From positions 1 through 43,640 of the forward strand of contig JALWTA010000035.1 in the NCBI GenBank assembly GCA_027082955.1: a stretch of 43,640 bases of DNA, written 5' to 3'. Origin of the DNA: Sulfurovum sp. Its GTDB lineage: Bacteria; Campylobacterota; Campylobacteria; Campylobacterales; Sulfurovaceae. The notes under the pieces are model-generated. The model did not search any database. It had not been told where the DNA came from and saw only the letters and a list, made by a program, of their open reading frames with translations. This document shows, piece after piece, positions 1-43,640 of the stretch (the stretch's first letter is position 1; every line of letters begins with the position of its first letter). The translations under genes were made by a program, and so were the position numbers.

Positions 1-102
1 CTCTTTTCTCCTATGAAAATGTTATTGAAAGTTCATCGTGGAATCGGTATCGAGATGAAGAAAAAATTGATCACGGATTATCTGGAAAAACAGGTCAAAT
101 AG
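1..102 (+). CDS. 3' end of an unidentified protein gene (partial)
   Basis: An open frame enters from the left edge and ends at TAG 100-102, giving a 33-residue C-terminus rich in Lys and hydrophobic residues (ending ITDYLEKQVK). The gene starts outside the window. No motif identifies it. A GC-rich hairpin with a T-tract follows at 155-181, which fits the end of a transcription unit. I do not recognise the family; the frame is supported only by its codon pattern and by the terminator behind it. Confidence 0.45.
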   Translation, partial: LFSPMKMLLKVHRGIGIEMKKKLITDYLEKQVK

Positions 103-122
103 CAACCCGTTTTTTCCATTAA
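100..122. repeat. 23-bp sequence repeated in inverted orientation at 43517-43539
   Basis: The 23 bases here, beginning TAGCAACCCG and containing T6, are found exactly, reverse-complemented, at 43517-43539. Similarity stops at both edges. Here the repeat overlaps the stop codon of the partial gene. At the far copy it forms the 3' arm and T-tract of a minus-strand hairpin. An exact 23-mer recurring in 43 kb is very unlikely by chance. Confidence 0.8.
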
Positions 123-154
123 CTCTCTTTTTTCCTTGTTTCTCTTTTTTGCAG

Positions 155-181
155 GCAGGGAGGGTTAGCCCTGCTTTTTTA
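155..181 (+). terminator. Rho-independent terminator of the partial gene
   Basis: GCAGGG (155-160) pairs with CCCTGC (169-174) around an 8-nt loop and is followed by seven T residues (175-181). It lies about 50 nt after the stop codon of the plus-strand gene at the left edge. Confidence 0.65.
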
Positions 182-227
182 TCGGTGTGTTTCGGCCTTA
201 CAATGATTTGAAAGGCGATAACATCAC

Positions 228-323
228 GCGTAGGGTGCGTAACCACGCACCTTCAAGCCGTTATATACAATAGCGTTCATTACCGATTGATGGGTAAAAG
301 GTGCGTGATTTCGCACCCTACGC
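228..323. repeat. REP-like inverted pair (GTAGGGTGCG family)
   Basis: Two 25-nt arms (228-252 and 299-323) are near-perfect reverse complements of each other, beginning GCGTAGGGTGCG on the left and ending CGCACCCTACGC on the right. Each arm is itself a hairpin: GGTGCGT-AACC-ACGCACC and GGTGCG-TGATTT-CGCACC. The 46 nt between them look unique. The design, two imperfect palindromes in inverted orientation, is that of a REP/BIME doublet. A shorter relative (AGGGTG-CTTAA-CACCCT) sits at 23260-23276. No RAYT transposase is in the window. Confidence 0.65.
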
Positions 324-350
324 ATCTCTTATGAAGATATGTGAAGTTTT

Positions 351-635
351 TCAGGAAAAACGAGGTGGGGCAAGGGCGTCAAACCCTTTGTTGGGTAACA
401 GTGCTGCGGCATCATGCCACAGAAACACGACCGGCACTGCGTCCCATACAACAAGCGACAATATGGAAACTGCGGGGGTATCACTGCTATGCAGATTTTT
501 GACGACAATACAGACTTTACAACTGTCATGTGAAGTCAGGGCATCCTGATGGATATGTGTCGCACCAAGATAGGATGAAAAGAGGTAAAAAAAGAGCAGC
601 AGTTTGACAATACGTACTCTCAAAGCATGCTTCAT
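351..635 (-). CDS. Small putative membrane/periplasmic protein with HxH and CxxC
   Basis: 94 residues. A hydrophobic N-terminal segment (about residues 9-24) could be a signal peptide or anchor. It is followed by a His/Cys section (ATHIHQD, then CKVC) and a second hydrophobic stretch near residues 57-75. The start at 635 has a purine-rich site (AAGGGGAC) upstream. Two TATAAT boxes lie before it on this strand (663-668 and 677-682). HxH plus CxxC suggests metal or thiol chemistry, but this is inference and I cannot name the family. It follows the Ehr operon on the same strand but probably has its own promoter. Confidence 0.55.
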   Translation of the reverse strand: MKHALRVRIVKLLLFFYLFSSYLGATHIHQDALTSHDSCKVCIVVKNLHSSDTPAVSILSLVVWDAVPVVFLWHDAAALLPNKGFDALAPPRFS

Positions 636-662
636 CTTTACCGTCCCCTTTTTTCACATTTT

Positions 663-682
663 ATTATATCTCTTGTATTATA
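663..682 (-). promoter_or_regulatory. Twin -10 boxes upstream of the 94-residue gene
   Basis: TATAAT occurs twice on the minus strand (663-668 and 677-682), 28-47 nt before the start codon at 635. No convincing -35 is present, which is common in Campylobacterota sigma-70 promoters. Confidence 0.45.
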
Positions 683-733
683 TCCAAAATCTCTCGCTTA
701 AAAATTTGCATTTGAGACTTTTTTTGGTGGGGA

Positions 734-1240
734 TTAAATCTTCTTCAAGAACGCCAACAGCCCGCGGATAATCTCATCCGGTGAAGGGGGGCATCCTGGT
801 ATATGGTGAGCGATAGGCAGATGGTTTTGGGCAGGTGCATTGACAGCGAAGTTCTTTTCAAAAGGTGATAGCATCGCAGGACAGTCGCCAAGCGTGATGA
901 CCCATTTGGGCTCAGGCATCTGTGCATAGGCATCGAGCACGTGTGGGGTCATGTTGAATGTCATCAGACCGCTTAGCAACATCACATCCGCATGACGAGG
1001 AGAAGCGACGAAGTAGATACCCAGACGCTCCAGATCGTAGTAGGGGTTGCTTAGTGCATTGCACTCCGCTTCACACGCGTTGCAGCTGCCGCTGTCAACC
1101 ATGCGGATGGCAAGCGAGCCTGCGAATTTCTTTTTGACCTCGTCTTTGAGAGACTTGCGCAGTGCGGCAAGTTCCGTATCGATCTCGGGTGCCTCGGTGA
1201 GTGTGCCTGTTTTCAGTCGTTTGTTCCAAAATCGTATCAT
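734..1240 (-). CDS. Ehr/group-4-hydrogenase-type small subunit (NuoB/HycG-like)
   Basis: 168 residues, the length of HycG/HyfI/EchC-type subunits. The domain carries ligands for one [4Fe-4S] cluster equivalent to N2/proximal: Cys53 and Cys56 in GSCNAC, Cys120 in LGDC and Cys150 in PGCPP. Cys60 is extra. The start ATG overlaps the stop of the large-subunit gene (ATGA), so the two are translationally coupled. In related complexes this subunit passes electrons between a ferredoxin-like subunit and the large-subunit site. No ferredoxin-type subunit gene (HycF/HyfH-like) is in this operon, so the electron partner is unknown. It is the last gene of the operon; I see no clear terminator after it. 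Confidence 0.85.
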   Translation of the reverse strand: MIRFWNKRLKTGTLTEAPEIDTELAALRKSLKDEVKKKFAGSLAIRMVDSGSCNACEAECNALSNPYYDLERLGIYFVASPRHADVMLLSGLMTFNMTPHVLDAYAQMPEPKWVITLGDCPAMLSPFEKNFAVNAPAQNHLPIAHHIPGCPPSPDEIIRGLLAFLKKI

Positions 1241-2604
1241 AAGTCATTCCCCGCATAGCTTAGATCGCAGCTTTTGTTGATGAGCGGAAAATCCGCGATG
1301 ATATTGCCCGGCATCATCAGATGCAGTGCCTGCCAGTTCATGAAACTGGGATCACGTACAAAGAAGCGTTCGATGATCCCATCCTTGACGATAATGTTCA
1401 TAAAAAGCTCACCAAGCGAACTCTCCGCATAGGCGGTATAGTCCCCGTCATGTACTTCGTTGAGCGTTACAGGATCCGTTTGTTCCATTAGCAGCGCACG
1501 CATCATCACAATGGCGTTTTTCACTTCCGCCAGTCGCTGTTTGAAGCGGGCGGCGACATCGCCGCTCTTTTCGGTATGCAGCACAAACCCGTGCGCACGG
1601 TAAAAATCGTTGTCGCGTCTGTCCAGTGCCATACCGGAGGCACGGGCGACCACACCTACAGTATCATACTTGAGCGCTTTGTGGTGCGCAAGCATGCCCG
1701 TGGTATCGAACCTGTCCCAAAGGGAGGGGATATCGGTGATCCACTCTTCGAAAAAGCGCATCTCTTTTTCCAAATCGTCAAGATAGAGCTTCATCTGTGT
1801 CGTGTCTGTCTTTGTTTCTTCAAATCCGATCGCACCAAAGCCAAAGCGGTGTCCGCTCAAACGCTGCATCTGCCGCCTTGCCTCTTCGGCGAGTTTGGAG
1901 CAGAATGCCAGTGCCGCACCAAATCCCGCATCGTTGGGGATGAAACCAAGATCGGTCAAGTGATGGATGATACGTTCTAACTCCAGAAGCATGGCATGGT
2001 ATTTGCGGTTGGCATCGGGTAGTTCGGTCTTTGCAGCCTGCAGCGCAATGTCGCGCCATGCTATCTGATAGGCAACACTTTCATTGCCGCTGATGCGCTC
2101 AATGACAGCCTTGGCATCTGCCAGTGTTTTGCCCTCCAGCATCTTTTCGACAGCACGGTATTTGTAGAAGTGACGCACCTCCTGATGGAGCATCTCTTCG
2201 CCCGCTTGGGAAAACTGAAAATGCCCCGGCTCGATGATCCCTGCATGGATGGGACCGACCGCCACTTCAAATACCCCGTCTCCGCCGATCGTTTCATATT
2301 TGTAGGGCAAATACTCTACCGGCTCGATGGCGGTTTGGGTAAAGTGCTTTTGCATCGGGTGAAGCCCTCTTGGGAAACGCTCCTGATGTACCAGAGGACG
2401 GTTATCGAATGCACCGTCAATGACGATGCCGAAATCATCGTGCATCTTACGTTCAAACCATATTGCCGCGGGATGGGTGTGACTGAGTGTTTCGATGTGC
2501 GGATCACTTTTGGATACACGAACACGATCGGTCTGCTCGTCCCATACTGTGACTATTTCATATACCTCTTCCAGTTCCACCGCATAGCGTGCAATGAGTC
2601 TCAT
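1237..2604 (-). CDS. Ehr-type large subunit lacking NiFe ligands (NuoCD/HycE-like)
   Basis: 455 residues: an N-terminal NuoC-like domain (about 1-90), then a NuoD/HycE-like domain opening with GPIHAGIIEPGHF (117-129). In real group 4 hydrogenases the nickel is held by two CxxC motifs. The first should lie near residue 172, but the sequence reads ERISGNESVAY. The second should lie near the C-terminus, which reads KSCDLSYAGNDL with one Cys. So neither CxxC is present and the subunit should not bind Ni-Fe. This matches the energy-converting-hydrogenase-related (Ehr) complexes that sit between complex I and group 4 hydrogenases. Overlaps the genes on both sides by 4 nt. Confidence 0.88.
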   Translation of the reverse strand: MRLIARYAVELEEVYEIVTVWDEQTDRVRVSKSDPHIETLSHTHPAAIWFERKMHDDFGIVIDGAFDNRPLVHQERFPRGLHPMQKHFTQTAIEPVEYLPYKYETIGGDGVFEVAVGPIHAGIIEPGHFQFSQAGEEMLHQEVRHFYKYRAVEKMLEGKTLADAKAVIERISGNESVAYQIAWRDIALQAAKTELPDANRKYHAMLLELERIIHHLTDLGFIPNDAGFGAALAFCSKLAEEARRQMQRLSGHRFGFGAIGFEETKTDTTQMKLYLDDLEKEMRFFEEWITDIPSLWDRFDTTGMLAHHKALKYDTVGVVARASGMALDRRDNDFYRAHGFVLHTEKSGDVAARFKQRLAEVKNAIVMMRALLMEQTDPVTLNEVHDGDYTAYAESSLGELFMNIIVKDGIIERFFVRDPSFMNWQALHLMMPGNIIADFPLINKSCDLSYAGNDL

Positions 2605-2990
2605 GATACCTTCTCCTCCAGCCTTGCGATCACCCGTGGCAGTTTTTGCGGGCGTGTGATACGCAGCTGTTTATTGACATTCATCCGTCCGAAGACCACT
2701 TCGATCGCATGAGGTTTAACCCCGAAAACTTCGGCAAGCCATCTGACCATATGGTCGGTCGCATAGCCGCGTACCGGTGCGGCAGTGACACTGATGCAGA
2801 GCTGATTGCCTTTGGGTTTGCCGATAACATCGCGTTTGGCATTGGGTGTGCCAAGCACATTGAGTACCAGCACATCCCCATCCCATGCGTAAAACCGCTC
2901 CATCTTCTCCGGATGGAACGCTCCGACATTCGCTGCCTCGGCAAGCTCTTGCAAGCTCATCCACGCTTCACGTTTTTTTGCCATGCTCAC
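2601..2990 (-). CDS. DUF167 (YggU-like) protein inside the Ehr operon
   Basis: 129 residues. After a roughly 40-residue N-terminal extension, residues about 42-115 show the DUF167/YggU pattern: PNAKRDVIG, LCISVTAAPVRGYATDHMV, then a short helix and a final NKQLRI strand. Family members are usually free-standing proteins of about 100 residues with no established function. The preferred start is GTG 2990, overlapping the upstream stop as GTGA; ATG 2984 is the alternative. The gene sits between the last membrane subunit and the large subunit, coupled to both by 4-nt overlaps. That suggests a subunit, assembly factor or regulator of the complex, which is inference. Confidence 0.8.
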   Translation of the reverse strand: MSMAKKREAWMSLQELAEAANVGAFHPEKMERFYAWDGDVLVLNVLGTPNAKRDVIGKPKGNQLCISVTAAPVRGYATDHMVRWLAEVFGVKPHAIEVVFGRMNVNKQLRITRPQKLPRVIARLEEKVS

Positions 2991-4408
2991 CCCTGACCTA
3001 TCGTGTGCAGATAGTCTATGGAGACAGGAAGCAGCAGGGCGATGAGGCAGAGAGCAAAGAGCATCAGGGCGGCAAGCTCGCTGCCGTAAACCTTTTTCTC
3101 CTCCGTTTTGCCTTCGTACTTCATTGATTGATAGACGGCGACAAAGCGGTAGAAGATCACCGAGAGCAGGATCAACAGCAGCAGTACCGCACCGATCATC
3201 GCCAGCATGTGGTGGCTCTGTTTTGCCGTGTCGATCATGGCGCCAAAACCGTAGAGTTCACTAAAGAACATCGGACTTGGCGGAAGAGAGATGATCGCAA
3301 GCAAAAAGAGCGATACCAACACCCAAAAAAGCTGCCCTTTTTTGCCGTGGTAGCCTCTGAGCGCTCCGGCAATGCGGTATTTGCCGTTAGACTCAAGCAC
3401 TCCAGTCGAGAGGAAAAGTGCCGGTTTCAAAAAGGCGTGTGCTCCAAAATGCAACAGCGCGGCAAAGGTACCGCCACTGACCCAGAAGAGTGCAATGAGC
3501 GCCATATGTTCAACCCCCGAAAGCGAGAAGAGACGCATGAAGTCTTTCGCCCGGAAAATCAGAAAAGAGACGATGAAGATCGTCAGCAGCGTATAGACAA
3601 AGACAAAGCCGAACAGATGGGCATAGTTGACCTTCTCGGCGATCTGGCTGAAGCGGAAAAAGCCGATGATGACGGCAGACTCCAAAATACCACTGAAGAG
3701 TGCCGCGACCGGATAGAACGAAGCGCGCTCGATGTTGGCAAGCCAGAGGTTCATCGGGAAGAATCCCATCTTTACAAACATTCCGAGTGTCGCGATGGCA
3801 AAGCCCATCTCAAACAGAAAGGGCGAAGGGATCTTGTCCGCATGGGCAAGCAACAGGTCAAAACGCATCGCCTCTTCACCCAAAATCGGTTTGGCAGAAG
3901 CGTACATCAAAATGATCCCAAAAAGCACCAGCGAAATGGCAATCGCTCCGACGATCATGTAGTTCCACGCCTCTTTGTGCGCGGCAGGGGTATGGTTGGT
4001 TTTGATCATATACACGGTCGAGAGTGTCGCCAGTTCCAGTCCGATCCAATAAAGTCCCATATGATTGGAAAGAATCGAAAGCGTCAGTCCGATCCAAAAA
4101 ATGGCAAAGAAGCGGTAGAAACGGCGGTACGCCTTTTGGGAAACCTTAACATGCTTATCCAGTGTCAGTAGCGCCAACGTTACACCGATGCCGACAATGG
4201 AAGAGACCAGCAGCACATAGGTATCGAGTCTGTCCGCCACAAGATAGTTGCCTATCAGTGCATAAGGTTTTGGCAGCAAAAAGAGTTTGACGATCGGCAG
4301 CAAGATCAGAAACGAGCTTGCCGGCAGCCAAAACTTCGCTTTGTCGTTTTTTACGAAACTCACAGCAAACATGATGAGTGCGGGAAGCACCAGCAGGGTT
4401 GGCATCAT
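2987..4408 (-). CDS. Ehr/Hyf membrane subunit, NuoN/HyfF-like antiporter-type
   Basis: 473 residues, hydrophobic throughout with about 13-14 membrane segments. It belongs to the Mrp-antiporter-like family of complex I (NuoL/M/N) and resembles HyfF. The middle contains charged residues expected of the proton channel (GLELATLST, NHTPAAHKEAWNY, MGFFPMNLWLANIE, and Lys in the ALKP-like FLKPALF helix). It would form one proton- or ion-pumping module of the Ehr complex in the cytoplasmic membrane. Start ATG 4408 overlaps the stop of the preceding gene (ATGA) and the stop overlaps the DUF167 start (GTGA). Confidence 0.87.
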   Translation of the reverse strand: MMPTLLVLPALIMFAVSFVKNDKAKFWLPASSFLILLPIVKLFLLPKPYALIGNYLVADRLDTYVLLVSSIVGIGVTLALLTLDKHVKVSQKAYRRFYRFFAIFWIGLTLSILSNHMGLYWIGLELATLSTVYMIKTNHTPAAHKEAWNYMIVGAIAISLVLFGIILMYASAKPILGEEAMRFDLLLAHADKIPSPFLFEMGFAIATLGMFVKMGFFPMNLWLANIERASFYPVAALFSGILESAVIIGFFRFSQIAEKVNYAHLFGFVFVYTLLTIFIVSFLIFRAKDFMRLFSLSGVEHMALIALFWVSGGTFAALLHFGAHAFLKPALFLSTGVLESNGKYRIAGALRGYHGKKGQLFWVLVSLFLLAIISLPPSPMFFSELYGFGAMIDTAKQSHHMLAMIGAVLLLLILLSVIFYRFVAVYQSMKYEGKTEEKKVYGSELAALMLFALCLIALLLPVSIDYLHTIGQG

Positions 4409-5001
4409 GATTTTACCTCCTCTTTGTGAAAGAGCAGGTTGATCACCACGATCGCCATCAATAAATCAAAGAAGATCCCCAGCTCCACCAGCATCGGCAT
4501 ACCGTCGGTTGCGGTGATCCCCAGCAGGAAAAGCGCGTTTTCCATACTCAAAAAACCGATGATCTTCGGCGCGACATTTTTATGCTCCATCATCAAAAGC
4601 AAAGAGAGGAAGAGGGAGGAGATACTCACAGCGACATAGTTGGCATTGCCATGGATCATATGGGTGATCGGTTCGGCAAGGTAAAAGGTAAAGACCAAGA
4701 TCGCCGGGATGAGGATAATAGCGTAGTGCACTTTGACCTCCGGCTGTATCTGGCGCACAAAATGGAACTTTTGGCTCAGGTACTTGAGCAGATAGGGGAT
4801 ACCGATGGCCTTGATGAGAATGGTCGCCACACCGGTAATGAGCATGGCAGTGTCGCCAAGCTCCTGCCCGATCAGCAGTGCCAAAATCCCCAGCATCAAC
4901 GAGTTGAGCGAATACCACATAATAAGACGGTAGAGCCTTGAGGTAAAAAGTGCCGTGATCAGTGTGGCAAGGAAAAGTCCGATAAGAAAATCAACACCCA
5001 T
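4405..5001 (-). CDS. Ehr/Hyf membrane subunit, HyfE (NuoK)-like
   Basis: 198 residues with about six membrane segments, including the polar helix pattern LITGVATILIKAIGIPYLL and the conserved FLSMENALFL stretch typical of HyfE and NuoK-related subunits. The fused length (about 200 against 100 for NuoK) is that of HyfE. It begins 2 nt after the NuoH-like gene and overlaps the NuoN-like gene by 4 nt. Predicted to link the antiporter-like subunits to the peripheral arm; ion-channel role by homology. Confidence 0.85.
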   Translation of the reverse strand: MGVDFLIGLFLATLITALFTSRLYRLIMWYSLNSLMLGILALLIGQELGDTAMLITGVATILIKAIGIPYLLKYLSQKFHFVRQIQPEVKVHYAIILIPAILVFTFYLAEPITHMIHGNANYVAVSISSLFLSLLLMMEHKNVAPKIIGFLSMENALFLLGITATDGMPMLVELGIFFDLLMAIVVINLLFHKEEVKS

Positions 5002-5003
5002 AT

Positions 5004-5924
5004 TTACGCTCCCAGTACATAAAAGGTAATCAGTGACAAAAAGGCAAAGACAATGGCGATGCCAAGCAGGTTGGGGACTTTGAAAAGGCGCAGTTTGGCG
5101 GTATTGACCTCGATGAGCGCTACTGCTGCGGCAATGGCAAAGAGTTTGAGCATGAACACCCCGATTGCCACCGGTGCGCTATAGTCCAGTCCGAACGGCA
5201 AAAAGAGTGAGGCAAAGAGCGAGGCGAAAATGACGAACTTCACCGATGATGCCGTCTCTATAATGGCAAGATAAATCCCAGTAATATCCAGTATCATCGC
5301 TTCGTGCACCATGGTCAGCTCCAGATGTGTCTCCGGGTTGTCCACCGGTATACGCCCGTTTTCGGCAATGAGCAGGATGAAAAAGCTGATCGCGGCAAAG
5401 AGGAAACTTGCCATATGCTCTTTGGGGAAATGCGCGGCAAGATTGACTCCCGCCTGCCCGACACCCAGATCGCCCGCCATCATGGAGACGCTAAAAATCG
5501 TCAGCACCATTGCCGGTTCCACCAGTGCGGCGATGAACGCTTCACGCGAACTGCCCATCCCGCCAAACGCACTGGCACTGTCGAGTCCCAGCAGCATCAA
5601 AAAGAAGGTCGAAAGTGCGATCAATCCGGTAATGGTAAACGCATCAACAAAACTGACATAGTATGCCCCATGCACCACAGGCGGCAGAAAAAAGAGGATC
5701 ACCAGTAGCGGTGAGAGTACCAAAAAAGGAGCCACTCGGGTGATGGCGCTCGCCTCTTCGGAGACGATGGTCTCTTTGTGCATCAGTTTGGCGAAGTTGC
5801 GGTAGCCTTGCCAGATGGAAGCGGGCTTTTTGAAAAGCAGGCGCATCTTGAGTGCCTTGATGAAACTTGGCAACAGCGGCGCGATCAGCAACAGCAATAC
5901 AATGGTCAGCAGGTACGCAATCAT
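5004..5924 (-). CDS. Ehr/Hyf membrane subunit, NuoH/HyfC-like
   Basis: 306 residues with about eight membrane segments. NuoH signatures are visible: FKKPASIWQGYRNFAKLM near the N-terminus, MGSSREAF in the first cytoplasmic loop, and ENGRIPVDNPETHLELTMVHEAM, which matches the ERaPFD loop region of NuoH and HycD. The start is set at ATG 5924 because it overlaps the NuoL-like stop (ATGA); the longer frame to 5996 lies inside that gene. This subunit anchors the hydrophilic arm and forms the quinone-chamber side of complex I relatives. Confidence 0.87.
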   Translation of the reverse strand: MIAYLLTIVLLLLIAPLLPSFIKALKMRLLFKKPASIWQGYRNFAKLMHKETIVSEEASAITRVAPFLVLSPLLVILFFLPPVVHGAYYVSFVDAFTITGLIALSTFFLMLLGLDSASAFGGMGSSREAFIAALVEPAMVLTIFSVSMMAGDLGVGQAGVNLAAHFPKEHMASFLFAAISFFILLIAENGRIPVDNPETHLELTMVHEAMILDITGIYLAIIETASSVKFVIFASLFASLFLPFGLDYSAPVAIGVFMLKLFAIAAAVALIEVNTAKLRLFKVPNLLGIAIVFAFLSLITFYVLGA

Positions 5925-7858
5925 CGCTTCTCTCCTATAATGAGTACTTTGATCGAAATGATCATGACCGTCCCTTCGAGTAGCAGCGTCGCCCATGAGA
6001 ACTCATGTGCGAAGATACGGTAGCTAAAGAGTACTGTTAGCATGAGATTGAAGATCATCGCCGCGTAGCGTGTCTGCTCGAAATGCGAGAGCCGGTAGAC
6101 CCAGTAGCTCATGAAGTTCGCCGCCTTGCCCACACTGTCGTAAAGGGTTGTCTCAAAGAGCGGCTTGACATGCACCTCATAATGCGAGTCAGAAAACTTG
6201 CTGCCGTGTCCGGCAATGCTCTCTTTGTGAAAATGCTCATCGGGTTTGTAGAGCCAGCCGAAAAAGCGGCGGATCGGTCCGGCAAAACCCGTGGCAGAGT
6301 ACTGCGTACGCGCTCCGGTACGGTAGCCGCAGCTCCATGTGCGATGGATGCGCTCTTTGACCCTGAGCGCTTTGTAGCCGAACATCAGCAGTGCTGTCAC
6401 CCCCAGCAGTGCACCAAGCAAAATCAGCGGAGAGACCACCCCGCCGTGCATGCCCGCCGAGTGCAACTGCCAAATCCCTTCAGGGAAGAGCCGTGCATAG
6501 ACCGAAGTGTGTCCCAGCCCTACCAGTGCCGCGTCAAACTGCCCGATGTACCATGGGGTAAAGAGCATGAGCGAAATCACCACAGCCGCCATGAGTAGCA
6601 TTCCTGTACGCATGAGGAAATTGACTTCATGGGCATGTTTGGCGTTTGTGCTGCGGTGCAGCCCCAAAAAGGTAATGCCATACGCCTTGACAAAACATGC
6701 AATCGCCAAACCGCCCGTCATTGCCAGTGCAAAGACGGCAAAGGGAATTGCCAGCTTGAGAGAAGTATTGTCAAGATGACTGGAGCCAAGCATCGACTGG
6801 AAGATCATCCATTCGCTCAAAAAGCCATTCGTTGGCGGCAGTGCGGAGATGGAGACCGATGCGAGCAGAAATGTCAGTGCCGTCACAGGCATACGCTTGA
6901 TCAGTCCGCCGTATTTTTCGATATTTTTGGTGTGAGTCTGGTGCAGTACGCTGCCCGCCCCCATGAAGAGCAGCGATTTGAAGCTCATATGGTTGAAGGT
7001 GTGGAAGATCGCCGCAATGAAGGCAAAAGAGCTGAGTACCTTCAGATGCATACTGTCAAAGATCATCCCCATCCCAAAACCGATCAGAATAATACCGATA
7101 TTCTCGATGGAGTGGTTGGCAAGCAGCGCCTTGATGTCATGTTCGCTCAACGCATAAAGTACCCCGATCAGCGCCGAGAGCGACCCAATGACCAGAATGA
7201 GCACACCCCACTCCAGTGGCCACGGATAGAGCACATCGAAAAGAAAGCGGAACATTCCGTAGATGGCAACCTTGAGCATCACTCCGCTCATCAGCGCAGA
7301 TACGGGAGAGGGAGCCTCGGGGTGGGCATAGGGCAGCCACACATGCAGCGGCACTGCTCCCGCTTTGCTCAAAAAGCCCAGCACAAGGAAGAAAAAGAGC
7401 AGTGTGGGGTAGGCAAAGGCGGATGCCACACCGTGCATCGCGCTAAAACCCATCTCCAGATCGCCGTTGGTGACGATGAGAAAGAAAAGCAGCAAAAAGA
7501 CAAATCCGAAATGGGTCATAAAGAAGTAAAAACGCGCCGCATTAATCGTCTTTTTGCTCTTGGCTTCAGTGAGAATAAGCTGCCAACTTGTCAGACTCAT
7601 CAACTCCCAAAAGAGCAGAAAACTCAGCGCATTGGCTGCCACGACCACACCGATCATCGACGCAATGAAGGTAAAATAGTGCAGCAGATAGTGCGCTTTT
7701 CGCTCGATATGCGGCAGGTATCCCTGCGAATAAAAGAGGTTCGGTATGCTTCCCAGCACGATCAGTGCGGTAAATACCATGGAAAGGGTGTCAAACTGAA
7801 ACATGTCAGTGCTGCTCCAAACAGTAAAAAAGTAAAATGGGTTCGGTGGAATGACCAT
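5921..7858 (-). CDS. Ehr/Hyf membrane subunit, NuoL/HyfB-like antiporter-type
   Basis: Up to 645 residues, first gene of the operon. Antiporter signatures are clear (VPLHVWLPYAHPEAPSPVSA, then SGVMLKVAIYG; later HTFNHMSFKSLLFMGAGS). The C-terminal third has the HyfB-type cytoplasmic region with TWxCGY-like WSCGYRTGARTQYSATGF. The N-terminus is short: it begins close to the FDTLSM motif, so the first membrane helices usual in HyfB are missing. An in-frame stop at 7880-7882 prevents extension. ATG 7858 lacks a good ribosome site. ATG 7804 has GGAG ten bases upstream and may be the true start, giving 627 residues. Confidence 0.85.
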   Translation of the reverse strand: MVIPPNPFYFFTVWSSTDMFQFDTLSMVFTALIVLGSIPNLFYSQGYLPHIERKAHYLLHYFTFIASMIGVVVAANALSFLLFWELMSLTSWQLILTEAKSKKTINAARFYFFMTHFGFVFLLLFFLIVTNGDLEMGFSAMHGVASAFAYPTLLFFFLVLGFLSKAGAVPLHVWLPYAHPEAPSPVSALMSGVMLKVAIYGMFRFLFDVLYPWPLEWGVLILVIGSLSALIGVLYALSEHDIKALLANHSIENIGIILIGFGMGMIFDSMHLKVLSSFAFIAAIFHTFNHMSFKSLLFMGAGSVLHQTHTKNIEKYGGLIKRMPVTALTFLLASVSISALPPTNGFLSEWMIFQSMLGSSHLDNTSLKLAIPFAVFALAMTGGLAIACFVKAYGITFLGLHRSTNAKHAHEVNFLMRTGMLLMAAVVISLMLFTPWYIGQFDAALVGLGHTSVYARLFPEGIWQLHSAGMHGGVVSPLILLGALLGVTALLMFGYKALRVKERIHRTWSCGYRTGARTQYSATGFAGPIRRFFGWLYKPDEHFHKESIAGHGSKFSDSHYEVHVKPLFETTLYDSVGKAANFMSYWVYRLSHFEQTRYAAMIFNLMLTVLFSYRIFAHEFSWATLLLEGTVMIISIKVLIIGEKR

Positions 7859-7950
7859 CGGACGTAGAGGGCTTAAGTGTCATCGCATATTACTTTCTCA
7901 AAAATAAGACAGTGAGATGGTGCAATGATAAGTCCTGAAAAGTTGCGCGT

Positions 7951-7956
7951 ATTATA
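7951..7956 (-). promoter_or_regulatory. -10 box of the Ehr operon
   Basis: TATAAT on the minus strand, about 95 nt upstream of the first ATG of the Ehr operon. The surrounding sequence is AT-rich with a second CATAAT at 7961-7966. The -35 match is weak. Confidence 0.45.
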
Positions 7957-8033
7957 CTGTATTATGCTTAAAAACACTACAAATGGGGTGAGCAATATAA
8001 TCAATAGTAAATGGTCATCTATCTATGGGAAGA

Positions 8034-8059
8034 CAGACATACCAAAAAATATATGTCTG
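8034..8059 (-). terminator. Hairpin after the choloylglycine-hydrolase-like gene
   Basis: CAGACATA (8034-8041) pairs with TATGTCTG (8052-8059) around a 10-nt A-rich loop, about 10 nt after the stop codon at 8069. There is only a weak U-rich tail, so it may be an mRNA 3' stabiliser rather than a strong terminator. Confidence 0.4.
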
Positions 8060-8068
8060 CCAGAAAGA

Positions 8069-9166
8069 TTACTTCAGTTTGCCACTGACATCCTCAAACT
8101 TCTGCTTCGTAAGTGTATGAAGCTTCACGATCTTCTTGGCATTGAAGTCGAATTTTTTCATATCGAGCATCTTGATGTTCTGATCGTCGTATGTCTTGTA
8201 GTAGTAGCGAAGGTTCTTCGTATCACGTACAACTGTCAGCATCGTATAGTCAGAGAAGATCTTGCCCTCTTCGATGGTTCTTGCCGCACCGACAGGGATG
8301 TCGAAGCTGTTGAGAATGTGGAAGACCTGCATAACGCCTCCTTCAGCCTTCTCATCAGGGATCGTACTACCTGCAAACGCTGCTGCTCTTACAAAACGTG
8401 ATGGTGGAGTGAAGTCACCCGGGAGACCCAGCATACCCGCTCCCTGTCCCAGCGGCTTGAGCTCCACGCCGAAGACCTTTTTAGGATCAGGCGTATTGGC
8501 ACCCAGTGTCACGTAGTTTCTCAGGTTGGTCATGTGCCAATCGAATGTAGGCGAGTTGGTGATGACACCGATAGGGTTGTCATAGACCTTCAGTTTACCG
8601 TCGATCGGTTCGAAGACAATGCTTTTGCCTGTCTTGTCATAAACGATGAAGTGAAACGGCTGTACCTGCGGAGGAAAGCCTGGTGTCAGTACCGGTGAAA
8701 TCGCCACTTCATTGTTCTCAAGCGCCTTTTTCACCTCATCGACTGTGGAGAACATAGAGAGGATCCACTGTACGATGTCGGTTGAAGACATGGAGATGGA
8801 CTGGTTCTCTTTTGTCGTTACGGAGTACTTCGCATACCCCGGGAAGTAGAAGTTGGCACATACCAGCCCCTTCTCGTTCATACCGTCGACGATGACATCG
8901 TAGTCGGCAATGATCATCCCCGCAGAAGCGTACTTCGCAGTCCACGTCTTACCAGGTCCGAGTGTCGTCATGCCTGTAAACTTGTAGCCTCTTGGCACTA
9001 CCGCAATACTTGTATCGATAAGTACCCCAAACTCAACGGTTCTTCCGTTGATCACAGCACCGTCTTTTGTGGTGATCTGTACACCCGTACATGCATCTGC
9101 TGTCGTGAAGCCAAGTGTCATAGCCAGCGCTGCAATCGCAGCGATCGTTCGTTTTTTAATGTTCAT
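8069..9166 (-). CDS. Periplasmic choloylglycine hydrolase-family (Ntn) enzyme
   Basis: 365 residues. A signal peptide (about 1-25, ending TTADA) is followed directly by Cys26. In this family (bile salt hydrolase, penicillin V acylase) the mature N-terminal Cys is the nucleophile, so signal cleavage would create the active enzyme. Family motifs follow: CTGVQITTKDG, a GRTVEFG segment, DGMNEKGLVCAN and PIGVITNSPTFDWHMTNLRNY. The start ATG 9166 has AAGGAAGAAG upstream; the frame runs on to 9334, but that extension lies mostly inside the upstream gene. It hydrolyses amide bonds; the substrate is unknown, and a bile salt is unlikely for such a host. It follows an amidohydrolase by 25 nt. Confidence 0.85.
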   Translation of the reverse strand: MNIKKRTIAAIAALAMTLGFTTADACTGVQITTKDGAVINGRTVEFGVLIDTSIAVVPRGYKFTGMTTLGPGKTWTAKYASAGMIIADYDVIVDGMNEKGLVCANFYFPGYAKYSVTTKENQSISMSSTDIVQWILSMFSTVDEVKKALENNEVAISPVLTPGFPPQVQPFHFIVYDKTGKSIVFEPIDGKLKVYDNPIGVITNSPTFDWHMTNLRNYVTLGANTPDPKKVFGVELKPLGQGAGMLGLPGDFTPPSRFVRAAAFAGSTIPDEKAEGGVMQVFHILNSFDIPVGAARTIEEGKIFSDYTMLTVVRDTKNLRYYYKTYDDQNIKMLDMKKFDFNAKKIVKLHTLTKQKFEDVSGKLK

Positions 9167-9191
9167 CTTCTTCCTTTGTGTTGAGTTGGAT

Positions 9192-11072
9192 TTAATTTCT
9201 GTTTCCGCAGAAAGCATCAAATGCTTCTGCACGATTTTCGAACTTCTCCTTTTTTGCAAGTTCCCACGGACGTTCGCACCGGTTGGTTTTCGCACACCAC
9301 TTGTAACCGGCACTGCCAATGCAGCCGTGCGCATCCTTGTCGCCGCCTATGAGTTTTGTTTTTCTCATTTTAGGTTCTCCTCTAAAGACCACACCCGCAA
9401 CTTCAATATCTTTGATGTGCATCTTGTCCACTTTGAATGGGTTCTCCTCAAGAATGGTAAAGTTCGCAGTTTTACCCTTTTTTATCGAGCCGATCTCATT
9501 CTCAAGATTCAGCGTTCTTGCCGCATTGATCGTGATGCCCTTCATCGCAGTAAATACATCGATACGTTGATCCTGTGAAACGGGGTTGCCTTTGTCCGTC
9601 ACTCTGTTGACAGCTGTCCACGCAAGTGTCAGCGGTTCGGCCGGTGCCATACCAAAGTCCGAATGCAGGGAGAAAGGAATGCCTCTCTCTTCAAGAAGCT
9701 TCATAGGTACCAGGTTGTGTGCTCTTTTAGGTCCCAGACCGTATTTGGCATACTTTTGGGACAACGCCCACAGATAGTACGGGTTCACAGAAGCTTCGAT
9801 ACCAAGTGCTTTCATCTCGTCTGCCTGGTCGGCAGTAAAGTACCCAAGATGGTGAAGCGTCAGCCTGTGATCCTTTCTCGGATGCTCTTTTTGCAGCTGA
9901 CGTACCGTATCAAGACAGAGCTGAATACCCAGATCACCGTTGGCGTGGATATGGATCTTGTAGCCTTTGTTCCAGTAGTAGCGCATCTGCTTTTTAAAGG
10001 TATCGATTGGCGTCATCCACTGCCCTTTGAAGCCGTCGCTATAGCCCTCTTTCATCTGCATCGCAAGTGAATAGATGGCGCCGTCTGCAAAGAGTTTTAC
10101 CTGCTTTGGCAATATTTTGATATTATCGGTATTATACTTTACAGGTGCCTCTTCCATAAATTTCGTCGCCGCATCGAGGCTACCCTTGACTGCAGTGAGC
10201 TGTCCGGCATTGAGAATATTGTAGATCTCATAGGCAGGCTTTTTATCCATCTCCGACTTTAGCAGCTTATACTCCATATCGAAATCGACATTGGGGAAAC
10301 CCGGCTCGTCTATGGTTGTAATACCGTTTTTCTCCATCAGCTTCGTCATATCCGCAAGCCCTTTTTTATACTTCACGGGGTTGAGCATGAATGGTGCGAT
10401 CTTAGGTGCCAGCGCCTGCCACCCGCCCTCAAAGAAGTGACCCTTACTCCACTCTACTTGAGGATTACCTTTATAATCATCCTCTTTGATTTTCATCAAC
10501 TTTATAGCAGCATCATTTAGGAACACTTCATGAAATGAGCGGTGAAGTACAGCAACTGGAATATCTGGCGATATCTCGTTAAGCATTTTTCTGTCCAGCT
10601 TTCCGTGCCAGAGCTGATGGTACCCCCACACGAACAGCACATCATCCTTTTTGCCGTACTTCGCAATGGAGGCTTTGAGGCGTTTGATGTAGGCATCGTG
10701 TCCCTCCACACCCTTCTTGATGCCGTCGGGCACATTCCAAGCATGCGGTGCGATGATATCACCGGAGAGAAGAATGGCAGCAATGAGCGGATGCAGGTGC
10801 GGTTCGATGAAACCCGGCATCATCGTCTTGCCTTTGAGGTCAACCTCTACAGTCTTTCCGGCATAGTTGTTGACCGCGTCAGCCTTTTTACCGGCATATA
10901 TAATCTTCCCCTCACGTACCATGACCGCTTCGACATACTCGGGCTTGTCGCCCTCCATGGTGATAATGTCTCCACCGTAGTAAAGCGTCTGCACCGAAGA
11001 TGCCATCAGGTTTGCCAGCCCCAAAGTTGCAAGAATACCCGTTTTGCATATTGTTTTAATCCATGGTTTCAT
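9192..11072 (-). CDS. Exported YtcJ-like amidohydrolase with a Cys-rich C-terminal tail
   Basis: 626 residues. An N-terminal hydrophobic signal (about 10-24) precedes an amidohydrolase-superfamily (amidohydro_3, YtcJ-like) fold. Metal-site motifs are PGFIEPHLHP (His92, His94), FADGAIYS, HIHANGD, LTLHHLGY and SLHSDFG. The last 44 residues add a four-cysteine module (Cys584, Cys593, Cys599, Cys622) with the pattern GCIGSAGYKWC, then a Cys and RPWE. I recognise this as a recurring tail of exported proteins but cannot name it. The start has AAGGAG upstream. The likely job is hydrolysis of an amide or cyclic amide in the periplasm; substrate unknown. It is co-oriented with the choloylglycine-hydrolase-like gene, so the two may act in sequence. 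Confidence 0.83.
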   Translation of the reverse strand: MKPWIKTICKTGILATLGLANLMASSVQTLYYGGDIITMEGDKPEYVEAVMVREGKIIYAGKKADAVNNYAGKTVEVDLKGKTMMPGFIEPHLHPLIAAILLSGDIIAPHAWNVPDGIKKGVEGHDAYIKRLKASIAKYGKKDDVLFVWGYHQLWHGKLDRKMLNEISPDIPVAVLHRSFHEVFLNDAAIKLMKIKEDDYKGNPQVEWSKGHFFEGGWQALAPKIAPFMLNPVKYKKGLADMTKLMEKNGITTIDEPGFPNVDFDMEYKLLKSEMDKKPAYEIYNILNAGQLTAVKGSLDAATKFMEEAPVKYNTDNIKILPKQVKLFADGAIYSLAMQMKEGYSDGFKGQWMTPIDTFKKQMRYYWNKGYKIHIHANGDLGIQLCLDTVRQLQKEHPRKDHRLTLHHLGYFTADQADEMKALGIEASVNPYYLWALSQKYAKYGLGPKRAHNLVPMKLLEERGIPFSLHSDFGMAPAEPLTLAWTAVNRVTDKGNPVSQDQRIDVFTAMKGITINAARTLNLENEIGSIKKGKTANFTILEENPFKVDKMHIKDIEVAGVVFRGEPKMRKTKLIGGDKDAHGCIGSAGYKWCAKTNRCERPWELAKKEKFENRAEAFDAFCGNRN

Positions 11073-11119
11073 TATTCTTCCCCACTCCTTTGTATATATC
11101 CCTCTTCTCTCTAAGTATA

Positions 11120-11518
11120 TCAGAAAATAATACTATTTAGGCGTTTTGGTGTAATCTGGTGCGAATAAAGCGGCGCATGCAAAAAGAGTTCCTGTTTGGC
11201 ATCGACAATAAAGAGTGTGGGGAACCGGGTTGTATAGTACATCTCTACCGGATAGGATGCTCGCTTGTCAGCATAGACAATCACCGGAACCGTCTTTGTA
11301 TTGATCGTCTGTACATAGCTCTGGTCTGTAAAAGTATGATACAAAATGACGGAAGTGTTGGCATCATGGGTACGGGTAACGAGTACAAGCAGGGGTTTGC
11401 CTGTCTTGCGTGCAAGACGGTGTGCCAAAGCGTAGTCACCCTGCCAGTGAACGAACTCTGCACACACCAGCATGGGCAGAAGCCAAAACCAAAACAGTTT
11501 CAGCTTGTATGTTTTCAT
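11120..11518 (-). CDS. Exported thioredoxin-fold protein without CxxC
   Basis: 132 residues. Residues about 1-20 are a signal peptide. The rest resembles thioredoxin-like proteins of the KTGKPLLVLV type, with a later cis-Pro-like TTRFPTLFIVD. Where the redox CxxC should follow the first strand, the sequence reads RTHDANTS, with no cysteine. It is therefore unlikely to be an oxidoreductase and may have a binding or scaffolding role (inference). AAAAGGATTACC precedes the ATG. It lies 10 nt after trkH and 47 nt before the amidohydrolase gene. Confidence 0.65.
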   Translation of the reverse strand: MKTYKLKLFWFWLLPMLVCAEFVHWQGDYALAHRLARKTGKPLLVLVTRTHDANTSVILYHTFTDQSYVQTINTKTVPVIVYADKRASYPVEMYYTTRFPTLFIVDAKQELFLHAPLYSHQITPKRLNSIIF

Positions 11519-11528
11519 GGTAATCCTT

Positions 11529-12983
11529 TTAGAATTTCTTCCAAAAACTCCGGCTAAAAAGCAGAAAAACCGTGTAGAACTCCAAACGCCCGACGATCAT
11601 TGCAAAGGAGAGCAGCATTTTGTCTGCATTGGAGAAAAAGGCGTAATTCTCCGCCGGTCCTGTCAGTGCAAATCCGGGTCCAATGTTCCCCACTGTCGCC
11701 AAGGCAGTGGAAACGGCTGTCATCGCATCGAAACCGCGCCCAAAGAGATAGAGCGTGACGATCATGTTGGTAATGATAAAGAGAAAAATAAAACCGGTCG
11801 TCGCACTAATGATCTGAGAGGAGACACGCTGACGGTCAATAAATACCCCCACAAGGGCGTTAGGGTGGAGTATCTTGTGCATCTGCGCACCAAGATTTTT
11901 AAAAAGCACAATGTAGCGGATTACTTTCACTCCGCCGGCAGTCGATCCGGCATTGCCGCCAATAAGCATAGCGAGGAAAATGATACTGATGGCAATGTGC
12001 CCCCACTGTGCATAATCAAGTGTGGCAAAGCCTGTCGTGGTCATCACCGAAGCAATGGTGAAAAAAGAGTGTGTCAGGGCGTGGAAAGTATTGTCTTGAT
12101 CGACAAACTCGTCTACCCCACTTAAAAGGAGTGAGAGCAAGACAAACACACCGATATACCACACCACTTCTTCACGTTTATAGCCGGCAATACTCCCGGT
12201 AGAAAACAGCTTCAAATGTGCAAGAAAGTTAATACCTGAAAGGATCATAAACACCGTCGTGATCCAAATGATCGCACTTGAGTGGTAGTACCCCAGCGAT
12301 GCATTCTTCGTAGAAAATCCTCCGGTAGAGATGGTTGAAAAAGCATGATTAACTGCATCGAACAGACTCATACCTGCCAGTTTGAGTGCAACGGCATCTA
12401 CCAGTGTAAAGAGTACATAAATGCCCCAAAGACGGATAGCGGTATCTTTGATTTTGGGTGTGACCTTCTCCATCTTGATACCGGTCGATTCGGCTTTAAA
12501 GAGTGCCAGCGAACCACTGGGGTTGATAAGAGAGAAAAGCCCAACCCCAAGCACAATGATCCCCATACCCCCAAGCCAGTGCATCAGACTGCGCAGATAG
12601 AGGATCGATTTGGGCAGAGACTCAATATCGCTGAAGATTGTCGCTCCTGTCGTTGTAAACCCGCTGATCGACTCGAAAAAACCGTCATAAAATGTCACAT
12701 TTGTATAGAGCATCAGCGGTATGGCTCCGGCAACACCGAGCAAGATCCATACAAGATTGACCGAAAGAATGCCCCCTTTGATACTCAGTTTCACATGGTG
12801 TTTTCTAAACAGCAAAAAGACCATACCGTTTATACCGAACAATACGGCATCAAAAAGCAGAAAGGGACGCATATCTTCCCCATAGTACCACCCCACACCT
12901 ATGGCACTCAACATAAAAAGTGAGAGGACCACACCAATAACGGATACAAATTTAAAAATGTTTTTTAAAGCGTATATATCCAC
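11529..12983 (-). CDS. trkH: TrkH-family potassium uptake permease
   Basis: 484 residues, membrane protein with the fourfold M1-P-M2 repeat of TrkH/KtrB. Selectivity-loop-like segments include ISGFTTTGATI, STISTGGFSTKN and MTTTGFATLD. It forms the K+-translocating subunit gated by the cytoplasmic RCK ring of TrkA. The start is GTG 12983, 19 nt inside the 3' end of trkA, so translation is probably coupled. Confidence 0.9.
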   Translation of the reverse strand: MDIYALKNIFKFVSVIGVVLSLFMLSAIGVGWYYGEDMRPFLLFDAVLFGINGMVFLLFRKHHVKLSIKGGILSVNLVWILLGVAGAIPLMLYTNVTFYDGFFESISGFTTTGATIFSDIESLPKSILYLRSLMHWLGGMGIIVLGVGLFSLINPSGSLALFKAESTGIKMEKVTPKIKDTAIRLWGIYVLFTLVDAVALKLAGMSLFDAVNHAFSTISTGGFSTKNASLGYYHSSAIIWITTVFMILSGINFLAHLKLFSTGSIAGYKREEVVWYIGVFVLLSLLLSGVDEFVDQDNTFHALTHSFFTIASVMTTTGFATLDYAQWGHIAISIIFLAMLIGGNAGSTAGGVKVIRYIVLFKNLGAQMHKILHPNALVGVFIDRQRVSSQIISATTGFIFLFIITNMIVTLYLFGRGFDAMTAVSTALATVGNIGPGFALTGPAENYAFFSNADKMLLSFAMIVGRLEFYTVFLLFSRSFWKKF

Positions 12984-14290
12984 TGTTGCATCTTCTCTTT
13001 GATCTTCATATCACCAAACATGACAATGATGTCTCCGCCTTCTAGTATCTCTATCGTATCTGCTCTATAAATCTTCTCTTCTCTTAGCAGCAGGATTTTT
13101 GCACCGGTCACGCTTTTTTGTTTGACCTGTTTTCCAATCAGCTCAGAGTCAGGGTATATCTTGCGCATAAACAGTACACCATTCCCGCCACAAAAGTGCC
13201 GTTGTGTGACAATATAGTTTGAAGAGATCTTCTCCAATATCGCATAATGTGCGCTCGCTTTGCTCCCCCGCACCACTACAATACCCATTTTGTGCATCAG
13301 ATGGTAATAGTCTTTGTCATTATTGATCGCTACGACCTTCTCGATGCCGTACTCTTTGGCCTCTATACACTTGACAATATTTTTTTCATCATTCGCACCT
13401 GCGGCAATGACCATATCGGCATTCTTCAACCCCTCCTCTTCAAACAGCCGCTGATCCTCATAGGCGGAGTTGATGATCGTAACCTTCCCTTCAAGCACTT
13501 CGGAAGCCTCTTTGCAGTACGCAAGGTTTTTTTCGATCATCTTGATCTCAAGCGGTTTGTCCAGCAGTGCCTTAGCAATCTTTTGTGCCAACGTATTGGC
13601 ACCGAAGATAGCTACCTTTTTGATGGATGAAGGCATCTTCTCATCCAGTTTGTCAAACAGGGTTTCAATCTGCGCCATAGTACCAAAAAGATAGACAAGG
13701 TCGTTTTGCTCTATCACTTCAGAAGCGGTCGGAATAAAAAAACGCTTCCCCCGCTCTATGCCGACTATGGCAACCTCCTCGCTCTCCAATGCTTCAACAC
13801 TAAACTGCTGTTGTGCCGTGTATTGCACACGGATAGAGACAAGTTTGTGTTTTGTCTGATGAAAGATTTTAACGTTATTTGCTTTGGGAACAGTAAGAAG
13901 TGCTTTGAGTTTGTTCGCTGTCGTGATATCGGGGAAAACCGCATAATCAATAGAAAGTTTCTCCAACACATGGCTTTTTAGAAATCCGTCATTCTTGAGA
14001 CGGATGATCTTTTTTTTAACCGTGACCACATCTTCTACGATGAGTGTAGCAAGCAGATTGGCTTCATCTGAATCAGTCACTGCTATAAACAGATCAACAC
14101 TGTCTATATCTAAAGCCTGATAGCTCTTTGGATTTTCAATATCACCCTGCACAACCATCACATCGACATCTTCATCGAGTTTGTTGAGCTTGGCAATATC
14201 CTTGTCAATCACAATAACGTTGTGCTTAAATGAGAGAGAATGTGCAAGCGAATAGCCTACCGTTCCGGCTCCGGCAATCATAATGTTCAT
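12965..14290 (-). CDS. trkA: Trk potassium uptake regulatory subunit TrkA
   Basis: 441 residues with two RCK units. The first Rossmann domain starts MNIMIAGAGTVG with the acidic end of strand 2 (VIVIDKD). The second starts near residue 227 (KVAIFGANTLAQKI). Each is followed by a C-terminal RCK/TrkA-C domain (for example DTIEILEGGDIIVMFG). TrkA binds nucleotides and gates TrkH at the inner membrane face. First gene of the trkA-trkH unit. Confidence 0.92.
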   Translation of the reverse strand: MNIMIAGAGTVGYSLAHSLSFKHNVIVIDKDIAKLNKLDEDVDVMVVQGDIENPKSYQALDIDSVDLFIAVTDSDEANLLATLIVEDVVTVKKKIIRLKNDGFLKSHVLEKLSIDYAVFPDITTANKLKALLTVPKANNVKIFHQTKHKLVSIRVQYTAQQQFSVEALESEEVAIVGIERGKRFFIPTASEVIEQNDLVYLFGTMAQIETLFDKLDEKMPSSIKKVAIFGANTLAQKIAKALLDKPLEIKMIEKNLAYCKEASEVLEGKVTIINSAYEDQRLFEEEGLKNADMVIAAGANDEKNIVKCIEAKEYGIEKVVAINNDKDYYHLMHKMGIVVVRGSKASAHYAILEKISSNYIVTQRHFCGGNGVLFMRKIYPDSELIGKQVKQKSVTGAKILLLREEKIYRADTIEILEGGDIIVMFGDMKIKEKMQQWIYTL

Positions 14291-14323
14291 GCAGATGTCG
14301 CCTTTATTAATGATGATAATACG

Positions 14324-14352
14324 ATTATAGCACTTTCATTTTGAAGAGTTAA
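14324..14352 (-). promoter_or_regulatory. Sigma-70-type promoter of trkA
   Basis: On the minus strand TTAACT (14347-14352) is separated by 17 nt from TATAAT (14324-14329). The -10 is extended, reading TGCTATAAT. The start codon lies about 35 nt downstream. Confidence 0.6.
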
Positions 14353-14449
14353 TGTACAAAATACATTACAGACAAGGGAAATCTATCAAACCTAAAAGGA
14401 GACCAATCTTTTTGTTTGTAGATTTCCCGTCTCTGTATATTCTTTGGGT

Positions 14450-14482
14450 GTACGACGCAGCAGGGGGCTTTCTGCGTCGTAC
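14450..14482 (-). terminator. Strong hairpin after nirS
   Basis: GTACGACGCAG (14450-14460) pairs perfectly over 11 bp with CTGCGTCGTAC (14472-14482), loop 11 nt. It starts 16 nt after the nirS stop and precedes the trkA promoter. It has no T-tract, so it may end or stabilise the nirS message without being a classic rho-independent terminator. Confidence 0.55.
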
Positions 14483-14498
14483 AATCAGTCAAGACAGC

Positions 14499-16241
14499 TT
14501 ATGCGCCCGGTACGTGCTGCCTGTGCTCTACCGAATAGGTAAAGGTCGGTGTTGTCAGGTTTTCAATATACTTGATAAACTCACCTGTTTTGGCATCATA
14601 GATACCGATACGACCGGTTGTCCACTCTGAAATCATCGTCCATTTTCCATGATTTGCCGGTTCTGCATGCAGCAGTCTTGGCTGTACTGGATTTTTGACA
14701 ACAGGACCGATTTTTGTCGGTACCGGCATAATCTTCTCTTTGCCAAATGCTTTTTCATTAACAGGCACTTTTTCATGTTGTGTCGCATCCCATGTCTGCA
14801 GTACTTTGCCAGTATGCGCATCAATAAGTTTGCCCTCTTTTTTGCCAACTTCAATGATTCTGTCTGTTTCAAGTGTCTCTTTGTTGATCAAGTAGACTTT
14901 GTTGTAATTTTCAGGCTTTCCAAGAACACAGTCTGACCAGATATAAGGCGTATGTTCACTGGTACCGACAAAGAGTCCCCCGCCTGCTGTTTTAATCTTT
15001 TTGACCACTTTCCAACCCGGAGACTCCCAAATGACCACTTGACCAAAGTTCATACTTTGTGTGGCATTGAGCTGTTTGCCAAGTCTTTTGTTAAACCAGC
15101 TTGACCCTTGACCTGGATGCGGCTTGGATTTTTTTCCGGTATAGACTTTTGCAGCGAGTTTCATCGTCTTAAGATCTACAATCCCCATCAGGTCGGATCC
15201 CTGAGATGCAACCTGCACATAACGACCGTAGTCCTCCCCTTTATTCTCATTCAGGAAGGCATCATGCAATATTTTTCCGATATTAGGGATATCTCCGACA
15301 ATTGGGAAGTTTGGCTTGCTGTAATCAACCACATAGACATGCCCCGCATCTTTGAGCGCAAATGAGAAATACGGACCGTAAGGCGTATCGGCTATATAAG
15401 CAACACGACTTGGTCCGATCTGCCCGTCAGGGTCGATCACACGGCTGGTATCGTATGCTTTGAGCGGCTCAAGCGTATGTGCGTCACAAAGTACAGCACC
15501 ACCAGGATTGTAATCCCCTGCCATAACATATTTGCCATCCGGACTTACTGCCAGACCGCGTGACTCTTGACCAACCTGAACGGAAGCAAGTGCAGGTTGC
15601 CCCGGCGCACCGATATCAAACATCGTCAATCTTCCCGATCGTGAAATAGAATATGCATAACGCGGCTCAGCTTTGTTGGTAACCGTAACATGCACTGCAA
15701 AGCCTGCTTTGTGGCGTGAAAGCACTTTACCTGTTGTCGAGTCGATAAAATCAACCAAAGAAGCATCACGTTCCGTTGCAAATGTAATATCTTTGACATT
15801 TTTAACATCACCACCTTGATATTTGATATTGCCATCTTTGTCTACTGGATATTTTTTTGCCAATGCTTCACGATCAGCAAGTCTTGTCCATGTCTGCTTG
15901 ACTTTGTTCAGATCAAGTTTTAACTCTACTGTATTTTTCCAATCCATCAACCAATCGATCATACCCACGGCATCATCCCTGCTAAATTTACTGCTCCATG
16001 AAGGCATTGCAGTATTATCACGACCGTTAAGAATCGTTTCTGCCAAAAACTCTCTGTTTTTCTTTTTCAGCGCTTTTGGGCGCAAATCTGCACCGACACC
16101 GCCTTGGTGAATAGGACCGTGACACCCCTGACACTCTTTTTCATAGACTTTTGCAAAATCCATATTCGAGGTTCCAGCCATAGCAAATGTAGCTGCAACA
16201 CTTGTTGCCGCTGCCAATCCTAAAAACTTATGTAGTTTCAT
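14499..16241 (-). CDS. nirS: Cytochrome cd1 nitrite reductase
   Basis: 580 residues. Signal peptide (1-22), then a cytochrome c domain with C37QGC40H41 and an AMPSW Met candidate ligand near residue 79. The rest is the eight-bladed d1-heme propeller. GFAVHV (His184) matches the proximal d1 ligand. ILHDAFLN and KPHPGQG supply candidate distal histidines. The C-terminus TPTFTYSVEH is family-like. It reduces nitrite to NO in the periplasm. ATG 16241 has GGAGGAGAG upstream; the longer frame to 16271 lacks this. It lies downstream of norC-norB on the same strand. No heme d1 biosynthesis genes are in the window. Confidence 0.9.
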   Translation of the reverse strand: MKLHKFLGLAAATSVAATFAMAGTSNMDFAKVYEKECQGCHGPIHQGGVGADLRPKALKKKNREFLAETILNGRDNTAMPSWSSKFSRDDAVGMIDWLMDWKNTVELKLDLNKVKQTWTRLADREALAKKYPVDKDGNIKYQGGDVKNVKDITFATERDASLVDFIDSTTGKVLSRHKAGFAVHVTVTNKAEPRYAYSISRSGRLTMFDIGAPGQPALASVQVGQESRGLAVSPDGKYVMAGDYNPGGAVLCDAHTLEPLKAYDTSRVIDPDGQIGPSRVAYIADTPYGPYFSFALKDAGHVYVVDYSKPNFPIVGDIPNIGKILHDAFLNENKGEDYGRYVQVASQGSDLMGIVDLKTMKLAAKVYTGKKSKPHPGQGSSWFNKRLGKQLNATQSMNFGQVVIWESPGWKVVKKIKTAGGGLFVGTSEHTPYIWSDCVLGKPENYNKVYLINKETLETDRIIEVGKKEGKLIDAHTGKVLQTWDATQHEKVPVNEKAFGKEKIMPVPTKIGPVVKNPVQPRLLHAEPANHGKWTMISEWTTGRIGIYDAKTGEFIKYIENLTTPTFTYSVEHRQHVPGA

Positions 16242-16354
16242 TTTCTCTCCTCCATTCAAATTCCCCTGCACTTTTTTAAAAATGCAACACTTGTCTAAGC
16301 TTCTTTAGGTAATAATCGTTAGTCTTTTTCTAAAAAAGACACTTCGTACATTTT

Positions 16355-16374
16355 GAGGGCTCCGCCAAGCCCTC
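16355..16374 (-). other. Intercistronic hairpin between the 51-residue gene and nirS
   Basis: GAGGGCT (16355-16361) and AGCCCTC (16368-16374) form a 7-bp stem with a 6-nt loop. No U-tract follows on the minus strand, so termination is unlikely. Position between cistrons suits mRNA processing or stabilisation (inference). Confidence 0.4.
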
Positions 16375-16392
16375 ATTCTTTCTTGAGACAAA

Positions 16393-16548
16393 CTACTTTT
16401 TCAGTTTTTTCTTCTCACTAAAATAGATCCATATCATCGGTAAAACAATCACCGTATGCAAAAAGATCGTCAGTGTCAAAGGTCCCTGGTTTAAAAAACC
16501 AAAGAAACTATGGTTCACATCTGTAAACGGTTGAATCAATCCAAACAT
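16393..16548 (-). CDS. 51-residue single-pass membrane protein between norB and nirS
   Basis: A frame from ATG 16548 to TAG 16393-16395 codes for 51 residues, beginning MFGLIQPFTDVNHSFFGF, with one hydrophobic segment (about 25-43) and a basic tail ending EKKKLKK. A good ribosome site (AAAAGGAGAAAAA) precedes it, matching in quality the neighbouring nor/nir genes. It fills the gap between norB and nirS. Tail-anchored topology with a cytoplasmic basic end is predicted. I do not recognise a named family; a small accessory of the NO or nitrite reductase is inferred only from position. Confidence 0.65.
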   Translation of the reverse strand: MFGLIQPFTDVNHSFFGFLNQGPLTLTIFLHTVIVLPMIWIYFSEKKKLKK

Positions 16549-16597
16549 TTTTTCTCCTTTTCTGTGTAATGGTACGAAAAACCCGTACCATTCGTTC

Positions 16598-18043
16598 TTA
16601 TGCGGCTTGTGCCGCTTTTGCCTCTTTGCCGATGGTCAGAAGATCCCATACCAGATAGACGAATCCGATAAAGGTGATCACTCCCATGATGGTTCTCCAA
16701 ATCTGCGCCTGAACATACCACGGCAGGTTCTGTGCGACAAAGAAGGCATCCCATCCGGCACCCAGTTCCGCCCTTTCAACCAATACCTGCTCATATCCAG
16801 CAATGGTCAGCGCAATAGTCATACCGACCACACCAAATGTAATGAGGACGATCGCCATTTTCGACTTAAAGGTCGATTTCATACGTTCAACACCGTATGC
16901 ACCCTGTACACCAAGGTACATCATCCCAACCAAAATCGTTGCATAGGCACCAAAGAATGCCAGGTGACCGTGTGCTGCAGTAAACTGTGTACCATGCGTA
17001 TAGATATTCACCTGTGGCAAGGTATGGAAGAACCCCCAGATACCAGCCCCAAGGAAGTTTCCAAATGCATTGGTGACAATCCATGCCATCGCAGGACCGT
17101 TTTTGACCACATTGCCCGGCTTGCCTTCGGCTTTTGCCATTCCCTGCTCTTTTCCCCAGTCATAGAGGACGTGCACGAACATCGCTACCAATGGTACCGG
17201 TTCAAGTGCGGAGAATAGCGCACCGATCTCCCACCAGTACTCAGGTGTACCGATCCAGAAATAATGGTGGCCAAGCCCCAGAATACCTGAGCCAAAGAGC
17301 ATCAAAACTTCAATCCAGAGCCACATCTCTACAATCTCACGCTTCGCGTTGATGATTTTGACAAGTCCGTATGCCGCCAACGCACCAACGAATACTTCCC
17401 AAGTCGCTTCAACCCAGAGGTGAATGACCCACCACCACCAGTACTGATCCATAGAGATATTGTCCGTAAAGAACATCCCTGCCAAGTAAAGACCTGCAAG
17501 CGCAAGCAGGTCGGCTACTAGTACGGTCAGGATGCCTGTCTTTCTCCCTTTCATAAAGGTTGCAAAGACATTCCAGTAGAAGATAAGTACGACTACCACG
17601 ATACCGATATCAGCCCATCTTGGTGCTTCGATATACTCTCTACCTTCGTTGATTAGCCAAATAGTCGACTCTTTACCTGGCCCTACCTGAATAAAAATAA
17701 AAACCAGAACAACCACGGTTACCGCCGCTGTCAGTACCCAGAAAGCAAGCTTGCCAAGCCCTATGCCAACTGTTTCAACCCCTGTTTCATCAGGCAGAAG
17801 ATAATAGACCGAACCGATCATCGCATAGAGCATCCACACAACAAGTGCATTGATGTGTACCATTCTGGCGACGTTAAAATCAAACACTTCGAACAAGAAG
17901 TTCGGAGCCAGAAACTGGATCGCTGCAATGAGCCCCATGAGAAGCTGTGCACCAAAGAGGATAATCGCTACCCTGAAGTACATCATTGCCAGTTTTTTCG
18001 ACTCACTGCCCGCAAATTCATTTGTTTTTATACTAGTGAGCAT
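16598..18043 (-). CDS. norB: Nitric oxide reductase large subunit (cNOR)
   Basis: 481 residues, 12 membrane segments. Heme-copper oxidase-type ligands are visible: MVHINAL for low-spin heme, HLWVEATWEVF (with the NorB-specific Glu), LGHHYFWIG, and AHGHLAFFGA. The HLWVE motif marks a cytochrome-c-dependent NO reductase rather than an oxidase. It reduces 2 NO to N2O in the membrane with NorC as electron entry. The start chosen is ATG 18043, which has GGAGG eight bases upstream and overlaps the norC stop by 11 nt; the frame continues to 18070 inside norC. Confidence 0.93.
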   Translation of the reverse strand: MLTSIKTNEFAGSESKKLAMMYFRVAIILFGAQLLMGLIAAIQFLAPNFLFEVFDFNVARMVHINALVVWMLYAMIGSVYYLLPDETGVETVGIGLGKLAFWVLTAAVTVVVLVFIFIQVGPGKESTIWLINEGREYIEAPRWADIGIVVVVLIFYWNVFATFMKGRKTGILTVLVADLLALAGLYLAGMFFTDNISMDQYWWWWVIHLWVEATWEVFVGALAAYGLVKIINAKREIVEMWLWIEVLMLFGSGILGLGHHYFWIGTPEYWWEIGALFSALEPVPLVAMFVHVLYDWGKEQGMAKAEGKPGNVVKNGPAMAWIVTNAFGNFLGAGIWGFFHTLPQVNIYTHGTQFTAAHGHLAFFGAYATILVGMMYLGVQGAYGVERMKSTFKSKMAIVLITFGVVGMTIALTIAGYEQVLVERAELGAGWDAFFVAQNLPWYVQAQIWRTIMGVITFIGFVYLVWDLLTIGKEAKAAQAA

Positions 18044-18725
18044 TGGTGCCTCCTGTTTTGAATTGTTCAACTGTTTTCGAGAAGTTTCTCGGGAAACCGT
18101 TGGTATCGATGCTGCTCATATGTTTGAGGAAAGCAACCACACCTTTGGCCTCTTGGGCTGTAATACCGAGATTTGGCATCATACGTGCATGTGTCGGGTA
18201 CTGTGAAGGGTTCTGAAGGAACTTTGCCATCGCCTCTTCTGTTGTACCCGTATTAGTCATCGCCTGCATAGGTCCGCCCTTTTGCCATGCCGGATCGAGC
18301 CATGCTTTGGTCAGATCCGGTGCATAGTAGGCACCGTTGCCAAGCAGTGTATGACAGTTCATACAGTTTTTTGCCTGTACCGTCAGCTTTCCAAGGTGCA
18401 GCAGTGCCGCAGCCTCTTTGGGACTCCACTCTTTACCGAAGAAAGGCTCTTTTGCACCGATCACCGGCACCTCATGCCCTCTTGTTTTACTCATTTTATA
18501 ATCGATATGGTAATTGATCACCGTAGGCGCAGGAACCCTGTTGATCTCTTTTCCTTCTGCTACGGCCTTTTGCAGATCCGCATCTGTCCCCATCGAGATC
18601 TGTCCCATCGTATCAAATGTCAGCCAGATCAGCAAAATGACCGCAAAACCGGTCACCCATGCTGCTGAACGCCGCCAGAACGAAATGCTGGTCCAAACCG
18701 ATAGATTTTCATTTTCGTTAGCCAT
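18033..18725 (-). CDS. norC: Nitric oxide reductase cytochrome c subunit
   Basis: 230 residues. N-terminal membrane anchor (about 22-38), a periplasmic linker of some 80 residues, then a cytochrome c domain with C121MNC124H125 and downstream RMMPNLGIT as Met-ligand region. Longer than typical NorC (about 150) because of the extended linker and C-terminal tail. It passes electrons to NorB. The 3' end overlaps norB. Precursor gene on the same strand starts 46 nt upstream. Confidence 0.92.
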   Translation of the reverse strand: MANENENLSVWTSISFWRRSAAWVTGFAVILLIWLTFDTMGQISMGTDADLQKAVAEGKEINRVPAPTVINYHIDYKMSKTRGHEVPVIGAKEPFFGKEWSPKEAAALLHLGKLTVQAKNCMNCHTLLGNGAYYAPDLTKAWLDPAWQKGGPMQAMTNTGTTEEAMAKFLQNPSQYPTHARMMPNLGITAQEAKGVVAFLKHMSSIDTNGFPRNFSKTVEQFKTGGTNAH

Positions 18726-18770
18726 GACTCCTCCTTTTCTTTATCCTTGTTTATTCACGCTTGAGCGCAC

Positions 18771-19124
18771 CTATTGCTTCCTGCCCTGTACTTCTTCCTC
18801 CACATCCTCGTATCTCTTGTCTGCCGATGTGATCAGATAGAAGTAGAGATGCGGGATGAAGAGGTATGCTACCATTGTCACCATCAACACTTTTGTCGTG
18901 AAGTGGTTACTCTGGATCAACACTGAAAAATCATACAGGAAATATGTCTGTAATGCCCAAAACAGATACCCCACAGGCATCCAGCGTCTGGAAAAGTATC
19001 CCATCTTCGCGAGGGTGATGATGGCAGCATACCCTACTCCAAAAACGAGTACAAGCGTCGATTCTATGAAAATGGGCAGAAACTGATCCGGTGCCAAAGT
19101 GGGCCATACGATCAACGTATCCAT
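18771..19124 (-). CDS. Uncharacterised membrane protein heading the nor-nir operon
   Basis: 117 residues with about three membrane segments (near 21-42, 53-72 and 81-100) and an acidic, charged C-terminal tail. The start is ATG 19124, preceded by CAGGAG; the longer frame to 19205 would run through the promoter. It is the first gene after the FNR-type boxes and is followed by norC, norB, the 51-residue gene and nirS. I do not recognise the family. Position makes it a candidate assembly or accessory factor of denitrification (inference). Confidence 0.7.
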   Translation of the reverse strand: MDTLIVWPTLAPDQFLPIFIESTLVLVFGVGYAAIITLAKMGYFSRRWMPVGYLFWALQTYFLYDFSVLIQSNHFTTKVLMVTMVAYLFIPHLYFYLITSADKRYEDVEEEVQGRKQ

Positions 19125-19185
19125 TGTGAACTCCTGTGATGTATCTATTTTCTGCAAGGGATAAAGATCCTTCGAGCATAGAAGT

Positions 19186-19191
19186 ATTATG
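19186..19191 (-). promoter_or_regulatory. -10 box of the nor-nir operon
   Basis: CATAAT on the minus strand. A start point 7 nt downstream (about 19179) puts the FNR-type box at 19214-19227 exactly at -41.5, the class II activator position. The leader to ATG 19124 would be about 55 nt. Confidence 0.5.
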
Positions 19192-19213
19192 GCAGTTTCA
19201 CACAATATTCGTA

Positions 19214-19227
19214 TTGACCTGTATCAA
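19214..19227 (-). promoter_or_regulatory. FNR/CRP-type box of the nor-nir operon (proximal)
   Basis: TTGACCTGTATCAA, close to the FNR consensus TTGAT-N4-ATCAA. Centre 19220.5. An FNR/DNR/NNR-type regulator would fit the NO reductase and nitrite reductase genes downstream; which one is not visible here. Confidence 0.65.
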
Positions 19228-19251
19228 GAAAAAGATGAAAGAAAAATAAAA

Positions 19252-19265
19252 TTGATACTTATCAT
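19252..19265 (-). promoter_or_regulatory. Second FNR/CRP-type box upstream of the nor-nir operon
   Basis: TTGATACTTATCAT matches nine of the ten fixed positions of TTGAT-N4-ATCAA. Its centre is 38 bp from the proximal box, about -79.5 from the inferred start point. It could serve as an additional activator site or a repressor site. Confidence 0.5.
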
Positions 19266-19294
19266 AATAATTAGTGATAAAATGGGGTTGCTAT

Positions 19295-19660
19295 CTATTT
19301 AACAATGCACCTTGCAAGAAAAAAAGGACGCTCGAAATAGGGAGAGACAAAATTGTTATTCTCAATACGCCATGCTCTTGATTTTTGTACCTCGACCACC
19401 TGTGAAGCTTTTCTGAGCATTCGGCTTTCACACAAAACGGGCTTACCTTCCTCAAATGCTTTGGCAACCTCTGCCATACGCTTTGTCGTAACCCAATAGT
19501 GCGCACCTATCAAAACAGCAAGTACTAGTGTCACAGAGGAAAGTCCTTTTTTGACCGTTCCTTTTGCCATAAAGGGTCGTGTCGTTACAAAAAGAGTAAT
19601 AAGCAGTATTACCCCTGCAAGGATCAGATAAGCACCCTCAAGCAAAAAAAACGTATGCAT
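19295..19660 (-). CDS. Uncharacterised two-helix membrane protein under FNR-type control
   Basis: 121 residues. Two membrane helices (about 7-26 and 42-57) are followed by a roughly 65-residue soluble tail with a patterned sequence: VLCESRMLRKASQ, VVEVQKSRAWRI, then FVSPYFERPFFLARCI. Two Cys occur (in LCES and ARCI). AAGGGAG precedes the ATG. It is transcribed divergently from the gene at 19784 and the two share an FNR-type box. It lies upstream of, and in line with, the nor-nir operon. No family recognised. Confidence 0.7.
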   Translation of the reverse strand: MHTFFLLEGAYLILAGVILLITLFVTTRPFMAKGTVKKGLSSVTLVLAVLIGAHYWVTTKRMAEVAKAFEEGKPVLCESRMLRKASQVVEVQKSRAWRIENNNFVSPYFERPFFLARCIVK

Positions 19661-19694
19661 CGCTTACTCCCTTAGACTATATGGTGATGAAAAT

Positions 19695-19764
19695 AGTGTA
19701 ACATACTTTCTGCGTCGCTGTATTGACATGCATCAAGCAAAATAGAGACAAAACATTCTATACT
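19695..19764. promoter_or_regulatory. Divergent promoter pair sharing one FNR/CRP-type box
   Basis: The box TTGACATGCATCAA occupies 19723-19736 (centre 19729.5). To the right, plus-strand TATACT (19759-19764) implies a start at about 19771. To the left, minus-strand TACACT (19695-19700) implies a start at about 19688. Both start points are 41.5 bp from the box centre, so one regulator dimer could activate both directions. Confidence 0.6.
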
Positions 19765-19783
19765 TCTCTAAAAAAGAAATACC

Positions 19784-20173
19784 ATGCAAAAATTTTCAAA
19801 ATACCTGCCTTTCGCATTCTTTCTTCTCTTCCTGATGCTGGGACTGAGTACCTTTTTCCTCAGCAAACCAACGGCTAAAAATGCACGTGTCTACCAAGCC
19901 GTGCGTCACTACAGCCCATACTATCTTGAAAAACGTTTCGGCGGTCTTGAAATACGCAGCAAAAGCGATCCAGAATTCAAAGAAAAACCAGACAACATGC
20001 ATGTATTCAAAGTGTTCGAACACCTCGAATACATCTGGGGACAAAAGCATCTGAGTCTTGAGGGCATGACACTGCTTATCAAAGATGACAACGGCACTCT
20101 GCAACAAAAGCTTCCGCTTAAAGAGAAAAAAGAGCTTGAATTCGTAGAGCGCTACTATGGGGTCAAACCGTGA
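19784..20173 (+). CDS. Uncharacterised membrane-anchored protein, divergent to the nor region
   Basis: 129 residues. One N-terminal membrane anchor (about 9-27) and a charged extracytoplasmic domain with VYQAVRHYSPYYLEKRFGGLEI, then KVFEHLEYIWGQKHL. No cysteines or heme motif. The inferred leader is only about 13 nt. The TGA stop overlaps the GTG start of the next gene. The Tyr/Arg/Lys-rich pattern does not match any family I can name. Control by the shared FNR-type box suggests a role in anaerobic or NO metabolism. Confidence 0.68.
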   Translation: MQKFSKYLPFAFFLLFLMLGLSTFFLSKPTAKNARVYQAVRHYSPYYLEKRFGGLEIRSKSDPEFKEKPDNMHVFKVFEHLEYIWGQKHLSLEGMTLLIKDDNGTLQQKLPLKEKKELEFVERYYGVKP

Positions 20174-20358
20174 TCAATCTTGTACTCACCCTTGTTTTCA
20201 GCATCGTTATGCTGGTATTCATGGCATTTCCTGCCATGAAGATCGTTGAATGGATCGAACGTAAAATTGATGTGCCTAAAAGATGGCATAATGTACTGCT
20301 TATCGGTATGGTTATCCTCCTCTCTTTGCTGGTCGGCATCTTCCTCAAATTTGCATGA
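20170..20358 (+). CDS. Small two-helix membrane protein coupled to the upstream gene
   Basis: 62 residues with two membrane helices (about 2-24 and 42-61) joined by a basic loop (WIERKIDVPKRWH). The start is GTG 20170, overlapping the upstream TGA (GTGA), so translation is coupled. It belongs to the two-gene unit driven by the FNR-type box at 19723. No family recognised. Confidence 0.65.
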   Translation: MINLVLTLVFSIVMLVFMAFPAMKIVEWIERKIDVPKRWHNVLLIGMVILLSLLVGIFLKFA

Positions 20359-20450
20359 TAACCGCCTATTAACCACAATTTCGATAAAATATCCCATTAA
20401 TTTTCAACTGCATGAATATATTTTCAGGCAGTTTTTTGGAGCAGCATACA

Positions 20451-21365
20451 ATGAATGAAGCAAACTACATCTGGATGGACGGCACACTAGTACCATGGGC
20501 AGAAGCAAAAGTACATATTCTTACCCACACACTGCATTACGGCAATGCCGTATTTGAAGGTACCAGAGCCTATCAAACAGAAGAGGGTCTGGCAATTTTC
20601 AGACTGGAAGATCACTGCAAACGGCTCTACAATTCAGCCAAAATCGTTGCTATCAAACCCAATATGCCTTACGAAGAGGTAAAACAGGCACACATTGATT
20701 TGCTCAAAGCAAACAACTTTTCAGGTAATGTCTATATCAGACCCCTGATCTATCTTGGTTATGGGCAGATGGGCATCTACCATAAGAATGTACCGGTCAA
20801 TACCAGTATCGCAGCATGGGAATGGGGTGCCTACCTTGGCAAGGACGGTCTTGAAAAAGGTATTTCCGTCTGTACCTCCTCTATCACAAGAAATCCCAAC
20901 CGTTCCACATTCGGAAAGGCAAAAGCTGCAGCCAACTACCTCAATTCCCAAATGGCAAAATATGAAGCTATCGAAAATGGTTTTGACGAAGCACTGATGC
21001 TGGATGAGAACGGATTTATCGCTGAAGGTACCGGAGAGTGTATCTTTATTGTTCGCAACGGGAAACTCATTTCCCCGCCAAATGACAATTCACTCGAATC
21101 AATCACTCAGTCAACCATTCTCGAACTTGCGCAAGATAAAGGTTTCGAGATCGAACGGCGCAATATTACACGTGATGAAATCTACATTTGCGATGAATGC
21201 TTCCTTACAGGAACCGCTGCAGAAGTCACTCCGGTACGTGCATTTGATCATCGCATTATCGGAGAGGGCAAACGAGGCCCCATCACCGAAATCTTGCAAA
21301 ATGCCTATTTTGACGTTGTTTTCGGTCGTAATGAGCAGTACAAACACTATCTTACCTACATATAA
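20451..21365 (+). CDS. ilvE: Branched-chain amino acid aminotransferase
   Basis: 304 residues, class IV PLP aminotransferase. The N-terminal YIWMDGTLVPWAEAKVHILTHTLHYG and VFEGTRAY are characteristic. RSTFGKAKAAANYLNSQMAK contains the PLP-lysine region, and EALMLDENGFIAEGTGECIF, STILEL and TGTAAEVTPV complete the fold. It catalyses the last step of Ile, Leu and Val synthesis in the cytoplasm. ATG 20451 is chosen because GGAG lies 11 nt upstream and the protein begins as in relatives; the frame extends back to 20412. The SPFH gene follows after 12 nt. Confidence 0.93.
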   Translation: MNEANYIWMDGTLVPWAEAKVHILTHTLHYGNAVFEGTRAYQTEEGLAIFRLEDHCKRLYNSAKIVAIKPNMPYEEVKQAHIDLLKANNFSGNVYIRPLIYLGYGQMGIYHKNVPVNTSIAAWEWGAYLGKDGLEKGISVCTSSITRNPNRSTFGKAKAAANYLNSQMAKYEAIENGFDEALMLDENGFIAEGTGECIFIVRNGKLISPPNDNSLESITQSTILELAQDKGFEIERRNITRDEIYICDECFLTGTAAEVTPVRAFDHRIIGEGKRGPITEILQNAYFDVVFGRNEQYKHYLTYI

Positions 21366-21377
21366 GGAACACTATCT

Positions 21378-22472
21378 ATGCCAGCAGACATGAACGACTA
21401 TTTCAAGAAAAAAAGACCCAACAGCAACCAAAACCCCTCAGGAGGGAACAACAACAATCAGTCTTTCAACAATCCGCTGAACAATATGGGAGGGAGCAAA
21501 GCTCCTATGATCTTTGTGCTCATCGCACTTGTTTTCGGGCTTATCGTACTTAAACCCTTTACCATCATCAACTCTGGTGAAGTCGGTATCAAGATCAATA
21601 CCGGCAAATTTGAAGAGAAACCTCTCCAGCCCGGTCTGCACTTTTTTATCCCGATCCTGCAAAAGATCGTTCCGGTCAATACCCGCGTACGAATGATCAC
21701 CTACTCCAATGAGAACAAGCAGGTACTCAGTGACGGCTACAGCCGCTACGAAGGTGGTCTTCGCCGCAACCCTGCCATTCGTGTCATGGACAGCAGAGGA
21801 CTGGATGTCGACATCGACCTTGCCGTACAATATAACCTCAGACCAGAGAGTGCACCTAAAACCATCGCAACCTGGGGTACTGCATGGGAAGACAAGATCA
21901 TCAACACCAAAGTAAGAGAGATAGTCCGTGATGTCATCGGTAAATATGCCGCAGAGAATCTGCCGCAAAAACGTACCGAGATCGCCAAAGAGATCCAGGA
22001 GCGCGTACGTAAAAAGGTTGAATCCATCCCTGGAAGCCCTGTCGATCTTGACTCTGTGGAACTTAGAAACATCCAACTGCCGCCAAAGATCAAAGCCAAG
22101 ATCGAAGAACTTCAGGCAGAGAAACAAAACGTTATGATCGCAGAGCAGCAAAAAGACAGAGCCAAACGTGAAGCAGAGCGCAAAGCAGAGATTGCACGCG
22201 GTGAAGCCCAGAAACGTCGTATCGAAGCAGAAGGTCAGGCAGATCAAATCCGCATTGAGGCTCAGGCTCAGGCAAAAGCCAACCAGATCATTGCCCAGTC
22301 ACTGACAGACAAACTGCTTCAGATGGAGCAGATCCATACACAAGGCAAGTTCAATGAGGCACTCAAAGTCAACAAAGATGCCCAGATCTTCCTCACCCCC
22401 GGCGGTGCGGTACCAAACATCTGGGTTGATGCCAAAGGTAAAGAACAAAAAGCCGTCTCGGCGCAACAATAA
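21378..22472 (+). CDS. SPFH/prohibitin-family membrane protein
   Basis: 364 residues. An Asn/Gly-rich N-terminus (about 10-40) precedes one membrane helix (about 43-64), then the PHB/SPFH domain (NSGEVGIKINTGKFEEKPLQPGLHFFIPILQ) and a long helical, charged coiled coil (about 235-310, Glu/Ala/Lys rich). Related to HflK/HflC and stomatin-type scaffolds that form membrane rings and modulate FtsH-type proteolysis. ATAAGGAAC precedes the ATG; the ilvE stop is 12 nt away. The exact partner cannot be told from sequence. Confidence 0.85.
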   Translation: MPADMNDYFKKKRPNSNQNPSGGNNNNQSFNNPLNNMGGSKAPMIFVLIALVFGLIVLKPFTIINSGEVGIKINTGKFEEKPLQPGLHFFIPILQKIVPVNTRVRMITYSNENKQVLSDGYSRYEGGLRRNPAIRVMDSRGLDVDIDLAVQYNLRPESAPKTIATWGTAWEDKIINTKVREIVRDVIGKYAAENLPQKRTEIAKEIQERVRKKVESIPGSPVDLDSVELRNIQLPPKIKAKIEELQAEKQNVMIAEQQKDRAKREAERKAEIARGEAQKRRIEAEGQADQIRIEAQAQAKANQIIAQSLTDKLLQMEQIHTQGKFNEALKVNKDAQIFLTPGGAVPNIWVDAKGKEQKAVSAQQ

Positions 22473-22475
22473 ATC

Positions 22476-22503
22476 AGTGAAGAGTGAAGAGTGAAGAGTG
22501 AAG
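22476..22503. repeat. Heptamer tandem array (AGTGAAG)4
   Basis: Four perfect copies of AGTGAAG beginning three bases after the SPFH stop codon. The same array, same orientation and copy number, occurs at 24659-24686. It is paired with the array at 22542-22569. Confidence 0.9.
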
Positions 22504-22514
22504 AGTTTCGGTAT

Positions 22515-22533
22515 GCTTTTCCAGCGGAAAAGC
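22515..22533 (+). other. Hairpin in the spacer between two heptamer arrays
   Basis: GCTTTTCC (22515-22522) and GGAAAAGC (22526-22533) form a perfect 8-bp stem around AGC. It occupies the spacer between the two 7-bp arrays. It might also end the SPFH transcript, but no strong T-tract follows. Confidence 0.6.
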
Positions 22534-22541
22534 TACTGTTT

Positions 22542-22569
22542 CTGAACACTGAACGCTGAACGCTGAACG
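22542..22569. repeat. Heptamer tandem array (CTGAACR)4
   Basis: CTGAACA followed by three CTGAACG units, ending two bases before the hisIE ribosome-site hairpin. Partner of the AGTGAAG array in the same gap. Confidence 0.9.
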
Positions 22570-22571
22570 CT

Positions 22572-22592
22572 GATAATTTCGGAGAAATTATC
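22572..22592 (+). promoter_or_regulatory. Hairpin enclosing the hisIE ribosome-binding site
   Basis: GATAATTTC (22572-22580) is perfectly complementary to GAAATTATC (22584-22592) around the loop GGA. The Shine-Dalgarno GGAG is thus in the loop and first pair, and the 3' arm abuts the ATG at 22593. A stable form would occlude initiation; the AT-rich stem could open with temperature or with a ligand. Confidence 0.6.
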
Positions 22593-23261
22593 ATGACCAT
22601 AGACTGGAACCAAACCCCCCTCATCCCCGCCATCGCACAGGATGCCGACACCAACGAAGTACTCATGCTCGCCTATATGAACAAAAAGGCGTATGAGCTT
22701 ACCCTCTCCACCGGTTACGCCCACTACTTCAGCCGTTCCAAACAGCGCATCTGGAAAAAGGGCGAGAGTTCGGGGCATACGCAGGAAGTTAAAGATGTTC
22801 TGCTTGACTGTGATGCCGATACTGTGATACTTAAAATCAAACAGAACGGTGTTGCCTGCCATACGGGACGCAAAAGCTGCTTCTTTACCTCTGTGATGCA
22901 AAATAAGGTCATCCTCGACAAAGAGGTCGATACCGATGCTATCTATGGTGTGGTCGATACCCTTTACCACACTATTTTAGAGCGCAAAAATGCCCCGGCA
23001 GAGCAGAAGTCATGGACCAAAAAACTGCTTGACAATAAAACGTTGATGCTCAGCAAAATCACCGAAGAGGCACAGGAAGTCGTCGATGCCATCGACCACG
23101 AAAGTGATGAACAGGTCATCTACGAGTCTGCCGACCTGCTCTACCATACCCTTGTAGGACTGGGATATCGCAACATCTCTCCAGACAGGGTCAAACAGGA
23201 ACTGGCACGCAGATTTGGTATGAGTGGGATAGAAGAGAAAGAGAACAGAAAGAAATCGTAG
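22593..23261 (+). CDS. hisIE: Bifunctional phosphoribosyl-AMP cyclohydrolase / phosphoribosyl-ATP pyrophosphatase
   Basis: 222 residues. The N-terminal HisI domain (about 1-115) has EVLMLAYMNKKAYELT, WKKGESSGHTQEV, the zinc-site DCDADTV and NGVACHTGRKSCF. The C-terminal HisE domain (about 118-210) has KITEEAQEVVDA and YESADLLYHTLVGL. It catalyses steps 2 and 3 of histidine synthesis. GGAG lies about 9 nt before the ATG inside a perfect hairpin. The stop is five bases from the convergent purF stop. Confidence 0.93.
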   Translation: MTIDWNQTPLIPAIAQDADTNEVLMLAYMNKKAYELTLSTGYAHYFSRSKQRIWKKGESSGHTQEVKDVLLDCDADTVILKIKQNGVACHTGRKSCFFTSVMQNKVILDKEVDTDAIYGVVDTLYHTILERKNAPAEQKSWTKKLLDNKTLMLSKITEEAQEVVDAIDHESDEQVIYESADLLYHTLVGLGYRNISPDRVKQELARRFGMSGIEEKENRKKS

Positions 23262-23276
23262 GGTGCTTAACACCCT
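23260..23276. terminator. Palindrome shared by the convergent hisIE and purF 3' ends
   Basis: AGGGTG-CTTAA-CACCCT spans both stop codons, so each gene ends in one arm. It resembles half of the REP-like motif at 228. No T-tract on either side, so termination is possible but not certain. Confidence 0.4.
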
Positions 23277-24637
23277 CCGGCACAGCCCGGCGTATCTGCA
23301 TTGCCTCCGGCAAAGTAGTTTCCGTCAAAACTGACAAGCGAATAGGTACGGTCACGTCCAAGTGCATCGACCAGTCCATCAACCGTCAAGAACCCCAACG
23401 AATCAGCCGCAATTTTCTCAGCTACCTCATCGACACTGAAGTTTGCAGAGATCAGCTCCGCACGTGTAGGGGTATCTATCCCGTAGCGACACGGGAATTT
23501 GATCTCAGGTGCAGCGATACGCATATGCACCTCAGCCGCACCAGCCTCTTTAAGCATGCGAACAATCTGCCGTGACGTCGTACCGCGTACCAGCGAATCA
23601 TCGATGATCGCTACACGTTTTCCCTTAATGAGATGTTTGATAGGAGAGAGTTTCAGTTTTACCTTAAGATCTCTGATCTCCTGTGTAGGCTCAATAAAAG
23701 TACGCCCCACATAGTGGTTTCGCACTATTCCCATCTCAAACGGTACACCAAGCCCTTCGGCATACCCGCGTGCAGCTGCCACACCGCTGTCAGGTACCGG
23801 CAGGACAAGGTCCACATCCGCAGGCGCTTCCTCTGCCAGTTTTCGACCCATCTGAAGCCGTGTCTGGTAGACATTTTTACCATCAATGATACTGTCAGGT
23901 CTTGCAAAGTAGATGTACTCAAATGCACACGGATGATAGTCCGGTTCAAAAATCTGCTCAGAAACAGGTTCTTTACCCTCTTCGAAAATAAGCATCTCAC
24001 CCGGTTTCACATCGCGTACAAACTCTGCACCGACAAGGTCAAATGCACAGGTTTCACTTGCCACGATCCAGCCGCCTTCAGGCAGTTTTCCAAGACTGAG
24101 CGGTCTGATGCCGTAACGGTCACGGATGACAAACATCTTCGAACGGCTCTGGATCGCCAGACAGTATGCCCCCTCAATGCGCGTAAGCATATCTTTGATA
24201 CGGTCAACCAGAGAATCCTTCTGCGACTTTGCGATCAAATGGATAATATTCTCCGTATCCATATCGGTCTGGAAAATCGCCCCTTTTGCAATGAGGTCGT
24301 TGCGCACTTCATGCTTGTTGACAAGGTTACCATTATGTACCACCGAAATTTCACCCAGCTTGTACTTGGCAAAAACCGGCTGCGCGTCCCCTTGTGATTC
24401 ACTGCCTGCTGTAGAGTAACGGTTGTGTCCTACCGCACAGGTTCCTTCCAGAGAGTCAAGTGTCGCCTGCGAAAAGACATCCGCAACCATCCCGCGTTTT
24501 TTGTAAAGCTTGATATTTGTACCGTTAGCCGTTGAGATACCTGTCGCTTCCTGTCCTCTGTGCTGCATAGCAAAGAGCGAGTAGTAGGCAACCGTAGAGG
24601 CTTTCTTGGCTCCAAATACACCGACGATGGCACACAT
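23267..24637 (-). CDS. purF: Amidophosphoribosyltransferase
   Basis: 456 residues. MCAIVGVFG places the glutaminase nucleophile Cys2 straight after the initiator, with no propeptide. The N-terminal Ntn glutaminase domain (RYSTAGSE, VVHNGNLVN) is followed by the phosphoribosyltransferase domain with the PRPP loop VAIIDDSLVRGTT. HPCAFEYIYFARPDS and FPCRYGID carry two of the cysteines that hold a 4Fe-4S cluster in Bacillus-type enzymes. The C-terminal GCAGGC could supply the others, but the usual CxxCFTG is absent. It makes phosphoribosylamine for purines. The frame extends to 24694 only by reading through a heptamer array; ATG 24637 has GGAG. Confidence 0.92.
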   Translation of the reverse strand: MCAIVGVFGAKKASTVAYYSLFAMQHRGQEATGISTANGTNIKLYKKRGMVADVFSQATLDSLEGTCAVGHNRYSTAGSESQGDAQPVFAKYKLGEISVVHNGNLVNKHEVRNDLIAKGAIFQTDMDTENIIHLIAKSQKDSLVDRIKDMLTRIEGAYCLAIQSRSKMFVIRDRYGIRPLSLGKLPEGGWIVASETCAFDLVGAEFVRDVKPGEMLIFEEGKEPVSEQIFEPDYHPCAFEYIYFARPDSIIDGKNVYQTRLQMGRKLAEEAPADVDLVLPVPDSGVAAARGYAEGLGVPFEMGIVRNHYVGRTFIEPTQEIRDLKVKLKLSPIKHLIKGKRVAIIDDSLVRGTTSRQIVRMLKEAGAAEVHMRIAAPEIKFPCRYGIDTPTRAELISANFSVDEVAEKIAADSLGFLTVDGLVDALGRDRTYSLVSFDGNYFAGGNADTPGCAGGC

Positions 24638-24658
24638 TACTTTTCTCCTAGAGAAAAG

Positions 24659-24686
24659 AGTGAAGAGTGAAGAGTGAAGAGTGAAG
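24659..24686. repeat. Heptamer tandem array (AGTGAAG)4, second copy
   Basis: Four perfect AGTGAAG units plus a partial AGTGA, between the purF start and the dapB stop. Identical in unit, phase direction and copy number to 22476-22503. Confidence 0.9.
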
Positions 24687-24714
24687 AGTGACAATGTTTC
24701 ATTTGATTTTCTCT

Positions 24715-24742
24715 TTTTTAATTTTTAACTTTTAATTTTTAA
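24715..24742. repeat. Heptamer tandem array (YTTTTAA)4
   Basis: TTTTTAA, TTTTTAA, CTTTTAA, TTTTTAA in register, ending one base before the dapB stop codon (24744-24746). Separated by 28 nt from the AGTGAAG array. Confidence 0.8.
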
Positions 24743-24743
24743 C

Positions 24744-25511
24744 TCAAATACCAAGACAGTCATTGATCGTATAGAACCCTGCAGGTTGGTCTATCAGCCA
24801 CTTCGCTGCACGAATGGCACCTTTGGAGAAGGTTTCGCGGCTTGTAGCGGTATGGTTGAGTTCAAGGAACTCCCCGTCGTTGTAGAAACCGACCGTATGC
24901 CGTCCGACAATATCTCCGCCGCGCAGTGCCATCACCGCGATCTCATCTTTGGTTCTGGCACCTACCTGACCGTCTCTGCCGCTGACACGTACCTCGTCAA
25001 GATCAAGCCCGCGTCCTTTGGCTGCAAACTCCGCCAGTGTCAGTGCCGTACCGCTTGGGGCATCAACTTTGTGTCTATGGTGCTGTTCTACAATCTCGAT
25101 ATCGAAATCTTTCAGTGTCGCAGAAACCTGCTCTACGAGCTGCTTGAGCAGTGCGATACCCGCAGACATATTGGATGAGTAGAGTACGGGCATCTCTTTG
25201 CTCGCTTCTGTCAAAAGGTTTTGCTGATGTTCGCTAAAGCCTGTAGTTGCCACCACCAGCGGGGTTGGATTTTTCAGTGCCGCTTCACAGAGTGCTTCAG
25301 TAGCTACAGGTGCCGAGAAGTCAATGATGACATCACACGCCTCAAGCAATGCATCCATACTATTGGTGATGAGCACATCATCTGGCACATCCATTTTCAG
25401 TTCATCGAACACATGCAGTCCTGCAAGTGTGAGCGCCTCGTCTTCCAATGTATTTTCTATGAGGTGTTTCCCCATACGTCCTGTACTGCCTACAATCCCT
25501 ACTTTTACCAT
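24744..25511 (-). CDS. dapB: 4-hydroxy-tetrahydrodipicolinate reductase
   Basis: 255 residues. N-terminal Rossmann motif VKVGIVGSTGRMG, the SNMSAGIALL segment, and the active-site EIVEQHHRHKVDAPSGTAL with catalytic His and Lys. GGDIVGRHTVGF is typical of the C-terminal domain. It reduces dihydrodipicolinate in lysine and diaminopimelate synthesis. Start ATG 25511 lies one base after the trxB stop with CAGGAG inside trxB; the longer frame to 25622 is an overlap artefact. Confidence 0.94.
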   Translation of the reverse strand: MVKVGIVGSTGRMGKHLIENTLEDEALTLAGLHVFDELKMDVPDDVLITNSMDALLEACDVIIDFSAPVATEALCEAALKNPTPLVVATTGFSEHQQNLLTEASKEMPVLYSSNMSAGIALLKQLVEQVSATLKDFDIEIVEQHHRHKVDAPSGTALTLAEFAAKGRGLDLDEVRVSGRDGQVGARTKDEIAVMALRGGDIVGRHTVGFYNDGEFLELNHTATSRETFSKGAIRAAKWLIDQPAGFYTINDCLGI

Positions 25512-25512
25512 C

Positions 25513-26454
25513 TTATGACTGCTCCTGAATATATGAAATAACCTGCAGTGCCGCAGCGGCACCGTCACCTGCTGCACATACAACCTGCTTTGGTGCCTCG
25601 ATGCGCAGATCTCCTGCCGCATAAAGTCCCTCTACAGAGGTGCGCATACTCAAGTCTACAACCACCTGTCCCCAGTCATTGACTTCACAAATGAAGTTAC
25701 CGTTCTCGTCTTTGAGAACACTGTTGTTGACATTGTGTCCGACAAAGACAAAGATACCGGGAGTCTCGAGTATCTGCTCTTCACCGCTTTTGAGACTCTT
25801 TACGCGTACACTTGTTACACCCATGGCATCCCCCATCACCTCTTCAACAACTGAATCGAGGATGAAGTGAATATTCTCTTTGCTCTTGGCGCGCTCTATG
25901 GTAGAGGGTGCTGCACGGAAGGTGTCACGTCTGTGGACAAGATAGACATCAGAGACGATATTGGAGAGGTAGATTGCTTCTTCAAGTGCTGTATCGCCAC
26001 CGCCAAGTACCGTCACCGGCTTGTCTTTGTAGAAGAAGCCGTCACAGGTTGCACAGGTACTCACCCCACGTCCGAAGAACTCCTCTTCACCTTTAAATCC
26101 GGCACGCTTTGGCGTACTTCCTGTACAGACAATGGTCGTTTTCGCTTCCACGGTACTGCCATTCTCCAAAGTAATCGTAAAGTATTCATCGGTTTTGGCA
26201 ACACGCTCTACCTTTTGCATCTCATGTTTAAGCCCGAAATGAAAACACTGATCCTGCCAGGTATTCATAAAATCCATACCGGTCTTGGTATGGTCAAAAA
26301 ATCCCGGATAGTTCTCTATCTCACTGCTCTGCGTGATCTGCCCACCGGGCATCCCAACCTCAAAGAGCGTAACATTTTTCAATCCGCCCCGTGTCGCATA
26401 AAGCCCGGCCGTCAACCCTGCCGGTCCGCCGCCTATAATTGCACAATCCAACAT
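25513..26454 (-). CDS. trxB: Thioredoxin reductase
   Basis: 313 residues. FAD-binding [17 protein letters not shown] at the N-terminus, redox pair C134ATC137DGF, NADPH motif [10 protein letters not shown] and C-terminal AAGDLR. It reduces TrxA with NADPH in the cytoplasm; trxA lies 133 nt upstream on the same strand. A TATAAT box at 26494-26499 (minus) suggests its own promoter. Confidence 0.95.
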
Positions 26455-26555
26455 TTCAATCCTTTCAAATCATGAAACAAATACTTAGAAGCAATTATAC
26501 ACTTTAAATACTTGGTTAATAATTTTAAAAGTCTTTGTGAAGTTTTTGAAAAGCG

Positions 26556-26575
26556 GCAGGGGAAGAAACCCCTGC
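26556..26575 (-). terminator. Terminator-like hairpin after trxA
   Basis: GCAGGGG (26556-26562) and CCCCTGC (26569-26575) form a 7-bp stem with a 6-nt loop, 12 nt after the trxA stop. A modest T-run follows on the minus strand. Confidence 0.55.
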
Positions 26576-26587
26576 GAAGAATAGAAA

Positions 26588-26905
26588 TTATACGAGTGCG
26601 TTGAGTTTTTCCGCAAATGCATCTTTGGAAGCTGCACCAACCATCTGGTCAACCACTTCACCGTCTTTGAAGAAGAGAATCGCAGGGATCGATCTGATGC
26701 CGTATTTTACTGCAAGCTCTTGCTGCTCATCAGTGTTTACTTTCGCGATTGTCGCTTTTCCATCAAAGTCCTCTGCAAGCTCTTCAACAACCGGTGCGAT
26801 CATTCTACAAGGTCCACACCATGGTGCCCAGAAATCTACCATAGTTACACCCTCTTTTACTGTTGCGTCGAAGTTTTCTGAAGTAAGTTCTACATATTTT
26901 GCCAT
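26588..26905 (-). CDS. trxA: Thioredoxin
   Basis: 105 residues, a standard thioredoxin: VDFWAPWCGPCRM with the WCGPC site, then RSIPAILFFKDGEVVDQMVGA with the cis-proline. AAAGGATGTAAT precedes the ATG. A strong promoter lies just upstream. It is the electron carrier for ribonucleotide reductase and other cytoplasmic thiol reductions. Confidence 0.96.
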   Translation of the reverse strand: MAKYVELTSENFDATVKEGVTMVDFWAPWCGPCRMIAPVVEELAEDFDGKATIAKVNTDEQQELAVKYGIRSIPAILFFKDGEVVDQMVGAASKDAFAEKLNALV

Positions 26906-26960
26906 ATTACATCCTTTATGATATTTTGATCTGAAAATTATAGCTAAATTTCATTAACGG

Positions 26961-26989
26961 GTTATAGCTTATATTTATTATTTTGTCAA
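26961..26989 (-). promoter_or_regulatory. Consensus sigma-70 promoter of trxA
   Basis: On the minus strand TTGACA (26984-26989), a 17-nt spacer and TATAAC (26961-26966). It is the best -35/-10 pair I found in the window and lies about 55 nt before the trxA ATG. Confidence 0.75.
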
Positions 26990-27017
26990 CTGCTGCCTGT
27001 AAAACACCCCGCGATAC

Positions 27018-27815
27018 CTATGGTAACGTATCAAGTGGTAGCGGTATCTCTTCGTAGGCACTTGATCGCGTGCCTTCCTGTGCGTGGTTGCCGGCACCTT
27101 TGACAGTATAGACAAATGAGATCTTTGGTGTGTCTGTCATGTTTTTGTTCGCCCGGTGAAGTAATTTACAGTGAAAGAGCACCACATCCCCTTTCTGCAG
27201 AGGGTGACTGACTTTGCTTTCGATCAGTGCACGGTTTTGCGGCACATCTTCCAAAAAATACTCCTTCTCGTCAAACTGCTCGGGTGTAAACTGCATCCTG
27301 TGGCTTCCCGGGATGAACTCAAGTACCCCGTTTTGGCTGTTTTCACTCTCCAGTGCCAGCCAGACACTGACTAGATTGTCATTTTCAAAATGCCAGTAGC
27401 GAAAATCCTGATGCCACCGTGTTTGGGTCGAGGTATGCGGCATCTTTGTCATGATGGAGTTGTGGTGGGCAATGGTAATGACAGGTCTCTCTCCAAGAAT
27501 CTGCGCCAATACCGGTCTGATACGCTCATGCTCCATCCACTCCCTAAAGACAATGTCGCGATGGTACACCTGACGCAGCCTTCTGACACTCACCTCTTTG
27601 ACAAAATGCGGCACCCCCGTCCCCAGAGTCTTCTCCCGCTCCTCTTTGCTTTTTATCTCATACTCATACTCTGTCTCAACCGGCGGTACCTTATGCTTGA
27701 GGTGTGCCAAGGCAATATCTCTAATGGTATCACACATCTGCGCTTGTGCAAACTGTGGCAACAGAAGAAAACCGTTCTTTTCAAATTGGGAAAGCTGTTC
27801 GTCAGTGAGTCTCAT
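27018..27815 (-). CDS. PhyH-family Fe(II)/2-oxoglutarate dioxygenase
   Basis: 265 residues. Phytanoyl-CoA dioxygenase-like fold: H135QD137 in RWHQDFRYWHF provides two facial-triad ligands, and HCKLLHRANKN (His220) the third. GVLEFIPGSHRM is a family hallmark. It would hydroxylate a small molecule in the cytoplasm; the substrate cannot be predicted (ectoine-hydroxylase-like and other PhyH enzymes share these motifs). It stands between yraN and trxA on the same strand. Confidence 0.82.
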   Translation of the reverse strand: MRLTDEQLSQFEKNGFLLLPQFAQAQMCDTIRDIALAHLKHKVPPVETEYEYEIKSKEEREKTLGTGVPHFVKEVSVRRLRQVYHRDIVFREWMEHERIRPVLAQILGERPVITIAHHNSIMTKMPHTSTQTRWHQDFRYWHFENDNLVSVWLALESENSQNGVLEFIPGSHRMQFTPEQFDEKEYFLEDVPQNRALIESKVSHPLQKGDVVLFHCKLLHRANKNMTDTPKISFVYTVKGAGNHAQEGTRSSAYEEIPLPLDTLP

Positions 27816-27846
27816 AATCTACTCTTTATGGTTATATTAGGAGCGA

Positions 27847-28188
27847 TTATAGCGTAACATTCTCGATAAATTCAACCTCATCATCCCGAATGATGAGTGC
27901 ATCGATGCAAAAAGGCAGGTCAAGGTGCTTGCTTTTAAGATAATAATGTGCAGAGTTAACAACTTTGCGAAGTTTGGCTGGGGAAAAATTATAAACAGGC
28001 TCAAAATCAGCCCTTCCTGACTTTACCTCAATAAAGTGCAGCACCCCATCCTTTTGGGCAATAATATCTATCTCGCCGAGTTTGCGTGCGTAGTAGTTTC
28101 GCTCCACAATGGCATACCCCTCCTGTTCAAGAAACAGTGTCGCAAGATCCTCACTCTGATTGCCAAAAAGCTTGGGCAGTTCACGCAT
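27847..28188 (-). CDS. yraN: UPF0102 endonuclease-like protein YraN
   Basis: 113 residues. The PD-(D/E)xK-like core is visible: GEIDII (Asp41), then HFIEVKSG (Glu54, Lys56). The family fold is that of Holliday-junction resolvase-like nucleases; function in bacteria is unsettled. The start is ATG 28188 with GAGG eight bases upstream. The frame stays open to 28290, but that stretch is made of palindromic repeats and is not protein-like. Confidence 0.85.
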   Translation of the reverse strand: MRELPKLFGNQSEDLATLFLEQEGYAIVERNYYARKLGEIDIIAQKDGVLHFIEVKSGRADFEPVYNFSPAKLRKVVNSAHYYLKSKHLDLPFCIDALIIRDDEVEFIENVTL

Positions 28189-28206
28189 CACAACTACCTC
28201 TCCAAA

Positions 28207-28352
28207 GTCGCAATTTGCGACCTCAAGTGAAAAGGAAGAAAAAGTTTTAAGGTCGCAAATTGCGACTTCAAGTTTGTATACTCCTGACATATAGAGATCG
28301 CTAACTCTTTCATCGGTACTCCATTTTTGAGGTCACAATTTGTGAGATCAAG
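28207..28352. repeat. Cluster of palindromic GTCGCAAWTTGCGAC repeats upstream of yraN
   Basis: Copy 1 at 28207-28221 and copy 2 at 28252-28266 are 15-nt palindromes (GTCGCAA-N-TTGCGAC) in inverted orientation, each with an outward CTCAAG/TTCAAG flank. A degenerate third (GGTCACAATTTGTGAGATC) lies at about 28331-28349. The 223-nt gap between jetD and yraN holds nothing else I can recognise. Confidence 0.75.
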
Positions 28353-28407
28353 ATGTTATATGGAGCAGTATGACACAAAAAGAAGTAAAGGATTAAAAAT
28401 ATGTCAA

Positions 28408-28436
28408 ATTGTTATATTATTATACACGATAACAAT
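28408..28436 (-). terminator. AU-rich hairpin at the jetD 3' end
   Basis: ATTGTTAT (28408-28415) pairs with ATAACAAT (28429-28436), loop 13 nt. It overlaps the last codons of jetD and could mark the end of the Wadjet transcript. Confidence 0.4.
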
Positions 28437-29593
28437 GCATGCAGCTGTTCTTGAACATACCCTATCGGAATACGCTCCTGCTCCAAACGAAAGGCTTTTT
28501 GACGCAAATCTTCAAGGAGTTCTCTCTCCTCTTCCGTTAGTCGTTCCGCTGCCCCCTCATAGCGCTTCTCTTTCGGCTCTTCGACGGCAAGATGGGCGAA
28601 GCGATCGGCGGTGGGTCGATCCATCATCAAAGAGCGGGTATGGGGAAACAAGGTACGAAACTGCGAGAGGATCGCAAAGCCGTGGCTGTCAAGGTCACCC
28701 CAGTAGTACAGGTGTTTATCTGCCATCCATCGGGCACCTTTAAGGTCACGTGCGCCGTAGCCGCTACCGAAGACAATCATACTTTTGGGACAGGGAGGAA
28801 AGGCAAGGAAAGTAGCGAGATTTTCGATGACAAAGATGCGTTCCACTTCCGTCTGTAGGCTTTCAAAAGCGGACTTTGGCAGGGCAAGATTCATCTGGCC
28901 GGAGATGGCGTCAGAGGGATCGAGCAGACGGAATCGGATCATCGGCTGCGGGGTAAGAAAGCCGTACTTGGCTTCAAAGCCGCCGTTTGCAAGCGTTGTG
29001 ATCGTCGCATTATACGCCTCTTTGGGCAGCAAGTGTGTCAGCAGCAGATCGAGTACCTTCTTGTGTGATGCGATGAACTTGGTATCAACCCCCTCAATGG
29101 GAAGTTCACGCAGATAGATGTGAGGATGGGGATGTGCAATGAGGTAGCGGCAGACGGAGACGATGCGCTCCCACGCACCTGTATAGCTCTCGATCAGTTT
29201 CGGTTTTTCAACCAGCAACAAATAGAGTGCAGGGAAAGCATCCAGCACCACCCTGCTTTCTGCCACAAACGCATTGAACCGCTCCTGCAATCCCAGTAGA
29301 CGCAAATAATCCTCACGCGTCCCAAAAACGACGCCAATGGGCAATCGCTGCTCACCAAGTGCGGCGAATTGAAAACGCCGATACTCCAACGGCAGTCCGG
29401 CACTCTCCAACATTTTGATCGCTTTGCGAATCGTTTCAAATCTACTACGGATCTCCTTTTCAGAAGGACGCTTCAAGCTGATTCGCAATGGAAAAAGTGT
29501 GTCATCCTCTTGCAGCCAATCCGCCTGCACCGCACCGCGCTCATAGAAACGCAACGCCTTTTTTCGCAACACTTCAAGATCGTAATAGCCCAC
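28412..29593 (-). CDS. jetD: Wadjet nuclease JetD (Toprim-like)
   Basis: 393 residues. N-terminal DUF3322-like domain and C-terminal DUF2220 Toprim domain. Catalytic-type motifs are FVIEN (Glu257) and YYWGDLDSHG (Asp300, Asp302), the metal-binding set of topoisomerase VI-type Toprim folds. In Wadjet, JetD cleaves closed circular DNA after the JetABC SMC-like motor has extruded it. GTG start at 29593 shares one base with the jetC stop. Last gene of jetABCD. Confidence 0.9.
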   Translation of the reverse strand: MGYYDLEVLRKKALRFYERGAVQADWLQEDDTLFPLRISLKRPSEKEIRSRFETIRKAIKMLESAGLPLEYRRFQFAALGEQRLPIGVVFGTREDYLRLLGLQERFNAFVAESRVVLDAFPALYLLLVEKPKLIESYTGAWERIVSVCRYLIAHPHPHIYLRELPIEGVDTKFIASHKKVLDLLLTHLLPKEAYNATITTLANGGFEAKYGFLTPQPMIRFRLLDPSDAISGQMNLALPKSAFESLQTEVERIFVIENLATFLAFPPCPKSMIVFGSGYGARDLKGARWMADKHLYYWGDLDSHGFAILSQFRTLFPHTRSLMMDRPTADRFAHLAVEEPKEKRYEGAAERLTEEERELLEDLRQKAFRLEQERIPIGYVQEQLHALLSCIII

Positions 29594-32500
29594 TACCGCT
29601 CCTCTTTGCGTCTGCGATACTCCTCGATCTTCATCGAGACAAGTGTCGAGGAGCGTCCGCCGTCATTGTGGACGAAGTGGACAGTTTTGACGTAGGGTTC
29701 TATCACGTTGATCTTCTGTTTGGGAGTAATCACCAGCAGTTGTAGATCGAGACTCTCAAAAAGACGCAAGGCGTAGCGGGTACTCTCATCACTTCCGCGT
29801 CCGAAAGCTTCATCGATCATCACGAAACGAAACGATCGGCTCTGCACACGGTTGTGCTCCAGCCCGAACTGAAACGCCAGTGAAGATGCCAACACCGTAT
29901 AGGCAAGTTTCTCTTTCTGTCCGCCCGATTTGCCGCCGCTGTCGGTGTAGTACTCTTTAAGCTCGTCGTTGCTGACAAATCGCTCCTCCGCGCTAAAATC
30001 AAACCAGTTGCGCACATCGGTCACCCGTTTGCGCCATTTGCGATCTTCGTCGCTGTGCCCTTCGCGCCCGTTAAAGCGCTCGATAATCGCCTTGATCTGC
30101 AAAAACTTCTGCTCATCATAGCTGTTATCCTCAAGAATCGCTCCCGAAATAGCCGCTTTGAGCTGCGCTTTGAACTCGCGAATCTCCGCCGATTTGACCG
30201 TCTCGGCGACCAGACGGATATAGGTGCCTTCGCTATACTCGATGTCTCGCAGTGAGGCGTTGATCTTCTCGATCTTTTCGACAATCTCGTTACTCTGCTG
30301 CTCCAAGGTATATTGCAATGTCACGAAGTGCTGCACCATCTTTTCGCGCAATAGCGACTTGAACCGTTTGCGCCATCTTGGCAGATCGTCGCGTTTGAGT
30401 TCGGCAAGTTTTTTGCGGTACTCGGGCGCCGACTCCACCGCCGCGTCAAACTCTTTGGCGATGACGGGAAACGCTGCATTGAAGCGTCCCATATCTCCAA
30501 TGATCTTCTCCCGCGATCGACCGATACGTTTCTCTATCTTGTCAATCTCCTGCGTCAGTCGCTCCCGCAACTCTTTTCTGCGCGCATCGATTGTTACCAG
30601 TGTCAATCCCGCAGTGAGCGCATCACCCGCGAAGTCGGCGATCGCCCCCTCCAGCTTCTCTAATGCATCGGCATTCTCCACCAGAAGTTGCGCGTTGTTG
30701 CGCTGTAGCTGTATATCTTCCATCTGCTGCTCCAGCTTTCCGAGCATCGAAGTAAGTTCATCAAGCTCTTTTTTGAGCGTACGGTGTTTCTGTGTTGCCT
30801 GCTCAAGCTGTGCCGTCAGCTCCTCGATGATGCTTGAACTCTTCTGCAGCGCCTCCCACTCCGCCTGCAACGCTTCAATACGGTGACTCGGGGTGTACCA
30901 ATCGATAACGGCAAATCGCTCGATCGAGAGCAGATCACGCAAATTGTCGCGCTCTTTCGTCAATGCCTGAAGCGCATGGGTGATAACTTCGGTCTCCTTG
31001 GCAAGATGGGCGATCTTCTCGCTTACATTCTCCTTCTCTTCCCGCAACGCGGCCAGCTTCTCGGCATTGTCCCACCCCAGTACCCAGCGGGAACGGTCGT
31101 CGATGGCGTGGCGATCATCCTTTTCATGGCGTTCATAGGAGGTTTTGAACTGCCCGTGAACGGTAACGGCACGCTTGAGTCGCCGAAACGCCTCTATTGA
31201 ATCGACGCAGGGGATATTGAACCGTGCTGCCACCAACGACTCCAGTGAGGTGGCAAAAGGAGAATCGGCTTTGATCTCGATCTTATGTAGTAGCGAATCG
31301 TCGGCAATCTCTACCGGTTCGCCCTCTCGATCACGATCAACCTTTAGATAGACCAGTTTCCCGCCGAGATGGGTCTGCTCCACATACTCCGCCACCGCCT
31401 TATAGTGCGCGGTATCGACCAGCAACGAGAGGGCGAAGTTGTGCAGTACCCGCTCCGTCGCCCCCTGCCACTTCGCATTGATGCTGCGGATCAGCTCTCC
31501 GGCGAAAGGTAACTCCTCCGTCTCCAGACCCAACGCTACCGCCATCTCATCACGAATACGCGCGGTTTTGGGCGGGATATTGCTGCGACGCGCCTCAAGA
31601 TAGGTGATTTCGTTCTCCAACCTCTCACCTTGTTCCTTATAGCGTGCCAGCATCACGCCGTTGGTGACCTTTTCGTTTTGCAGCTGCGTCGCTTTGGTTT
31701 CGATCTGCGTTAGTCGCTGCTGTGCCGTTTCTCTGTTTTTCAAAAAACGGTGTTCATTGGAAGCCTTGTCGATGCCGATCGCCTCGCAGAGTTCGTCATA
31801 ACGTTGCTTTGCCGTCTGCCGCTGCGTCATCTGCTGCGCTTCACGATCGATCTCGCGTTGCAATTGCTCCAATCTGTCGGCGCCGTTTTTCTGCAACTCC
31901 ATCTTCAGATCGAGCATCGTCCGTTCGCTACGCTCCAGCTCTTCACTGAACTTCTCTTTTTTCGAACGTCTCTTTTGCGTTTCGATCTGAAGCTTGGCAA
32001 GCTTCTCGTCGATCAGCCCGATTCGCCGTTTAGCGAAAAAAGGATCGATCGTGTCACGCATCCGGCGATAATAAAGCCTTTGCGATTCCAACGCCTCGTA
32101 GCGTCGGCTCTCCTTCTCGATCGGCGTAAGCATCTCGATCTGCCGCTGCGCCTCTATGATTAGATTGTGTGCGCGGGTCAGTTCGGCGAAGTTGCGACAC
32201 ACCTCATCGACCTTTTCGTCGATCGATTCGGGTTCGAGCATATGGTTGCGGATAAACTCCGTCAAATTGCCGATCGATTTGAGCGAGACAGTCTGGTAAA
32301 AAAGGTGTAGTGCCTGTTCGTTGCGAATCCCCATAATGCGCCGAAAATGTGCGCTATACTCCTTGAAAGCATCAAAAACTTCGGTGTGAGGCAGCTTTTT
32401 GAGCCGTCGTTTGAGATCCCGGATATCGGTAAAATCTAAAAAATCTTTTTTGATAGCCAGCTCACCCTGTGACGCGGCATAGAATTTCTGCACCTGCCCT

Positions 32501-32931
32501 TTGGATATCCAAAAAAATTGCGCCAGGCTCAACTGTTCCGCGTATCCCTCATTTTCAAAACGCGCAAGTAGAACGGTAAAGGTGGTGTTGGGATCCCGCA
32601 ATGCCGCCGCTTTGGCGCTGCCGAAGGTCTCATCGCGCACACTTTTATACTCACCGACGATATAGGAGTAGAGGCTCCGCTCGCGACTCTCGGCACCCGC
32701 CGCCTTGTTATAGACAATACGGTTGTGCGGCACCAGCAGCGTCGTCAAGGCATCTACCACAGTCGATTTGCCCGATCCGATCTCACCGGTGAGCAGGGCA
32801 TTTTCTCGCTCAAGATCGAGCGAAAAGATATCGCCGTCGTAAGTACCCCAGTTGTACCACTCAAAGTGTGCCAGTCGAAACCCGGTATGAGCGTTATCTT
32901 CTGCAAAGTCAAACCGCTGCTCTACTGCCAT
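29593..32931 (-). CDS. jetC: Wadjet SMC-like ATPase JetC
   Basis: 1112 residues. Walker A GEIGSGKST (49-57) near the N-terminus, long charged coiled-coil arms (about 230-480 and 640-930) around a hinge-like middle, an ABC signature SGGQKEKLAY and Walker B FRFVMIDEAFGRGS near residue 1050. It is an MksB/MukB-like loop-extruding motor. Start ATG 32931 overlaps jetB by 10 nt. Confidence 0.93.
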   Translation of the reverse strand: MAVEQRFDFAEDNAHTGFRLAHFEWYNWGTYDGDIFSLDLERENALLTGEIGSGKSTVVDALTTLLVPHNRIVYNKAAGAESRERSLYSYIVGEYKSVRDETFGSAKAAALRDPNTTFTVLLARFENEGYAEQLSLAQFFWISKGQVQKFYAASQGELAIKKDFLDFTDIRDLKRRLKKLPHTEVFDAFKEYSAHFRRIMGIRNEQALHLFYQTVSLKSIGNLTEFIRNHMLEPESIDEKVDEVCRNFAELTRAHNLIIEAQRQIEMLTPIEKESRRYEALESQRLYYRRMRDTIDPFFAKRRIGLIDEKLAKLQIETQKRRSKKEKFSEELERSERTMLDLKMELQKNGADRLEQLQREIDREAQQMTQRQTAKQRYDELCEAIGIDKASNEHRFLKNRETAQQRLTQIETKATQLQNEKVTNGVMLARYKEQGERLENEITYLEARRSNIPPKTARIRDEMAVALGLETEELPFAGELIRSINAKWQGATERVLHNFALSLLVDTAHYKAVAEYVEQTHLGGKLVYLKVDRDREGEPVEIADDSLLHKIEIKADSPFATSLESLVAARFNIPCVDSIEAFRRLKRAVTVHGQFKTSYERHEKDDRHAIDDRSRWVLGWDNAEKLAALREEKENVSEKIAHLAKETEVITHALQALTKERDNLRDLLSIERFAVIDWYTPSHRIEALQAEWEALQKSSSIIEELTAQLEQATQKHRTLKKELDELTSMLGKLEQQMEDIQLQRNNAQLLVENADALEKLEGAIADFAGDALTAGLTLVTIDARRKELRERLTQEIDKIEKRIGRSREKIIGDMGRFNAAFPVIAKEFDAAVESAPEYRKKLAELKRDDLPRWRKRFKSLLREKMVQHFVTLQYTLEQQSNEIVEKIEKINASLRDIEYSEGTYIRLVAETVKSAEIREFKAQLKAAISGAILEDNSYDEQKFLQIKAIIERFNGREGHSDEDRKWRKRVTDVRNWFDFSAEERFVSNDELKEYYTDSGGKSGGQKEKLAYTVLASSLAFQFGLEHNRVQSRSFRFVMIDEAFGRGSDESTRYALRLFESLDLQLLVITPKQKINVIEPYVKTVHFVHNDGGRSSTLVSMKIEEYRRRKEER

Positions 32932-33494
32932 AGTCCCGCCTCTCGATACTCTTGTAGTTTTCGATCAAAATCGGCAAGCCACTGCGCATCGACAAAGGCT
33001 TTGATCGATCGGCGAATCTCATAGTGATCCGCCTCGCCCCGCAATTTTTTCAAAAAGCCCAACTCTTCTACTTTTTTGATCGTGCTCTCAAGCTCACGAC
33101 GCAGTTTCACCTCATCGAAGGTCTCCGGCATAAAGAGCAACAGTTGCTCCAAGAGATCCTCTTTGGTAACCACCGCGCGAAAGTCGTCACTTTGCATGTC
33201 AAAGTCGGCGATGCGCTTACGCAGCAGTACACAAAGCAGCGACACTTTGTAGCCAAGCTCACGTGCCGGGATCAGCTTCGGCAGGGGCGTCTCCCCCTCT
33301 TCAGGCTCCCGTTGCCGCAGATAGGCGTACCCCTCCGCCTCGTCGATCACAGGCTCCAGCCCGATCACATCGAAATAGTCACTGATCGTCCCGTGCGCCG
33401 CGCCCACTAGCGCCTCCCACGCCGCCTCGTTGTCACGGCGGTCGAAGAGCCCCTTCATCAACAATACGATCGCTTCCCGTGCTTCTCGTTGCAT
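32922..33494 (-). CDS. jetB: Wadjet KITE-like subunit JetB
   Basis: 190 residues, DUF4194/MksE-like winged-helix subunit that bridges JetA and the JetC heads. Recognisable stretches are EAIVLLMKGLFDRRDNEAAWEAL, ELGYKVSLLCVLLRKR and the C-terminal YEIRRSIKAFVDAQWL. AAGGATAG precedes the ATG. Unlike typical jet operons it is separated from jetA by 130 nt. Confidence 0.9.
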   Translation of the reverse strand: MQREAREAIVLLMKGLFDRRDNEAAWEALVGAAHGTISDYFDVIGLEPVIDEAEGYAYLRQREPEEGETPLPKLIPARELGYKVSLLCVLLRKRIADFDMQSDDFRAVVTKEDLLEQLLLFMPETFDEVKLRRELESTIKKVEELGFLKKLRGEADHYEIRRSIKAFVDAQWLADFDRKLQEYREAGLWQ

Positions 33495-33550
33495 TTTTAT
33501 CTATCCTTTTTGTGTATAGAGAATGATGTTGTGTGTATTATATTTTGGAG

Positions 33551-33625
33551 GCGGGGTTTCAACCCCGCATAACGGAACCAAAGTCCCTGCTCCTGATAGG
33601 GATAGTAGCTGCATAGTCACTATCC
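33551..33625 (-). repeat. Two hairpins separating jetA from jetB
   Basis: GCGGGGTTTCAACCCCGC (33551-33568) is an almost loop-less 8-bp palindrome of REP type. A second stem, GGATAGT (33600-33606) with ACTATCC (33619-33625), touches the jetA stop codon. Together they fill most of the jetA-jetB gap (33495-33624). Confidence 0.7.
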
Positions 33626-35052
33626 TACTCTCTCGTAAATACCGTTTTGGGTATCCGCACCTTTTTGAAGTTGCCGTCAAAATCCTTCACTTCCACCACC
33701 TCATAGACCTCTTTTTCTATCCGTGCCGTGCTGCGCGATTTGGCGACGGTGTAGTATCCGATCAACTCTGCGATCCCCTTGTCCGCCCCGTAGTGCGCCA
33801 CCACCTCCCCCAGGGTACACTGCACCCGCTCTTGCAGCAGGGTGTCGATGCGTCGCTTCAACAACGCCTCATCAACATAACACTGGTGCAAAAAGCTTTC
33901 CAGATCGATCGTCGCCGCTTTGGGTTCGATGCGCGCCTCGAAGTGGGTATCGCTGCGCAGTCGGTAGAGGCGTTTGTCGGCAATTGAGGAGATCGTCACT
34001 TTTGCGCCCGGCAGTGCGGTGAAGGTGCGTGACTTTGGCATCGATTCTTTACACTCCAACGCCTGCTTTTCGATCGTTCTGCATAACTCTAAAATGCGCC
34101 GATTCTCTACCCAGACCCGATCGTCGATAAAGCGGCGCAACTGTTCGATGAGTCTGCCGGTAACGGTGACGATCTTCTCACCGCTTCCAAGCAGTTCATA
34201 CTTGAGATTTTTGAGTCGCCGCTGCGGATCGAAACGGCGCACACTCTCTAATGCATAGAGTTTTTCGATCATCTCGCTCAGCTTCGTGCTGCGCTCCATA
34301 TCGGTCAGCAGCTGCCAGAAGGCGAAAAAACTCTTGCCCTGATCGCTCTCGCGTATCTCATCCTCGATAACGAAAATCGACCCCAGCACCTCCGCCTTGG
34401 CATCCTCCCGCATTGCGATTGTCTCCATCGCGCGGGTGTTGAGTTCGCGGAAGTTGTACTCTATCTCGGCGAAGTCATATTTGAGCGCACGCGCGATCTC
34501 TTCGATCTGCATATACTGCTCTTTGACGCGGCTCTCATCGAAACGCAGCGCTGTTTTGGAGCGGATCGCTTCGATCTGCGCGTCAATCTCGCGCTTCTTC
34601 GCTTCTAACTTTTCGATGCGCGCCTCATCATCCAGCTCCGTCTCGAACGCCAACTCTTCGATTAGCTCAAATATGAGATTGAAGCGCGACCGGCTTCCAA
34701 TAAACTCTCGCTTTTGCAAACTCTCGATCCACTCCAATGCCTTTTGGGTGTGGGGTGTTAGATCGTAGATCGGCTCCTCCGCATCGCCGTAATATTTGCG
34801 CAAATAGCCGCTGTTGGCAAAGTCGTTCAGATACTCCTGCGCCGCTTTAGGAAAGGCGCCATCCTCCTGCTCGTTGAGGATAAAAAGATAATCCTCAAGA
34901 TACCGCACCAGTTCCGACTGCAAGATCGAACTCCTACGCGCCTCGACAAAAACGGCATGAAAAAAAGAAAGAGACATCGCGAAGTTGTCGCTGCAGAGCA
35001 GGCGCAGTGTCTGATGGCTCTTTTTGAGGGCTTTGAGGTAGTCGTAGGTCAC
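33625..35052 (-). CDS. jetA: Wadjet kleisin-like subunit JetA
   Basis: 475 residues, DUF3375/MksF-like kleisin. The N-terminus TYDYLKALKKSHQTLRLLCSDN and the following helical bundle (SFFHAVFVEARRSSILQSEL) are typical. A predicted coiled coil lies around 145-200. It links the JetC heads in the Wadjet loop-extrusion complex. The start is GTG 35052, overlapping the TGA that closes the hepT remnant (GTGA). This and the next three genes look more GC-rich than their neighbours, as expected for an acquired module (visual impression only). Confidence 0.9.
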   Translation of the reverse strand: MTYDYLKALKKSHQTLRLLCSDNFAMSLSFFHAVFVEARRSSILQSELVRYLEDYLFILNEQEDGAFPKAAQEYLNDFANSGYLRKYYGDAEEPIYDLTPHTQKALEWIESLQKREFIGSRSRFNLIFELIEELAFETELDDEARIEKLEAKKREIDAQIEAIRSKTALRFDESRVKEQYMQIEEIARALKYDFAEIEYNFRELNTRAMETIAMREDAKAEVLGSIFVIEDEIRESDQGKSFFAFWQLLTDMERSTKLSEMIEKLYALESVRRFDPQRRLKNLKYELLGSGEKIVTVTGRLIEQLRRFIDDRVWVENRRILELCRTIEKQALECKESMPKSRTFTALPGAKVTISSIADKRLYRLRSDTHFEARIEPKAATIDLESFLHQCYVDEALLKRRIDTLLQERVQCTLGEVVAHYGADKGIAELIGYYTVAKSRSTARIEKEVYEVVEVKDFDGNFKKVRIPKTVFTRE

Positions 35053-35144
35053 TGCACCGATCCGTACTCATTAACAATATTATCAACAAATGTGATCTTT
35101 TTTCGAATATTTTCAATACGACTCAGTGCTTTTTGGCTATACAT
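35049..35144 (-). pseudogene. Truncated HEPN (HepT-like) gene fragment
   Basis: ATG 35144 overlaps the mntA stop by 8 nt, the usual arrangement of MNT-HEPN pairs. The frame codes for 31 residues beginning MYSQKALSRIENIRKK and ending NEYGSVQ, the N-terminal helix of HepT/DUF86-type HEPN proteins, which normally run to about 110-140 residues with an RxxxxxY active site. The rest is absent: the TGA overlaps the jetA start. Read as a remnant cut by arrival of the Wadjet module. Confidence 0.75.
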
Positions 35145-35451
35145 AGATCAACTCATTTTCTATCTGTTTTTTAAAAGGGGAATGACTATCGAGGTCAAAA
35201 ATATCAATCTTTCTATGAAAGGTTCTTCGCAGTGTTTCTCGCAAAGAAGAGATCAGCTCAAAGTAGCGATATGCATCCATCTCTTTTTGCACTGCTTTAT
35301 GCTTTGCAACGGCAATATCAATATCACTATAGAGAGTCGTTTGACCTGTTGCATAACTGCCAAATAGAGCGATCTTCTCTATACCCTCTGCTTCCAGTTG
35401 GGGTTTGAGCTCCCGCAGTCTCTCCAATATTGCTTCTTTCGTCGGTTTCAT
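35137..35451 (-). CDS. MNT-type nucleotidyltransferase (MntA-like antitoxin)
   Basis: 104 residues. The minimal nucleotidyltransferase motif GSYATGQTTLYSDIDIAV (Gly31, Ser32, Asp43, Asp45) and a third acidic strand KIDIFDL are present. In HepT-MntA systems this protein adds AMP to the HEPN RNase and so neutralises it. Here the partner gene is only a fragment, so the antitoxin is orphaned unless a second HEPN gene exists elsewhere. Confidence 0.85.
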   Translation of the reverse strand: MKPTKEAILERLRELKPQLEAEGIEKIALFGSYATGQTTLYSDIDIAVAKHKAVQKEMDAYRYFELISSLRETLRRTFHRKIDIFDLDSHSPFKKQIENELIYV

Positions 35452-35458
35452 AAGAAGT

Positions 35459-35464
35459 ATTATA
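35459..35464 (-). promoter_or_regulatory. Extended -10 directly upstream of the MntA-like gene
   Basis: TGCTATAAT on the minus strand ends 7 nt before the ATG at 35451. The predicted start point falls on or next to the start codon, so the mRNA may be leaderless. Confidence 0.5.
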
Positions 35465-35472
35465 GCACATCT

Positions 35473-37584
35473 CTAACTACACGCCACCTCATCGCCCACA
35501 GGAATCACATCGACCTTCACGGACTTGAAACGTGCAGTCATAATGAGCTCATCACACTCATCTCCGAAGAGCGCATTGATCCGGCTTTTGGCATGATGGA
35601 AAGTACAAAAAAGTGTACGAGGCTTGATACGATCCGTATAGCGGACACTTAGTGCTTCACTCTCACCGTATTGGCTTTTGAGGATCACCTTGTCACCAAA
35701 TTTTCCCTCATCCTCAATCGGTGCGAGCAGCACATCTTCATCATACTTCGTATCGAGTTTCATGCTGCGTTTGGTCTGTGCGGCATTGTTGTAGTGTGCA
35801 AGGGTACGTCCTGTCGTAAGGTAGTAGCCTTCAAGCGAATCTCGGAAGAAACTTTTTTCCAAAATCTCTTTGACCATCCCGCGTAGCTCATACTGCTTGT
35901 AGACATACTGCCCGAGTCCATCTTCGGTACGGAAGTCAAGCAGATGCAGCACAGGTGTATCATCATCATGGATCGGCCACTGCATCCCGCGTTTTCTATG
36001 ACGTGCAAGGCGATAGTACTCCGCACCGCTGAAGCGCTTAGGTGCTTTTTGGCGTACTTCATTCCAGACATCTTCAGTGTTTTCAAAGTTGAAGTTCTCA
36101 CCATCCCCCATCTCTTTGGCGATCATCTGCAGTACTTCCCAGTCATCAGGCAGGTCAGACTTCACCAGCGGCTGCGAGAGATGCAGACGGCGCATCGCAT
36201 TGACATAGACACCCGTCTTTTCATATGCCGAACGTACCCCGATGACCATATCAGCCTTCTTTGCCGTCTCCACCATAAAAAGATCCAACACCATCAAAAA
36301 CTCCAGTTTCTCCAACGCCTTGTCACTCTTGTTGATATTGGGGTGGATATGGCTGATATCCTCTCCCATGTTAAGCAATGCCTTGATCTTGCCCTCTAAC
36401 ATCGCATCGATCAGCTGCGGTGTCATCAAGCCCACCTCTTTTGGCGGAGCATAGTCCGGTGCAAAATAAGGCATACATCCCATATCACATGCCCCCTGGA
36501 CATTGTTCTGCCCGCGAAGCGGCATCAGCCCTGCTCCGGTCTTACCGACGTTTCCAGTAAGCAATGCCAGATGGGTGATCGCCATCACCGCATAAGAACC
36601 ATCCAGATGCTCAGTGATCCCAAGCCCCCAGAAGATCATCGATCGCTTGACTGCATACTCTCTGGCGATGTTAGGGATGAGCTTCGCAAGGTACTCATAC
36701 CCCTCTATCTGCTCAAAAAACTTCGGATTGGCATACGGATCGTTTAGTATCTGCTCTTTGTAGGCTTCAAAGCCTTTGGTACGATTCTCGATGAACTCTT
36801 TGTTGTAGAGCTCTTCATCAATAATAACATACGCCATCATATTGAGGATGAGCAGGTTTGCCTCATGCGGGATGACACAGTTGTATTTGGCAAGCTTCGC
36901 CATCTTTGTCTCACGCACATCGATGACTGCAAGATTGTTAAGCTTCTTTGCCTGCGCTACCATACGGTTGGCGATGATGGGGTGTGCCTCCATGGTATTA
37001 GAGCCGATGACAACCATAAATTCGGTTTCATAAATATCATTGTAGGGGTTGGTTGCCGCGCCCTCCCCTATGGTTGCACGCATCCCCTTGAGGCTTGGTG
37101 CATGACAGACACGCCCACAGTTATCTACATGCGGAGAGCCCATCGTCTCACGGGTAAATTTCTGAAATGCATAGGCACTTTCGCAGTTGGTACGTGCCCC
37201 GCCAACGGCACAGAAGCTCCAACCACCATACTGCTGCTTGATCTGGCTTAGTTTCATAGCTGCTATCTTCACTGCCGTTTGCAGATCACACGTCATATAG
37301 TCATTGTCAAACGGGGCAAGTAAATCACCATATTTTTCGGTAATTTTCGGGTTTTTGTTAAGAAAACTTTTTTTGATACGAGGCTCTCTGATGCGGTCTT
37401 TGGCATCGACAAAATCATAGCCGTACTTCCCCTTGATGCAGAGCTTGCCCTCGGAGACCACACCATCCTTTTGTGCATAGATCTTGACAATCTCATTGTT
37501 CTCTACCACGCCGGTAATGTCACACCCCACCCCACAATAGGTACAGACACTCTCTATCTCTTCGCTCTCATATTTCTTTGTCAT
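35473..37584 (-). CDS. Formate dehydrogenase-type molybdopterin oxidoreductase, Cys form
   Basis: 703 residues, the size of cytoplasmic FdhF/NarB-like catalytic subunits. N-terminal [4Fe-4S] motif C14-x2-C17-x3-C21 and C49. PHVDNCGRVC160HAPS carries the Mo/W ligand as Cys where E. coli FdhF has selenocysteine. VIGSNTMEAHP, LTGNVGKTGAG, LRGQNNVQGACDMG and TTGRTLAHYNN are classic formate dehydrogenase segments. It should oxidise formate (or reduce CO2). ATG 37584 has AAGG upstream. No beta or gamma subunit, no Tat signal; it stands alone. Confidence 0.87.
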   Translation of the reverse strand: MTKKYESEEIESVCTYCGVGCDITGVVENNEIVKIYAQKDGVVSEGKLCIKGKYGYDFVDAKDRIREPRIKKSFLNKNPKITEKYGDLLAPFDNDYMTCDLQTAVKIAAMKLSQIKQQYGGWSFCAVGGARTNCESAYAFQKFTRETMGSPHVDNCGRVCHAPSLKGMRATIGEGAATNPYNDIYETEFMVVIGSNTMEAHPIIANRMVAQAKKLNNLAVIDVRETKMAKLAKYNCVIPHEANLLILNMMAYVIIDEELYNKEFIENRTKGFEAYKEQILNDPYANPKFFEQIEGYEYLAKLIPNIAREYAVKRSMIFWGLGITEHLDGSYAVMAITHLALLTGNVGKTGAGLMPLRGQNNVQGACDMGCMPYFAPDYAPPKEVGLMTPQLIDAMLEGKIKALLNMGEDISHIHPNINKSDKALEKLEFLMVLDLFMVETAKKADMVIGVRSAYEKTGVYVNAMRRLHLSQPLVKSDLPDDWEVLQMIAKEMGDGENFNFENTEDVWNEVRQKAPKRFSGAEYYRLARHRKRGMQWPIHDDDTPVLHLLDFRTEDGLGQYVYKQYELRGMVKEILEKSFFRDSLEGYYLTTGRTLAHYNNAAQTKRSMKLDTKYDEDVLLAPIEDEGKFGDKVILKSQYGESEALSVRYTDRIKPRTLFCTFHHAKSRINALFGDECDELIMTARFKSVKVDVIPVGDEVACS

Positions 37585-37629
37585 ATCAATGCCTTCATAA
37601 ACATAATGCAGCCTCTTTGGAGACAACTT

Positions 37630-37644
37630 GGATAAAATTTATCC
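37630..37644. promoter_or_regulatory. Palindromic operator-like site upstream of the formate dehydrogenase gene
   Basis: GGATAAAATTTATCC is a perfect palindrome with 7-nt arms and one central base, in the divergent region between the formate dehydrogenase gene (37584, minus) and the small Cys-rich gene (37721, plus). The regulator is unknown. Confidence 0.4.
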
Positions 37645-37720
37645 TATTTAGCCTTAAATTTAACATTTTTTAAGCACTGCTGGCTATTATCGGTACAAAT
37701 TATAACAAAAAGGATGTAAT

Positions 37721-37972
37721 ATGTTTACGATTCAAATGACAAAAGAGTGCGGCTGTTTCAAAAAGAGCAGTTACGAAAACAATATGCGCTTTGACAACAA
37801 AGATGATGCACTGCTTCAGGCAAAACTGATGGAGAGCCACATGAACCAAAAATTCTGCCAAAAACATCTCTTTTGGGTCGAAGAAGAGGGTAACACTTTC
37901 AAAATCAACGTCAAAGAGAGACCAAAAGAAGAAAACAGCGGCGGATGCTGTGGCGGCGGGCACTGCTCCTAA
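37721..37972 (+). CDS. Small Cys-rich protein, metal-binding candidate
   Basis: 83 residues. ECGCFKKS near the N-terminus, one Cys in KFCQKHLF, and a C-terminal GGCCGGGHCS tail give six cysteines in a small soluble protein. The CC-GGGH-C tail resembles metal-chaperone or Fe-S-carrier tails. AAAAGGATGTAAT precedes the ATG. Divergent from the formate dehydrogenase gene. Function unknown; metal binding is inferred from residues only. Confidence 0.75.
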   Translation: MFTIQMTKECGCFKKSSYENNMRFDNKDDALLQAKLMESHMNQKFCQKHLFWVEEEGNTFKINVKERPKEENSGGCCGGGHCS

Positions 37973-38026
37973 CTAAGGGCTAAGGGCTAAGGGCTAAGGG
38001 CTAAGGGCTAAGGGCTAAGGGCTAAG
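37973..38026. repeat. Heptamer tandem array (CTAAGGG)7
   Basis: Seven perfect CTAAGGG units (37973-38021) plus a partial, beginning at the first base after the TAA of the small Cys-rich gene. Confidence 0.93.
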
Positions 38027-38045
38027 CATAATATTTACTTATGCT
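38025..38045. other. Hairpin in the spacer between two heptamer arrays
   Basis: AGCATAA (38025-38031) pairs with TTATGCT (38039-38045), loop 7 nt. It lies between the CTAAGGG and TTAAACC arrays, as the hairpin at 22515-22533 lies between two other arrays. Confidence 0.6.
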
Positions 38046-38048
38046 GTA

Positions 38049-38069
38049 TTAAACCTTAAACCTTAATCC
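38049..38069. repeat. Heptamer tandem array (TTAAWCC)3
   Basis: TTAAACC, TTAAACC, TTAATCC in register, ending on the first base of the yajQ stop codon complement (38069-38071). Confidence 0.75.
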
Positions 38070-38569
38070 TATTTAAAATTCCCAAACGTCAACGGCGCTT
38101 TCAAATCTTCCATCTTTCTTACCAGTGCGATGACTGCCTGAAGGTCATCAATTTTCTTACCACTGACACGGATCTCATCGCCCTGTATCGCAGGCGTGAC
38201 CTTAAGCTTGGCATCTTTGATCGCCTTGACGATCTTCTTGGCTTCATCTTTTTCAATGCTGTCGATGATGCGGTAGATCACTTTGACATTACCGCCACTG
38301 ATCCCCTCTGTCTTGACTTCTTCGAGTGATTTGGGTGAAAGTCCGCGTTTGATCATTTTGGAGATGACGATGTCTTTGAGTGCATCGATCTTGCTGTTGC
38401 TCGAACTTGAGAGGTTTAGTACCTTGGTTTTCTCATTCAAGTCAATATCAGTCATGATCCCCTTAAAATCAAAACGTGTAGCAACCTCTTTTTTAGCCTG
38501 CTCAATGGCATTTTTCATCTCCATCATATCAAGCTTTGCCGAGATATCAAAATAGTGATCTTTTGCCAT
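38069..38569 (-). CDS. yajQ: YajQ-family (UPF0234) nucleotide-binding protein
   Basis: 166 residues, full family length. ATRFDFKG and KDAKLKVTPAIQGDEIRVSGKKIDDLQ are diagnostic. YajQ proteins bind nucleotides (c-di-GMP in some relatives) and have been linked to regulation; the role here is not known. The gene lies 10 nt after hom on the same strand. Its 3' end touches a heptamer array. Confidence 0.93.
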   Translation of the reverse strand: MAKDHYFDISAKLDMMEMKNAIEQAKKEVATRFDFKGIMTDIDLNEKTKVLNLSSSSNSKIDALKDIVISKMIKRGLSPKSLEEVKTEGISGGNVKVIYRIIDSIEKDEAKKIVKAIKDAKLKVTPAIQGDEIRVSGKKIDDLQAVIALVRKMEDLKAPLTFGNFK

Positions 38570-38579
38570 CGAAGCCTCC

Positions 38580-39842
38580 TTATTTCTCTATGCGCATCAT
38601 CGCCACATCACCATGCACAACATCAAGCGCTTTAAGTGCGGTAATGGCATCATGCATCTTGGACTCTTGTGTTTTATGTGTGGTAAAGAGTAGCTTCGCA
38701 ATGTGCGCGTCACTGGTCGGTTTTTGCAGCATCGACTCTATGGAAATGCCAAACTCCCCCAGTGTTGAGGTAATGGCAGCAAGCACGCCGCTTTTGTCAT
38801 CAACCTCGATACGAACATAGTACTGTGTTACGATCTGCTCTTTTGGCAGCAGCTTCAAACCGCTCTCAAGTCCTTTTTTGTACCCAAGCATCGGTCCTTG
38901 ATTGCCACGGACAATATCGACAATATCGGCAATCACAGCCGAAGCAGTCGCATCACCGCCCGCACCTGGACCATAGTACATTGTCTCACCCACACGGTCA
39001 CCGACCACTGTAACGGCATTCATCACGCCGTCTACTTTGGCGATCATACTCTCACTTGGGATCATTGTCGCATGCACCCGCAGCTCTACACCCTCACCCA
39101 CTTTTTTGGCAATGCCAAGCAGCTTGATCTCATAGCCAAACTCTTTGGCAAAAGCTACATCGGTTTGTGTGATATTCTCAATCCCCTCGATAAGAATATC
39201 CTCCGGTTTTGCATCAATCCCGTACGCGATAGAAGCAAGAATCAACAGTTTGTGTGCTGCATCAAATCCACCCACATCAAAAGTAGGATCTGCTTCGGCA
39301 TACCCAAGTTCCTGTGCCTCTTTAAGGATCTCGTCATACCGTGCACCCTCGTTGATCATCTTGGTAAGCATATAGTTGCACGTACCGTTCATGATCCCTT
39401 GAATACTCTCAATATGATTAGCAGCCAATCCGGTACGCAGTGCGCCAATGACAGGAATACCCCCGGCAGTACTCGCTTCATACATCAAAGGGATATCCCC
39501 TGCAATCTCCTGCAACTCATAACGGTGATAGGCAAGCAGTGCTTTGTTCGCCGTTACCACTGCTTTGCCATTCTCTAAAGCACGTTTAACCAATGCATAG
39601 GGCTCTTCCACCCCTCCCATGAGTTCAACGACAATATCGATCTGCGGATCATCTACCACACTGTAAGGATCATCACTAAGCGCAATTTGCACATCACGCT
39701 TTTTGTTGATATTGCGCACAACACCGCTTTTGACAACGATCTTCTTTCCGGCACGCGCTTCGATGATGTCTGTATTGGCTTCGAGTATTTTTGCGACACT
39801 CTCACCTACCGTACCGACACCCAGTATCCCGATCTTAACCAT
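38580..39842 (-). CDS. hom: Homoserine dehydrogenase
   Basis: 420 residues. NAD(P)-binding VKIGILGVGTVGESVA, the catalytic-domain EASTAGGIPVIGALR and AQELGYAEADPTFDVGGFDAAHKL, and a C-terminal ACT domain (about 340-420), a likely site for threonine feedback. It reduces aspartate semialdehyde to homoserine. Start ATG 39842 overlaps the aminotransferase gene by 8 nt and has GAGGAA upstream; the frame to 39860 is inside that gene. Confidence 0.95.
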   Translation of the reverse strand: MVKIGILGVGTVGESVAKILEANTDIIEARAGKKIVVKSGVVRNINKKRDVQIALSDDPYSVVDDPQIDIVVELMGGVEEPYALVKRALENGKAVVTANKALLAYHRYELQEIAGDIPLMYEASTAGGIPVIGALRTGLAANHIESIQGIMNGTCNYMLTKMINEGARYDEILKEAQELGYAEADPTFDVGGFDAAHKLLILASIAYGIDAKPEDILIEGIENITQTDVAFAKEFGYEIKLLGIAKKVGEGVELRVHATMIPSESMIAKVDGVMNAVTVVGDRVGETMYYGPGAGGDATASAVIADIVDIVRGNQGPMLGYKKGLESGLKLLPKEQIVTQYYVRIEVDDKSGVLAAITSTLGEFGISIESMLQKPTSDAHIAKLLFTTHKTQESKMHDAITALKALDVVHGDVAMMRIEK

Positions 39843-41073
39843 GCTTCTGTTCCTCTTCAAGGGTTTTCAAAAAACGTTTAATGTTTCGTGCTGCCTGACG
39901 GATACGCTTCTCATTCTCTATCAGCGCGATACGCACATATTTGTCACCGTAAATCCCAAACCCGATACCGGGACTCACAGCCACACCCGCTTCCTGCAAA
40001 AGTCGTTTGGAGAACTCCATGGAACCCATCTCCATATCGAGTGCAATCTGTGGCAGTTTTGCCCAAATAAACATACTCGCATTAGGTTTTTCAAGTGCCC
40101 ATCCGGCATTGGTAAAGGACTCGATCATCACATCACGTCTTTTTCTATAACGGGGGATGATCTCCTTGTCCGGTACATATCCATGCTCATCAAGTGCTAC
40201 AGTAGCTGCTACCTGAATCGGGGTGAACATACCGTAGTCCAGCCATGACTTGATCGCCTGAAGCGCACCGATAAGCTTTTTGTTCCCTACTACAAACCCG
40301 ACACGCCATCCCGCCATGTTGTAAGATTTTGAAAGGGTATAGGACTCTACTGCGACATCTTTGGCACCTTCAACCTGCATGATTGATGGTGTTTTATACC
40401 CATCAAAGGTAATATCGGCATAGGCAATATCGGAAATGATATAGAAACGCTTCTCTTTTGCCAGTGCTACCAGACGCTCATAAAACTCCGGCGTCACGGT
40501 TGCAGTACTTGGGTTGTGCGGGAAGTTTACTACCAAAAATTTTGGCTTTGGAATTGAGTTTTCCAACGCTTCATTCACATCGGAAAGGAACTTGTCCTCA
40601 TCCACTTCAAAGGTATCTTCGTCAAAGGTCACTTCCATCTTCTCGACATTCGCCCCTGCCAGTACAAATGCCTGTGAATGGATCGGATAGGTCGGGTCAG
40701 GTACGATTGCAACATCACCCGGATTGGTGATCGCCTGAACAAGGTGCACATACCCCTCTTTACTTCCCATTGTCGCTACCACTTCTGTATCTGGGTCAAG
40801 GTCAGCACCATACTTTCGCTTATACCAGTTGCTCATAGCAAGGCGTAATTTATAGATGCCTTTACTTGCGCTGTAGCCGTGTGTTTTTGGCTTATGGGCG
40901 GTTTCACACAATTTGTCAATGATGGGTTTGGGTGTTGAAGCATCCGGATTCCCCATCGAAAAATCAATAATGTCCGCCCCTTCCCGACGCATTTTCATCT
41001 TGATTTCATTGATCTCTGCAAATATATATTTTGGTAAACGGTTTATCTTCTCAAACTGAATTTCGTCAAACAT
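39835..41073 (-). CDS. Class I PLP aminotransferase, AlaC/DapL-like
   Basis: 412 residues. GNPDASTPKPIIDKL, VPDPTYPIHSQAFVLAG, VVNFPHNPSTATV, the PLP-lysine segment TLSKSYNMAGWRVGF and VSPGIGFG.YGDKYVRIAL mark a fold-type I aminotransferase. Closest in pattern to AlaC (glutamate-pyruvate) and LL-diaminopimelate aminotransferase-like proteins; these are hard to separate by eye. The coupled hom gene suggests aspartate-family amino acids. GAGGAAAAG precedes the ATG. Confidence 0.85.
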   Translation of the reverse strand: MFDEIQFEKINRLPKYIFAEINEIKMKMRREGADIIDFSMGNPDASTPKPIIDKLCETAHKPKTHGYSASKGIYKLRLAMSNWYKRKYGADLDPDTEVVATMGSKEGYVHLVQAITNPGDVAIVPDPTYPIHSQAFVLAGANVEKMEVTFDEDTFEVDEDKFLSDVNEALENSIPKPKFLVVNFPHNPSTATVTPEFYERLVALAKEKRFYIISDIAYADITFDGYKTPSIMQVEGAKDVAVESYTLSKSYNMAGWRVGFVVGNKKLIGALQAIKSWLDYGMFTPIQVAATVALDEHGYVPDKEIIPRYRKRRDVMIESFTNAGWALEKPNASMFIWAKLPQIALDMEMGSMEFSKRLLQEAGVAVSPGIGFGIYGDKYVRIALIENEKRIRQAARNIKRFLKTLEEEQKHG

Positions 41074-41094
41074 AATTTCTCTTTTCCTCTAAAA

Positions 41095-41568
41095 TTAATT
41101 GGAACGGTTATTTTCAATAGCATGTTCAATGCTCAATTCAGGATCTCTATCCACTGCATCTTTAATTGCAACATCCGAAGTTGTCTTACTCCCATAAAAC
41201 GGGAGCAATGTTTTAAATTTTTGCCGATCAAACTGTGTCGCAAAGTACCAGGAAGCCCCGCCTATCAACACGAGTATCAGCAATACAATAACTTTAGATC
41301 TTCCCTTTTTCCTTTCCACAAGCGGTGCATCAAGTACAATGCCGTCTTCATCATGATGTGCATCATAATATGCTCGTGCTTCTTTACGAAGCGCTTTCAT
41401 ATCTGCACCGTATTCACGTTCAATAATGGAAATAAAACCCATTGTTTTTACTTTCTTAAGCAGTTCAAACTCACCTGCAAAAAGTGCTTCAAGGTTTTCT
41501 TCGGAAATATTTGTTTTATCACTAATCGCTTTAATACTGTTCTCTTCAAGTATGTCTTTCAATTGCAT
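41095..41568 (-). CDS. RodZ-like membrane protein with an N-terminal helical domain
   Basis: 157 residues. The N-terminal 70 residues look like a degenerate helix-turn-helix (MQLKDILEENSIKAISDKTNISEENLEAL). After a charged linker comes one membrane helix (about 93-109), then a short extracytoplasmic tail. The layout recalls RodZ-type cell-shape proteins or membrane-tethered HTH proteins, but it is short and the assignment is tentative. The ATG lies 23 nt inside the rlmB 3' end. Confidence 0.6.
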   Translation of the reverse strand: MQLKDILEENSIKAISDKTNISEENLEALFAGEFELLKKVKTMGFISIIEREYGADMKALRKEARAYYDAHHDEDGIVLDAPLVERKKGRSKVIVLLILVLIGGASWYFATQFDRQKFKTLLPFYGSKTTSDVAIKDAVDRDPELSIEHAIENNRSN

Positions 41569-42241
41569 AACCCATCCTATGTATTAAAATAGCCGCCGCT
41601 GCACTGACATTCAGTGAATCGAATGCATGTTTCATCTCTATAGACACAAGTCCGTCGAGCTTGCCTCTTACCCTTTTGGATATACCTTTGTCCTCACTCC
41701 CCATAACCAGAACCCTCTTTTGGGGAAATACCACTTCCTGTATAGGCTTTCCTTCCATTGCTGCACCATAGACCGTAAACCCAATCTGTTTCAGCTCATT
41801 AAGCAGGTCAAGTACATTGTGAGTAAGCAAAAAAGGCATATCCAGCATCGCTCCGGAACTTGTACGTACAATCGCAGAGAAGTTCAATTGACGAACACCG
41901 GCAGCTACGACAGCATCTGCCCCCAAAGCATATGCACTTCTTACAATAGCCCCAATGTTCCCTACATCTGTAAGCCCATCAAGAATAACAATAAAGTCAC
42001 CCTTCTTGATCATATCAGGATCAGGAACATCTATCTCCGATACCTCAAGCAGAATACCTTGATGGTTTCCACCCTTGCTCATAGACTGTGCCCATTTCTC
42101 TTCAAGAAACTTGATCTTCTCATGGTACTGGTGGAACAAGTGCTGCGGCAGCACCCCTTTTTTTGCGACATATACTGTTTCAACAACTTCCGGGTGTCGT
42201 TCCAAGGCATACAGACATACCTGTTTTCCGTAAATAATCAT
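41546..42241 (-). CDS. rlmB: TrmH/SpoU-family 23S rRNA 2'-O-methyltransferase
   Basis: 231 residues. N-terminal substrate-binding domain and SPOUT knot domain with LDGLTDVGNIGAIVRSAYALGADAVV, VLVMGSEDKGISKRV and DSLNVSAAAAILIHRM (motifs 1-3). RlmB-type enzymes methylate G2251 of 23S rRNA; exact target by family only. Located 28 nt after rsmI on the same strand. Confidence 0.9.
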   Translation of the reverse strand: MIIYGKQVCLYALERHPEVVETVYVAKKGVLPQHLFHQYHEKIKFLEEKWAQSMSKGGNHQGILLEVSEIDVPDPDMIKKGDFIVILDGLTDVGNIGAIVRSAYALGADAVVAAGVRQLNFSAIVRTSSGAMLDMPFLLTHNVLDLLNELKQIGFTVYGAAMEGKPIQEVVFPQKRVLVMGSEDKGISKRVRGKLDGLVSIEMKHAFDSLNVSAAAAILIHRMGYAIERHT

Positions 42242-42269
42242 AAGAGATTTTATCCAATTTTTACTTGAA

Positions 42270-43097
42270 CTAGCGTTTTCCTTTGTTCCCCACCAGTTCC
42301 TGATACCACTCTTTCACACTCCGATCACTGAGTTCAGCAAGAAGTTTTGCCTTTACTTTTGGCGGCAGATCCATTTGGTATATTTGAGACACTGAAAGTG
42401 AATCTTCAGTACTTTTTCCCGCTGATTTTATGATGACAACCCACTCACCGCGAATTGTTGACGCTTTTAACATCTCCAAAAGTTCCGAAGCTGACCCCCG
42501 ATAGTAATGCTGGTACTGTTTACTGATCTCCTTTGCCAAAAAAAGCTCTCGATTACTATCGATTGCAATAATTTCTTCCAGCAATTTCTCAAGTCTGTGC
42601 GGTGCTTCGTATAGTACGGTATTATATCCGTTCTCCATGGCTTCATGTAATGCTGTCTGCCTCTCTTTTCCTTTGTGAGGCAAAAAGGCATAAAAGAGAA
42701 ATTTACCCTCCTCAAAACCGGAAGCGGCATAGGCAGTCGTCACAGCAGAAGCACCGGGAAGTACATCATAGGGTATGTCCTCTTTTTGACAATATGCTAC
42801 AAGCAGCTGTCCCGGATCGGAAATAACTGGCATTCCCGCATCACTGACATAAACAATCTTTTTTGTACGGATATCCTCTGCGTACTGTTCCAGCCGAGCA
42901 TGACCATTATGTTCGTTAAATGAAACAAATAGAGCATCCGGATACTGCATGTCAAAACGTTCTTCTAAAAGCTTTAAAAGGTGTTTTGTGTGCCGTGTGT
43001 CTTCGCAGAAAAAAAGTTCTGCCTCTTCAAAAAGACGAAGTGCTCGAATTGTAATATCTTGGGGGTTACCAATAGGTGTGGGGATGAAAGTAAGCAT
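42270..43097 (-). CDS. rsmI: 16S rRNA (cytidine-1402 2'-O)-methyltransferase
   Basis: 275 residues. TPIGNPQDITIRALRLFEEAELFFCEDTRHTKHLL and VSDAGMPVISDPGQLLV, PYDVLPGASAVTTAYAASGF and FYAFLPHKG are RsmI signatures. It binds SAM through the tetrapyrrole-methylase fold and modifies the ribosomal P site with RsmH. AGGCAAAA precedes the ATG. A terminator separates it from rpmE. Confidence 0.95.
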   Translation of the reverse strand: MLTFIPTPIGNPQDITIRALRLFEEAELFFCEDTRHTKHLLKLLEERFDMQYPDALFVSFNEHNGHARLEQYAEDIRTKKIVYVSDAGMPVISDPGQLLVAYCQKEDIPYDVLPGASAVTTAYAASGFEEGKFLFYAFLPHKGKERQTALHEAMENGYNTVLYEAPHRLEKLLEEIIAIDSNRELFLAKEISKQYQHYYRGSASELLEMLKASTIRGEWVVIIKSAGKSTEDSLSVSQIYQMDLPPKVKAKLLAELSDRSVKEWYQELVGNKGKR

Positions 43098-43105
43098 TTT
43101 TGCCT

Positions 43106-43137
43106 AAAAAAAGAATGACTCCCCGAGTAAGTCGGGG
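43106..43137 (-). terminator. Rho-independent terminator after rpmE
   Basis: CCCCGA (43121-43126) pairs with TCGGGG (43132-43137), loop 5 nt. On the minus strand a T7 run follows at 43106-43112 after a short AT stretch. Confidence 0.7.
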
Positions 43138-43143
43138 AAAAGA

Positions 43144-43344
43144 TTAGCTGAGTTTATATTTGTTTTTAAACTTCTCAACTCTACCTGCAGCATCAACGAT
43201 CTTTTCAGAACCTGTAAAGAACGGGTGACACTCATTACAAATATCGATTGAAAGCTCTGGCTTGTTTGATCTTACTTCAAACTCATTACCACAAGCACAC
43301 TTCACTTTACATTCCATATATTCAGGATGAATACCTTTTCTCAT
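43144..43344 (-). CDS. rpmE: Ribosomal protein L31 (zinc-binding, C+ type)
   Basis: 66 residues. [26 protein letters not shown] and [13 protein letters not shown] are diagnostic of bL31. Cys16, Cys18, Cys36 and Cys39 form the zinc site, marking the zinc-dependent C+ paralogue. Start ATG 43344 has AAAGGT upstream; the frame extends to 43380 without support. Confidence 0.97.
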
Positions 43345-43516
43345 TGTGAGACCTTTTATAGTTATTTTGTTGACAGGCAACTAACCTGTTCTGATCCGAA
43401 CATCATGTTGGATCCTTCCATATCTTACGATAGGGTCATTGCAACAGTCTTTGCTGAGACAACTTTTAGGGCGATATTATATCTGAATATATTTAAATAC
43501 ATTTTAAACTTGGGAC
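43345..43516. other. Intergenic region without a recognisable gene
   Basis: Between rpmE and the 23-bp repeat. AT-rich toward the right. A TATAAA box on the minus strand (43355-43360) could belong to rpmE. A short plus-strand open frame crosses it but starts inside rpmE and shows no ribosome site or protein-like composition. Confidence 0.5.
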
Positions 43517-43558
43517 TTAATGGAAAAAACGGGTTGCTAAAAACCTAAGCAAAGCCCG
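43517..43558 (-). terminator. Terminator-like hairpin containing the second copy of the 23-bp repeat
   Basis: On the minus strand CGGG and TTGCT pair with AGCAA and CCCG around an AT-rich loop (bulged stem, 43530-43558), followed by T6 (43524-43529). 43517-43539 is the exact inverse of 100-122. It would stop a transcript entering from the right. Confidence 0.55.
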
Positions 43559-43640
43559 GTAGCATGGTGCTTAAAAAGGGATTATTTACAATGCGCTGTA
43601 AAAAAATGCCCAAAATGCGGTTCAAACCATACAAAAAAGA
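43559..43640 (+). mobile_element. Probable left end of an insertion sequence with a zinc-ribbon transposase start (partial)
   Basis: From about 43559 (GGTAGCATGGTG) the sequence changes character and leads to ATG 43591. Reading in frame gives little. Omitting one A from the A7 run at 43600-43606 gives MRCKKCPKCGSNHTKK, a zinc-ribbon N-terminus like that of IS1-family InsA and related transposases. The window ends at 43640, so family and boundaries cannot be confirmed. Confidence 0.35.

Follow-up and report, generated by a model that had tools for sequence, protein, structure and literature searches.

The gap between the SPFH and hisIE genes in this Sulfurovum genome is most likely, judging from sequence comparison, one copy of a Sulfurovum-specific family of intergenic insertions in which tandem arrays of 7-nt units are combined with hairpins. 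We place a probability of roughly 0.55 on the reading that such a copy acts as a MIRU-like junction insertion, which would stop translation in all frames and, inside operons, restart it downstream. The gap lies in the window (the whole stretch of 43,640 nt analysed here, contig C35), and the host genome of 2.1 Mb in 48 contigs was sampled as stretches amounting to 843,540 bases (~40%). Gene calls come from a simple codon-score script, from which a standard annotator may differ, and the genes flanking the gaps discussed below carry Pfam domains of SPFH/Band 7, PRA-CH/PRA-PH (HisIE), glutamine amidotransferase/PRPP domains (PurF), DapB and DUF520. Rfam gave no match above the gathering score in window positions 14000-40000.

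The SPFH-hisIE gap (22473-22592) holds two heptamer arrays and two hairpins in the window sequence:

22476-22506, plus strand: left array (AGTGAAG)4.4, 100% identity, from repeat finding
22492-22540, plus strand: half-element made up of the final two AGTGAAG units, TTTCGGTATGC, a variable-stem hairpin and a tail (model R1, 52.2 bits, E 4.7e-12)
22515-22533, plus strand: perfect 8-bp hairpin GCTTTTCC-agc-GGAAAAGC
22542-22573, plus strand: right array (CTGAACR)4.6, 96% identity, from repeat finding
22572-22592, plus strand: 9-bp hairpin GATAATTTC-gga-GAAATTATC, which encloses the hisIE ribosome-binding site and abuts the ATG at 22593

A previous, sequence-only reading of this DNA had described the gap as (AGTGAAG)4, an 8-bp hairpin and (CTGAACR)4, and all three are present, the arrays at 4.4 and 4.6 copies and the stem without a mismatch. 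The AGTGAAG array begins 3 nt past the SPFH stop codon, and every one of its units contains a stop (TGA/GTGA). The hairpin at 22515-22533 scores as terminator-like in a consensus scan of the sequence, and the hairpin at 22572-22592 recurs around the ribosome-binding site in orthologous SPFH-hisIE gaps. Among the other orthologous gaps, several species have heptamer composites and most of the remaining species have GTAG-type REP dimers; such dimers (GTAGGGTGTTGT...ACAACACCCTAC) occupy the slot at loci L082, L085, L086, L088, L146 and L158.

The half-element recurs throughout the genome in a fixed order, which consists of a heptamer array, GTWTGC, a hairpin of variable stem and a TTTTATT or similar tail, and it points away from the gene edge, with two half-elements often facing each other across one gap. 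The AGTGAAG array end joined to NNNGGTNNGC, the foot of the hairpin, has 57 matches in the genome as opposed to 1 for the reversed control. In 30 pattern matches picked regardless of stem, 29 are followed by a mismatch-free stem of 7-8 bp, compared with stems of at least 6 bp in 6 of 6000 shuffles; these 29 share a foot of GTAT, GTTT or GTAA and carry 11 different stems. A covariance model of the half-element (R1) finds at least 86 copies in the host genome. Among other Sulfurovum genomes searched, six have 41-95 copies, several have 1-18 and the remainder none. Outside the genus, 16 genera were searched with one genome apiece, which gave no convincing match and a single weak one (E 0.004). 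The sequence-only reading had argued that differing words speak against one spreading sequence, a view that the dispersed unit of array, GTWTGC hairpin and TTTTATT in at least 86 host copies does not support. Hairpins of at least 6 bp just upstream of the start codon are likewise concentrated at array-bearing genes (14 of 37, vs 17 of 427 others; p 3e-9).

The period of the arrays is almost invariant. Among periods 2 to 20, the 843,540 host bases contain, at a scaled threshold, 71 arrays of period 7 and two of period 6, all other periods being unrepresented. These counts and the 57 matches vs 1 for the array end and hairpin foot exclude chance as the source of the pattern. The earlier claim of a composite element with a nearly exclusive period is borne out, and the alternative that other periods are equally common is excluded; 1.15 Mb from 80 relatives contains 34 period-7 arrays vs 4 of other periods. 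Placement is not random either, as the arrays hug gene edges. At 3' edges the median distance to the stop codon is 0-6 nt, and for about 18 of 39 such arrays the gene's own stop forms part of the array; at 5' edges the arrays lie ~21 nt upstream of the start. The words themselves are not arbitrary, and most carry a stop codon in the direction leading out of the gene (56 of 63; letter permutation gives a mean of 44.4 and never reached 56 in 2000 trials). This excess arises partly because the words are purine-rich, T plus two purines being a stop three times in four. Thus, chance alone was rejected as the source of the stop codons, since permuted words yield fewer, and purine bias accounts for part of them.

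Array words also differ with context. DTGA-type arrays accompany the hairpin half in 15 of 20 cases, compared with 5 of 36 for TAA/TAG arrays (p 8e-6), and co-directional genes are found at 19 of 20 DTGA-type arrays vs 22 of 36 TAA/TAG arrays, while convergent gaps hold TAA/TAG arrays only. On contig C7 of the host genome, a shared sequence, GCTGAAGGACTGACGTGTTGTCGTT...CTGGAAA...TATTAGGACA, lies ~150 nt upstream of two TAA-type arrays, TAAACTC and TAATTCC (L005 and L013). As for pairing, gaps with two arrays number 16, above the 6.3 (uniform) or 10.0 (length-weighted) expected, and most of their pairs are inverted. An excess of pairs is therefore present, but gaps with a single array outnumber them at 45, so that of the three refuting conditions named in the sequence-only reading the one on single arrays does apply.

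Two further gaps in the window, between dapB and purF (gap 2) and beside the DUF520 gene (gap 3), had been described as sharing one plan with the focal gap. They contain the following:

24656-24691, plus strand: array (AAGAGTG)5.1 upstream of purF (minus strand), stop-free when read toward purF
24715-24744, minus strand: array TTAAAAA, running from the dapB stop codon onward, with TAA in each unit
24637-24702, minus strand: relay ORF MKHCHSSLFTLHSSLFSLGEK, whose stop TAA overlaps the purF ATG (TAATG)
24640-24658 (approximate limits), minus strand: hairpin CTTTTCTC-tag-GAGAAAAG, enclosing the purF ribosome-binding site
37973-38026, plus strand: array (CTAAGGG)7.7 (equivalently TAAGGGC x7.7), immediately past a stop codon
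38049-38070, minus strand: array TAAGGTT, running from the stop codon of the convergent DUF520 gene onward

The array pairs claimed for these gaps were thus located, at 24656-24691/24715-24744 and 37973-38026/38049-38070. Spacers separate the arrays in all three gaps, although their lengths by TRF are 35, 23 and 22 nt as opposed to the 38, 28 and about 25 nt first given. Each gap does have two arrays, but the likeness is partial. Gap 1, the focal gap, has a full half-element and a second array; gap 2 retains only a decayed half-element without its hairpin (19.5 bits with model R1); and gap 3 (37973-38070) is of the TAA type, with a hairpin and words that differ from those of the focal gap. The three therefore do not follow one plan. 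Orthologues of the array at 37973-38026 read TAAGTGC x15 or TAGCAGG x7. Between these two gaps, a block of genes at 28412-35451 (between w28 and w34) is lacking between the orthologous neighbours in relatives and appears as a strain-specific insertion.

Comparison of filled with empty orthologous junctions at dapB|purF, ispG|dnaB and ubiX|coaD identifies the composite, at the level of sequence, as an insertion. The dapB-purF gap is 1 nt in 37 genomes and 96-173 bp in the window and near relatives that have array inserts; these sit exactly between stop and start and bring their own ribosome-binding-site hairpin. At ispG-dnaB and ubiX-coaD the genes overlap or adjoin in the empty state, and the composite fills these junctions in 12 and 13 sampled genomes, respectively. 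On a DnaB tree the filled and empty states change about seven times and sister genomes differ, with only two of the changes forced by strongly supported branches. When a DTGA target duplication was looked for, TGA was found at both ends of the insert at ispG-dnaB (L279 vs L282), and the empty dapB-purF state had no TGA. The three junctions are a non-random sample of slots whose orthologues are non-independent, and the evidence for insertion at coupled junctions is limited to them, SPFH-hisIE having REP dimers as the alternative filling in other species. REP-like inserts also occupy ispG-dnaB at L268, L277 and L289. DnaB itself varies, with frames of ~835 aa vs ~480 across genomes (G000:C27:5550, L264 and several congeners), the extra part being intein-like at the P-loop (GKC...).

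Of the filled copies at these three slots, which as orthologues are non-independent, 34 of 37 contain a short relay ORF that terminates on the start codon of the gene downstream (coaD 13/13, dnaB 11/12 and purF 10/12 filled genomes). At coaD, the relay begins with an ATG behind a ribosome-binding site, located in the spacer or before it, then reads across the second hairpin and through the stop-free array to finish on the ATGA of coaD; its length varies from 31 to 36 codons, with the frame kept throughout. The reading frame through the hairpin differs between coaD and dnaB, and it is therefore the openness of the frame that is conserved, not a peptide. Across co-directional gaps, a relay is present in 17 of 37 (46%) that have a pyrimidine-rich array vs 59 of 533 that are array-free (p 4.5e-7), and a relay with ribosome-binding site and ATG in 11 vs 13 (p 2.6e-8). 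Stop-free arrays favour open frames in any case, an objection that is answered by an offset control, in which the 17 relays at the true start compare with 0-6 at 12 other offsets. The reading frames of the focal gap contain no relay ORF for hisIE, because the right array CTGAACR has TGA in the sense direction.

Folding predictions suggest that the left and right arrays are likely to pair in RNA. The focal gap has a predicted energy of -40 kcal/mol (z -4.58), with AGUG of the left units pairing with CGCU of the right at 4 bp per unit to give a ladder-like stem capped by the hairpin at 22515-22533. Eight SPFH-hisIE gaps from eight species are predicted to fold alike despite different words (z -3.9 to -8.4), as are most paired gaps of the host (median z -4.5). 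Inverted purine and pyrimidine arrays would pair anyway, and the test is thus partner swapping, in which 123 of 3000 swaps equalled the real pairs (p ~0.04), a marginal result; at the coaD slot partner-specific matching was absent. Word-by-word covariation of the paired arrays was set aside accordingly, being marginal overall and absent at coaD, and any selection for the predicted pairing is putative. The sequence-only reading had missed this pairing, as well as the hairpin around the ribosome-binding site, the rule of placement at gene edges, the polymorphism of filled and empty junctions and the relay ORF.

Under the MIRU-like reading, the array beside the end of gene A would serve as an all-frame translation stop. 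Since 7 equals 1 modulo 3 and each unit has a stop codon, a ribosome in any frame would meet a stop within ~21 nt. The facing array, stop-free in the reading direction, would let the relay ORF pass through and end on the start codon of gene B, the relay starting from an ATG and ribosome-binding site of its own within the spacer or left array, and translational coupling may in this way be kept across the insert, as has been proposed for MIRUs. The hairpins and array pairing would add a structured boundary, possibly a weak terminator. At the focal gap only the all-frame stop and the structured boundary would apply, not the relay. Several observations count against this reading, as the focal gap lacks a relay and only 46% of co-directional gaps have one, the outward-stop rule derives partly from purine-rich words, array pairing follows largely from inverted orientation, and period-7 arrays occur in other Campylobacterota where neither hairpin nor relay accompanies them.

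The finer details of MIRUs were reportedly set out by Supply et al. in 1997. MIRUs are short interspersed intergenic repeats at coupled junctions; each contains an ORF that runs into the start of the following gene with its stop, which is proposed to render the insertion almost harmless (PMC12548453). The Sulfurovum element is likewise multi-copy, intergenic and found at coupled junctions (three slots). A relay ORF over the downstream start is seen in 34 of 37 copies at those slots, in 17 of 37 over all gaps and not at the focal gap. Unlike MIRUs, it has inverted heptamer arrays and two hairpins, one of them around the ribosome-binding site, its relay is not one fixed peptide frame, and some copies have no relay. 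We use the comparison as a working analogy of plan, in that the family may work like a MIRU, and do not claim membership in MIRUs proper. That bacteria carry heptamer arrays is not in itself new (Mrazek, 2007, cited by PMC4679880 and PMC4692102). In the available portion of the account of marine Beggiatoaceae, TAACTGA repeats are intergenic 7-nt arrays at gene edges that give stops in three frames and in some cases provide the stop of the upstream gene, all features shared with Sulfurovum, but they use one fixed word, mostly forward and just before start codons, and that portion describes no hairpin, pairing, insertion polymorphism or relay (MacGregor, 2015; PMC4679880). The word TAACTGA is absent from the array lists of the host and its relatives. 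The heptamers of cyanobacteria and Xanthomonas (STRR; GGGAATC) are similar in period, intergenic location and variation of words and lengths between relatives; the accessible part of that source has G-quadruplex potential as its theme for GGGAATC and does not describe a stop-codon rule or composite architecture (PMC4692102). Within the phylum, two other array-rich Campylobacterota genera showed neither the hairpin element nor the relay ORF nor the 5' orientation seen in Sulfurovum. In one stretch from another genus (G269:C1:280001-480000, L324-L333), all 11 3'-edge period-7 arrays have outward stops, and gene-start arrays are oriented opposite to those of Sulfurovum. DTGA heptamers were rejected as a phylum-wide signature, as the reversed control pattern was equally frequent, and the phylum scan therefore shows only that period-7 arrays are widespread.

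The strongest competitor, possible though we hold it to be less probable than the MIRU-like reading, is that the half-element is an intrinsic terminator facing outward, so that the whole would act as a bidirectional transcription terminator or insulator in which the array is a by-product or spacer and the relay is incidental. Most copies do have a stem and T-rich tail (GC-stem-GC-TTTTATT), the focal hairpin looks like a terminator in the scan, and facing pairs are typical of bidirectional terminators. However, the stems are short and AT-rich, the element lies within operon pairs whose genes once overlapped, a position in which a terminator would starve the second gene, and neither relay ORFs nor stop arrays at gene edges are predicted. 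A more ambitious proposal, which we advance tentatively and consider doubtful, is an undescribed class of translationally transparent insertion cassette. Its DTGA-type heptamers would form a frame-independent stop-and-restart strip, in which each stop overlaps an ATG or GTG and the period of 7 places purine motifs ~8 nt before the next start, with the stop-free inverted array carrying the relay. What maintains period 7 would then be selection for cycling through the frames and for the spacing of ribosome-binding sites, and not polymerase slippage alone; the association of DTGA-type arrays with the hairpin half and with co-directional genes favours it.

It is unlikely, in our judgment, that the arrays are neutral, with replication slippage favouring 7-nt units that survive where stop-bearing units are tolerated and have no function. 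Among long simple repeats, heptamers are reported to outnumber all other unit lengths in many bacteria (Mrazek, 2007, in the passages of PMC4679880 and PMC4692102 that cite it), period 7 dominates in two other genera of the phylum that have no hairpin element, and both word and copy number turn over at a single slot (TAAGGGC x7.7, TAAGTGC x15 and TAGCAGG x7). Slippage leaves unexplained, however, the conserved hairpin feet (57 vs 1), the inverted pairs, the ribosome-binding-site hairpins and the relay ORFs aligned to start codons. Less probable still is that the element is a mobile repeat of REPIN type, mobilised by a transposase of the REP-associated (RAYT, Y1) kind. Like GTAG/CGTC REPs and REPINs (PMC3733652), the element occurs as facing, head-to-head hairpin dimers, is intergenic, has a high copy number and patchy distribution and may share slots with them, and the host genome has three Y1 transposase genes. 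Yet its foot is GTWT instead of GTAG or CGTC, its stems vary freely with heptamer arrays outside them, and GTAG-type REP dimers are an alternative filling of the same slots. The element is also absent from the flanks of all three Y1 genes, two of which are flanked by other palindromes, and no transposase borne by or linked to the element was found among the host Y1 genes and their flanks. REP/REPIN membership was thus rejected, there being no GTAG/CGTC tag, no conserved stem and no cognate Y1 transposase flanked by the element. The Y1 (RAYT-like) genes at L182 and L183 have palindromes of their own, of the GGAACCGACAGCTTCAGCGTCGG type and the GTTCCACATC-GGGA-GATGTGGAAC type. Integron attachment sites were also considered and rejected, since inspection revealed no conserved core sites.

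Heptamer repeats in bacterial gaps have long been catalogued without an accepted reason for their period or their place. In Sulfurovum they lie at gene edges, provide stops in all frames by sequence and are part of an insertion whose empty sites are seen in near relatives. If the relay works as the MIRU-like reading proposes, the family would add to MIRUs another, apparently independent, example of mobile DNA that has adapted to operons by keeping translational coupling, and these genomes would contain many additional small ORFs whose translation serves their location and not the peptide made.
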